Positions 1 to 43,122 of a DNA stretch of 43,122 nucleotides are shown here, in pieces (position 1 is the first letter of the stretch; each line of letters starts with the position of its first letter). The DNA is taken from positions 1 to 43,122 of the forward strand of contig JAENWC010000197.1 in assembly GCA_016650235.1 (NCBI GenBank), given 5' to 3'. The notes under the pieces are model-generated. The model saw only the letters and a program-made list of their open reading frames with translations. It ran no database searches and had not been told where the DNA came from. Both the position numbers and the translations under genes were made by a program. This DNA comes from Terriglobia bacterium. Lineage in GTDB: Bacteria; Acidobacteriota; Terriglobia; Bryobacterales; Bryobacteraceae.

Positions 1-153
1 AAAGGCGGGTCTAAGAGAAAGGCTGAGGCGGCCGCCAAACCGCCCCTCAAGGTTGGACGTAAACGGAAACTTTCCGCAGCAGCCAGAAAAAGGATCGCCG
101 CGGCGCAAAAGAAACGCTGGGCCGAGTACCGGAAGAACAAAGCCCAGGGCTAA
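1..153 (+). CDS. C-terminal end of a lysine/arginine/alanine-rich basic protein (5' truncated)
   Basis: Frame 1 is open from the window edge to a TAA at 151-153 and encodes 50 residues, very rich in Lys, Arg and Ala. The tail carries a segment of the type KLSAAARKRIAAAQKKRWAEY. Similar 'LS-x-AAR-x-RIA-x-A-x-KxRW' tails occur at the ends of small histone-like or putative DNA-binding proteins in acidobacteria and relatives (recalled from general knowledge, not searched). The gene converges on cbiO, whose stop lies 3 bases away. The N-terminus is outside the window, so the domain that would name it is not visible. Chance open frame is possible, but the strongly biased, motif-like composition ending at a clean stop argues for a real gene. 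Confidence 0.55.
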   Translation, partial: KGGSKRKAEAAAKPPLKVGRKRKLSAAARKRIAAAQKKRWAEYRKNKAQG

Positions 154-156
154 ACC

Positions 157-888
157 CTATCGGTCGCCGGTTGATCTCGCAGAGTTGCTCCAGTGGTGGT
201 GTGGCTCCCAGTCGAAGCGGTGGATCAGTTCTTCCACACCTCCCTCCGCCACGATTTTTCCGTCCTCAAAGAAGACCGCGCGCCCACCCAGCGCACGGGC
301 AAGGCCGGTGTCGTGCGTCGTGATGATTTTAGCCTGCGGGAGTGCGGCCAGCAGCCGCACAAGATCTGTTTGCCCCGGCGGGTCCAGCGAGGTGGTCGGC
401 TCATCCAGGATGAGTATGTCCGGGCGCATGGCGAGCACGCCCGCCAATGCCGCGCGGCGCTTTTCTCCCGCACTCAAATGGTAGGGCGCCTTGTCCCGGC
501 AACCCTCCAACCCGGTGTCTTTCAGCGTGCACAGCGCGGTTTCCCGCGCCTGCAAAGGAGTGTTGCCGAGATTCAGCGGCCCATAGGCGACATCCTCGAT
601 GACGGTGGGCATGAATAGCTGCTCATCGGCTTCCTGGAACACAACGCCGATGCGCCGCCGGATCTCCCGCAGATTCCTCTTCTCCATACTCAGCCCGCAC
701 ACTCTAATCTCACCTTCGCCCTGTAACAGGCCGTTCAAGTGAAGCACAAAAGTCGTCTTGCCGGAGCCATTCCGGCCTAACAGGATTACCGTTTCCCCGC
801 CGGAAAGCTGGAAATCGATACCGCGCAAAGCAGGCGTACCGTCGGGATACCGGTAGCGCAAGTTGCGCACTTCGATTAGAGGCGCCAC
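157..888 (-). CDS. cbiO: ECF transporter ATPase, CbiO/NikO family (nickel/cobalt uptake)
   Basis: ATP-hydrolysing subunit of a group I ECF importer for Co2+ or Ni2+, acting on the cytoplasmic face. The 243-residue protein shows the Walker A GRNGSGKT, the Q-loop region (VVFQEADEQLF), the ABC signature LSAGEKRRAALAG, Walker B ILILDEPTTSLDP and the switch histidine in TTHD. I chose the GTG at 886-888. It has an AGGAGG nine bases upstream and begins APLIEVRNLRYRY, the usual family start; an upstream ATG (948) would add 20 residues unlike the family. The start lies inside the end of cbiQ (13-base overlap), so the two are probably translationally coupled. Whether the metal is cobalt or nickel cannot be told from this subunit. 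Confidence 0.93.
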   Translation of the reverse strand: MAPLIEVRNLRYRYPDGTPALRGIDFQLSGGETVILLGRNGSGKTTFVLHLNGLLQGEGEIRVCGLSMEKRNLREIRRRIGVVFQEADEQLFMPTVIEDVAYGPLNLGNTPLQARETALCTLKDTGLEGCRDKAPYHLSAGEKRRAALAGVLAMRPDILILDEPTTSLDPPGQTDLVRLLAALPQAKIITTHDTGLARALGGRAVFFEDGKIVAEGGVEELIHRFDWEPHHHWSNSARSTGDR

Positions 889-1574
889 AAGAGTCTGCCT
901 CCTGTAAGAACAATTACAGTCACCAAGGCGAGCAATCCATCCATCCACCCGAACCGAAAAGTGCCGTGCATTACCAGCCGTCCTGTATATCCGCGCGAGA
1001 GCATCGCACGGTGAATTCCCTCGGCTCTTTCATAGGAGGAACCGAATAGAACCGTAATGGCTCCGCCGGCGGCCTTGCGCCGCAAGCCTCCACGGCAGGC
1101 TGCCGCCAACCGCATGTTCCTGGCTTTCTCCGATAACACGAAAAGGTAGCGGTAAAGAAACTGCACCACGGTGACTACCATTGTTGGCGCTCCCAGCCGT
1201 TCCGCCCCCGCAAGCAGGGCCGGCATGGGTGTAGTGGCTACTGCAAGCATCACCGCGAAGGCGGAAAAACTGCTCTTCACCAAAAGGGAAGCGGCCCGCG
1301 CCGAGTCGCCCGAGAGCCAGCTTAACAAGGCGAACGTTCCCGCAAATGGCATCACTATCGCCGTTCTTTGCAGAAGCGGAGCCAGTGGCAATCGCGCCAT
1401 CAGCGCAGCGGCCAACAACAACCCGCCATAACCGCAGGCCACCTCGGGCGTCACTGCGGGTACCGTCGCCAACCATACCAGAAAGCACAACAGCGCGACT
1501 AATTTTGCCCGCGGATCGCGGGCGTGCAGAAAACTTTCGCGGCGGCTCCATTGATCCACGGTGAGGTGCTGCAC
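876..1574 (-). CDS. cbiQ: ECF transporter transmembrane subunit CbiQ/NikQ
   Basis: Membrane T-component that couples the ATPase to the metal-binding CbiM. The 232-residue protein begins with the family's typical HARDPRAKL segment (about residues 17-25). It has hydrophobic helices at roughly 25-43, 47-64, 72-88, 102-120 and 210-230. The cytoplasmic coupling region ends with a SRGYTGR segment matching the Ala-Arg-Gly coupling motif of T-components. The start is a GTG one base after the cbiM stop, and its end overlaps cbiO, so cbiM-cbiQ-cbiO form one tight operon. No cobalamin biosynthesis genes are adjacent. Confidence 0.9.
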   Translation of the reverse strand: MQHLTVDQWSRRESFLHARDPRAKLVALLCFLVWLATVPAVTPEVACGYGGLLLAAALMARLPLAPLLQRTAIVMPFAGTFALLSWLSGDSARAASLLVKSSFSAFAVMLAVATTPMPALLAGAERLGAPTMVVTVVQFLYRYLFVLSEKARNMRLAAACRGGLRRKAAGGAITVLFGSSYERAEGIHRAMLSRGYTGRLVMHGTFRFGWMDGLLALVTVIVLTGGRLLWRL

Positions 1575-1575
1575 C

Positions 1576-2484
1576 TTACACGCTCTGCTTCCTGGTCATT
1601 AAGCGGCAAATTCCGAGGCACACCACGTAGATAATGGCCAACCCTGCTAACCCAGCCGCTATCTTCCGCAGCCATGGTTCCGATATCATCCGCAGTTCGT
1701 AATCTCGGAGGGGAGTGGCCAGCAGCGTGCGCGCCCGCCCTTCTATCCCCAGATTCCCGGCAAGCTTCTCCAACCCGTCCGGCAAGATGGATGCGGCAAG
1801 CGCGCCCACGGAAGCCAGTAGTATCGCTGTGGCGCCTAAAGCGCCGCGCACCCGGCTGTTCACTCCAGTGGAAGTGCGAACCCATCCGGCATTCATCTTC
1901 TCAAGCGATCCCACTACCGCCAACGTGATCAATCCCTCCACCAGCGCGGATACCAGAAACAACAGCAGCGACACTCCCACCACCGGCCCGGGCATCGGCA
2001 CTCCTGAGGCGCGTAACTCGGCCAGCGCCAGACAAGCCGGCGCCAGTACGGATAAAACGCCACCCAGGAAAATCGCCGCGCGCCGCCATGGGCCTCTTCC
2101 CCAATAGTGGTAAGGCAGGTATCCCGCCAGGGTTCCCGCCACCGCCATGTTCATTACATTCGCACCCAAGGCCAGCACACCACCGTCCTGAAACACCAGC
2201 GCCTGAACGATGAGGATCGCCGTCATCACTACAGCCGCGGCGGCAGGCCCTAACGTGCAGGCCAGCAGCGCGCTGCCCACCAAGTGTCCGCTGGTGCCAA
2301 TCCCCACGGGGAAATTGATCATCTGCGCGGCAAACACGAAGGCGCCCATAACGCCCAGCAGCGGCGCCTGTCCTTCTTCCAAACCTGCTTGCGCGCGCCG
2401 TGACAGGTAGCCCACCGAGAGTGCCGCCGATATGTCCAGTCCAGCCCACATGCCAGGGGCCAGAAATCCGTCCGGGATATGCAT
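1576..2484 (-). CDS. cbiM: Energy-coupling factor substrate-binding protein CbiM/NikM with fused C-terminal PDGLE (CbiN/NikN-like) region
   Basis: The S-component that captures Ni2+ or Co2+ at its extreme N-terminus. I placed the start at the ATG at 2482-2484, giving MHIPDGFLAPG. In this family Met1 and His2 are metal ligands, so an upstream start (2535) would abolish function. A third ligand, His67 in GTSGHLVG, is present. Six or more hydrophobic segments follow. After about residue 220 comes a Ser/Arg linker, then a helix and the sequence LPDGLEKL, the hallmark of the PDGLE domain that stands in for CbiN/NikN. The protein is therefore an M-N fusion of about 302 residues. No convincing Shine-Dalgarno precedes this ATG. 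It is the first gene of the operon. Confidence 0.9.
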   Translation of the reverse strand: MHIPDGFLAPGMWAGLDISAALSVGYLSRRAQAGLEEGQAPLLGVMGAFVFAAQMINFPVGIGTSGHLVGSALLACTLGPAAAAVVMTAILIVQALVFQDGGVLALGANVMNMAVAGTLAGYLPYHYWGRGPWRRAAIFLGGVLSVLAPACLALAELRASGVPMPGPVVGVSLLLFLVSALVEGLITLAVVGSLEKMNAGWVRTSTGVNSRVRGALGATAILLASVGALAASILPDGLEKLAGNLGIEGRARTLLATPLRDYELRMISEPWLRKIAAGLAGLAIIYVVCLGICRLMTRKQSV

Positions 2485-3019
2485 TGGGAATTTCAAAGTA
2501 GCACGAATTATAAAAACGTGCCACTGCTGCGTCAACGCAGTTGCCGGGTCAGCGCCGTTGGACTATCCAATCCCGCTACGCGCCGTCGACCGGTCCACAG
2601 TTACTCTGAGGGGGACGCCATATCCGAACCTAATCAATCTGTTCTTGAGAGCGAGGAAGAAACGGCTTCCTGTCATTTTGCGGAGGCGACGAAACGGCTC
2701 TTTTGTGGTTGACCTGTGGGTGCAGTTTCGGTTGTTTCGGCTGTTTTGCTTGCGCCAATCTCGCCACTGCTACTAACACCAAGGCCTCAACGTGCGTTTT
2801 TTAAGGCATCACGGAATCTATCGTCCGATGAGGGATTTTGCATCCCAGCCCGGATTGGAGCGCCGCCTCCCGCAAGCGGCTCCCATCCGAGCTCGGCAGC
2901 ACAACGGAGGACTGCGCCATCCTCATCGTCCCGATGAGTTCCGGCCGGAAATCCCTTTGCCATTTACCTGATAATTGGATAGCATTTAACCACGGCAACT
3001 CTAGAACCCGGAGGTCATC
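2485..3019. other. 535-base divergent intergenic region between cbiM and the GMC oxidoreductase
   Basis: No supported gene lies here. I looked for a cobalamin riboswitch serving cbiM: the B12-box core would read CAGTGGC on the shown strand, and it is absent. The sequence GCCACTG does occur twice on the plus strand (near 2520 and 2763), but in the wrong orientation for cbiM and without the rest of the riboswitch. The final 70 bases hold a possible promoter and a good ribosome binding site (GGAGG at 3010-3014) for the GMC gene. The rest has a lower GC content than the genes and no repeat that I can see. Confidence 0.5.
2957..2985 (+). promoter_or_regulatory. Possible sigma-70-type promoter for the GMC oxidoreductase
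   Basis: TTGCCA (2957-2962) and TAGCAT (2980-2985) are separated by 17 bases and lie 34 bases before the ATG at 3020. They match the consensus at 5 of 6 and 4 of 6 positions. The region is locally AT-rich. This is a sequence-only guess. Confidence 0.3.
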
Positions 3020-6000
3020 ATGCTTGCTCGCGATTGGAATCAACACAAAGCCTTCTATGACTACATAGTGATCGGGTCCGGTTACGGCGGCGCCATCACG
3101 GCCGCCCGCATCTCGGGCGCAAACCTGAATCCCAAGCCGAGCGTCTGCATCCTGGAGCGCGGCAAGGAGTGGCCGGTCGGTGATTTCCCCGATAAGTTCG
3201 AAAATTATGCTTCCGAGCTGCGCAGCGATCTCAATCCGCTGGGCCTCTATGATGTTCTGAACTACCCCGACATCTCCGTGATCAAGGGCTCCGGTCTGGG
3301 TGGAACCTCTCTGGTCAATGCCAACGTCGCCATTGTTCCGGACGAGCAGGCTTTTCAGCTTGACGGATGGCCGCAAGCGGTGACGCGTAGCGAACTCATG
3401 CCCTATTACGCCAAGGCAAAGCAGACGCTGGCCGCCGCTCCTCATCCTCGCGCCGCCGGATTACCCAAGGTGCAGGCCCTGGAGAGGCGCGCGCAGGACC
3501 TGGGCCTTTCCGCGCAGGCCCTCGACATCGCGGTCAACTTCGACATCGAAGGCAAGAATGAGCACGGCGTGGAGCAGCACAAGTGCACCGATTGCGGCGA
3601 TTGCGTGACCGGCTGCAACGTGGGCGCCAAGAACACGCTCTACATGAACTATCTGCCCATGGCCGCCAAGGCCGGGGCGGAGATCTACACGCAGACGAAA
3701 GTGGAGTGGATTGAAAAACTGGATAGCGGCGGATGGCGCGTCCACGGCCGGCATTATCGAAGCAAGTTGAGCAACCGCAAGTTCACCATCGAGGCGAAGA
3801 ACGTCATTCTCGCGGCAGGCTCTATCAACTCCACCGAGATCCTCATGCGCTCGGCGCAGTTGCACGGGCTGTCGGTCTCTCCGGCCATTGGCACGCGTTT
3901 TGGCGGCAATGGCGACTTCTTCGGCCTCTCCTATAACGGTGACCAGCAGACGCAGGTGCTCGGTTTCGGGAACCACTCCGGCAGTCCCGGCGCGGTCATT
4001 CCGCCCGGCCCCGCCATTGTCGCCGCCGTACGCTATGAGATGAACCAGCCCATGGAGAATCGCTTCACCGTGGAGGATCTGAGTTTCTCCAAGGCGTATG
4101 TGCGCGCCGCGCAGATCGCGTTTGCCGCGCTACGCGGTGAAGACACCGACGCCGGGGATGAGGACGCCGAGAGGGTGCGCATGACGCGGGATATTTTCGG
4201 GCTGGAGCCGTATCATCCCGACGGCGCCCTGAACCACACCATGCTCTATCTGTGTATGGGCATTGACAACCGGAAAGGCTATTTCCGCTGGGAGCGGCCC
4301 CTGCTCGAACGGGACGGACGCGTGAGCGTGATCTGGCCGGAGGCGGGCCGGCAGCAGGTCTTCAGTCTAATGAACGAGGAGTTGCGCCGCCATACCCGCC
4401 GCGAGGGCGGCAGTTTCCTTCCCAATCCCTTGTGGTCTTTTCTCAATCTGCGGCACCTGGTGACGGCGCATCCGCTGGGTGGATGCCCCATGGGCGAGGA
4501 CTATCTGTCCGGCGCCGTGGACCAGTATGGCCGCGTCTATTCCGGCGACGGTGCCGTGCACACGGGACTGTTTGTTGCCGATGGAGCCATTGTTCCTTCG
4601 GCGCTGGCCGTGAACCCATTCCTTACCATCTCTGCGCTCGCAGAGCGCATCGCCGCCCGCATGATCCTCGCCGAGGGCGGTACCGCCTATCCCGCCCCGA
4701 AGATGAGTGCCGGGTTCGGTTCGCTCGATCCGGTGGATGCCATCTCGATGAGCGAAGTGGAACTCGACCGCATTTTCGAAAGAGCGCCGAATCAGCCCAT
4801 CGGTCTCATGGTGAACGAAGGCGGCCGTCAGATGGATCTGGCTACCGAGCGCATCGTCAATGACGACTTCTGGAAAGGTTTCTTTCCCCAGGGGCACGCC
4901 CTCAACGCCATGTCGGCGATGCTCTTCACCGGATTCAAGAAGCAGTTCTCCAGAAAAGGGAATAACGTCATCGGCGTGACCGGCGATTCGGACGGCTTGA
5001 TCCACGCCCGCAACGAGATGAAGTCCATCACATTGAAGCAGCAGGAAGGCGACCTGCCTCCGGGCGACTATGTGCTGCTCAAGTATGTCGATCCCCCCTG
5101 GCAGGGCTTCTACGACGTCTTCAAAGTGGTGTCAAAGGATCTGCTCATCGGACGCGTCTATCTCGGCGAGTTCCCGAATGGCGCCCGCATGTTCACCTTT
5201 CCGATGACGCGCGCGTACAGCTTTGATCAGATGACGGCCGAGGATCACAGGAAACTCTACGAGCAGGCCGCCGTCCCCACTGCCCAGGAGTTGCAGGGAG
5301 CCTGGCGCATGGACGTGATCTCAAACGCAAACCAGGCGCGCGGCATGGCCTACCTGTCCTTTGACAACAAGCCGGACGGGAGGCTCGAGAGCCGTTTTCA
5401 ATTGATGGGCATGCTGGAGGGCTTGATCGCGCCCAACGCCACCACGGAGCATTTTCAACTAAACGATTTCACCCCGTTTCGCGATGAGATCCGCAAAATT
5501 GACAGTAAGCTGATGATCGGGCGCTGGGTAACCGATCTGGCCGTGGAACCCGCCGCCAGATCCCTCGGCGTGTTCCATCTGGAGAAGCAGCCGGCGCGGT
5601 TTGGCTTCTACTACCTGTTGCGGCCCGCCGAATCGGGCAAGCTCCCCACCAACACGCTGCTGAGTCCGTTGCTGGACGCGCATTTGCCCAAGGGCGTCGG
5701 GCTGACCTTTGATGAGCAGATGGTGGGATCGCGCGCCACCTTCTCCGTTCGCATGGTGATTCAGGATATTAACGAATTCATCGAAGGAAGCCAGCACGAG
5801 GCGCGCATGGAAGGTTCCGTGCGAATCACCGATTTTGACGGGCAGGCCGACGTGACGCTTACGGTGAACTCCCTGCGCAGCTACTTCAACTATCTGCGCG
5901 TGAACCCCGCCACCGGTGAGGCGGAGATGCGATACTACCTGGAATTCTCCGGCGCAACAGGCAAGCGCTACAGCCTGGAAGGCAAAAAGTTCATGCAGCG

Positions 6001-6295
6001 GGACAGTTCCGGCAATGAGACCTTGCAGGATTACACGACGCTCTTCACTACCGTGTACGAACTCACCCCCGGCGGCAAGCAGCAGCTATTTGAAGACGTC
6101 CTCAAGTTCCACACATTTGAAGACCTGGCCGCGGTAGGCAACCTGATGGGTTTCCTACGCAGCTTCCGCGTCACCGGGACAGAAGATCCAGGCCTGCAAC
6201 TGATGGCGCAGATGAGATTCCACGCATTCACGGCGCAGTTTGTCATGCAGGAGTACGACCCACTGGCGGCTGCGGTAGGACAGGCCTCCGGCTAG
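3020..6295 (+). CDS. GMC-family flavin oxidoreductase (cholesterol-oxidase-like) with a four-cysteine motif and a large C-terminal extension
   Basis: FAD-dependent alcohol oxidase or dehydrogenase of 1091 residues; the substrate is unknown. The N-terminal half (about 10-560) is a GMC fold. It has the dinucleotide-binding G19-x-G21-x-x-G24 segment (IGSGYGG), the family glycine-rich stretch GSGLGGTSLVNANV, and the C-terminal substrate-domain motif AHPLGGCPMG with the likely catalytic His484 and partner Asn532. Between them, Cys189, 192, 195 and 199 form C-x2-C-x2-C-x3-C followed by NVGAKNT, a spacing seen in iron-sulfur-bearing GMC dehydrogenases. Residues about 570-1091 match no domain I recognise; parts look beta-rich and lipocalin-like, with a helical tail. 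There is no signal peptide. GGAGG precedes the ATG by 6 bases. The gene stands alone and converges on the chemosensory operon. Typical GMC proteins are 500-600 residues, so the second half is a real fusion. Confidence 0.85.
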   Translation: MLARDWNQHKAFYDYIVIGSGYGGAITAARISGANLNPKPSVCILERGKEWPVGDFPDKFENYASELRSDLNPLGLYDVLNYPDISVIKGSGLGGTSLVNANVAIVPDEQAFQLDGWPQAVTRSELMPYYAKAKQTLAAAPHPRAAGLPKVQALERRAQDLGLSAQALDIAVNFDIEGKNEHGVEQHKCTDCGDCVTGCNVGAKNTLYMNYLPMAAKAGAEIYTQTKVEWIEKLDSGGWRVHGRHYRSKLSNRKFTIEAKNVILAAGSINSTEILMRSAQLHGLSVSPAIGTRFGGNGDFFGLSYNGDQQTQVLGFGNHSGSPGAVIPPGPAIVAAVRYEMNQPMENRFTVEDLSFSKAYVRAAQIAFAALRGEDTDAGDEDAERVRMTRDIFGLEPYHPDGALNHTMLYLCMGIDNRKGYFRWERPLLERDGRVSVIWPEAGRQQVFSLMNEELRRHTRREGGSFLPNPLWSFLNLRHLVTAHPLGGCPMGEDYLSGAVDQYGRVYSGDGAVHTGLFVADGAIVPSALAVNPFLTISALAERIAARMILAEGGTAYPAPKMSAGFGSLDPVDAISMSEVELDRIFERAPNQPIGLMVNEGGRQMDLATERIVNDDFWKGFFPQGHALNAMSAMLFTGFKKQFSRKGNNVIGVTGDSDGLIHARNEMKSITLKQQEGDLPPGDYVLLKYVDPPWQGFYDVFKVVSKDLLIGRVYLGEFPNGARMFTFPMTRAYSFDQMTAEDHRKLYEQAAVPTAQELQGAWRMDVISNANQARGMAYLSFDNKPDGRLESRFQLMGMLEGLIAPNATTEHFQLNDFTPFRDEIRKIDSKLMIGRWVTDLAVEPAARSLGVFHLEKQPARFGFYYLLRPAESGKLPTNTLLSPLLDAHLPKGVGLTFDEQMVGSRATFSVRMVIQDINEFIEGSQHEARMEGSVRITDFDGQADVTLTVNSLRSYFNYLRVNPATGEAEMRYYLEFSGATGKRYSLEGKKFMQRDSSGNETLQDYTTLFTTVYELTPGGKQQLFEDVLKFHTFEDLAAVGNLMGFLRSFRVTGTEDPGLQLMAQMRFHAFTAQFVMQEYDPLAAAVGQASG

Positions 6296-6424
6296 TCGTC
6301 CTAGATTAGAGTGACCTACTACGAACGCCACTTTCGCAGACACGGATCGGGAATTGGATATAGCCGCCACTGGTCCAAGATGGCTCCAGGATGAACGTGT
6401 GGCTCAGTGTGACAGGCCAGAGGC

Positions 6425-9088
6425 CTATCCCACTGCCGTGTTTCCGGTGTGGGACACCAAGCGGCGGACCGTGGCCAGCAGGAATTCATCCTGATAGGGC
6501 TTGACCAGATACTCATTGACACCGGCTTGAAAACCGCGGTTGCGGTGCTTCGCGCCGGCGCGGGAGGTGAGCATGATGATGGGGATGTACCGGAACTCGG
6601 AGCGTATGCGGAGCCGTTCGGTTAGTTCGAAACCGTCCATGCGCGGCATCTCGACGTCCATCAGAATCGCATCGGGGTGGAAGCCGGACTGATCGAGGAT
6701 TTCGAGCGCTTCGACGCCGTCCTTGGCCTGCACGGAATTCCATCCGGTGTTCTTGATGAGGTTGGCGACGACGCGGCGGACGCTGAGGGAATCGTCGACG
6801 ATGAGGATGTTGAGGGCCTTGCGGGCGGGAGCGGCGCGGTGCTGCATCTTGACCGGGGTTGCCATAGTGCTGGCGATCTGGGCCGGATTGAGGATAATCA
6901 CGACGCTGCCGTCGCCGAGAATGGTGGTTCCGGCTACTGCTTGAAGGCGGCGCAGGACGCTGGTCAGCGGCTGCATCGCGACTTCCCTGGCTTCCAGAAT
7001 GCGGTCCACAAGGACGGCGCAAAGCCGGCCGCCGGAGCGCAGTACGACGGCGGGAATACGGCCCGGCGGATCCGGGGCAGTGTCGCGGAGTCCGAGGGTG
7101 TGGGCCAGGTCGATGACAGGGTATTGCTCCGCACCCAGGGTGAGGGTGCGCGTTTCCTTCTCGCCGTGAATCTGCGAGGCAAGCACGCGGGCGGCCTGCA
7201 CCACCGATTGCAGCGGCAGGGCCATGGTTTGGCCGTGCACCTCGATCAGGAGGACCTTATTGACGGCGAGGGTCATGGGCAGGCGCAGGGTGAAAGTGAC
7301 GCCTTGGCCAGGCGTACTCTCCATCGAGATGGTTCCCTTGAGGGCATCGACTCCGGCTTTGACTACGTCCAGACCAACACCGCGGCCGGAGATTTCGCTG
7401 ACCTGTTCGGCGGTGCTGAAACCGGGTTGAAAAACGAGAGTCTGCAACTGGGACCAATCCAGATCGCCCGGATCACCGGCGAAACCCTGGAGGACGGCTT
7501 CACGGCGGAGCTTATCTTCGTTGAGACCGGCGCCGTCGTCGGTGAGCCGGACCACAACGTCAGCGCCTTCATAGTAGGCGTTGAGATGAATGCGTCCTGC
7601 TTCGGGTTTGCCGGCTGCGATACGGGAAGCGGGATTCTCGATGCCGTGATCCACGGCGTTGCGGAGCAGGTGTTCAAGAGGTGCGGAGAGCTCATCGAGC
7701 ACCTTCTTATCGAGCTCGGTGGAAAGGCCGTCCATTGTGATTTCGGCAAGCTTGCCGGTTTTGGCGGCGGTGACGCGGACCGTACGCTCAAGGCGGTTGG
7801 CGAGAGTGGACAGGGGAACCATGCGCATGCGCATGAGCTTGTCCCGGATGTCGCGCGTGAGGCGCTCCTGCTGGGTGAGGTAGCCGTTGAAACCGCCGAT
7901 CAGGTCTCGCAGTTGGGAGCCGGCGGTATTGAGATCGCTTCCGGTTTCCACCAGGTCGCGTGTGATCAGGTGCAGTTGCGTGTATCGGTCAAACTCAAGC
8001 GCGTCAAACTCTTCGCGGCCATCGGAGGCTGGGCCGGATGTGTTGCCGGCGGAGTGGACCGTGCCGTGCCGCCAATGGGTCTGGTCCAAGTCGAGTGTAA
8101 AATTGATGCGCCGCAGACGGTCCTGGCTGAGGGAGAGTTCTTCCACTTCTCTTTTCGTCATGGATAACTGACGTTCAAAGAAGGACTGCTGCACGAAGAG
8201 CTCGCCGGCCATGCGCATGAGCATGTCGAGTTGCTCGAGCGGGACGCGAACCATGCGCGCCGCATCGGCGGAGGCTTCCACCGGATCCGGGGAATTCGCG
8301 GGAAGGGGTTGCGCCTGTGCGGGCGCCTCCACGGCGGCACAGGAGAGAACAACGTCGTAGCCCGCGTAGGTGGACTCGAGAGCGTTTTGAAACTGGGCGG
8401 CATTGCCCCGCGCGGCCACCAGGTCGACCAACAGATCGTAGGCGGAATATAGAATGCGCTGCGTTTCGGCAGTGGCCTCGACAGTCTCCTCGTAGAGATG
8501 ATCGAGAAGGTCCTCCATGCGGTGGGCCAACTTACTGAGGGCCGGGAGGCCGACCATGGCGGCTGCGCCCTTGATGGTATGAACGCTGCGGCGGATATCC
8601 TGCAGGAGAGGTTTGCGGCCGGGATTCTGTTCCAGTTCGCGCAGCCAGGGGCCGACGGAATGGAGATGCTCGTCGGCTTCCTGCAGGAAGCCATCGATCA
8701 GGTCGGCGGCAAAGCCGGGGTCGATGGTGGAGTCCGGGGAAGCCGGATCCGCGGGCGCGTGTGGAGAAGCTGCCACCTCGAGTGCGGCGGAGATCTGTTC
8801 CAGGCCTTCGCCGATGAGCGCGATGAGTTCAGCGTCGAGGGGGATGATGCCGTCGGCGATTTGGGCGACGAGGTCTTCGAGGCCTTCCGCGAGCTGGCCG
8901 ACCTCGGGCATACCGATGACGTTGCCGGCGCCGCGGACATTGTGAGCCAGGCGGTGCAGTTCCTGGAGTGCAGCCTGGTCTGAGGCGTCGGACAGCAGGG
9001 CATCCAGACACTGCCGCATAACGGGAATGTAACCGCGAGCCTCCTCAAGAAAACTGCCGAACACTTCGATGGTGACTGGGTTAGCCAT
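6425..9088 (-). CDS. CheA-type hybrid histidine kinase with C-terminal receiver (ChpA/PilL-like)
   Basis: Central kinase of the chemosensory operon, 887 residues, cytoplasmic. It has two Hpt domains: the first carries His49 in AHNVRG (Arg replaces the usual Lys) and the second His170 in VHTIKGAA. A dimerisation region and CheA-type ATPase follow (about 410-595; DKLMRMRMVPL, N-box NAVDHG at 477-482, G-box GRGVGLDVV). Next come a CheW-like coupling domain (about 600-735) and a receiver domain (about 755-880) with Asp811 in MDVEMPRMDG and the conserved Lys in LVKPY. This order matches Pil-Chp kinases with fewer Hpt domains than Pseudomonas ChpA. GAGGA lies 8 bases before the ATG. It is last in the operon, 120 bases after the receptor gene. 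It probably phosphorylates the two small receiver proteins encoded upstream. Confidence 0.92.
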   Translation of the reverse strand: MANPVTIEVFGSFLEEARGYIPVMRQCLDALLSDASDQAALQELHRLAHNVRGAGNVIGMPEVGQLAEGLEDLVAQIADGIIPLDAELIALIGEGLEQISAALEVAASPHAPADPASPDSTIDPGFAADLIDGFLQEADEHLHSVGPWLRELEQNPGRKPLLQDIRRSVHTIKGAAAMVGLPALSKLAHRMEDLLDHLYEETVEATAETQRILYSAYDLLVDLVAARGNAAQFQNALESTYAGYDVVLSCAAVEAPAQAQPLPANSPDPVEASADAARMVRVPLEQLDMLMRMAGELFVQQSFFERQLSMTKREVEELSLSQDRLRRINFTLDLDQTHWRHGTVHSAGNTSGPASDGREEFDALEFDRYTQLHLITRDLVETGSDLNTAGSQLRDLIGGFNGYLTQQERLTRDIRDKLMRMRMVPLSTLANRLERTVRVTAAKTGKLAEITMDGLSTELDKKVLDELSAPLEHLLRNAVDHGIENPASRIAAGKPEAGRIHLNAYYEGADVVVRLTDDGAGLNEDKLRREAVLQGFAGDPGDLDWSQLQTLVFQPGFSTAEQVSEISGRGVGLDVVKAGVDALKGTISMESTPGQGVTFTLRLPMTLAVNKVLLIEVHGQTMALPLQSVVQAARVLASQIHGEKETRTLTLGAEQYPVIDLAHTLGLRDTAPDPPGRIPAVVLRSGGRLCAVLVDRILEAREVAMQPLTSVLRRLQAVAGTTILGDGSVVIILNPAQIASTMATPVKMQHRAAPARKALNILIVDDSLSVRRVVANLIKNTGWNSVQAKDGVEALEILDQSGFHPDAILMDVEMPRMDGFELTERLRIRSEFRYIPIIMLTSRAGAKHRNRGFQAGVNEYLVKPYQDEFLLATVRRLVSHTGNTAVG

Positions 9089-9208
9089 GTCTTTTCCTCA
9101 GGCCTCGATCAGTGCTCGGCGGATCCATTTCCTTTGGTCGCGGCTCGGAATCGGATTCCGCGCCTCCGCTGAAAGGAACGGTTGGAATGGTTGCTTCATG
9201 ACAAGCCC

Positions 9209-11395
9209 TCAGACGGCGTTTGTTTCCACAGCCGGCAGCTTAAAACGGCTGACGGACTGGTTGAGCTCGGCGGCAAGATGGGTGAGTGAGCGAATCTTGT
9301 CGGCGGCCTGCTTGGCGCCTTCGGCGGTGAGTTGGGTCACCGAGGAGATGCCGGTCACGTTGCGGGATACAAACTCGGACCCTTCGGCCTGCTGTTTGGA
9401 CACATCGGAAATGGAGCGCACCAGTTCCGAGATGCGCTTGGACACTTCCATGATCTGACCCAGGCGAAGCCCGGCTTCATTGGCGAGCTGAGAACCGGCC
9501 ACCACCTCGCGCGTTGTGTCTTCCATTGCGGAAATGGCCTCTTTGGTGTCGCCCTGGACCGACTGTATGATGCTGGTGATGCGCTGTGTGGATTGAGCGG
9601 CTTGTTCGGCAAGCCGTTCTACTTCTTCGGCGACGACCGCGAATCCTCGTCCGGCCTCGCCGGCCATGGCCGCCTGTATGGAGGCGTTGAGCGCAAGAAT
9701 GCTGGTCCGGTCGGCGATGTCGCTGATGAGCTGCGAGATTTCACCGATTTCCTGCGAGCTTTCTCCAAGGCGCTTGATGCGTTTGGAAGTCTCCTGCACC
9801 TGCCCGCGAATACTGTTCATTCCTTCAATGGTTTTGTGCACCGACAGGGAGCCTTGCTGCGCGCTGAACAGGGCCTGCTCGGCGACGACGGCGGCGGAGT
9901 TGGCCGTGGATGCCACATGTTGAATGGAGGTGGCCATTTCCCCGATGGCCTCGGAGGCTTCGACAATCTGAACCGACTGGGATTGGCTGCCTTGCGCCAG
10001 AGACTCGGCGGTCGCCTGTACCTCCTGCGCGGACTTGGTCACCTCACGCGTGGTCTCCTGCACCGAACTGATGATCTGGCGCAGCTCGGTAAGCATGTAG
10101 TTGAAGGAGTCCGCGATGGCTCCCGTCACGTCGGCGGTGACTTCGGCTTCCTTGCTGAGGTCTCCTTCCGCCACGCCGCTGACCTCTTCGAGCAGCTTCT
10201 GAATGCTCCGCTGAATCTGATCCCGTTCGTCCTTGCTTTGAATGAGGGCGAGGGTGTTGTCAAAGGTGTTGTTGACCGAGCGGGACATCTCGCCCAATTC
10301 GTCATTGGAGCTGATCTCGACACGCGCCCCATAGTTGCCGGAACGGACCTCGGTGAACGTATTGTTGATGGCGGTGACCTGGCCGGCGATCCCGCTCGAG
10401 ACCAGGTAGACGGCGATCGCGGCGAGCAGGAGCACCACGCCGGCCAGCAACAACTGTTTATAGGTATCGGTCTGGAGAGTTTTCGCGCGCTTGGCCAACT
10501 GATCGGACAGCGTAGTGGCGGTCAGATCATAGAGGCGGAAGTATTGGTGCAGCGCCTCTTTGCCGCGGTCGCTGTAGGCGCGTACGTCCGTGAGGCCGGC
10601 CGAACCTTTAAGGAACTGCTCATTGGCGTAGTTACTGAAGACGTTGGCGGCATCCACCGTGGTGTTCATGACGGCCGAGATCTCGGATGCCACGCGCGGG
10701 TTGTACTTAATGGCGGTGAGGAGGTTGCGGCGCGTCTGTTCACCCGCCTGCTGTATCTGGCGCGTGAGGTAGGTGAGCTGGGCCGACTCCTCGGGAGTGG
10801 CTTTCTGCTTGGTGCTGACACCGTTGCCGAGGGCTAGCAGTTGTCCAACATACTCGCTGGACCAACCGAGCGTGTTGATGAGTGAATCCGCCAGGTAGAA
10901 AGTGCTCAGTTCGAAATCAGTACGAAGCTGGCTGCGTTCGCCCACCAACTGGACGTGGGCCAGCAGGTCCGCCATCATCTTGTTGTGTTGGTCCATGCTG
11001 TTTTTGGGTCCCTGCGCAAGAGCGCCGTCGCGAATCGCGGGCCAGCCATTCTTGATATGAGCCCAGGATTCGGCGGTCCGCCACGCGGCGCCGTACTTGC
11101 CTTCCACCGCGCCGACCGACTTGATGTTCAACTCGATCTGATCCTGCATGGCGAGGAGTTCCTCTCTGGACTGCGTGTCCCCGCCCAGCACGGCTGCGGC
11201 GGCGGCCCGGTGGTGCGGGACATTCTCAAGCAGGCTGCGGACCTGGGTGAGGTACTCGAGGCCCGCCAATTCATTTTTCGTAGCGTTGATCTGCCGGTTC
11301 TGTGACTGTACGAACAGGAAAACCAAGGCCACCACGGGGACGCCCATCAAGAAAGCAATCAAACTGAGCTTGTGCCAAATTCTGAACTTAAACAT
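9209..11395 (-). CDS. Methyl-accepting chemotaxis protein, PilJ-like
   Basis: Inner-membrane receptor of 728 residues. Helix 1 spans about 11-29. A mostly helical periplasmic sensor (about 30-312) is followed by helix 2 at about 315-335. A HAMP domain (336-385) precedes a second HAMP-like segment (395-440, with the GDLSKEAEV stretch). The long coiled-coil signalling domain has its hairpin tip around 562-592 (LALNASIQAAMAGEAGRGFAVVAEE). That tip differs slightly from the usual chemotaxis consensus, as in PilJ-type receptors. GGAGGG lies about 11 bases before the ATG. It sits between the CheW and CheA genes, as in Pil-Chp clusters. No CheR or CheB lies in the cluster, so adaptation by methylation would need enzymes from elsewhere. 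Confidence 0.9.
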   Translation of the reverse strand: MFKFRIWHKLSLIAFLMGVPVVALVFLFVQSQNRQINATKNELAGLEYLTQVRSLLENVPHHRAAAAAVLGGDTQSREELLAMQDQIELNIKSVGAVEGKYGAAWRTAESWAHIKNGWPAIRDGALAQGPKNSMDQHNKMMADLLAHVQLVGERSQLRTDFELSTFYLADSLINTLGWSSEYVGQLLALGNGVSTKQKATPEESAQLTYLTRQIQQAGEQTRRNLLTAIKYNPRVASEISAVMNTTVDAANVFSNYANEQFLKGSAGLTDVRAYSDRGKEALHQYFRLYDLTATTLSDQLAKRAKTLQTDTYKQLLLAGVVLLLAAIAVYLVSSGIAGQVTAINNTFTEVRSGNYGARVEISSNDELGEMSRSVNNTFDNTLALIQSKDERDQIQRSIQKLLEEVSGVAEGDLSKEAEVTADVTGAIADSFNYMLTELRQIISSVQETTREVTKSAQEVQATAESLAQGSQSQSVQIVEASEAIGEMATSIQHVASTANSAAVVAEQALFSAQQGSLSVHKTIEGMNSIRGQVQETSKRIKRLGESSQEIGEISQLISDIADRTSILALNASIQAAMAGEAGRGFAVVAEEVERLAEQAAQSTQRITSIIQSVQGDTKEAISAMEDTTREVVAGSQLANEAGLRLGQIMEVSKRISELVRSISDVSKQQAEGSEFVSRNVTGISSVTQLTAEGAKQAADKIRSLTHLAAELNQSVSRFKLPAVETNAV

Positions 11396-11454
11396 ACAAA
11401 ATCATCCCTCCATGATCGATCACCGGCCCGGCCTAACGGTCGCGGTCCGGCGCA

Positions 11455-12474
11455 CTACACTAATTCCGCCAGCTCTTTACTTCCAAAGAGGCGGTCCAAA
11501 TCCAAGATTCCCAGTTGCCTGTCACGATGCAGCCCGGTGGCCGACACCAGGTCTTCCAGCCGTATCCCGCCGGTTTGCCCATTGGGCACCGGGTTGCTGC
11601 ACGCGAGCAGCGTCCGGTCGAGCCATGCGATGCCCGCCAGACCGTCCACCACAATTGCTGTACCACCGGCGCCATCCTTGGAACGGATGATCACCATGCG
11701 CCCGCTGGAGGTGGAGTCGAGTCCCATCAGGAGCCGCAGGTCCACCAGCGGAAGCACTTCGCCACGGAGATTGATGACTCCGGGAACGAAGGCTGGCGCC
11801 AGTGGAACGGTGGTGACGAGAGGCATCCGGCCGGCTTCCAGAACACGGCGGATGGAGATGCCGTATTGCTGGCCTCCGAGGCGCACAACAACGAAGCCAT
11901 CCTTGCCGGCCACGCCACCGCCGGAACCGCGCTGCTGAATCCCCTGGTACATACTCCGCACCAATTCCAGCAAGCCTTCGTTCCTTTGCGCGCGCGTCCG
12001 GGCCGCCAGCGCCAGCTTGCGGGCAGTTTCCGGCTCGGGGGCCGGCTCCTCCCCGGCTGCTGCGAAATCGGACACCAATTCAGTGGCCGCTACCGGACTC
12101 TCCGGCTCTTCCCGCCAATCTGCTTCGGCCGTATCGAGATCCACCGGAGCGAACCCGTCTTTTACTATCCCTGGCGGGCTGGGGGCTATTGGGTCCAGGC
12201 TTGCTTCCGAAGCCTCCAGCGCCGTGGCTTCCGACAGTCGTGCCAGGGTGGATTCAATCGCAGGCACGGGGTGCATTCCCATCGATTCGGGTTGCGCCGC
12301 GGCCTGTTGTTCCGAGCAGTCGACGGTAGCCTGATCTTGGTCCTGAGCCTCCAGTGGAACTTCATCCTCATCTTCCCACTGGTTAAGAAGATCGGCCAGG
12401 AGCCCGCCCAGAGCATTATCGCCGGGAGCCGGATTTGCGGTGCATTCTAAATAATCCCCGTCGGCCATTGCCAT
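11455..12474 (-). CDS. CheW-domain coupling protein with long acidic N-terminal extension (PilI-like)
   Basis: Scaffold that links receptor to kinase. Of 339 residues, only about 190-335 form the CheW domain (GQQYGISIRRVLE, FVPGVINLRGEVLPLVDLR). The first 150 residues are acidic, low in predicted structure and rich in Glu, Asp, Gln and Ala, unlike the usual 160-residue CheW. They may act as a flexible tether or interaction arm. The ATG is 6 bases after the stop of the preceding receiver gene, and the AAGGA site overlaps that stop, indicating coupled translation. A second ATG two codons on is equally possible. Confidence 0.88.
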   Translation of the reverse strand: MAMADGDYLECTANPAPGDNALGGLLADLLNQWEDEDEVPLEAQDQDQATVDCSEQQAAAQPESMGMHPVPAIESTLARLSEATALEASEASLDPIAPSPPGIVKDGFAPVDLDTAEADWREEPESPVAATELVSDFAAAGEEPAPEPETARKLALAARTRAQRNEGLLELVRSMYQGIQQRGSGGGVAGKDGFVVVRLGGQQYGISIRRVLEAGRMPLVTTVPLAPAFVPGVINLRGEVLPLVDLRLLMGLDSTSSGRMVIIRSKDGAGGTAIVVDGLAGIAWLDRTLLACSNPVPNGQTGGIRLEDLVSATGLHRDRQLGILDLDRLFGSKELAELV

Positions 12475-12480
12475 GAATCC

Positions 12481-12849
12481 TTATTGGTACAGGTGCCGTT
12501 TTACGCTTGCCAGCAGATCCTTGGGCTGGTACGGTTTGGTCAAATACTCGTCAGCGCCTTGCTTGAGCCCCCAATAGCGATCGCTGTCCTGCGTCTTGCT
12601 GGTCACCAGGATCACTTTGATATCTTTGGTGCCCGGGGCTGTCTTGATTTGCCTGCAGACCTGAAAACCGTTCTTCTTCGGAAGAATCACATCCAATACG
12701 ATCAAGTCGGGTCTGTGCTGTTCGGCCTGCTCCAAGGCTTGCTCCCCGTCGGCAGCCGTGAGAATCTGGCAGCCGGATCCCTCCAGGGCCAACTGCATCA
12801 GCTTCAACTCAGAGGGGCTGTCATCGACAATCAAAATGGTCCTCGGCAT
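12481..12849 (-). CDS. Single-domain response regulator (PilH/CheY-like)
   Basis: A 122-residue stand-alone receiver with no output domain. The acidic pair is in ILIVDDSP, the phospho-acceptor is Asp53 in IVLDVILPKKNG, and the conserved Thr/Ser and Lys are in LVTSKT and YLTKPYQP. I chose the ATG at 12847-12849, preceded by GAGAGGA. It lies 13 bases past the stop of the upstream gene; a longer frame (to 12942) would overlap that gene by 80 bases and add non-conserved residues. In Pil-Chp systems such a protein is a CheA phosphorylation target that steers pilus motors or acts as a phosphate sink. Confidence 0.9.
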   Translation of the reverse strand: MPRTILIVDDSPSELKLMQLALEGSGCQILTAADGEQALEQAEQHRPDLIVLDVILPKKNGFQVCRQIKTAPGTKDIKVILVTSKTQDSDRYWGLKQGADEYLTKPYQPKDLLASVKRHLYQ

Positions 12850-12862
12850 CTGTCGTCCTCTC

Positions 12863-13990
12863 TCAATTCCTGACTGGCTCCACCTTGATATACCTCTGTA
12901 CCGTCCGGCTGAGTTGTTCATCCTCAAACGGTTTGGTGACATAGTCGGAGGCTCCGGCCAATTTACCTTTCACCTTGTCGAAAAATCCATCGTTACCGGA
13001 GAGCATAACGACGGGAATATGTTTTGTGTAGCCATCTTGCTTGATAAGCTTGCAAATTTGATAGCCATCCATGTGCGGCATTGTGATATCGAGCAGGATC
13101 AATCCAGGGATCTGTTCATGCAGCCGCGCCAGGGCCTGCATGCCGTCCGACGCCGTCAGCACGCGGTATCCCTTCCTTTCCAGCATGATGGTAAGAATCC
13201 TGCGCAGCGTGGTGCTGTCATCAACGGCCATGATCAAGGGGCGGCTTTCCAGCTTTTTGACCGCGATGCGCAAAGCCGTATCCGTTGGATTATGGCCGGC
13301 GGCTTTTCTGAGCCAGGGCAGGGCCTCGGCCGAACGGTTCAGGTTGAGCAGAACCCGCGCCAGATTCAGGAAGGATTCAGATCCGGTCTCGGCCGCTGCT
13401 TTCTTTTCCAGTTGTTCCGCAATCGGGAGAAGCACTTTTTCATTTACTCCCCGATTTTCCGCTACCGCCTGCAGATCATCCAAACCAAGCAGGCAGCCGC
13501 AGTGATTGCAGCGTTTCTGCGGTTGCGGGGCCTCGCTACCGCAGAGCGGGCAGCTCCATCCGCGCCGCAGCATTTCCCGGAACTCGATCACGCGCCCGGC
13601 CGGCGTAGGGGCGGCCCTGAAAACCAGATCCGGCGCTGTGGTTGATTCGTGCACATGGTTCGGAGCGGCATCCGGGGGTCTTTGCTGGGCTTGGGGCTTG
13701 CTTTGCGTGGGGTTGAGGCGATACACAGCCAGTGTATTGGCCGCCTGCTGATTTAACGGGTTGACGGAAAGAACGCGCTCCAGATAATTGTTGGCTTCCT
13801 CAGGCGAGTCTGCTAAGGCGGCGGCCCACAGCAGGGCCTGCTCGTTGTCCGGTTCGTCCTGCAGAAGCTCCAGGACTTGAGTTCTTGCCAGCGCCTTTTG
13901 GCCAAGGCGCGTTGCCGAGACGATCTCCCGCATGCGTATCCTGCTCTGTGCGGTTGCCGCTTTTTGCACGGCTGCTCCACGAAAGTTCAT
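12863..13990 (-). CDS. TPR / zinc-ribbon / receiver-domain response regulator (PilG position)
   Basis: First gene of the chemosensory operon, 375 residues. Residues about 20-95 look like tetratricopeptide helices (LEDs of the type 'ALLWAAALADSPEEA'). A zinc-ribbon follows, with Cys147-x2-Cys150 and Cys161-x2-Cys164. About 200-245 is another TPR-like pair. Residues 250-375 are a receiver domain with Asp301 in ILLDITMPHMDG and Lys in VTKPFEDE. The receiver suggests it is phosphorylated by the CheA hybrid; the other parts suggest protein contacts rather than DNA binding. Start uncertain: ATG at 13990, or Met20 at 13933, which has an AGCAGGA site and begins nearer the first TPR helix. Confidence 0.8.
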   Translation of the reverse strand: MNFRGAAVQKAATAQSRIRMREIVSATRLGQKALARTQVLELLQDEPDNEQALLWAAALADSPEEANNYLERVLSVNPLNQQAANTLAVYRLNPTQSKPQAQQRPPDAAPNHVHESTTAPDLVFRAAPTPAGRVIEFREMLRRGWSCPLCGSEAPQPQKRCNHCGCLLGLDDLQAVAENRGVNEKVLLPIAEQLEKKAAAETGSESFLNLARVLLNLNRSAEALPWLRKAAGHNPTDTALRIAVKKLESRPLIMAVDDSTTLRRILTIMLERKGYRVLTASDGMQALARLHEQIPGLILLDITMPHMDGYQICKLIKQDGYTKHIPVVMLSGNDGFFDKVKGKLAGASDYVTKPFEDEQLSRTVQRYIKVEPVRN

Positions 13991-14188
13991 GATGTGCGAA
14001 CCTGCCAGCGGCCCCAGCAGAACCGGAAGATGGCACTAGCACCAGCCAACCGGTAGGGCTACCTCGGCTAATTTATTGTGAGCAATGACCCTTGCCCGTA
14101 TCACTACGGCAGAACCCTCATGTTCCATGCCGATGTTACTTAGAGCGTTGGAAGGGCGGGAGCGACGGCAATGTTCTGCTCACGCCAA

Positions 14189-14907
14189 TCAGCGCCGGGG
14201 CGAGGCGGCCAGGCCCCAGAGTGCGCCGGGCAGCGACTGATTCCACTCGGCCGCTTTTCCCAGGAACACGTCGAACCCGCATCGCCAGAAGCGCAAAGGG
14301 CGCTCGACGCGCCACCAAACCCCAGAGGAACACGAGGCTTAGGTTCGCGGCGGGCAGCTCCGTTTTGCGCGTGTTCCTTAAAAGCCCCAGTAGGCCCAAC
14401 TCATGCCTTGCCGCTCGGCGGTTCGGTCTACGAATGCGGTCCAGCGTACCCGCGACGGCATATCGGCGGCCTGGTAGACGCCGAACTCGCCCAGGTACAG
14501 GAGCCGGCGGTTTTTCCGGCTCCAGGCGGCGACGCGGGCGAAGTCGTCTTCCACCGCCTTCGCATCTTCCGCGCTCGCCGTCCAGTGGACGTCCTTGTGG
14601 ATGCGCCCCCTCGACCACGGCGCTTGCTGGTGAGTGAACGGGTGGGTCATAGTAGTGGACTTCCACGATGGAATTCGTCTCGACTTCCGGCATTCGCAGC
14701 TGCTCGAGTGTATTGAAGCCGCCCCCGTTCGCCGTGGCGGCCAGAATCGTGCGGGACGGGTTGGCCTTACGCAACAGCGGTATCGCTTCCGCCAATAGCC
14801 GGGTCTTCCTGGCTCATCTTGCGCCCGGTAAAACGACGGAGGCCTGTTTTTCAGGCTTTGACGGTCCAATCCACCTTCTTAAAGAACTCCGGTTGGATGG
14901 TGAACGG
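14189..14907 (-). pseudogene. Decayed glycoside hydrolase family 5 (cellulase-like) gene
   Basis: Pieces of one GH5 protein lie in order on the minus strand but in different frames. (a) 14907 downward: PFTIQPEFFKKVDWTVKA then a stop. (b) From about 14800: LLAEAIPLLRKANPSRTI ... NSIVEVHYYDP. (c) After a frameshift near 14645: PFTHQQAPW ... VAAWSRKNRRLLYLGEFGVY ... SWAYWGF, stop at 14378. (d) In yet another frame, ending at 14189: CGFDVFLGKAAEWNQSLPGALWG. Compared with intact GH5 enzymes, the stretch between (a) and (b) is missing. It should hold about 60-80 residues, including the NEP acid/base glutamate. The nucleophile glutamate in LGEFG remains. The protein cannot be made; assignment to GH5 is from recognised family motifs. 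Confidence 0.75.
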
Positions 14908-14936
14908 CGCTTAGGCGCTTAGCGCGGACTTTAACA

Positions 14937-15803
14937 TTAGTGAAGTGCGCCTTCCTGAATGACGCCGTTCAAGGCGCGCAGGAAGGCGGTCAGCGCTTTC
15001 TTCTCCCCGGCCGCCAGTCGAAGCGGGCGGATTTCGGAATCCAGGTGCGGGTTGGGCCTGCCGCCGCCGTCATAGAAATCGACCACATCTTCCAGCGTTG
15101 CAAGGCTACCGTCGTGCATGTAGGGTGCGGTGCGAGCGATCTCGCGCAGCGTTGGCGTTTTGAAATTGCCAAGGCCCGCGCCTTCGTCGGCGAGCCGGCC
15201 GTCACGCCAGGCGATGCCGGTGTTATGCAGCTTCTCGTCGGTGAAGTTCGGCCCAACATGACAGGCTGTGCAGTTGCCTTTGCCGCGAAAGATCTGAAGG
15301 CCGAGTTGCTGCTCGCGCGAGAGCGTGTTGCGGTCGCCGTTGATGTAGCGGTCGTAGGGGGCGTCGCCGGAGAGGATGGAGCGGACGAAGCTGGCGAGGG
15401 CGCGGGAGATTTCCTCGGGCGGCAGATTGACTCGGGCGGCTGCTTCCGGGAGTGTCAGATCCATTTCGTTGGGGTCCTCGATGGGTTTGAGGACCTGCGC
15501 TTCCAAAGTCGTGAGGCGGCCGTCCCAGAAGAAGAGGCGGCCGTAGCCTCGGTTGATGAGAGCCGGAGAATTGCGGTGTCCCTGGCGGCCCGCGATTCCC
15601 ACTGCGACGGGACTGTCGTCGGAGAAGGCGCGATCGGGGTCATGGCAGGAGGAGCAGGAGATGGTGCCATCGCGGGAGAGACGGCGGTCGAAGAACAACC
15701 GCCGCCCTTGCTCGATGTTTTCGATAGTGAGCGGGTTGTCCTCCGGGGTTGGGAGGTAGAGGTCCAGCCCCAGAGGAATGGCGACGGTCAGTAAAAGCAG
15801 CAT
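14937..15803 (-). CDS. Di-haem cytochrome c peroxidase / MauG-family protein
   Basis: Exported di-haem c-type protein of 288 residues, expected to reduce peroxide or oxidise a partner in the periplasm. The start ATG (15801-15803) shares one base with the stop of the propeller gene (TAATG), so translation is coupled. A longer upstream frame to 16031 is spurious. Residues 1-15 are a hydrophobic export signal. Haem sites are C50-S-S-C53-H54 and C178-T-A-C181-H182. Family segments include FFWDGR, QVLKPIEDPNEM and YMHDGSL, whose Met is the usual axial ligand. It is the last gene of a kinase-regulator-propeller-peroxidase operon. Confidence 0.9.
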   Translation of the reverse strand: MLLLLTVAIPLGLDLYLPTPEDNPLTIENIEQGRRLFFDRRLSRDGTISCSSCHDPDRAFSDDSPVAVGIAGRQGHRNSPALINRGYGRLFFWDGRLTTLEAQVLKPIEDPNEMDLTLPEAAARVNLPPEEISRALASFVRSILSGDAPYDRYINGDRNTLSREQQLGLQIFRGKGNCTACHVGPNFTDEKLHNTGIAWRDGRLADEGAGLGNFKTPTLREIARTAPYMHDGSLATLEDVVDFYDGGGRPNPHLDSEIRPLRLAAGEKKALTAFLRALNGVIQEGALH

Positions 15804-17845
15804 TACTTGATGGCGGTCAGCGTAGGGAGGAAGTTCTCCATGGCCCACACTTCTGATTTCGGCTCTCCGGCGTTGAATACGATCCGCTGGCCATCGGGAT
15901 GAAGACGGAGGAGCCGCATGTTGAACATGGTCAGGTCCAACTTCTCGGGCTTGCCGCCCTCGGTGGAGATGCGCCAGAGTTCGGAGTTGCGCGCACGCGC
16001 AAAAACCAAGCCGCGACCATCTGGCTCCCAATCCAGCACCTGGCCCGAGATGTCAGGGAGGGCGATGATTTGGCGCGGCTCGCCTCCGCGGGCAGGCATC
16101 ACATAAATTGCCGTAGACTTCGATTCCAGTTGCGAGACCAACAAGGCTAGTTGCGAGCCGTCCCGCGACAAGGTCCAGTAGTTGATGAATAGGCGCCCAG
16201 CCGGGAGGAGTTCCTCCTCGCGGCCCGTTTCCCTGTCACGCACGATGGCCCGGCTTGAGCGGTAGTAAAGCAACCGGCCATCTGGAGAGGGCAGAGGATG
16301 TCTGAAATCTTCGCCCGTCGCCACGATTGGGGTAAGCGTGCCAAGGGTGGCATCTATTTGAAAGATCCCCTTGCGTCCCTTGCCGTCCGTACCCCACAGA
16401 AAGAGCGCTTGGCCATCCGGGGACCATCGCAGCCCTCCGATGTACGCAAGTTCGGGCCTCAACTCCTTTTCCTGGCCGGTGTCGAGCGTGAGAACGCAGA
16501 CGACTGTGGATCCTGGTGTGTTCAAAAAACTCCGCCTCGAAAAGTATGCTAAATGGCGGCCGTCCGGCGACCAATCGGGCGAACCGTTAAATCCGGTGAA
16601 GTGCTCCGAAACGCTTTTCAGCGGTTCTTGCAGCTTGCGTGTGGCCCAGTCCAGCTTGCCAATATAGACATTGATATTGCCAATCATGAGGCCGTAGAAG
16701 AGAGAACCTGACCGGGTAAACGCCATCGGAGCCATCCGGCCAATATCAGCCTTAATCAGATCCGGAGGCCGCTGTGCCTTTCCATCCATAGTGGTAAGCC
16801 ATGCGCCCATGGCTCCCGTGCGATCACTGGCGAATAGGATTCCCTTTCCGTCTGGCGTCCAGACGGGAGAAGCATCGTTGGCCGGATGCTGCACCACCGT
16901 GGATTCCCGGCTGCCATCGGCGGCCAATACAAAAATGTCACGCTCAGGGGAGTCCTCCTTTGGGGGAAAATCGTAGGCGATGTAACGGCCGTTGGGAGAT
17001 AAGCTCATCTTCATGGGGGCGCGCCAGTCGAACGATTTCAGAATGCGCGCGGAGCCATCCGCCACCGAGACCATCGCGATCTGGTGAGTTCGATCCTTCC
17101 TCCTCATGAGCGCCAGAATTTGTTTCCCATCCGCCGACCAATCGGCGGGCTGGATGTAATCGATGTCGCCGTCGCGATAGAGGATGCGAGGCTTGGAGAC
17201 TTCCGTGCCAGCAGCCGCGGAGACAATCCGAAGCTCCCAGGATTGCTGGCTTGGGGCATTGAACCAGGCGTAGGCGACCTGCTTGCCATCTGGAGAAAAC
17301 GAGGAGTACAAGGCAAACTCCTCGGACGCACTCCAAGGTCCCTTGTTCGTCAGACGGCGATTCTCGCTGGTGGTCAGATCGCGGATAGCCAGATCGCCAG
17401 TGCTCCAGTCTACAAACGAGAGATAGCGGCCATCCGGAGATGGCGCGCCCTCTGTATCCAGGGCGGGAGCCCATACTTGCCGTACCACAATGCCGGCACC
17501 CTTCGCCGCAGCGCTGCCCAGCCGCGCGCGGGCCGTCGTCACCGCTTCCTTCTGGTCCGCGAACTCGCGCACCACGCGCTCATAGATCTTGCGCGACTCG
17601 GCATCGCCGAGCTTCGCGTAACATTCCGCCATCCGCACCAGCGCCTTTGCGGCAATCACGCGATCGCTGCCTTGGGCGATCTTCTTGTATTGCTCGATCG
17701 CCCCTTTCAGGTCGCCCTTCACGGTTTCCGTTTCCATGGCTGCGCGCAGCGCAACCTCCGGCTTCATTTGCGCAGGCGCCGCCACCGGTAATGCCAACAG
17801 CGTTCCGAGCAGCGCCGTTGCAATCCGCATTCTTGTCTGTTTCAT
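15803..17845 (-). CDS. Secreted TolB-like PD40 beta-propeller protein with N-terminal TPR-like region
   Basis: Exported protein of 680 residues. I chose the ATG at 17843-17845, with GGAGG 8 bases upstream; it begins with a clear signal peptide ending near PVAAPAQ. Residues about 30-115 form TPR-like helices (KGDLKGAIEQYKK, AECYAKLGD). The rest holds about eleven PD40 repeats of the type xPDGxxLxF (SPDGRYLSF, SPDGKQVAY, TPDGKGILF, SPDGRHLAY, HPDGQRIVF and others), enough for one or two propellers. Such proteins are scaffolds or sensors at the envelope; no catalytic residues are evident. It lies 77 bases after the OmpR-type regulator and overlaps the peroxidase gene by one base, so these probably act together. 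Confidence 0.85.
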   Translation of the reverse strand: MKQTRMRIATALLGTLLALPVAAPAQMKPEVALRAAMETETVKGDLKGAIEQYKKIAQGSDRVIAAKALVRMAECYAKLGDAESRKIYERVVREFADQKEAVTTARARLGSAAAKGAGIVVRQVWAPALDTEGAPSPDGRYLSFVDWSTGDLAIRDLTTSENRRLTNKGPWSASEEFALYSSFSPDGKQVAYAWFNAPSQQSWELRIVSAAAGTEVSKPRILYRDGDIDYIQPADWSADGKQILALMRRKDRTHQIAMVSVADGSARILKSFDWRAPMKMSLSPNGRYIAYDFPPKEDSPERDIFVLAADGSRESTVVQHPANDASPVWTPDGKGILFASDRTGAMGAWLTTMDGKAQRPPDLIKADIGRMAPMAFTRSGSLFYGLMIGNINVYIGKLDWATRKLQEPLKSVSEHFTGFNGSPDWSPDGRHLAYFSRRSFLNTPGSTVVCVLTLDTGQEKELRPELAYIGGLRWSPDGQALFLWGTDGKGRKGIFQIDATLGTLTPIVATGEDFRHPLPSPDGRLLYYRSSRAIVRDRETGREEELLPAGRLFINYWTLSRDGSQLALLVSQLESKSTAIYVMPARGGEPRQIIALPDISGQVLDWEPDGRGLVFARARNSELWRISTEGGKPEKLDLTMFNMRLLRLHPDGQRIVFNAGEPKSEVWAMENFLPTLTAIK

Positions 17846-17922
17846 TGTTCTGCCTCCCTGCAAGCAGTGTGGAGGACGGCAGTCAATCAGCCGGTGGCAA
17901 TCCGTTAGGAGTCTGTTAATTT

Positions 17923-18597
17923 TCATGTTTCAAATCGATAACCGAGCCCGCGCACGCCGATCAGCAGTTTCGGCTCCGACGGAACAGTCTCGATCTTCTT
18001 TCGCAAGTTGAATACATGGGTGTCGACGGCGCGATCGGTGATTGCCATGCCGTGGCCCCAGGCCGCTTCAATCAATTGATCGCGGCTAAGCACCCGGCCG
18101 CGGTTGCGGAGGAAAACGCCCAGTAGGCGGAGTTCCTGTGGCGTGATGTCCACGGGCTGGCCGGACCGGAGGAGTTGCGCGCGGTCGAAGTCCACTTCAC
18201 AGTCGCCGAAACGGCAAGTCTGCTCGTTGTTCCGGGAGGTCCGGCGGAGTTGCGCGCGAATGCGGGCACGCAGTTCGCGGAGGCTGAATGGCTTGGTCAC
18301 GTAATCGTCGGCGCCGGAGTCCAGGCCGAGCTCCTTTTCGGCTTCCTGGGCGCGCGCCGTCAGGAGGATGATGGGTGTGGCAACGCCCGCGCGGCGCAAC
18401 TCGCTACAGACGTCGAAACCGTCCATCTTGGGCAACATCACGTCCAGCAGAATCAGATCCCACACGCCATCCCTGCCAAGCTGCAATGCTTGTTCACCAT
18501 CGGTGGCCACTTCGGTTTGGTATCCTTGCCGGCGCAGGTCCTCCTGCAGGCTCAGAACGATGTCCGGCTCGTCCTCGACAATCAGAATACGCGCCAC
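17923..18597 (-). CDS. OmpR/PhoB-family response regulator
   Basis: Two-component transcription factor of 224 residues. The receiver domain (1-120) has acidic Glu8-Asp9, phospho-acceptor Asp52 in LILLDVMLPKMDG and Lys in VTKPFSL. The C-terminal winged helix (about 128-222) shows LLRSGQPVDITPQE, RVLSRDQLIEAAWG and DTHVFNLRKKIE. The start is GTG, two bases after the stop of the kinase gene, so kinase and regulator are co-translated. The promoter it controls is not identifiable here; the downstream propeller and peroxidase genes are the obvious candidates. Confidence 0.93.
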   Translation of the reverse strand: MARILIVEDEPDIVLSLQEDLRRQGYQTEVATDGEQALQLGRDGVWDLILLDVMLPKMDGFDVCSELRRAGVATPIILLTARAQEAEKELGLDSGADDYVTKPFSLRELRARIRAQLRRTSRNNEQTCRFGDCEVDFDRAQLLRSGQPVDITPQELRLLGVFLRNRGRVLSRDQLIEAAWGHGMAITDRAVDTHVFNLRKKIETVPSEPKLLIGVRGLGYRFET

Positions 18598-18599
18598 GG

Positions 18600-20468
18600 T
18601 TACACGCGTACCGGCAGCACAAGGCGGAAAGTGCTGCCGGTTCCTTCCTCAGACTCCAGCTCAATCGTTCCGCCATGCGCCTGGATGATGTGGGAAACCA
18701 TCGCGAGACCGAGTCCGGTTCCCTTAATGCTGAGCCGGCCGGCCTTCTCTCCACGAACGAACCTGCGAAAAATCTCTGTGCGTTCATGCCGCGGGATGCC
18801 CAGGCCGCTGTCAGTAACGGAAATCGCTACGCCTGCCGGGTGACGACGCACCGCGACGTGGATGGTGCGCTGCTCCATTGAGTATTTCACAGCGTTGTCG
18901 AGCAGGTTCCACAGCGCATTGGTGAGCGAGCCGGCGTCGGCGCGCAACGGGAGCGCGGCCGGTGTTTCGACGTCGAGATCAACGGTGAAACCGCGCGGCT
19001 CAACCTCCCTCCGGAAGTCGGCTACCACCTGTGCGGCCAATTCACCCGCATCCACGGGCCGCAGGTCGTAAGGCCTCCTTCCGGCTTCCATGCGCGCAAA
19101 GTCGAGCAGCGATTCCACGAGACGGTGGAGGCGTTCCGTGTTGCGGCCCAGCGCCTCATAGAACGATCGGCGCTTCTCCAGGGGTAAGTCGTCGTCCTCT
19201 TCCAGCAACTCCGTGACATGCCGCAAGGAAGTGAGCGGGGTGCGAAATTCGTGCGAGACCGCGGAGACAAACTCGGTTTGCAGTCTGGCCACGGCGAGTT
19301 CCCGCTGGACGAGGCGCCAAATAAAATAGCTGCCGCCGGCGAGCAGCAGCAAGATGGAGGCGAGCCCCAGGGACAGCAGACGGCGGCGGCCCGCGAAATC
19401 CTGCATCTGGCGGGACGAGTCGCCGGGGCTGAGAACCAGGGTCCAGGGGAGACCGGTCTCGGAAGCAGGCAGCTTCACTGTGGCAGGTCCAGGCGCCGGC
19501 GGTGGTCCCGCGAGCACATCACCGGTTGCGGTCACCAGGCTGAGGCGATCACCTGGGCCCTGCACCCATCTCTGCAAGATCTTCGGCGCAATCGCAATCA
19601 CCACTGATTCGGCGCCGGAAGTGCGCCAAAGCAGAGTCTGGCGGCCAACAACTGGAAGTTGCTCTCCCCGGTTGCGCTGCCATTCCATCCACAGCCAATC
19701 GGCGACCGTGGAAAATTCTTTGCGTCCGGCGGAAATTGGCAGGGGATGGCCCGTCCACCGTTCGAGTTGCGCGGCGGCCAACTCCCACGCGGGCTGGTCG
19801 AGCATCCACCGGCCAGCAAGAAAATCGGCCTCCAGCGCGGCTGCTTCGCGCCGCAGTTCCGGCCGATTGCCGGACTCTTCCAGAATGGAACACGCGGCGC
19901 GCCGCGCCACAAGATCCGCGGGAATCCCGTCGATGGCGACGCGGTCTATCGCGGCAAGATCGCGGTAAGCCGCGCGCGCATCGTCCCACCTTGCAGCCCG
20001 CCGGTGTACGCGCGCCAGACGCAAGAGAGCGCCGGCGCGCACAGCCGGTTTCGGCGCACGCGCTAATTCCTGGTAAGTGAGAAGCGAACTTTCGCGCGCA
20101 CCTCCCTGAAACTCGGCCTTTTCGGCTTCGACGAATGGGCGCGCCTCGGCTGCCGCGAGCAAGGGCGGAACCGGAAGCCACAGAACGCGGCCAGGTGGTT
20201 GCGCCCGCACACCAAGGGGGGACACCGTAAACCGCACAACACCGCCGGGCAGGCGCTCGGCTCCGGCAAGGGACTGCTCCAGGGACCGGATAGCGGCTTG
20301 CGCCGCCGCCTGCCTGCGTTCCAGGTCGCGTTGCGTCCACAGCGACCGGTCCTGTTGCAGCAGTTGTAGACCCAGCCATACCAGCGCAACCGCCGGAGGC
20401 GCCACAACCGCCAGAAAGAGGACCGCCAGCCGGCCGGAACTGCTCCCCGTTAGCCGCCCATTGCTCAT
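18600..20468 (-). CDS. Membrane sensor histidine kinase
   Basis: Inner-membrane kinase of 622 residues, partner of the adjacent OmpR-type regulator. Helices at about 13-36 and 364-385 enclose a roughly 325-residue periplasmic sensor. Part of that sensor (about 130-215) looks helical and TPR-like (AGALLRLARVHRRAARWDDARAAY, shortened here), which is not a common sensor type. The HisKA domain carries His406 in SAVSHEFRTP. The ATPase region has the N-box NALWNLLDNAVKYS, G1 DSGLGIP and G2 KGTGLGLAM. There is no HAMP domain between helix 2 and HisKA. The ATG at 20468 lacks a strong ribosome site. The ligand is unknown. Confidence 0.9.
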   Translation of the reverse strand: MSNGRLTGSSSGRLAVLFLAVVAPPAVALVWLGLQLLQQDRSLWTQRDLERRQAAAQAAIRSLEQSLAGAERLPGGVVRFTVSPLGVRAQPPGRVLWLPVPPLLAAAEARPFVEAEKAEFQGGARESSLLTYQELARAPKPAVRAGALLRLARVHRRAARWDDARAAYRDLAAIDRVAIDGIPADLVARRAACSILEESGNRPELRREAAALEADFLAGRWMLDQPAWELAAAQLERWTGHPLPISAGRKEFSTVADWLWMEWQRNRGEQLPVVGRQTLLWRTSGAESVVIAIAPKILQRWVQGPGDRLSLVTATGDVLAGPPPAPGPATVKLPASETGLPWTLVLSPGDSSRQMQDFAGRRRLLSLGLASILLLLAGGSYFIWRLVQRELAVARLQTEFVSAVSHEFRTPLTSLRHVTELLEEDDDLPLEKRRSFYEALGRNTERLHRLVESLLDFARMEAGRRPYDLRPVDAGELAAQVVADFRREVEPRGFTVDLDVETPAALPLRADAGSLTNALWNLLDNAVKYSMEQRTIHVAVRRHPAGVAISVTDSGLGIPRHERTEIFRRFVRGEKAGRLSIKGTGLGLAMVSHIIQAHGGTIELESEEGTGSTFRLVLPVRV

Positions 20469-20678
20469 GACTTGTACTTCTATTCAAGCATTTCCCCATG
20501 GGCGGATGGAGAAGTTTCCGTCAAGACTCGGTTAAGATTGCCCCGGCCTGCGCGGGCGGCTCCGGTCAACGCGCTTCCAGAGTGACACCCCACTGTGGAG
20601 CAGCCGGCGAATTCATCGCCGGGCACCCGGAGCTTTGGCAGCGCATCGCGCCCGGCAATCCACCAGGATTGCGTGGCC

Positions 20679-23342
20679 TCAAGCCGGGAGCTTTTCAATT
20701 CGGATAGCCGTGACCTTGTATTCAGGAGTGCAGGTTTGGGGGTCGCGGCTTGGGCCGGTGACCGCATTGACGGCTGTTCCGGCGGAGTGAAACGTCGCGA
20801 AGGCTTGACCGCGGGGCAGGCCCTCAGTAATACGCACGGGAAGCTCCGTTTGCCCATACCGGCTGAGGACCCGAACCCGCTCCCCTTCACGCACGCCGTA
20901 GCGGTCCGCATCATCCCGAACCAAATCCAAGGTGTCCTGTGGTCTCCAAAAGACATTCGGCGTGCGCATCGTCATCGTACCCGCGTTGAATTGGTAAAGC
21001 GTGCGTCCTGTAACGAGCAAGATGGGAAAGTCCGGGGAGGTTGTCTCGGCGGTCGGCTTCCACGGAATCCGGCGCAGGGCGGCGCGCGGCCCGCACGAGA
21101 ACTGGTCCACGTGCAGAATCGTAGTCCCGGGGCTGGCTTCCGAAGGACAAGGCCACTGCAAGCCTTGCTCGTCGAGGCGCGCATAGCTGATTCCGGCGCC
21201 TGCGTTCCATACAGATCGGACCTCGTTCCAGATCTGCTCCGGGCTTTGAAAAGAGAATCCTCTTTCGTGTCCCATCGCGCGCGCCAGCGCGCACACGATC
21301 TCCCAATCGGGATGCGAGCCGCCGACTGGCTCAATCACTTTCCGGACGCGCTGCACGCGTCGTTCGGCGTTCATGAACGTGCCGTCTTTTTCGAAAGAAG
21401 AAGCCGCGGGCAAAAACACGGTTCCGAATTGGTTGGCCGTCTCGTTCCAAAACATGTCCTGTACAATGACCAGTTCGAGATTTGAGAGCGCCCGGAGAGT
21501 GGCCGCGGTATTCGGGTTGGTGAGCAACACGTCATAACCAATGGCCCACAGCGCGCGTAACTCGCCGCGTTCGGCTGCGTCCATCATCTCGAGCAGATTC
21601 TTGCCGCGTGTTGCCGGCAGAGGCGCGCCCCAAGCCTGTTCGAAACGCTCGCGCGATGTGGAAATGTCCGCGTAGCCCGGGAGGTGCTCCGGCTCACAGC
21701 CCATGTGCGCGGAGCCTTGGACGTTGTTCTGGCCGCGCAGCGGGTTGACGCCCGTGCCTGGCTTGCCGAAATTGCCGGTGAGCAGCGCCAGATTCACGAG
21801 GCATATCACGCCCTCGGTCCCCTGCGCCTGTTCCGTAACACCGAGTCCGTGGATGATCATGGAAGGCTTGGCGGTCGCATACAGCCGCGCGGCCTCGCGG
21901 ATCAATCCCGCTGCCACGCCGCAATGGCCAGCCATGCGTTCCGGAGGCCATTCGCGGATGAAGGTGCGGAACTGTTCCCAATCGGACGCCCGCGCCGAGA
22001 TGAACTCAGCATCAAACAAGCCCTCTTCGACAATTGTGCACGCCATGGCGTTGAGCAGAGCCACATTGGTTCCGGGGCACACTGGCAAATGGATGTTCGA
22101 ATAATCGGCCAGTTCGATGCGCCGCGGATCGGCGACGATCAGGCGCGCACCGTTGAGAGCAGCCTGCTTGATGCGGGCGCCCAAAATGGGATGATTCTCC
22201 GTCGGATTCGCTCCGAACACAAGAATGGTCCTGGCGGCCTCGATATCGTCGTAGGAGTTGGTCGCGGCGCCTGTGCCGAGCACGCCGCCCATCGCCGCGG
22301 CCGAGGGTGCGTGGCAGACGCGTGCGCAGCAATCCACATTGTTGGTGCCAAGCACGACACGCGCGAATTTCTGCGCCAGGTAGTTTTCCTCGTTCGTGGC
22401 GCGGGCCGAGCCGAGGACGCCAATCGCGTCCGGACCGTAGCGCTCACGGATGCGGAGGAGTGCGGCCGCCGTGTAATTCATCGCCTGGTCCCAGGAGACG
22501 GTTGTCCACTGGCCGTCCTTGCGAAGGCGCGGTTGAGTCACACGGTCCCGGGCATGCACGAAATCGAACGCATAGCGCCCCTTGACGCAAAGGTGGCCTC
22601 GACTCACAGGCACATCCATTACAGGCTTGATAGCGGTCAGGCGTCCATCCGCGGCGCCGGCGGACATCTCGCAGCCCGTGCCGCAATAGGGACAGACGGT
22701 CCGAACCCAAGAGGTAGCCGGTTTACCATCGATCACCTGCCTGTCAGCCAAAGCCCCGGTTGGACAGGTGTCGGCGCATGCTCCGCAGCTCACGCAACTG
22801 CTCTGCCCAAGCGGTACGCCTGCATCCGCCACGATGGCGGTCTCCTCGCCGCGGTTTCGCATGCTCCAAACAAACTGGCCCTGAAGTTCCGCGCAGATTC
22901 GGACGCAGCGATCGCAATAGATGCAGCGCATCATATCCACTTGAATGTAGGGGTGCGAGTCGTCGATTGCGGCTGTTCGTTCGGGTGTCCCGCCTCCCAG
23001 ACCATAATGCCGAAGCCATTGATGAAAGGGATTGTCCGGCCATCGGCGGAGGGCGTCAGCGGGATAACGCCGCGCCAGCAATTCCAGAATCGCCTTGCGT
23101 CCGGCCTCCAGCTCAGGCGTGTGAGTCCGTATCTGCATGCCTTCTGAAAGGCCGGTGTGACAGGACGCTACGGGCTGCTCATGTCCAACGATTTCCACCA
23201 GACAGAGCCGGCAATTGCCCGACGGCTTCACGCGGGGGTCGTGACAAAGAGCCGGAAGGCGAATGCCCACCTTGTCCACGGCCTCCAGCACCGTGAGGCC
23301 CGCAGCCAATTCCGCTGGAGTGCCGTTAATCGTGACGCGCAC
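20679..23342 (-). CDS. fdhA: Formate dehydrogenase catalytic subunit (molybdenum/tungsten, NAD-dependent type, cysteine variant)
   Basis: Cytoplasmic molybdopterin enzyme of 887 residues, oxidising formate to CO2. I chose the GTG at 23340-23342, with AAGGAGG five bases upstream, which starts at RVTINGTPAEL, the ferredoxin-like domain. Cluster ligands: 2Fe-2S at Cys33, 44, 47, 61; two 4Fe-4S clusters at 140/143/146/150 and 183/186/189/193; the catalytic-domain 4Fe-4S at 217/220/224/252. The active-site residue is Cys343 in RVCHAPS, where selenoenzymes have selenocysteine. The N-terminal HoxU/NuoG-like part fits NADH-linked FDHs, but no diaphorase (NuoE/F-like) or FdhD gene is next to it. A homologous molybdopterin oxidoreductase with another substrate cannot be fully excluded. 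Confidence 0.88.
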   Translation of the reverse strand: MRVTINGTPAELAAGLTVLEAVDKVGIRLPALCHDPRVKPSGNCRLCLVEIVGHEQPVASCHTGLSEGMQIRTHTPELEAGRKAILELLARRYPADALRRWPDNPFHQWLRHYGLGGGTPERTAAIDDSHPYIQVDMMRCIYCDRCVRICAELQGQFVWSMRNRGEETAIVADAGVPLGQSSCVSCGACADTCPTGALADRQVIDGKPATSWVRTVCPYCGTGCEMSAGAADGRLTAIKPVMDVPVSRGHLCVKGRYAFDFVHARDRVTQPRLRKDGQWTTVSWDQAMNYTAAALLRIRERYGPDAIGVLGSARATNEENYLAQKFARVVLGTNNVDCCARVCHAPSAAAMGGVLGTGAATNSYDDIEAARTILVFGANPTENHPILGARIKQAALNGARLIVADPRRIELADYSNIHLPVCPGTNVALLNAMACTIVEEGLFDAEFISARASDWEQFRTFIREWPPERMAGHCGVAAGLIREAARLYATAKPSMIIHGLGVTEQAQGTEGVICLVNLALLTGNFGKPGTGVNPLRGQNNVQGSAHMGCEPEHLPGYADISTSRERFEQAWGAPLPATRGKNLLEMMDAAERGELRALWAIGYDVLLTNPNTAATLRALSNLELVIVQDMFWNETANQFGTVFLPAASSFEKDGTFMNAERRVQRVRKVIEPVGGSHPDWEIVCALARAMGHERGFSFQSPEQIWNEVRSVWNAGAGISYARLDEQGLQWPCPSEASPGTTILHVDQFSCGPRAALRRIPWKPTAETTSPDFPILLVTGRTLYQFNAGTMTMRTPNVFWRPQDTLDLVRDDADRYGVREGERVRVLSRYGQTELPVRITEGLPRGQAFATFHSAGTAVNAVTGPSRDPQTCTPEYKVTAIRIEKLPA

Positions 23343-23616
23343 ACCTGCCTCCTTCCACGCGCACTGCTGACGCTTCCAGGAAACTGACGCAGAACGGACT
23401 CGCTCCGCGCTGGGCAATCGCCAGTTCCTCCTCAGCACCGTCTCCTCCGGCAATGACATGGTAGCCGAGCCAGGGGATCCGCCGAAAGCCCCATTCGGTC
23501 AAAAAGTACGACTGCGGCAGACCTGTTCCATGTCCGGCTCCGGGACTTACTCTTTCTGGTGCACTTGATGTGCCATTTGGTCCCTGAATTGCCAGGATGG
23601 CAAGGGTTGGAGGCAC
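23326..23616 (-). CDS. Possible small protein upstream of formate dehydrogenase
   Basis: An open frame of up to 96 residues ends 17 bases inside the formate dehydrogenase start, the kind of overlap seen in operons. The second half (FLTEWGFRRIPWLGYHVIAGG onward, trimmed) has balanced codon use and looks protein-like. The first 40 residues are low in complexity and may not be translated. I do not recognise the family. It could be a chance frame, since the 5' part overlaps the divergent promoter area for the helix-hairpin-helix gene. Confidence 0.3.
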   Translation of the reverse strand: MPPTLAILAIQGPNGTSSAPERVSPGAGHGTGLPQSYFLTEWGFRRIPWLGYHVIAGGDGAEEELAIAQRGASPFCVSFLEASAVRVEGGRCARHD

Positions 23617-23633
23617 AACACTGTGTCCTAATC

Positions 23634-24429
23634 ATGCAGAACATCGAAATTGCGCGCCGGCTGGAAGAGGTTGCGAATCTTCTGGAAGCACAGCGTGCGG
23701 ACCCTGGTGACCACCGGGCGGTTGCCGATGCTGGATCGATTGCGTGGCGAAACAGATCCGGTAACACTGCTCCAATCGGTTTCAGGAATCGGCCGCACGC
23801 TGGCGCAACGCCTACATGAGGAATTGGGAATCGACTCGCTCGAGGATCTGGAGGCGGCCGCGAACGATGGAAGGATGAGCGGCCTCGTGGGAATCGGCAA
23901 GAAGAAACTGGCGGGCATCACCGATACGTTGGCCGCACGGTTAGGGCGGGTGCGCCAGCCAGCGTACACTCATCAGACAGACGAGCCGTCCGTAGAAGAA
24001 CTGCTCGATGTCGACCGGGAGTATCGGGAAAAAGCAGCCTCTGGTGAGGCGCCCACAATCACTGCCCGGCGTTTCAATCCTGGCCGGCAGGCGTGGCTTC
24101 CGATCCTGCACACTCACCGCGGCGAGCGCAACTATACTGCGCTCCATTCAAATACCGCACGCGCTCACCAACTCGGCCGGACTCGCGATTGGGTGGTCTT
24201 GTACTACGACGGCGGGCTGGACGAGCGGCAAGCGACCGTAATCACTTCGCAGCATTGCATCCTGAGCGGAAAGCGCATTGTCCGTGGACGAGAGAGCGAG
24301 TGTGAACAGTTCTACGGTGGTGGTATCCGAGCACATATTGCCTACGGTTGGCCCGCCTGCAAGCTCTACGCGATCATGATGCATCAGGATGCCTCATGCG
24401 GGCAGATCCCTGGCATTGCTGTCTGTTGA
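23634..24429 (+). pseudogene. Helix-hairpin-helix DNA-binding protein (PolX N-terminal-like), disrupted by an internal deletion
   Basis: From ATG 23634 the frame encodes MQNIEIARRLEEVANLLEAQ, the start of a known helix-hairpin-helix family resembling the N-terminus of DNA polymerase X. At about 23692 the family sequence jumps, in a different frame, to VRTLVTTGRLPMLDRLRGE. About 50 residues are missing, including the first helix-hairpin-helix (an LPGIG motif is expected there). The rest continues to 24429 with a second HhH (VSGIGRTLAQRLHEELGI), a third (LVGIGKKKLAG) and a C-terminal domain ending near RIVRGRESECEQFY, followed by about 35 unusual residues. The deletion is not a multiple of three. 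An internal start at 23650 gives a frame for the rest but would lack the N-terminus. Confidence 0.7.
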
Positions 24430-24549
24430 GATTCCGCAGGGGGGACTGCGCAGGAATCCACATATTGGGTTATATCGCGCACGATATATGCCGATCTCCG
24501 GCACCCACCGAATGGCCGCAAACCTTCCGGTTATAGCCGCCGTGTACCT

Positions 24550-26481
24550 TTATTCCAGATACGTGTAGCCGTTCAAGCCATCTTCGTAAAAACGCAAGAG
24601 GCGGCCGGACTCTTCGTATCCCATCTTGCCTTCCCGCACGGCGCCCTCGACATCAATGCGAAACTGTTCGAGCAGCGTCTGCGAGTTGAACTGCACATAG
24701 TCGAGTACTTCCTTCACTGTGTCGCCGCGAACCACCGTATCGAGGATCACTTCGCCGGTTTCGCTCAGGCTGACGTGGACTGCGTTGGTGTCCCCAAAAA
24801 GGTTGTGCAGGTCGCCGAGTATCTCCTGGTAGGCGCCCACCAGGAAGGTTCCGATGAAGTAGGGCTCGCCGTTGAAGGTGTGCAGGGGCAGGGTGCGCTT
24901 GACGTCGCGGCGGTCGATGAACTGATCCACCTTGCCGTCGGAATCGCAGGAGATGTCGCCGAGCACGGCGTGGCGCGTTGGCGCCTCAGTGAGCCGGTGC
25001 ACGGGCATGATCGGGAACAACTGCTTTACGGCCCAGGAGTCCGGCATGCTCTGGAACAGGGAGAAGTTGCAGAAGTAGGTATCCGAAAGAGCCGCGTCGA
25101 GGTTCTCCAGTTCCTGCGGTGGCTCGGGCAACTCGCGCACCATCCGTTGAATGCGGCGGAAGATGGCCCAGTAAAGATTTTCGGCGATGCTGCGCTGATC
25201 GAGGGGCAGATAGCCGAGACTGAAGAGGTTGAGCGCGGCATCCAGCGCCTGTTGGGCGTCGTGGTAGCTCTCCACCAGATTTCTGCTGGTCAGGCCGCGA
25301 TGGGTTTCCAGCAGGTCCGTGAGGGGCTGCTCGACATCAGCCGGCAACTCGGCGGGAACCTCATCCTCGCCTGTGCCGCTGACGCCCAGCACGTTGAATA
25401 CAAGCACGCTATGGTGGGCGGCCACGGCGCGGCCGCTTTCGGTAATGATGTTCGGATGCGGGATGCCGGACTCATCGCACACGCTTTGCACGTGATGGAT
25501 AACGTCGTTGGCATACTCTTGCAGCGTGTAGTTGACGCTCGATTCAAAATCAGTTTGTGAGCCGTCGTAGTCGATGCCGAGACCGCCGCCCACGTCCATG
25601 TACTTCAATCCGGCGCCCATACGGTGCAGCTCGGCGTAGATACGAATCCCTTCTGTTACCGCGGCCTTCACGTGGCGAATGTTGGTGATCTGGCTGCCCA
25701 GGTGGAAGTGCAGCAACTGCAGCGTGTCTTCCATGCCGAGGCTCTTCAGTTGTGCGAGTGCGTGGAGGGCTTCGCTGACCGTGAGTCCGAACTTGGAGCG
25801 GTAGCCGCCGGAGGACTTCCAACGTCCCGCGCCGCGGCTGGCCAGCTTCAACCGGATGCCGATGACAGGACGCACGCCAACCTGTTGCGAGTATTTGAGG
25901 ATGAGGTCGAGTTCGGTGTACTTCTCGACCACGGGAATAATCTGCCGGCCAATCTTCTTGGCCAGCATCACCATCTCGATGTATTCGTCGTCCTTGAAGC
26001 CATTACAGATGATGGGGGTCTCATTATCGGCGACGGCGAGCACCGCCAGCAACTCGGGCTTGGAACCGGCCTCGAGCCCGAACTGGTATGGCTTGCCGTA
26101 TCGCACCACTTCTTCCACCACCTGGCGCTGCTGGTTCACCTTCACCGGATAGACGAGAGAATACTTCCCCTGGTATTTGTATTCGCGGATGGCCTGCTGG
26201 AACGCTTCGTGCATTTCACCGAGGCGGTGTTTCAGAATCTCGCCAAAGCGCAGCAGAATGGGCGGTGAGATTCCGCGCAGGATCAGCGTATCCATCAGCG
26301 CCTTGAGGTCAATGGAACGGGCCGGCTCCTTGGAGGGATGCACCCATACGTTGCCGTTGGCTCCGACGGAAAAATAGCCGTTGCCCCAACGCTCAATATC
26401 GTAGAGCTCGGCGGCTTCACTGATGGTCCAGCGTTCTGACGGTTCCCAGGTCGCGGGCGGTTCACTCAACTTCGGAATCAA
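24550..26481 (-). CDS. speA: Biosynthetic arginine decarboxylase
   Basis: PLP enzyme converting arginine to agmatine for polyamine synthesis; 643 residues, the normal length. The PLP lysine is Lys114 in YPVKVNQQ. The glycine-rich phosphate site region (DVGGGLGIDYDG) and the C-terminal catalytic Cys512 in GDISCDSDG are present, followed by the family block FIGTFLVGAYQEILGDLHNLFG. The start is TTG at 26479-26481, with GGAGG four bases upstream; no ATG fits the conserved N-terminus. Its start lies only 33 bases from the divergent secreted-protein gene, leaving little room for two separate promoters. It stands alone as a transcription unit. Confidence 0.95.
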   Translation of the reverse strand: MIPKLSEPPATWEPSERWTISEAAELYDIERWGNGYFSVGANGNVWVHPSKEPARSIDLKALMDTLILRGISPPILLRFGEILKHRLGEMHEAFQQAIREYKYQGKYSLVYPVKVNQQRQVVEEVVRYGKPYQFGLEAGSKPELLAVLAVADNETPIICNGFKDDEYIEMVMLAKKIGRQIIPVVEKYTELDLILKYSQQVGVRPVIGIRLKLASRGAGRWKSSGGYRSKFGLTVSEALHALAQLKSLGMEDTLQLLHFHLGSQITNIRHVKAAVTEGIRIYAELHRMGAGLKYMDVGGGLGIDYDGSQTDFESSVNYTLQEYANDVIHHVQSVCDESGIPHPNIITESGRAVAAHHSVLVFNVLGVSGTGEDEVPAELPADVEQPLTDLLETHRGLTSRNLVESYHDAQQALDAALNLFSLGYLPLDQRSIAENLYWAIFRRIQRMVRELPEPPQELENLDAALSDTYFCNFSLFQSMPDSWAVKQLFPIMPVHRLTEAPTRHAVLGDISCDSDGKVDQFIDRRDVKRTLPLHTFNGEPYFIGTFLVGAYQEILGDLHNLFGDTNAVHVSLSETGEVILDTVVRGDTVKEVLDYVQFNSQTLLEQFRIDVEGAVREGKMGYEESGRLLRFYEDGLNGYTYLE

Positions 26482-26514
26482 CTTGCCTCCGGAAAAAAGT
26501 ATCCTGAAGCTTAA

Positions 26515-26979
26515 GTGTCCTTCGAAATCGTCCGGCTCGCAACTAAATCTTTCCTCTGGCCTTTCCTGATCTTCGCCTTTTTCGCCGCCGCCCAGCCGGC
26601 GGGGAGCAGTTCCGCCTCGCTGCCATGCACCGGGGACCAGGTGGAAGGCAATGTGCTATCGCTTCAGTTCCGCACTTCGTTGGTCGTGAATTGGCGATTG
26701 GAGAAGGCGCTGCTGTTTGTCCATGTAAGCCAGGGAAGGACGCCGGCAAAGGCCGCGGTCTCCCGTGCCAAGGCTAAACAGAGAGGATGGCAGACAGCGG
26801 AGATAGAGGTGGAAGCGGAAGGGTGGATTCGCGTGACGCTGCCGCCGGAATTGGGGCAGGCTCTGGTGGAGGATGAGGACGACCGGTTGATGCTTCGGCT
26901 GGATGGTTTCCAGATTCATCCCCGGGCTGGGTTGCTATATGTGCCGTATCTGTTCGTGGAAGGCAAGCCCAAGGGGTGA
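26515..26979 (+). CDS. Putative secreted protein of unknown function
   Basis: The 154-residue product starts at GTG and has an N-terminal hydrophobic stretch (about 9-25, SFLWPFLIFAFFAAAQPAG) that reads as a signal peptide. The remainder is predicted to be beta-rich, with alternating hydrophobic residues (GWIRVTLPPEL, RLMLRLDGFQIH, LLYVPYLFVEG). I do not recognise the family; the pattern is compatible with a small beta-sandwich. The gene is divergent from speA (33 bases) and its last 64 bases overlap, tail to tail, the end of the glycosyltransferase gene. Confidence 0.6.
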   Translation: MSFEIVRLATKSFLWPFLIFAFFAAAQPAGSSSASLPCTGDQVEGNVLSLQFRTSLVVNWRLEKALLFVHVSQGRTPAKAAVSRAKAKQRGWQTAEIEVEAEGWIRVTLPPELGQALVEDEDDRLMLRLDGFQIHPRAGLLYVPYLFVEGKPKG

Positions 26980-28196
26980 ATCAACAAATCCAACCCCTCG
27001 TAGGCGCTCCAGGTGATCCGCTTGATTTTGTAGGCCAGGCGGCGGCGGTCCGTCAAGTGGCCGAAGTGGGTGGGGATGTAATAGTGGCTGGCGCGCAGTT
27101 CAAGGTTGGCGGGCTGATGGGCGGCAAGCCCGCGCGCGGGGACCTGGAGGCGGAATGCGCCTTTCGGCAGACGATGGCTCCCCAGGCTGACGCCGTTGCA
27201 CAGGATTTCGATATTTTGCCCGGCCAGCCACGGGTTGGGCGGCAGTTCGCCTTCGATGATGAGGTCGCTGTCACAGGCAGGCAGCATGTAGAGAATGCGC
27301 GTGCTGACCCAGCCGTCTTCATACCAGCCTTGGAGGCTGTTCCACGCCAGGCTGGTGATCCGGCGCGCAACGATCCCTGCCGCGTAAGTGACGGCTAGTT
27401 GGAGAAACTCTCCCAGGCCTGACAAACCCGCGGGCGTCGATTTTGCAATGCGGTCGCACCAGATCCGCCGATACATGTCCATGCCGTAGTGCACCAAGCC
27501 GGGCGGCATCCACATACCGGTATGCTCGCGTAGCATGCGGCCAATCTCGCGGATTCGCACGCCGCCGCCGCGGAAAGTCTTGGCCTCGTCATGCTCGCGG
27601 AGGCAACCCATATAGTGCGGCAGGTGCTGCAGAGGGTAGCGCTTGCCGATGCGTATGAGCAGATCCCAATCCATCGTGTAGTGGAGATCTTCCCGGATCT
27701 CGCCGATCTCGCGGTAGACGTCCGCCCGAAAGTACATGCTCTGCTGGAGCACGTAATCGGACAGATGCACCAGTGACCAGAGATCGAAGGGACGCACATA
27801 AGGGAAGCGGGAAGTGAAGTTGCCGTCGCGGTCCATGAGGAATCCTTCGCCATAAACGGCCCCGGCCAACGGGTGATCGCGAAAGCCCTCCACCGCGCGC
27901 CGTACCGCGCCATCGAGCAGGATGTCGTCGGAGTTGATCCAAGCGAGAATGTCGCCCTTGGCCATGCGGTAGCCCTTGTTCAGCGCGTGCGATTGACCGC
28001 GGTCTTTCCCGGAGAACCAACTTAAGCGGCTGGAATACTCGGATGCAATCTGCGCGCTGGCGTCCTCGGAGCCGCCGTCCATGATGATGTACTCGATGCG
28101 CGGATAGTCCTGGCTCAGGACGCTTTCAATGGTGGCCCGCAAGAAAGGCGCCTGGTTGTAGGAAGGCGTGACGACGGTGACGAGAGGCTGTTCCAA
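26916..28196 (-). CDS. Family 2 glycosyltransferase
   Basis: Inverting GT-A transferase of 426 residues, probably adding a sugar to a surface polysaccharide. The N-terminal catalytic domain (1-230) opens with VTVVTPSYNQAPFL. It contains the first aspartate (MDGGSEDAS) and the metal site S89-D90-D91 in WINSDDIL. Residues 300-426 form a beta-rich region without a named domain. Start is TTG at 28194-28196, with AAGGG upstream. It follows fcl by 8 bases in the gmd-fcl-GT operon, so GDP-fucose or GDP-rhamnose-like donors are plausible but unproven. Confidence 0.85.
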   Translation of the reverse strand: MEQPLVTVVTPSYNQAPFLRATIESVLSQDYPRIEYIIMDGGSEDASAQIASEYSSRLSWFSGKDRGQSHALNKGYRMAKGDILAWINSDDILLDGAVRRAVEGFRDHPLAGAVYGEGFLMDRDGNFTSRFPYVRPFDLWSLVHLSDYVLQQSMYFRADVYREIGEIREDLHYTMDWDLLIRIGKRYPLQHLPHYMGCLREHDEAKTFRGGGVRIREIGRMLREHTGMWMPPGLVHYGMDMYRRIWCDRIAKSTPAGLSGLGEFLQLAVTYAAGIVARRITSLAWNSLQGWYEDGWVSTRILYMLPACDSDLIIEGELPPNPWLAGQNIEILCNGVSLGSHRLPKGAFRLQVPARGLAAHQPANLELRASHYYIPTHFGHLTDRRRLAYKIKRITWSAYEGLDLLIHPLGLPSTNRYGTYSNPARG

Positions 28197-28204
28197 CGGT
28201 ACCC

Positions 28205-29140
28205 TTACATGCCGGACTGGCGGTACCAGTCGATCGTTTTCCGGATTCCATCCTCCAGCTTTGTGGAAGCGCTCCAGCCGAACTCGGCGGTGGCGCGGCG
28301 CGTATCCAGTTTGCGGCGCGGTTGCCCGTTGGGCTGCGAGGCGTCCCAGCGGACTGCGCCGTCAAACCCGCAAAGCCGCGCGGTGGTTGTGACCAGTTCC
28401 GCAATCGAGATCTCTTCCCCGCTGCCCAGGTTGACCGGGTCCGCTTTGTCGTAGCGCTCGGCCGCCTCGATGAGTCCTTCGGCGGCATCCTCGACGTATA
28501 GAAACTCGCGCGTCGGCGTACCGTCGCCCCAACCTACAATCTCCGCCGCGCCTTCCTTGCGGGCGTTTTCGCACTTGCGGATGAGGGCGGGAATCACGTG
28601 CGAGGTGTGCGGATCAAAATTGTCACGGGGCCCATAGAGATTGACAGGTAACAGGTAGATGGCATTCATGCCGTACTGCTCGCGATAGGCCTGGCATTGG
28701 ACCAGCAGCGCCTTCTTGGCCACCCCGTAGGGCGCATTGGTCTCCTCCGGATAGCCGTTCCAGAGATCGTCTTCCTGAAATGGCACCGGGGTGAACTTGG
28801 GATAAGCGCAGATAGTGCCGGTGACGATGGTCTTTTCGACGCCGGCCCGGCGCGCCTGCTCGATCAACTCGATTCCCATGATGGCGTTCTCGTAGAAGAA
28901 TCGCCCGGGGTTGTCGCGGTTGGCTCCAATCCCGCCCACCGACGCGGCCAGGTGAAACAGAACTTCGGGACGCGCCTCGTCCAGCATCCTGGCGATGGCT
29001 GCCGGTTTGGTGAGATCGTACTCCCGTTTGCGCGGAACGTGGACCGCGCCGCAACCCCGGGCCAACAGTTTCTCAACGACAAACGATCCAAGAAATCCGC
29101 CGCCGCCGGTAACGCAGACGCGCCTTCCCCGCAGGTCCAT
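28205..29140 (-). CDS. fcl: GDP-L-fucose synthase
   Basis: NADPH-dependent epimerase/reductase converting GDP-4-keto-6-deoxymannose to GDP-L-fucose. The 311-residue protein has the Rossmann motif [10 protein letters not shown], the catalytic Ser/Tyr/Lys set (TGTICAYP and YGVAK) and family segments [12 protein letters not shown] and [11 protein letters not shown] favour the ATG at 29138-29140, which shares one base with the gmd stop (TGATG); a TTG one codon earlier is possible. Adjacent gmd supplies the substrate. Confidence 0.93.
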
Positions 29141-30156
29141 CAATCCTCTTCCCCCACCGGCTTGAGGATGCCGGCGCGGCGGTCTTCCAGTTCGGCCAGT
29201 TCGGCGTCTACCATGAGACCCACCAGTTCCTGGAAACCCACCTTGTGACGCCAGCCGAGCTGCGCGTGCGCTTTGGAGGCATCCGCTTCCAGCGCGTCCA
29301 CCTCGGCCGGGCGCAGGTAACGCTCATCCATGGCGACATACTCTTTCCAATCGAGGCCGGCGTGACCGAACGCTTGTTCCACAAACTCCTTTACGCTGTG
29401 CATTGCGCCGGTGCCGATGCAGAAGTCACTGGGCGAAGCCTGCTGTAGCATCATCCACATTGCCTCGACATACTCGGGCGCATAGCCCCAGTCGCGGCGG
29501 GCGTCCAGATTCCCCAGGTAGAGTTTCGATTGCAGCCCGAGCTTAATGCGGGCCACGGCGCGCGCCACTTTGCGCGTGACAAAGGTCTCGCCCCGGCGCG
29601 GCGACTCATGGTTAAACAGAATGCCGCTCACCGCGAACAGCTTGTAGCTCTCACGGTAGTTCACCGTCGCGAAATGGGCGAATAGTTTGGCGCAGGCGTA
29701 CGGGCTGCGCGGGTGGAACGGGGTGTCCTCGTTCTGTGGCGGTGGCGCCGAGCCGTACATTTCGCTGGAAGAGGCCTGGTAGAAGCGCGTCTGAATCCCA
29801 GTCTGCCGGATGCATTCGAGCAGCCGCAGCGCGCCGGTGCCGGTAATGTCGGAAGTGTATTCGGGGATATCGAAGCTGACGCGGACGTGGCTTTGCGCGG
29901 CCAGGTTGTAAACCTCGTCCGGCTGTATTTTGTAGAGCAACTGCGAAAGACTGCCCGCATCGGATAGATCGGCAAAGTGCATGAAGAAGCGTGTGCCGTG
30001 CTCGTGCAGGTCACGATAGATGCCGTCGACGCGTTCCGTATTGAAACTGCTGGACCGGCGTTTGATGCCGTGCACCTGGTACCCCTTGCGCAGGAGGAAC
30101 TCGGCCAAGTAAGATCCATCCTGACCGGTGACACCGGTAATCAAAGCTCGTTTCAT
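29140..30156 (-). CDS. gmd: GDP-mannose 4,6-dehydratase
   Basis: First committed step of GDP-6-deoxyhexose synthesis; 338 residues, close to the usual length. It shows the Rossmann [11 protein letters not shown], the [13 protein letters not shown] segment of the family, the catalytic block SSSEMYG with the Tyr-x3-Lys in YACAK, and [15 protein letters not shown]. It is the first gene of the operon. No strong ribosome site is visible before the ATG at 30156, which lies 21 bases from the stop of the decayed MATE gene. Confidence 0.95.
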
Positions 30157-30177
30157 GTTGGGAACAACAATTATCGC

Positions 30178-30470
30178 TTAGATCCGCTGCTGCTTCCACC
30201 GCCCGCGCCGGAAAATGACGGCGCTCACAACGGCCAGCGTGCAGGCGGCGATGGTAATGGCAAGAAAAACTCCGTTGGGTCCGAGCCCCATCGGTATGGC
30301 CAGCACATAGGCCAGCGGAATCTGCCACAGCCAGTGGCAGACCAGGTTGATGTAGGTGGGCGTCACCGTGTCAACCGGCGCCGTTGAATCCTTGCACCAG
30401 CACCATGCCATAGGCGTAGAACAGATACCCGTAGCTGATGAACCGAAGGCAGGGCCGCGCCGTAGGACGT
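30178..30470 (-). pseudogene. 3' remnant of a MATE-family efflux transporter
   Basis: Only the last part of a MATE (NorM-like) protein remains. An upstream frame gives [20 protein letters not shown] and then FNGAG before a stop. One base over, the protein resumes as DTVTPTYINLVCHWLWQIPL to the natural TAA at 30178-30180. Removing one T on the minus strand near 30373-30374 restores the family sequence. About 350 N-terminal residues are absent. The 5' end borders group II intron sequence. The intact frame of 77 residues is too short to be a transporter. Confidence 0.75.
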
Positions 30471-30490
30471 AAGCATTCGTAGATTATGGC

Positions 30491-30572
30491 GCAGTTCCAG
30501 CTATGGCTTGCTGGCCCGTTTCCATATACCCCCTTTCAAACCGTACGTGCGGCTTTCCCGCACACGGCTTAA
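30491..30572 (-). mobile_element. 3' end of a group II intron (domains V and VI), remnant
   Basis: On the minus strand 30572-30538 reads AAGCCGTGTGCGG, GAAA, GCCGCAC, GT, ACGGTTT. This is the domain V hairpin of group II introns: the AGC catalytic triad region, a GNRA-like GAAA loop, and the two-base bulge before the closing ACGGU strand. One base is missing near the loop relative to the usual 34. Downstream (30531-30491) a second stem-loop can be drawn, TATGG with CCATA outside and CCAGC with GCTGG inside, as expected for domain VI. No reverse transcriptase or maturase frame is present in the 110 bases upstream, so the element is incapable of moving by itself. Confidence 0.65.
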
Positions 30573-30684
30573 CGATGATCTTCGGTGGAGTGGCTTGCGA
30601 TGGATAGCGCGCGCTACGCGGGATGCCGAGGTTTCAAATGGTCCTGAGCCGCCTGAACCTGGCGTCCTGATTGACAGGCCTGTC

Positions 30685-31161
30685 CTACTCGTCTTTGTGA
30701 ATCTGCGTGGCGAGGAAGTTATCCAGGCCCACTTCACTGATCATATGGAGCTGGGCTTCCAGCCAGTCCACGTGCTCTTCCTCATCCAGCAGGACCTTCT
30801 CAAACAGGTCGCGCGAGCCGTTGTCGCCGACCTCGGTGGCATACTTGATGGCGGCGTTGAGCTTGGGCAGCGCTTCGAGCTCCAGCGCCAGGTCGTTTTC
30901 AAACTGTTGTTTGACGTTCTTGCCAATGCGTAGCGGTAACAACTCCTGCATGCTCGGAGTGCCGTCCAGGAACAGGATGCGCTCCAGAAAGCCTTCGGCG
31001 TGCCGCATCTCCTCGATGGATTCCTTGCGCACGTGAGCGTAGAGGCGTTTGTAGCCCCAGTTGTTTAGCATTTCAGCATGCAGAAAGTACTGGTTGATCG
31101 CGGTCAACTCCGCCTTGAGCATGTCATTGAGAAATTGAATAACCTTCTTGTCGCCTTTCAA
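30685..31161 (-). CDS. bfr: Bacterioferritin
   Basis: Iron-storage 24-mer subunit of 158 residues. All ferroxidase ligands are present: Glu18, Glu51, His54, Glu94, Glu127 and His130. Met52, which ligates the intersubunit haem, is also present and marks it as Bfr rather than ferritin. The start is TTG at 31159-31161 with GGAGG five bases upstream, aligned with the usual MKGD start. It lies 18 bases after rsmI on the same strand, so the two may be cotranscribed. Confidence 0.95.
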   Translation of the reverse strand: MKGDKKVIQFLNDMLKAELTAINQYFLHAEMLNNWGYKRLYAHVRKESIEEMRHAEGFLERILFLDGTPSMQELLPLRIGKNVKQQFENDLALELEALPKLNAAIKYATEVGDNGSRDLFEKVLLDEEEHVDWLEAQLHMISEVGLDNFLATQIHKDE

Positions 31162-31179
31162 GTTCGCCTCCAGACCTAA

Positions 31180-32025
31180 TTATATACCCTCCGGGGTGAG
31201 CCGCTTGTACACGTCGCGCTTGCCGAGATTGTACCGCCGGGCCACCTCTTTGATGGCGTCCATGCGCGGCATCCCGCCGGACTGCAGGTGGTCCACTTCT
31301 GAGGCCAGGTCCACCTCGCCGGCGGAGGGAGTTCGTTTTGCCATCTTGCCCATCTTGCCTATTATGAGGGTGATCTCCCCCTTGATGGCCGGGCGGGCGG
31401 ACAGCAGGGCGTGCACTTGAGAGGCGGTGCCGCGCAGGAACTCCTCGTGCAGTTTAGTGAGTTCACGGGCCACGACAACCGGACGCTCCGCCCCGAGCAC
31501 CTGTTCGATGTCGGCCAGGGAGTCGAGGATGCGGTGCGGGGCTTCGTAGAACACGATTGTCTCCTCAACCTCCAGCAGGAGCTCAAGTTGCTTCAGGCGT
31601 TGGGTTCGTTTGGCAGGCAGGAATCCGGCGAACCGGAAGGCGTCGGTCGGGAGGCCGCTGGCTGAAAGAGCCGCCACGGCCGCCGACGGTCCGGGAATGG
31701 GAACCACCGGGATGGAGACAGCAATGGCAGCCTCCACCAACCGGAAGCCTGGGTCGGAGACGAGGGGAGTGCCAGCGTCGGAGATCAATGCCACAGAATC
31801 GCCGGCGAGCAGGCGCTCGACCAGTTGCTGCGAGCGGCCAACCTCGTTGTGTTCATGGCAGCTCAGTAGTGGAGTGGAAATCTCCAAATGATCCAACAGT
31901 TTGCGCGAGTGGCGCGTATCCTCGCAGGCGATGACAGCCACCTGTCGCAGCGTACTCACCGCCCTGAGCGTGATGTCGTCCAGATTGCCGATGGGGGTGG
32001 AGACCAGGAAAAGTGTACCCGGCAT
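31180..32025 (-). CDS. rsmI: 16S rRNA (cytidine(1402)-2'-O)-methyltransferase RsmI
   Basis: SAM-dependent methyltransferase that modifies the decoding centre of 16S rRNA; 281 residues. Family blocks are VSTPIGNLDDITLRA, ACEDTRHS, ISDAGTPLVSDPG, PIPGPSA, GFLPAKR and FYEAPHRI. The C-terminal tail holds a helix-turn-helix-like segment (IKEVARRYNLGKRDVYKRL). The ATG is at 32023-32025. It precedes bfr by 18 bases. Confidence 0.95.
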   Translation of the reverse strand: MPGTLFLVSTPIGNLDDITLRAVSTLRQVAVIACEDTRHSRKLLDHLEISTPLLSCHEHNEVGRSQQLVERLLAGDSVALISDAGTPLVSDPGFRLVEAAIAVSIPVVPIPGPSAAVAALSASGLPTDAFRFAGFLPAKRTQRLKQLELLLEVEETIVFYEAPHRILDSLADIEQVLGAERPVVVARELTKLHEEFLRGTASQVHALLSARPAIKGEITLIIGKMGKMAKRTPSAGEVDLASEVDHLQSGGMPRMDAIKEVARRYNLGKRDVYKRLTPEGI

Positions 32026-32145
32026 ACTAAGGAAAGTATCCCACCATCAAGCTTTCGCCGTATGGAGACCAATCTGGCGGATAGTTTGCTCGCCGCCTCG
32101 CTTTTTCATATAATCCAGTCATGCCGATAGCGAGGTAGAACGGAA

Positions 32146-32556
32146 GTGTCCCCCAATCCTCAACACAAAACCGGTACCCTGATTCATGAACTGCACTCCC
32201 GGTTGACCGGTGGGTTCGGCGATGAAAAAGGGGGGCTGCTGCGGGAATTGCAGTCCCGCCTGGAGCGGGGCGACGAGAAGGCAGGTGCTCTCATCCGGGA
32301 GTTGCAGTCACTCAGTTTAGCCGGATTTCCAACTCGGGAAGGGCCGCCGGCCCTACCCGCAGGCGCAAGAGATGCTCCAACCACAACCGCCCTAAGCGGC
32401 ATTCGCACACGTGTAGTGGAAGGCGTGGCCGAAAGAATCCTGCGCCAATGGGGCTCGCTCCCGGAAGCCAAGCTTGCCAGTCTCGAGGCCGAAGTCGCCG
32501 CGGTGCTCATCGACATGGTGTTCGACCAACTGATTTCCCCGGGCAAGGGACCTTGA
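32146..32556 (+). CDS. Unknown protein with three repeats of a G-x-L-x-x-E-L-x-S motif
   Basis: The 136-residue product starts at GTG with a GAGG nine bases upstream. The first 55 residues contain three copies of a short repeat (GTLIHELHSRL, GGLLRELQSRL, GALIRELQSLS), the first two followed by a spacer ending in GDEK. These should be amphipathic helices. The C-terminal half (about 80-136) is helical, with a hydrophobic face. There is no signal peptide and I recognise no family. It sits between divergent rsmI and convergent tsaC. Its similar codon use to the neighbours supports it as a gene. Confidence 0.5.
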   Translation: MSPNPQHKTGTLIHELHSRLTGGFGDEKGGLLRELQSRLERGDEKAGALIRELQSLSLAGFPTREGPPALPAGARDAPTTTALSGIRTRVVEGVAERILRQWGSLPEAKLASLEAEVAAVLIDMVFDQLISPGKGP

Positions 32557-32601
32557 CGCGCTAGATCCGAACATCAGGAAGCCATGAGGTCGAGGGTAGG
32601 G

Positions 32602-33519
32602 CTAAAGGTGCGAAGCCCGCCGTAGGCGATCCATAATCCCGGTCCATTCCGGCCCTGCCGGCGGCTGCTCAATCCCAATCCAATCGAAACCCATCGTATC
32701 GAGTTCGTGCAGTTTGGCGTAGAGCGCTGCCGCATACGCAGCCGCGGCGCGCGGCATGACAATGAAATGCGTCTCCGCCTTCGGAGTCCATCCTAGAACC
32801 GCTCCCCGGCCCGCGGGAAGCGAATCACCACGCGCCAGCAGGACCACCTGAGTGCGCGGGCTGTAGTGGCGCGGGTGCAGTCCGGGGGATGGCTGCGCGC
32901 CGGCCTGATTCGCGTGCAAACTCACCGGGCCGATCAGCGCTTCCAACTCTTCTCTGGAAATCATACCGGGCCGCAGCAGCACAGGTTTTCCCACCAGGGA
33001 AATTACCGTGGATTCAATTCCCACCTCGCACGCGCCGCCATCCAGCACCATCTCCACGGCATCGCCAAGCGAGACGTGCGCGGCTTTTGTCGGGCTGAGT
33101 TCGGTAAACCGGTTCGCACTCGGCGCCGCTAGCGGAACTCCCGCCGCACGGATCAGCGCCAATGCCACCGGGTGCGACGGAACACGCAACGCCACAGTGT
33201 CCAATCCCGCCGTTACGTTATCCGGCACCGAGGCGTGCTTGCGTAGCACTATCGTCAAAGGACCTGGCCAGTAGCGGCGCGCCAGCGCCTCGGCTGCCCC
33301 CGGCCACTCGGCTGCCAGTTCCCGCGCCATCTCCACCGATGCCGCATGCACAATCAGCGGATTGGTGGACGGCCTCCCCTTCACCGCAAAGATCCGCGCC
33401 ACCGCGTTCGGATCGAGCGCATTGGCGCCCAACCCGTAGACCGTTTCCGTGGGAAAAGCCACCAGGCCTCCTGCGCGAAGCACTGCGGCCGCACGGCGAA
33501 GCTCCTCGTCCGGAATCAT
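32602..33519 (-). CDS. tsaC: L-threonylcarbamoyladenylate synthase (Sua5/YwlC type)
   Basis: Makes threonylcarbamoyl-AMP for the universal t6A37 tRNA modification; 305 residues, with the extra C-terminal Sua5 domain. Motifs: FPTETVYGLG, the KGRP segment, WPGPLTIVL, SANRFTELSPT, and the linker HYSPRTQVVLL that joins the two domains. The ATG overlaps the prfB stop by four bases (ATGA), so it is part of a coupled set phosphoesterase-prfB-tsaC. Confidence 0.94.
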   Translation of the reverse strand: MIPDEELRRAAAVLRAGGLVAFPTETVYGLGANALDPNAVARIFAVKGRPSTNPLIVHAASVEMARELAAEWPGAAEALARRYWPGPLTIVLRKHASVPDNVTAGLDTVALRVPSHPVALALIRAAGVPLAAPSANRFTELSPTKAAHVSLGDAVEMVLDGGACEVGIESTVISLVGKPVLLRPGMISREELEALIGPVSLHANQAGAQPSPGLHPRHYSPRTQVVLLARGDSLPAGRGAVLGWTPKAETHFIVMPRAAAAYAAALYAKLHELDTMGFDWIGIEQPPAGPEWTGIMDRLRRASHL

Positions 33520-34650
33520 TCGGGCAGGTCGTCTTTGCCATCCCCGGCCGTTTTGCCGGTCCTACGGAACACGAGCCAGGCGTGGATCAGATCGTCGAGA
33601 TCACCGTCCAGTACACGATCCACATCGCCTACGGCAAGCTTGGTGCGATGGTCTTTGATCAGCCGGTAGGGTGCAAGTACATAGCTGCGGATCTGGCTGC
33701 CGAAGTTGATGTCGGCCTTGGAATCCTCGAGCTTCTTCTCCTCGGCCCGGCGCTTGTTCATCTCGTGCTCATACAGGCGCGCGCGTAATTGCTTGATCGC
33801 GGTGGCGCGGTTCTTATGTTGGGAACGCTCGTTCTGGCACTGTACGACGAGGCCAGTGGGAAGGTGGGTCATGCGCACGGCCGACTCCGTGCGGTTGACG
33901 TGCTGGCCGCCTGCCCCGGAGGCGCGAAACACGTCCACCCGCAGTTCCTCCGGCTTGATGTCGATCTTGATGTCGTCGTCGATCTGCGGAAAAACAAAGA
34001 CCGAGGCGAATGAGGTGTGCCGGCGCGCGTTAGAGTCAAACGGCGAGATGCGCACCAGCCGGTGCACCCCTACTTCCGATTGCAGCAGCCCGAAGGCGTT
34101 CTCCCCGTTCACCTCGAAGGTAACCGACTTGATGCCGGCCGCTTCCCCGTCCAACCGGTCCGTGATGGTGGTGTGCATGCCCTTGCGTTCCGCCCAACGC
34201 AGGTACAACCGCTCCAGCATCTCAGCCCAATCCTGACTCTCGGTGCCGCCAGCCCCGGGGTGAATCGTGATAATCGCGCTGAGCGAGTCATTCTCCCCGG
34301 CCAGCAGCATCCCGTCTTCCATGGTCTGCAGGACCCCGGTGAACTTGCGAATCTCGCTTTCCAGCTCCGCCGTTACGTTCTCACCTTCCCGCCCCAGGGT
34401 GAATAACGTGTCGATGTCGCTGACCCGGGCGGCTACCTCGCTGTCCTTGGTGACAAACTCCTCCAGCCGCTTGCGGGCTTGCAGGATTTTCTGGCTTTTC
34501 TCCGGTTGGTCCCAGAAGCCGGGCGCGGAGACCACCTCTTCCAGCGCCTTCATTTCGGCTACTTTGCTGGGCGCGTCAAAGATAGCTCCGCACAGCGTCA
34601 GCTTGCTGGCGGAGCGTAGCATACTCTCTTTCCAATTCGTCGAGGGTCAT
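33516..34650 (-). CDS. prfB: Peptide chain release factor 2, expressed by programmed +1 frameshift
   Basis: Recognises UGA and UAA stop codons. Translation starts at ATG 34648-34650 and reads 24 codons to CTT, followed by an in-frame TGA (34576-34578). A +1 slip at CTT-TGA-C reaches the main frame, giving GAC, GCG and onward (join of 34650-34579 and 34577-33516), 377 residues in all. The tripeptide SPF (202-204) is the RF2 specificity loop, and the catalytic GGQ (247-249) lies in GAGGQHVN. The ATG overlaps the phosphoesterase stop (ATGA). A naive call that begins in the main frame at 34622 would be wrong. Confidence 0.96.
34575..34593 (-). promoter_or_regulatory. prfB autoregulatory +1 frameshift site
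   Basis: The minus strand reads GCGGAGCTATCTTTGAC: a Shine-Dalgarno-like GGAG, a TAT spacer, the slippery CTT and the TGA-C stop context. It is nearly the same as the well-known E. coli site. Low RF2 levels slow termination at the UGA and favour the shift, so RF2 controls its own amount. Confidence 0.9.
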
Positions 34651-35264
34651 ATAGGCTCTGATGTTATCTTATCAAACTCGAGCAGATAGCCTTTCTTGCC
34701 CACGTTCACGCCAACGGTTGCGCCAATCTTATCCGAGGCCCCTTCGGCTTCATGGATGTGTCCGCAGAAGAAGTATGGAGGCTGGTGGGTATCCAGAAAC
34801 TGTCGAATTGAGGCGCTGCCAAAGTGCCTGTTGGGGCTGGCCCGGTCCAGCAGCGTGCCCTTGGGCGGGCAGTGGCATATAAGAATCAGCGGCTGGAGGG
34901 GCGCAAAAACAGCCAGCCGCGTAGCCAACTCCGCTTCGCTATATTCGCCAGGAGTGTCGAACGGTGTGGGGTTCGAATAGCCCAGGCCGCCAATGTGGTA
35001 ACCGGCCACCTTCATCGAGTGCCCATGGAAGTTATTCAACTTGTGCCGTTTACACAAACCCTCAATGTCGCCCTCGGATTCGTGGTTGCCTGGCAAAACG
35101 AACACCTTCTCGCCGCGCCTCGACAGAATCTGGCCGGCCGCGTCCAACCCGCGCGCCCAGCTCACCATGTCACCGGCGGCAAAGTAGTAGTCGGCCTCGA
35201 TGGCCATCAACTCCTCCAGCCTCTTGAGGTCACTGTGTATGTCGGAAAAGATGAGAATCTTCAT
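34647..35264 (-). CDS. Calcineurin-like metallophosphoesterase
   Basis: Two-metal phosphoesterase of 205 residues; the substrate is unknown. The start is the ATG at 35262-35264 (KILIFSDIHSDL); a longer frame to 35612 only shadows pyrE. Metal ligands are Asp8 and His10 in SDIH, Asp32 in AAGDM, Asn60-His61 in PGNHE, a His in ICHCPP, and GHIHE. The stop overlaps prfB by four bases (ATGA). The start is 27 bases from divergent pyrE. Confidence 0.9.
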   Translation of the reverse strand: MKILIFSDIHSDLKRLEELMAIEADYYFAAGDMVSWARGLDAAGQILSRRGEKVFVLPGNHESEGDIEGLCKRHKLNNFHGHSMKVAGYHIGGLGYSNPTPFDTPGEYSEAELATRLAVFAPLQPLILICHCPPKGTLLDRASPNRHFGSASIRQFLDTHQPPYFFCGHIHEAEGASDKIGATVGVNVGKKGYLLEFDKITSEPI

Positions 35265-35291
35265 GTACCCTATCAGTCTAGGAGCAAATGC

Positions 35292-35849
35292 ATGAGTTTG
35301 GAACAGGACCGTGAGAAACTGCGCAGGATTCTCACCGCCATCTCCGTCCGCCGCGGGCAGGAGTTCACCCTCGCCAGCGGACGCAAGAGCGATGTCTATG
35401 TGGACGCGCGCGTCACCACCTGCCGCGCTGAGGCTATGCCGTTGATCGGGCGGCTTTTTCTCGACAAGATCAGGGAGCGGGGCTGGAAACCGGCCGCTGT
35501 CGGCGGGCTGACGATGGGCGCTGATCCGATCGTCATCGCGGTGGCAAGGGAAAGTGTCGAGGCAGGACCGGTGGTGAACGCCTTCCTGGTACGAAAGGAA
35601 GCCAAGGGGCATGGAATGCGCCGGCAGATTGAGGGACTTTCGGAAACCTCACCGCTCGACGTCGTGATTGTGGACGACGTTTGCACAACCGGCGATTCCA
35701 CCGTCAAGGCCATACAGGCCTCGCGCGAGGCCGGCCTAAACGTTCTCGGCGCTCTCTGCCTGGTGGATCGGGAAGAAGGCGCTCGCGAGAACATCGAGGC
35801 CGGGCTCGGATGCCCGTTCGACCGTATCTTCCGCGTGGCGGAGATCTAG
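35292..35849 (+). CDS. pyrE: Orotate phosphoribosyltransferase
   Basis: Pyrimidine biosynthesis enzyme joining orotate and PRPP to form OMP; 185 residues. I chose the ATG at 35292, with AGGAG eight bases upstream. It shows FTLASGRKSDVYVDAR, the flexible-loop RKEAKGHG, and the PRPP-binding loop VVIVDDVCTTGDS (124-136). It stands alone on the plus strand, 27 bases from the divergent phosphoesterase. A 125-base piece of it (35617-35741) reappears at the end of the window. Confidence 0.95.
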   Translation: MSLEQDREKLRRILTAISVRRGQEFTLASGRKSDVYVDARVTTCRAEAMPLIGRLFLDKIRERGWKPAAVGGLTMGADPIVIAVARESVEAGPVVNAFLVRKEAKGHGMRRQIEGLSETSPLDVVIVDDVCTTGDSTVKAIQASREAGLNVLGALCLVDREEGARENIEAGLGCPFDRIFRVAEI

Positions 35850-36291
35850 TGTTGCTAACCGTGATCAAAGGGAGCGGCGCCCCTAAACTTTTACGCGGGA
35901 CTAAGGCCCCGCGGGGTAGAGCCTCGGCGCGACACAAGACCACGCCTCGACTCGCTGAAGCAGCCGCGCCGCCGTATTACTGTTGGTCGTGCCCTGATGG
36001 TACTTTGGGTGGTACTCAGGGCCACCCATCCAACCCCGGAGAGGCCAGGCACTTTTGCTACGGAATCCCTGGTCAGCCTTCACCTGCACAAGTGACCGCG
36101 GGAGGCTTGTCTGTTCAGGTTGCTTAAGGCAGACGCTACTTACTCCCAACAGCGACTAGCTTTCCATCTTGTCCGGTGAGAACTGTTCGGGCGTCTGCGC
36201 CGGCACATACTCTGGCATGAACCAGAACGCCAGCAACAGGCCTACCGCGGTTCGGTCGATATTCGCTCGCATAAGCAGATGCCTCGATCCA
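35850..36291. other. Intergenic region with possible gene remnants
   Basis: 442 bases between convergent pyrE and the VOC-glycosidase gene with no gene that I can support. It contains a GC-rich near-palindrome (GGAGCGGCGCCCC at about 35871) and a hairpin at 35992-36021, where CCCTGA pairs with TCAGGG and GTAC with GTAC. On the minus strand, 36272-36156 encodes 38 residues that include a hydrophobic stretch and YVPAQTPEQFSPDKMES. The last part resembles the N-terminal motif of VanZ-like membrane proteins, so it may be a truncated relic (weak evidence). No terminator with a T-run is seen after pyrE. Confidence 0.35.
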
Positions 36292-39105
36292 TCAGTAAAC
36301 CTGTGGTTTGACGGAGACCGGATCAACCCGGCCGGACTTGATGTCGTAGAGCCGGCGGTGAGTTTGGCGCGCAGCCTCCACCAGTTCGACATAGGGCAAG
36401 TCGAGCACGTTGAGGAAGCCGTAGTTGAGACGCTCCTGGTCAGAAGGGCGGCCGGTGGGAAGATTGTCGACGAGTTGGAACCAGTGGGTACCGATCATCG
36501 CCGGGTGAGAGGCGGCCGTCTCGACATAGTAGCGATACGCTTTGCCGCGCTCAGGCTGATCTTTCACCTTGTGGACCCAATAGAACAGACCTTGCAGCCC
36601 GCGTCCGGGAGCACAAGCGGTGAATTCACCGATCAGAATGGGCCGCCCGGAAAGGCGCGCGAAGCGATCCAGTTTCGCATGATCGGGGGCGAACTGTTCG
36701 GCGTAGATGTTGATGCTGAAGACGTCGAAGAGGGAACTCAGACGAACCCACTCGTCGTCGGGCGAGCCTGCGAAGCGAATTCCGAGGACGAGATGATTGG
36801 GATCGTGACGCCGGACGGCGCGGGTGATGACTTCGAGGTAGCGGCGTCCGCAGGTGAAGACAAAGTCGCGTTTGATTTGATCCGCCTGGGCGGGATTGGC
36901 GGCGAGCAGTTGCTGGAGCGCCTGCTTCGTAGCTGAGTCGTCTGGGTCTTCGAGCAGCATAACCGCCCACGGCTTGAGCGAGCCGAACTCGCGAGCCCAG
37001 TGTGGCTCGTTGCCGAGGAACCAACCGATCAGGTTGGGATCGTCCTTGAGAGGCGCGCACTGCTTCCGCGCGGCCTCGTCGACATTTCGTTCGAACTCAG
37101 CGGAGAAAACGTCCGGGAAATCCCAAGGGAAGGGAAACGTCTTTTTCGTCGTCCATCCGGAGAGGGGCAGCACGTAGGGCATGCCACTGGAGGTGGCAAG
37201 GTCGGTGTCCGCCCAGTTGGCGATGGTGTTGAATCCCCAGTTCTTAAGGCGCTTCACGATGTCTTCGGGCCAGCGGCGCAGCCAGTCGTCGCCGTAGCGC
37301 ATCATGACATTCTCCAGGTGGAACGAGACGTCTTTCCCCGGGCTAAGCCATGCCGCGCCCGGTGGTGGAAGTTGCTCATACAGAAATTCGCGGCCCGTGA
37401 CCCGTGTGGCAAAGCTGCCCTGCGTCAGATTCACCAGGTCCATGCCGGCGGAGTAGAAAGGGTGGCCGTGCGGATCGACGAAATACCAGCGACCGTCGAT
37501 ACGATCGGTGCGGAAAAAGCCCGTTGCGTTGCGCGTGAGCTTCGAGTCGCCGCCAAGAGGGCAGAACGGAAAAGAGACCGGTTGCAGCCGGTCGCCGTCC
37601 CAGAGTGTCCGAAGCTCCTCGGCCGAATGCGCTTTGCCGGGCCAATCCTCGGCCATCCATTGTCCGAAGCGATCGATGACTGGCTTGCGGTCGAGAATGC
37701 CGTCGTTCTCCACGGCGGAAACCAAGGCTAGATTGGTGATGGCGAGCTTCGCATCGACAGCCGGCTGCTTCATGCGAAAGACCAATTCCTCCACCTTTTC
37801 AAACGTGAAGAGGCGCTGCGGCCAAGCCTTGTAGCCGAGCGGGTTTTGGGGCACCATCTGCCGGGTCTGATAAAACGCGTCGAAAGGAATGACGGCGCGA
37901 ATGCGCAACCCTGGAAGCGGCTCCACGATCATGCTCTTCACCCGCGAGCCGTCGGAGAAACCAACCGAGAAGGCTTCGAGCGATGAGGCGTCGAATTCGA
38001 AGCGGATGGCCTTCCAGGCTCGCCAGTCGCGTGGCCAGGAGAGTTGGGTAACCGGGATGCGGAACTCAGGCGCTGCCTCGCCGCGTCGAAAAGTGAAGTT
38101 GAGTGGGGCCGGCGCCGGCAGAATGGCCGGGGCGCGGTAGCTCCACAGAAGTTCGACGTCGATGCCACCGATCGTGTGGGTGTCATGGTAAGCAAAGCGG
38201 CCCGACCCCGGAGTGTTGGTCTCGCCCCAGCCACCGGACATGCTAACCGGAAAGCCAAAGGCGTTCCACCGAGCGACGGCCTGGTCCATGTCGGGGACAT
38301 TGAAGGCGATGTGGTGGAAGCCCTCGCCGTGCTTGGCGATGTGGTCTTCGTAAACGTTTGGCCCCTGAAGGGGCTGGATCCATTCGAACGGGACCTTCAG
38401 ATGACGCTGCCAGCCCAGACGCATGTCGAAGATCCCGGGCGCTCCCCGGTAGACCTTGCCGGTAATTTCGGGGTGAGTAAACGAAAACGGTGGAAAGCCG
38501 AGTTTCTGCCAGAACGCGGAGACGGTGTCCAGGTCGCGCGCCGTGAGGGCGAACTGGGTGACAGGAGGACCGGTCTGCGCGGGAGCCTGTTCCGGCTCGG
38601 GATCGTAGAGGAGACCAAGGCAGATCTTGCCCTGGGCCTCGGTGTCGAAAAAGACGTAGGGAACTTTCCGGTTGTCGTCCAACTCGAAGATGCCCTCTTC
38701 CATAATGGATACCCCGAGGGACCGCAGGCGGCCGGTCTCGGTCTCCAGGGCTTCCTTCGAAGGTGCTCGGTACACGAGGGCAAAAATGCCCGGACCGCGT
38801 CGTTTGAGGAACTCAGCCCAGGCTGAGTCGCCGGAAACAGGCTGAATCCAATCGGCGCGGACGTTGGCAAATCTGCCAGTCTGGGTACGGAAACTGTGGT
38901 TGCTTTGGCGGCCGCGGAACTGAACGCCCGTGGCGCTGAGCGGTGCGGTGTCGCCCTCGTGGGGGATGCCGGCGTTCTTCCAGGCAGCGGCGACGCGTTC
39001 TACATCGTCAACCACCCAGAAGAGGTGAGGAAGGCTCTGATAGAAATCGGGGAGCTGAGCGGAGAGAGTTGCACAGAAAATGACGGTCAGGATGAGGACT
39101 CGCAT
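36292..39105 (-). CDS. Secreted fusion of two VOC (glyoxalase-like) domains with an agarase-like glycoside hydrolase
   Basis: The 937-residue protein starts with a signal peptide (1-17). Residues about 22-168 and 182-325 are two VOC-like modules. The second has the clearest family features: GFHHIAFNVPDMDQAV with His265 and the last-strand Glu318 in VELLW, while the usual first histidine is missing. Residues about 335-465 are a beta-rich carbohydrate-binding-like module. Residues about 475-937 are a TIM-barrel glycosidase of the beta-agarase-like type (GFFRTDRIDGRWYFVDPHGHPF). It has the acid/base N699-E700 in FLGNEPHW and a nucleophile candidate Glu827 in ILIGEFT. No conserved catalytic residue is lost in the barrel. 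It is divergent from the TonB receptor, so it may share its control and act on the same glycan. The exact GH family and the role of the VOC part are unknown. Confidence 0.8.
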   Translation of the reverse strand: MRVLILTVIFCATLSAQLPDFYQSLPHLFWVVDDVERVAAAWKNAGIPHEGDTAPLSATGVQFRGRQSNHSFRTQTGRFANVRADWIQPVSGDSAWAEFLKRRGPGIFALVYRAPSKEALETETGRLRSLGVSIMEEGIFELDDNRKVPYVFFDTEAQGKICLGLLYDPEPEQAPAQTGPPVTQFALTARDLDTVSAFWQKLGFPPFSFTHPEITGKVYRGAPGIFDMRLGWQRHLKVPFEWIQPLQGPNVYEDHIAKHGEGFHHIAFNVPDMDQAVARWNAFGFPVSMSGGWGETNTPGSGRFAYHDTHTIGGIDVELLWSYRAPAILPAPAPLNFTFRRGEAAPEFRIPVTQLSWPRDWRAWKAIRFEFDASSLEAFSVGFSDGSRVKSMIVEPLPGLRIRAVIPFDAFYQTRQMVPQNPLGYKAWPQRLFTFEKVEELVFRMKQPAVDAKLAITNLALVSAVENDGILDRKPVIDRFGQWMAEDWPGKAHSAEELRTLWDGDRLQPVSFPFCPLGGDSKLTRNATGFFRTDRIDGRWYFVDPHGHPFYSAGMDLVNLTQGSFATRVTGREFLYEQLPPPGAAWLSPGKDVSFHLENVMMRYGDDWLRRWPEDIVKRLKNWGFNTIANWADTDLATSSGMPYVLPLSGWTTKKTFPFPWDFPDVFSAEFERNVDEAARKQCAPLKDDPNLIGWFLGNEPHWAREFGSLKPWAVMLLEDPDDSATKQALQQLLAANPAQADQIKRDFVFTCGRRYLEVITRAVRRHDPNHLVLGIRFAGSPDDEWVRLSSLFDVFSINIYAEQFAPDHAKLDRFARLSGRPILIGEFTACAPGRGLQGLFYWVHKVKDQPERGKAYRYYVETAASHPAMIGTHWFQLVDNLPTGRPSDQERLNYGFLNVLDLPYVELVEAARQTHRRLYDIKSGRVDPVSVKPQVY

Positions 39106-39166
39106 CGGAACCTCGCAATACTACAGCCGCCTAAACTATAGCAGACACTTTCTGCAAGCGGGGCAA

Positions 39167-39209
39167 CCAGATTTCCCACAACCGGATTTCCCACAACCGG
39201 ATTTCCCCA
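39167..39209 (+). repeat. Three tandem copies of a 15-base repeat upstream of the TonB-receptor promoter
   Basis: CCAGATTTCCCACAA, CCGGATTTCCCACAA and CCGGATTTCCCCA follow each other head to tail and end directly at the -35 box of the receptor promoter. The position suggests an operator array for an activator or repressor, but no regulator is known. A slippage-made repeat without function is the alternative. Confidence 0.6.
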
Positions 39210-39238
39210 TTGACAACGGCGCCGGGTGGCAGTATATT
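39210..39238 (+). promoter_or_regulatory. Near-consensus sigma-70-type promoter of the TonB-dependent receptor gene
   Basis: TTGACA (39210-39215), a perfect -35 box, is followed after exactly 17 bases by TATATT (39233-39238, 5 of 6). Transcription would begin near 39245, leaving a leader of about 130 bases before the ATG at 39378. Confidence 0.7.
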
Positions 39239-39377
39239 CGCGTCAGAGGTCGTAAACTCTTAATATAAGAGCGTGGACGCCCAGGGTCTCGCTCCCAATG
39301 GCGCCAGAGCTTTGGCGCTCCGGCGCAACTTCAAGTCCAGTTCTTCAGTGGCCAGTCGCCATGAAAGGGGTCTTCTA

Positions 39378-42300
39378 ATGGGACTACTATCAAACTCCAT
39401 TGCTACCGGCAATTTCAATCAACGGTGTGTGCTGTTCACCGTCGCACTGCTCATCTGCACGGCGCCCTTGGCCGCGCAATTCGACCGCGGCACTGTCGCC
39501 GGCAGCATCACCGACCCGTCCGGAGCAATTGTTCCGAACGCCGAAGTCATCATGAGGAACTTGGATACCGGTGTTCTCTCGCGCACCGTGACCAACGAAA
39601 TCGGCCTCTTCACGCTGTCGAATATCCCAATCGGCCGGTATGAAATCCGCATCACCGCGCCGGGGTTCAAGGTCCACACCAGATCCGCCATCACCTTGAC
39701 GGTTGCGCAGACGCTCCGCATGGACGTCGCGCTGGAAACAGGTACTGTGCAGGAAAGCGTCACAGTCAGCGCTGATGCGTCGCTGCTGCAAGTGGATAAC
39801 GCCCAGGTGACGACAACCATTCAAAGCAAGGTGATTACGGACCTGCCTCTGTCCTTCGCCGGCGGGCGCGCCATCGAGAACTTCGCCTATGCGCTGACTC
39901 CGGCAGTAGAGGGCAACAACTGGACCTCGTACATCGCAGGTTCTCCGGCGTTCAGCAAGGAGGTGCTGATCGACGGCATGTCGGCGACAGCCCAGATCCA
40001 GGGTCACGTCGGCGAGTCCAGCCCGACCATGGAAGCGGTGCAGGAATTCACCGTGCAGACCAGCGGTATGTCGGCTGAATATGGCCGCACATCGGGCGCG
40101 GTGTTCAACTTTGCGCTGAAGTCGGGCACCAATAATTTCCACGGTTCCGCGTTCTACTACCTGCGCAATGAAGCGTTGAACGCGAACACGTGGATGAACA
40201 ACTGGCGGCTCAGCCAGTCGCCCAACGACTCCCGCTACATCCGCGCGCGCGACCGCCAGTTTCTCGGCGGGTTCAGCGCAGGCGGACCCGTGCTCATCCC
40301 GAAAATCTACAATGGCCGGAACAAAACATTCATCTTCGGGGCATTCGAGCACTATACGCAGGAGCGATACCAGTTGAACCAGGAGTACACCTCCACCGTT
40401 CCCATTCCGGACTTTCTATCGGGCAATTTCAGCCAGCTCCTGACGAATGAACTGCTCGGCAAAGACGCCATGGGAAGGGACGTGTATGCCGGACAGATTT
40501 TCGACGCCAAGACCTTGCGCCGCGAAGGCACCCGCTGGGTGGCCGATGCGTTCCCCGGCAACATCATGCCCGCCAGCAGAATCAGTGCGATGTCGGCCAA
40601 GATCGTCGATATCTATCGCAAGAGCTATTCGCCGTTGATTGCCGGCCGCCTTGCCAACAATTCCACTCGGACCTTGTACAACACCCCCTGGTTCCATCAG
40701 ACACAGATGACGTACAAGGGCGACCACGCGATCTCGCAGAACAACAAACTGAGCGGCTCGATCATCTGGACGCAGCGGCCGCGCATACTGGCCGATGCCG
40801 GAGGCGTTTGGGATCCGGCGGACCGCAATGGCGGAGCCTTCGCGAAATCCCGCAAGCAGGAGGTCACCAGCAGGGCAGCGAGGTTGAGCAACAACTGGAT
40901 GATCACTCCGACGCTGATCAACACGGCCTCCTTTGCCTTCAACCGGTACAGGAACCCCAGCATCTCCACGCAGGCTGGGGGAGATTGGAACAAGTATCTC
41001 GGCATCGATGGGGTTACGGATGCTCCGCTATTCCCGGAAATCAACTTTGGCAGCGCCGTCAATGGAATCGGTATTACCAACATCGGCTATAACTCCAGCG
41101 GCTACTATGTCGGCAACACCTACATCATGGGCGACTCGATGACTTGGGTCCGTGGACGTCACACCATGAAGTTCGGCGGACAGTTCTGGAAACAACAGAT
41201 CAACAGTCACAGCGGCTACAACGCTCTGCAATATACCTTCGCGAATACGACAACGGGTATCCCTGGCGAGACCTGGAGCAACCGCGTTGGCTTCGGCTTC
41301 GCCAGTTTCCTGCTCGGCGATGTGGCCAGCTCCACCAAGGGTGTTCCGTTTGATCTGTACGGCCGGCGAGACTACGTCGAAACGTATTTCCAAGACGATA
41401 TTCGTGTAAATCGCCGGTTGACGCTCAATCTCGGATTACGCTGGGAGCAGGCGCAACCGCTCAAAGAAAAATACGGGCGATGGGCCAACTTCAGTCCCAA
41501 CGTGACGAATACCCAATATAACGTGAAGGGCGCTCTCGAGTTCTTGAAGAGCCCCGGCGACTCCTTCGAGCGCAACAAGGACTGGAAGGAGTTCTCGCCG
41601 CGCATCGGGGTGGCTTACCGCATCGGCGAGAAGCACGTGGTCCGCGGAGGCTACGGCATTTTCTTCAGCCCGCTCGGGATCAATTACTGGAGCGGAGTCC
41701 CATACGGATTCGCGCCCGGATATCGAGGTACGAACACTGTCAATGCAACGGGCAACCTTGCCAGATTCAATTGGGATGCAACCAAGTATCCTGACAACTA
41801 CGTGGCCCCAAAGCTGGATCCGAATACGCTGATCTGGGGCATGGTCGCCATAGAGCCGGACAGCCTCTACCAGGCCTACAACCACCAGTACAACGTCAGC
41901 TATCAGTTCGAGGTTCGCCAGGACTTCGTGATGGAGTTTACCTATATGGGAAACCAGGGGCGTCGCATCCACAGCGGTGCGTTGAATCGCAACCAGCCGG
42001 TGCGCGAGGCCTACGAAGATCCGAAAGTAAACCCCACCGCATGGGTTTCCAGCCCGGCCGAGGCCGCCGCGGCCGGCGTGCCCTACCCCTACGCGGGCTT
42101 CGCGGGCAACGCCGGTTTTGCGCTGATGCCATATCCGCACGTCATGGCCGTGACGTATGGGCCGACCTATTTCGTCGGCACCAACCGCGGCTCTTCCCGC
42201 TACGACTCGTTTCAGATCCAGGCTACTAAGCGAATGTCGCATGGCATCGCCGCGCAAGCTTCGTACAACTTGTCGAAAGCGGTGGGCAACGTCGAAACCG

Positions 42301-42968
42301 CCTTTGATGAGACCTGGGACGCCAACGCAGGCATTCAGGACATCCGGAATCTCGCGGCGGATGCCGGCACAGTGCTGCCCTACGACCAGCGTCACATTTT
42401 GAAAGGCTACGTGCAGTATCAACTGCCGTTCGGCAATGGGCGCAGGTTCGCCAGTCCCGCGCGCGGATGGGTTAACGCCATTATCGGCGGCTGGGACATG
42501 ACCTGGATCTTCAAGTACAACACGGGCATCCCGCTCGCCATCTCGCCGAACGTCAACTTCCCTGGTTGGGAAGGCGCTGTGTACGCCGATTGGAACCGCA
42601 GCACGAGCCTCGACGGGACGTTCGATCCGATTGGATTCAATCCTGGCGTGCAGAACTCGCCGGCGAATCTGTATTTCAACCGTGCCGCGTTCTCCAACCC
42701 CCAGAACCACAAACTGGGCACCGGCATGCGACGGTATGACGAATTGCGCGGCTTCGGGTGGTCGAACGAGGACATCGGGCTGCTCAAGTACTGGCGCCCG
42801 TCCGAGCGATTCAGCGTGCAATTCCGCGCTGAACTGCTCAACGTCTTCAACCGCCATCATTTCGCGAATCCGAACACCGGTCTGGGCAACCTGACCAATT
42901 TCGGTTACGTGACGGGCATGACCGGCGAACCTCGTAGCGTCCAGGTCGGGCTGCGGCTCGGCTGGTAG
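39378..42968 (+). CDS. Oar-type TonB-dependent outer-membrane receptor with N-terminal carboxypeptidase-like domain
   Basis: Outer-membrane beta-barrel of 1196 residues. I start at the ATG at 39378 (AAAGGGG ten bases before), which gives a signal peptide ending at APLAAQ; the frame is open upstream to a GTG at 39273, but those residues are not signal-like. Residues about 37-120 form the carboxypeptidase-like regulatory fold (GSITDPSGAIVPNAEV, SNIPIGRYEIRITAPGF). The plug is about 140-275 (DGMSATAQI, EYGRTSGAVFN), then the barrel runs to the terminal aromatic in QVGLRLGW. Such receptors are expanded in acidobacteria and are thought to take up large glycans or other substrates; the ligand is unknown. 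It is divergent from the VOC-glycosidase gene. Confidence 0.9.
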   Translation: MGLLSNSIATGNFNQRCVLFTVALLICTAPLAAQFDRGTVAGSITDPSGAIVPNAEVIMRNLDTGVLSRTVTNEIGLFTLSNIPIGRYEIRITAPGFKVHTRSAITLTVAQTLRMDVALETGTVQESVTVSADASLLQVDNAQVTTTIQSKVITDLPLSFAGGRAIENFAYALTPAVEGNNWTSYIAGSPAFSKEVLIDGMSATAQIQGHVGESSPTMEAVQEFTVQTSGMSAEYGRTSGAVFNFALKSGTNNFHGSAFYYLRNEALNANTWMNNWRLSQSPNDSRYIRARDRQFLGGFSAGGPVLIPKIYNGRNKTFIFGAFEHYTQERYQLNQEYTSTVPIPDFLSGNFSQLLTNELLGKDAMGRDVYAGQIFDAKTLRREGTRWVADAFPGNIMPASRISAMSAKIVDIYRKSYSPLIAGRLANNSTRTLYNTPWFHQTQMTYKGDHAISQNNKLSGSIIWTQRPRILADAGGVWDPADRNGGAFAKSRKQEVTSRAARLSNNWMITPTLINTASFAFNRYRNPSISTQAGGDWNKYLGIDGVTDAPLFPEINFGSAVNGIGITNIGYNSSGYYVGNTYIMGDSMTWVRGRHTMKFGGQFWKQQINSHSGYNALQYTFANTTTGIPGETWSNRVGFGFASFLLGDVASSTKGVPFDLYGRRDYVETYFQDDIRVNRRLTLNLGLRWEQAQPLKEKYGRWANFSPNVTNTQYNVKGALEFLKSPGDSFERNKDWKEFSPRIGVAYRIGEKHVVRGGYGIFFSPLGINYWSGVPYGFAPGYRGTNTVNATGNLARFNWDATKYPDNYVAPKLDPNTLIWGMVAIEPDSLYQAYNHQYNVSYQFEVRQDFVMEFTYMGNQGRRIHSGALNRNQPVREAYEDPKVNPTAWVSSPAEAAAAGVPYPYAGFAGNAGFALMPYPHVMAVTYGPTYFVGTNRGSSRYDSFQIQATKRMSHGIAAQASYNLSKAVGNVETAFDETWDANAGIQDIRNLAADAGTVLPYDQRHILKGYVQYQLPFGNGRRFASPARGWVNAIIGGWDMTWIFKYNTGIPLAISPNVNFPGWEGAVYADWNRSTSLDGTFDPIGFNPGVQNSPANLYFNRAAFSNPQNHKLGTGMRRYDELRGFGWSNEDIGLLKYWRPSERFSVQFRAELLNVFNRHHFANPNTGLGNLTNFGYVTGMTGEPRSVQVGLRLGW

Positions 42969-42990
42969 GCCGGGATGGTGACCACACCTG

Positions 42991-43122
42991 TGCGCCCGGC
43001 AGATTGAGGGACTTTCGGAAACCTCGCCGCTCGACGCTCGACGTCGTGATTGTGGACGACGTTTGCACAACAGGCGATTCCACCGTCAAGGCCCTACACG
43101 CTCGCACGAGGCCGGCCTAAAC
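42991..43122 (+). pseudogene. Partial, decayed direct copy of pyrE (continues past the window)
   Basis: These 132 bases align with pyrE 35617-35741 in the same orientation. The copy has an extra C near its start, a 7-base tandem duplication (GCTCGAC twice at 43029-43042), about five substitutions and one lost base. Outside the indels the identity is about 95 percent. The indels break the frame, so the segment for VVIVDDVCTTGDS is no longer in phase with the preceding RQIEGLSE. It begins 22 bases after the receptor stop. The right end is cut by the window. Confidence 0.85.

Follow-up and report, generated by a model that had tools for sequence, protein, structure and literature searches.

A conserved fusion of two VOC domains with a GH50-type glycosidase in Bryobacteraceae and its possible role in glycan use

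Introduction

The usual picture of a VOC protein is that of a small enzyme in the cytoplasm. The question raised by the gene described here is what a pair of VOC domains may do when it is joined, behind a signal peptide, to a glycosidase. The gene lies in a window (i.e., the whole stretch of DNA that was analysed) of 43,122 nucleotides, which lies in contig C197 of a draft genome, a MAG that is 86% complete and consists of 562 contigs. An earlier note on this DNA described the product as a secreted protein with an agarase-like barrel and proposed that the gene and a divergently oriented receptor gene form a glycan capture-and-cleavage unit. A search of open-licence papers turned up neither a VOC-glycosidase nor a matching protein, a result that speaks only weakly for novelty.

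Results

The gene (36292..39105, - strand) is a single frame of 937 amino acids with an ATG start and no internal stop, and frame, Pfam, phmmer and AlphaFold together give the layout VOC-VOC-beta sandwich-GH50; the earlier description of an uninterrupted frame with a signal peptide, two VOC domains, a beta-rich module and a barrel is thus borne out. The signal peptide (residues 1-16, 39058..39105, - strand; MRVLILTVIFCATLSA, with Q following the cleavage point) was called by eye, and homologues have equivalent N-termini. It is followed by VOC-a (residues 24-168, 38602..39036), VOC-b (residues 180-323, 38137..38568), a beta sandwich of the type that precedes GH50 barrels, recognised with AlphaFold and Foldseek (residues 335-470, 37696..38103), and the GH50 (beta/alpha)8 catalytic region (residues 471-930, 36316..37695), all on the - strand. 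The AlphaFold model of the whole protein has a mean pLDDT of 89.6, with values of about 95 in both VOC domains, and the VOC pair modelled alone reached a pLDDT of 92.8 and a pTM of 0.88; residues 22-325, for which the earlier note had proposed structure prediction, adopt VOC folds in these models, each domain consisting of two beta-alpha-beta3 units as assigned by DSSP. PF13669 matched two stretches of the protein (E 1.9e-18, over cut-off) and PF00903 matched over its own cut-off. NCBIfam gave no equivalog for the protein, with the methylmalonyl-CoA epimerase model TIGR03081 scoring 30.3 bits against a cut-off of 114.95.

The fragmented state of the draft genome (562 contigs) could suggest that two genes were joined by sequencing or assembly error. 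A scan of contigs from 84,980 species, however, identified three full-length relatives, all acidobacterial, with best-segment identities of 75, 63, and 58%, and among 257 genomes of the order the fusion is carried by nine Bryobacteraceae genomes (our own, G207, G142-G146, G210, and G205, the last of which is counted as probable because the fusion is divided between the ends of two contigs that do not overlap quite identically). Judging by their equal lengths, the contigs labelled L011, L012, and L013 are apparently the same as those of G207, G143, and G210 and do not represent extra genomes. The fusion is uninterrupted in G144 and G145, each a single-contig genome, and is found in other genomes at 61-76% identity. 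Because related genomes, single-contig ones included, carry the same uninterrupted fusion, an assembly artefact, against which the earlier note had asked for a check in relatives, was rejected as extremely improbable; the VOC-VOC-GH50 architecture and its conservation across genomes are near certain.

A second VOC-VOC fusion is located elsewhere in the same genome (C338, L096:3875-6601, - strand), where a signal-like N-terminus and the VOC pair are followed by a tannase/feruloyl esterase domain (PF07519); in the relatives listed, the matches to VOC pair and tannase lie in two different frames, so that the fusion on C338 could be either unique or artefactual. The window also contains a frame of 1091 amino acids (3020-6295, + strand) in which GMC oxidoreductase domains cover about the first half only, with no Pfam match in the remainder at the threshold used.

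The two VOC domains of the fused protein are not equivalent, because only VOC-b keeps the putative metal ligands. E241, H265, and E318 are invariant in 24/24 aligned VOC-pair rows (alignment A1), and position 184 is Gln in most of these rows and His in a few; in the alignment with the VOC protein 3gm5, which phmmer matched to residues 220-323 among solved structures, E241, H265, and E318 occupy positions that are conserved among VOC proteins. The combination Q184/E241/H265/E318, which we take to match the metal ligands of glyoxalase I (Gln, Glu, His, and Glu), is a putative metal site. VOC-a has the fold without the usual metal ligands or any comparable set, and evolves faster; dN/dS in close pairs was 0.17-0.24 for VOC-a, 0.02-0.12 for VOC-b, and 0.06-0.12 for the barrel, by a simple pairwise Nei-Gojobori count in which synonymous sites are near-saturated in wider pairs. 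In the pair formed by our own genome and G207 as well as in the genus g49, VOC-b is under strong purifying selection with all ligands kept. In G205/G210, E241 and H265 are among the roughly 45 residues that the fused VOC-b has lost, and what is left of this domain evolves faster than the barrel, which stays constrained; the frames of these proteins are open (L024:829-3510, + strand; L072; L071). Six aromatic residues (W199, Y219, W242, Y252, W293, and Y306) are also invariant in the VOC pair.

Two groups of known VOC enzymes resemble this pair. HPPD and 4-hydroxymandelate synthase show the same mutual arrangement of two VOC domains with putative ligands in the second only (VIA Z of 21.8 for the best match, with an rmsd of 3.8 over 269 residues, down to about 19), but the window protein is secreted, fused to a glycosidase, and has an extra invariant Glu241, at an identity of 10-18%. 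In the comparison with glyoxalase I and methylmalonyl-CoA epimerase, the Q/H, E, H, E pattern of putative ligands is taken to match that of glyoxalase I, and VOC-b aligns to 3gm5 and to epimerases; unlike these enzymes, the window protein has two VOC domains, one of them ligand-free, is secreted, and has relatives in a sugar-gene context.

Assignment of the barrel to GH50 is supported by phmmer matches to the solved structures of Aga50D (E 7e-53) and AgWH50C (E 8e-46), with PfGH50B in that range, and by a Foldseek match to 4bq5 (E 1.2e-37). The catalytic glutamates named in the earlier note hold up as those of clan GH-A, with the acid/base E700 (37006-37008, - strand) corresponding to E534 and the nucleophile E827 (36625-36627, - strand) to E695 of Aga50D; these equivalences were derived by hand from the phmmer alignment, and a numbering offset of 43 fits both. 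GH50 active-site residues besides the catalytic pair have been listed (PMC11079163), and N699, F876, R886, and E891 match N533, F742, R752, and E757 of Aga50D; all six active-site residues are invariant in 20/20 GH rows. In its barrel, preceding beta sandwich, and active-site residues, the window protein is thus like Aga50D of Saccharophagus degradans, AgWH50C, PfGH50B, PaBglu50A (GH50_2), and Fsa16295Glu (GH50_3), but it differs from them in its N-terminal VOC pair, in belonging to an acidobacterial clade on a long branch, and in the tie of its gene to a GH42-associated receptor subfamily and not to a known agarolytic locus. The label "agarase-like" used previously holds at the level of the GH50 family but does not reach beyond it, as GH50 also includes beta-1,3-glucanases, such as the beta-1,3-endoglucanase Fsa16295Glu and PaBglu50A, which is named as a beta-1,3-glucanase (PMC11079163); agarase activity is therefore not established for this barrel.

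The fused GH50s form one clade with the VOC-less GH50s of G083 and G108, and a long branch sets this clade apart from the remaining GH50s in these bacteria; a GH50 paralogue of our own genome (on C207) lies outside this clade. BLASTP over 15 and 12 kb found no separate VOC gene directly upstream of the VOC-less GH50s in G083 and G108, and no VOC-pair gene was among the matches listed for either genome.

Divergent from the fused gene is a gene for an Oar/TonB-type outer-membrane receptor (39372..42968, + strand; alternative start GTG at 39273), whose identity as an Oar-type receptor, as previously proposed, is confirmed by PF25183 and CarboxypepD_reg matches. In a search of 257 genomes, each of which gave dozens to hundreds of first-look candidates, the best homologue of this receptor (69%, G108) is encoded beside GH42 and the VOC-less GH50, the second best (67%, G002) is encoded beside a standalone VOC pair, and several more top matches have coordinates that place them next to GH42, GH50 or VOC-pair genes. 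As the closest homologues adjoin GH42-GH50 or VOC-pair genes, and this receptor subfamily accompanies VOC-pair, GH42 and GH50 genes in other genomes, the earlier idea of a capture-and-cleavage unit is supported. The divergent intergenic region (39106..39371, unstranded) contains 2.9 copies of a 15-bp tandem repeat (CAACCGGATTTCCCA, window positions 39164-39207), possibly an operator; the exact 16-base repeat pattern that was searched has no other occurrence in our own genome.

The VOC pair also exists as a secreted standalone protein of about 315-340 amino acids, found in about 21 of the 257 genomes of the order, where it is 32-55% identical to the fused pair; among 396 genomes sampled across the phylum, five further high-scoring VOC pairs were found in other families. 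Phylogenetic analysis placed the fused rows and the standalone rows of G209/G202/G206 on one side of a branch with support of 98/94, and a clade of fused rows alone was rejected (p-AU 0.0016). Because the fused-only clade is rejected and these standalone rows group inside, the simplest history would be one fusion followed by one later split (in G209/G202/G206), though the long branch of the degenerate G205/G210 rows in this tree calls for caution.

Standalone VOC pairs are associated with sugar genes. A strong match to the beta-galactosidase family GH42 was found within 6 kb in 6/21 genomes (G156, G168, G221, G224, G126, and G122) and a Fucose_iso_C isomerase within 10 kb in 7/21 genomes, with a gap of only 91-126 bp between VOC pair and isomerase in four genomes (G209, G202, G206, and G071). 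Rough binomial P values for GH42 and isomerase, respectively, were 2e-10 and 3e-12 by genome and 6e-8 and 9e-8 by genus, assuming 2.0 and 1.3 genes, respectively, in every 6 Mb; these associations concern the standalone VOC pair and not the fused gene itself. A LacI regulator and the VOC pair lie divergent from a TonB-type receptor and GH42 in G122, G156, and G168, and in G497 the VOC pair, the isomerase and a ribulokinase (AraB) stand in a row. G412 has an AraD-type gene near its standalone VOC pair; directly after the pair of this genome lies a DUF1080 gene (3-keto-disaccharide hydrolase, PF06439; L093:9469-10155, + strand). With regard to the glycosidases of the fused clade, GH42 is located directly upstream of the VOC-less sister GH50s in G083 and G108, and the fused gene of g49 genomes is divergent from a GH29 fucosidase-type gene at at least three loci. 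Our own genome (MAG 86% complete) has no match to the isomerase. These neighbourhoods point to glycans that bear galactose, arabinose or fucose.

Discussion

The best explanation, to which we assign a probability of about 0.42, is that the fused protein is exported and serves the use of beta-galactoside/L-arabinose glycans, with the GH50 cutting the glycan, a metal-binding VOC-b processing or binding a released sugar, and VOC-a being structural. Architecture, folds, residue conservation, gene association, and one fusion with one later split are the computed parts of this explanation; metal binding, substrate, VOC reaction and location on the cell are inferred. The barrel would cleave a beta-linked glycan by a retaining two-glutamate mechanism; the substrate is more likely to be a plant-type galactan or arabinogalactan than agar, where arabinogalactan is our own suggestion from the neighbourhoods, and the products would be taken up by the divergently encoded receptor. 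The VOC pair would be a secreted module that loci for beta-galactoside/L-arabinose utilisation normally encode as a protein of its own. It is most likely that VOC-b binds a divalent metal and that the sugar released there is what it acts on, possibly through metal-assisted proton transfer as in glyoxalase I and methylmalonyl-CoA epimerase, which would lead to isomerisation, epimerisation or anomer exchange, and VOC-a would be the half with a structural role, as found in two-domain VOC enzymes of the HPPD type.

A role in glycan use that is common to VOC pair and barrel is likely, and a VOC part that binds or modifies the product sugar, as suggested earlier, is consistent with the neighbourhoods (GH42, sugar isomerase, AraB/AraD); the accompanying ideas of an oxidised or lactone-type sugar, or of a metal-dependent glycan, found no direct support here. 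A VOC-b that is catalytic on a sugar is the best single guess, though it is no likelier than all other readings together. A more specific proposal, which is tentative, is that VOC-b works outside the cytoplasm as a metal-dependent isomerase, epimerase or mutarotase of sugars; in the fused protein it would be attached to the very glycosidase that supplies its substrate, and elsewhere it would be made next to L-arabinose-type isomerase genes. We know of no such role for secreted VOC proteins. Counted against the best explanation are the failure of the search of open-licence papers to bring up a VOC protein that is a sugar isomerase or mutarotase, the VOC-less sister GH50s of G083 and G108, the partial loss of VOC-b in G205/G210, and the missing isomerase in our own genome. 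Chemistry on 3-keto-sugars (3-ketoglycosides) is suggested because DUF1080 and Gfo/Idh genes lie near some VOC pairs, and stays a lead because genes of both kinds seem to be widespread in this group of bacteria.

The most serious competitor, doubtful but worth considering, is a non-catalytic sugar-binding module, i.e., a CBM-like module with a VOC fold that keeps glycan or products near the barrel, with a metal that is structural or chelates hydroxyls. VOC proteins of the binding type exist (e.g., bleomycin-resistance proteins), modular joining to a glycosidase is typical of binding modules, the standalone form, being secreted and encoded next to receptors and transporters, could have a binding function, and both the invariant aromatic residues and the disappearance of the VOC-b metal site in G205/G210 while the glycosidase persists would fit. 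Yet the glyoxalase-I-like set of four residues is more strictly conserved over divergent proteins than simple stacking would need, and the standalone form directly adjoins a sugar isomerase in several genomes. The absence of VOC domains from the sister GH50s, the degenerate VOC-b of G205/G210, and the one re-separation (G209/G202/G206) could instead indicate that the pair is a hitch-hiking or decaying passenger, useful only as a separate protein and with little role when fused; the low dN/dS of VOC-b (0.02-0.12) and the retention of all ligands in the pair of our own genome and G207 and in g49 make this unlikely.

Less probable still is that VOC-b is a non-haem iron dioxygenase of the HPPD/hydroxymandelate synthase or extradiol type, acting outside the cytoplasm on phenolics of plant polysaccharides. 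Phenolics can be attached to plant cell-wall polysaccharides, and HPPD and 4-hydroxymandelate synthase are the best fold matches, but the 2-His-1-carboxylate iron site of the HPPD type is lacking, with Gln (Gln184 here) at the position of the first iron-binding His in most rows; the invariant acidic E241 is as in glyoxalase I and not HPPD, and the neighbours are sugar genes, not aromatic genes.

The exported beta-galactoside/L-arabinose component remains our preferred explanation, and the G210/G205 proteins, in which VOC-b has shrunk, offer a naturally occurring way to test the need for this domain. For annotation, acidobacterial GH50 genes should not be read as agarases. A conserved secreted VOC pair that is tied to glycan genes, and that was joined on one occasion to the glycosidase, would represent an unrecognised step in the use of galactose and arabinose polymers by acidobacteria, for which a defined protein, a ligand set and candidate substrates are now at hand to test.
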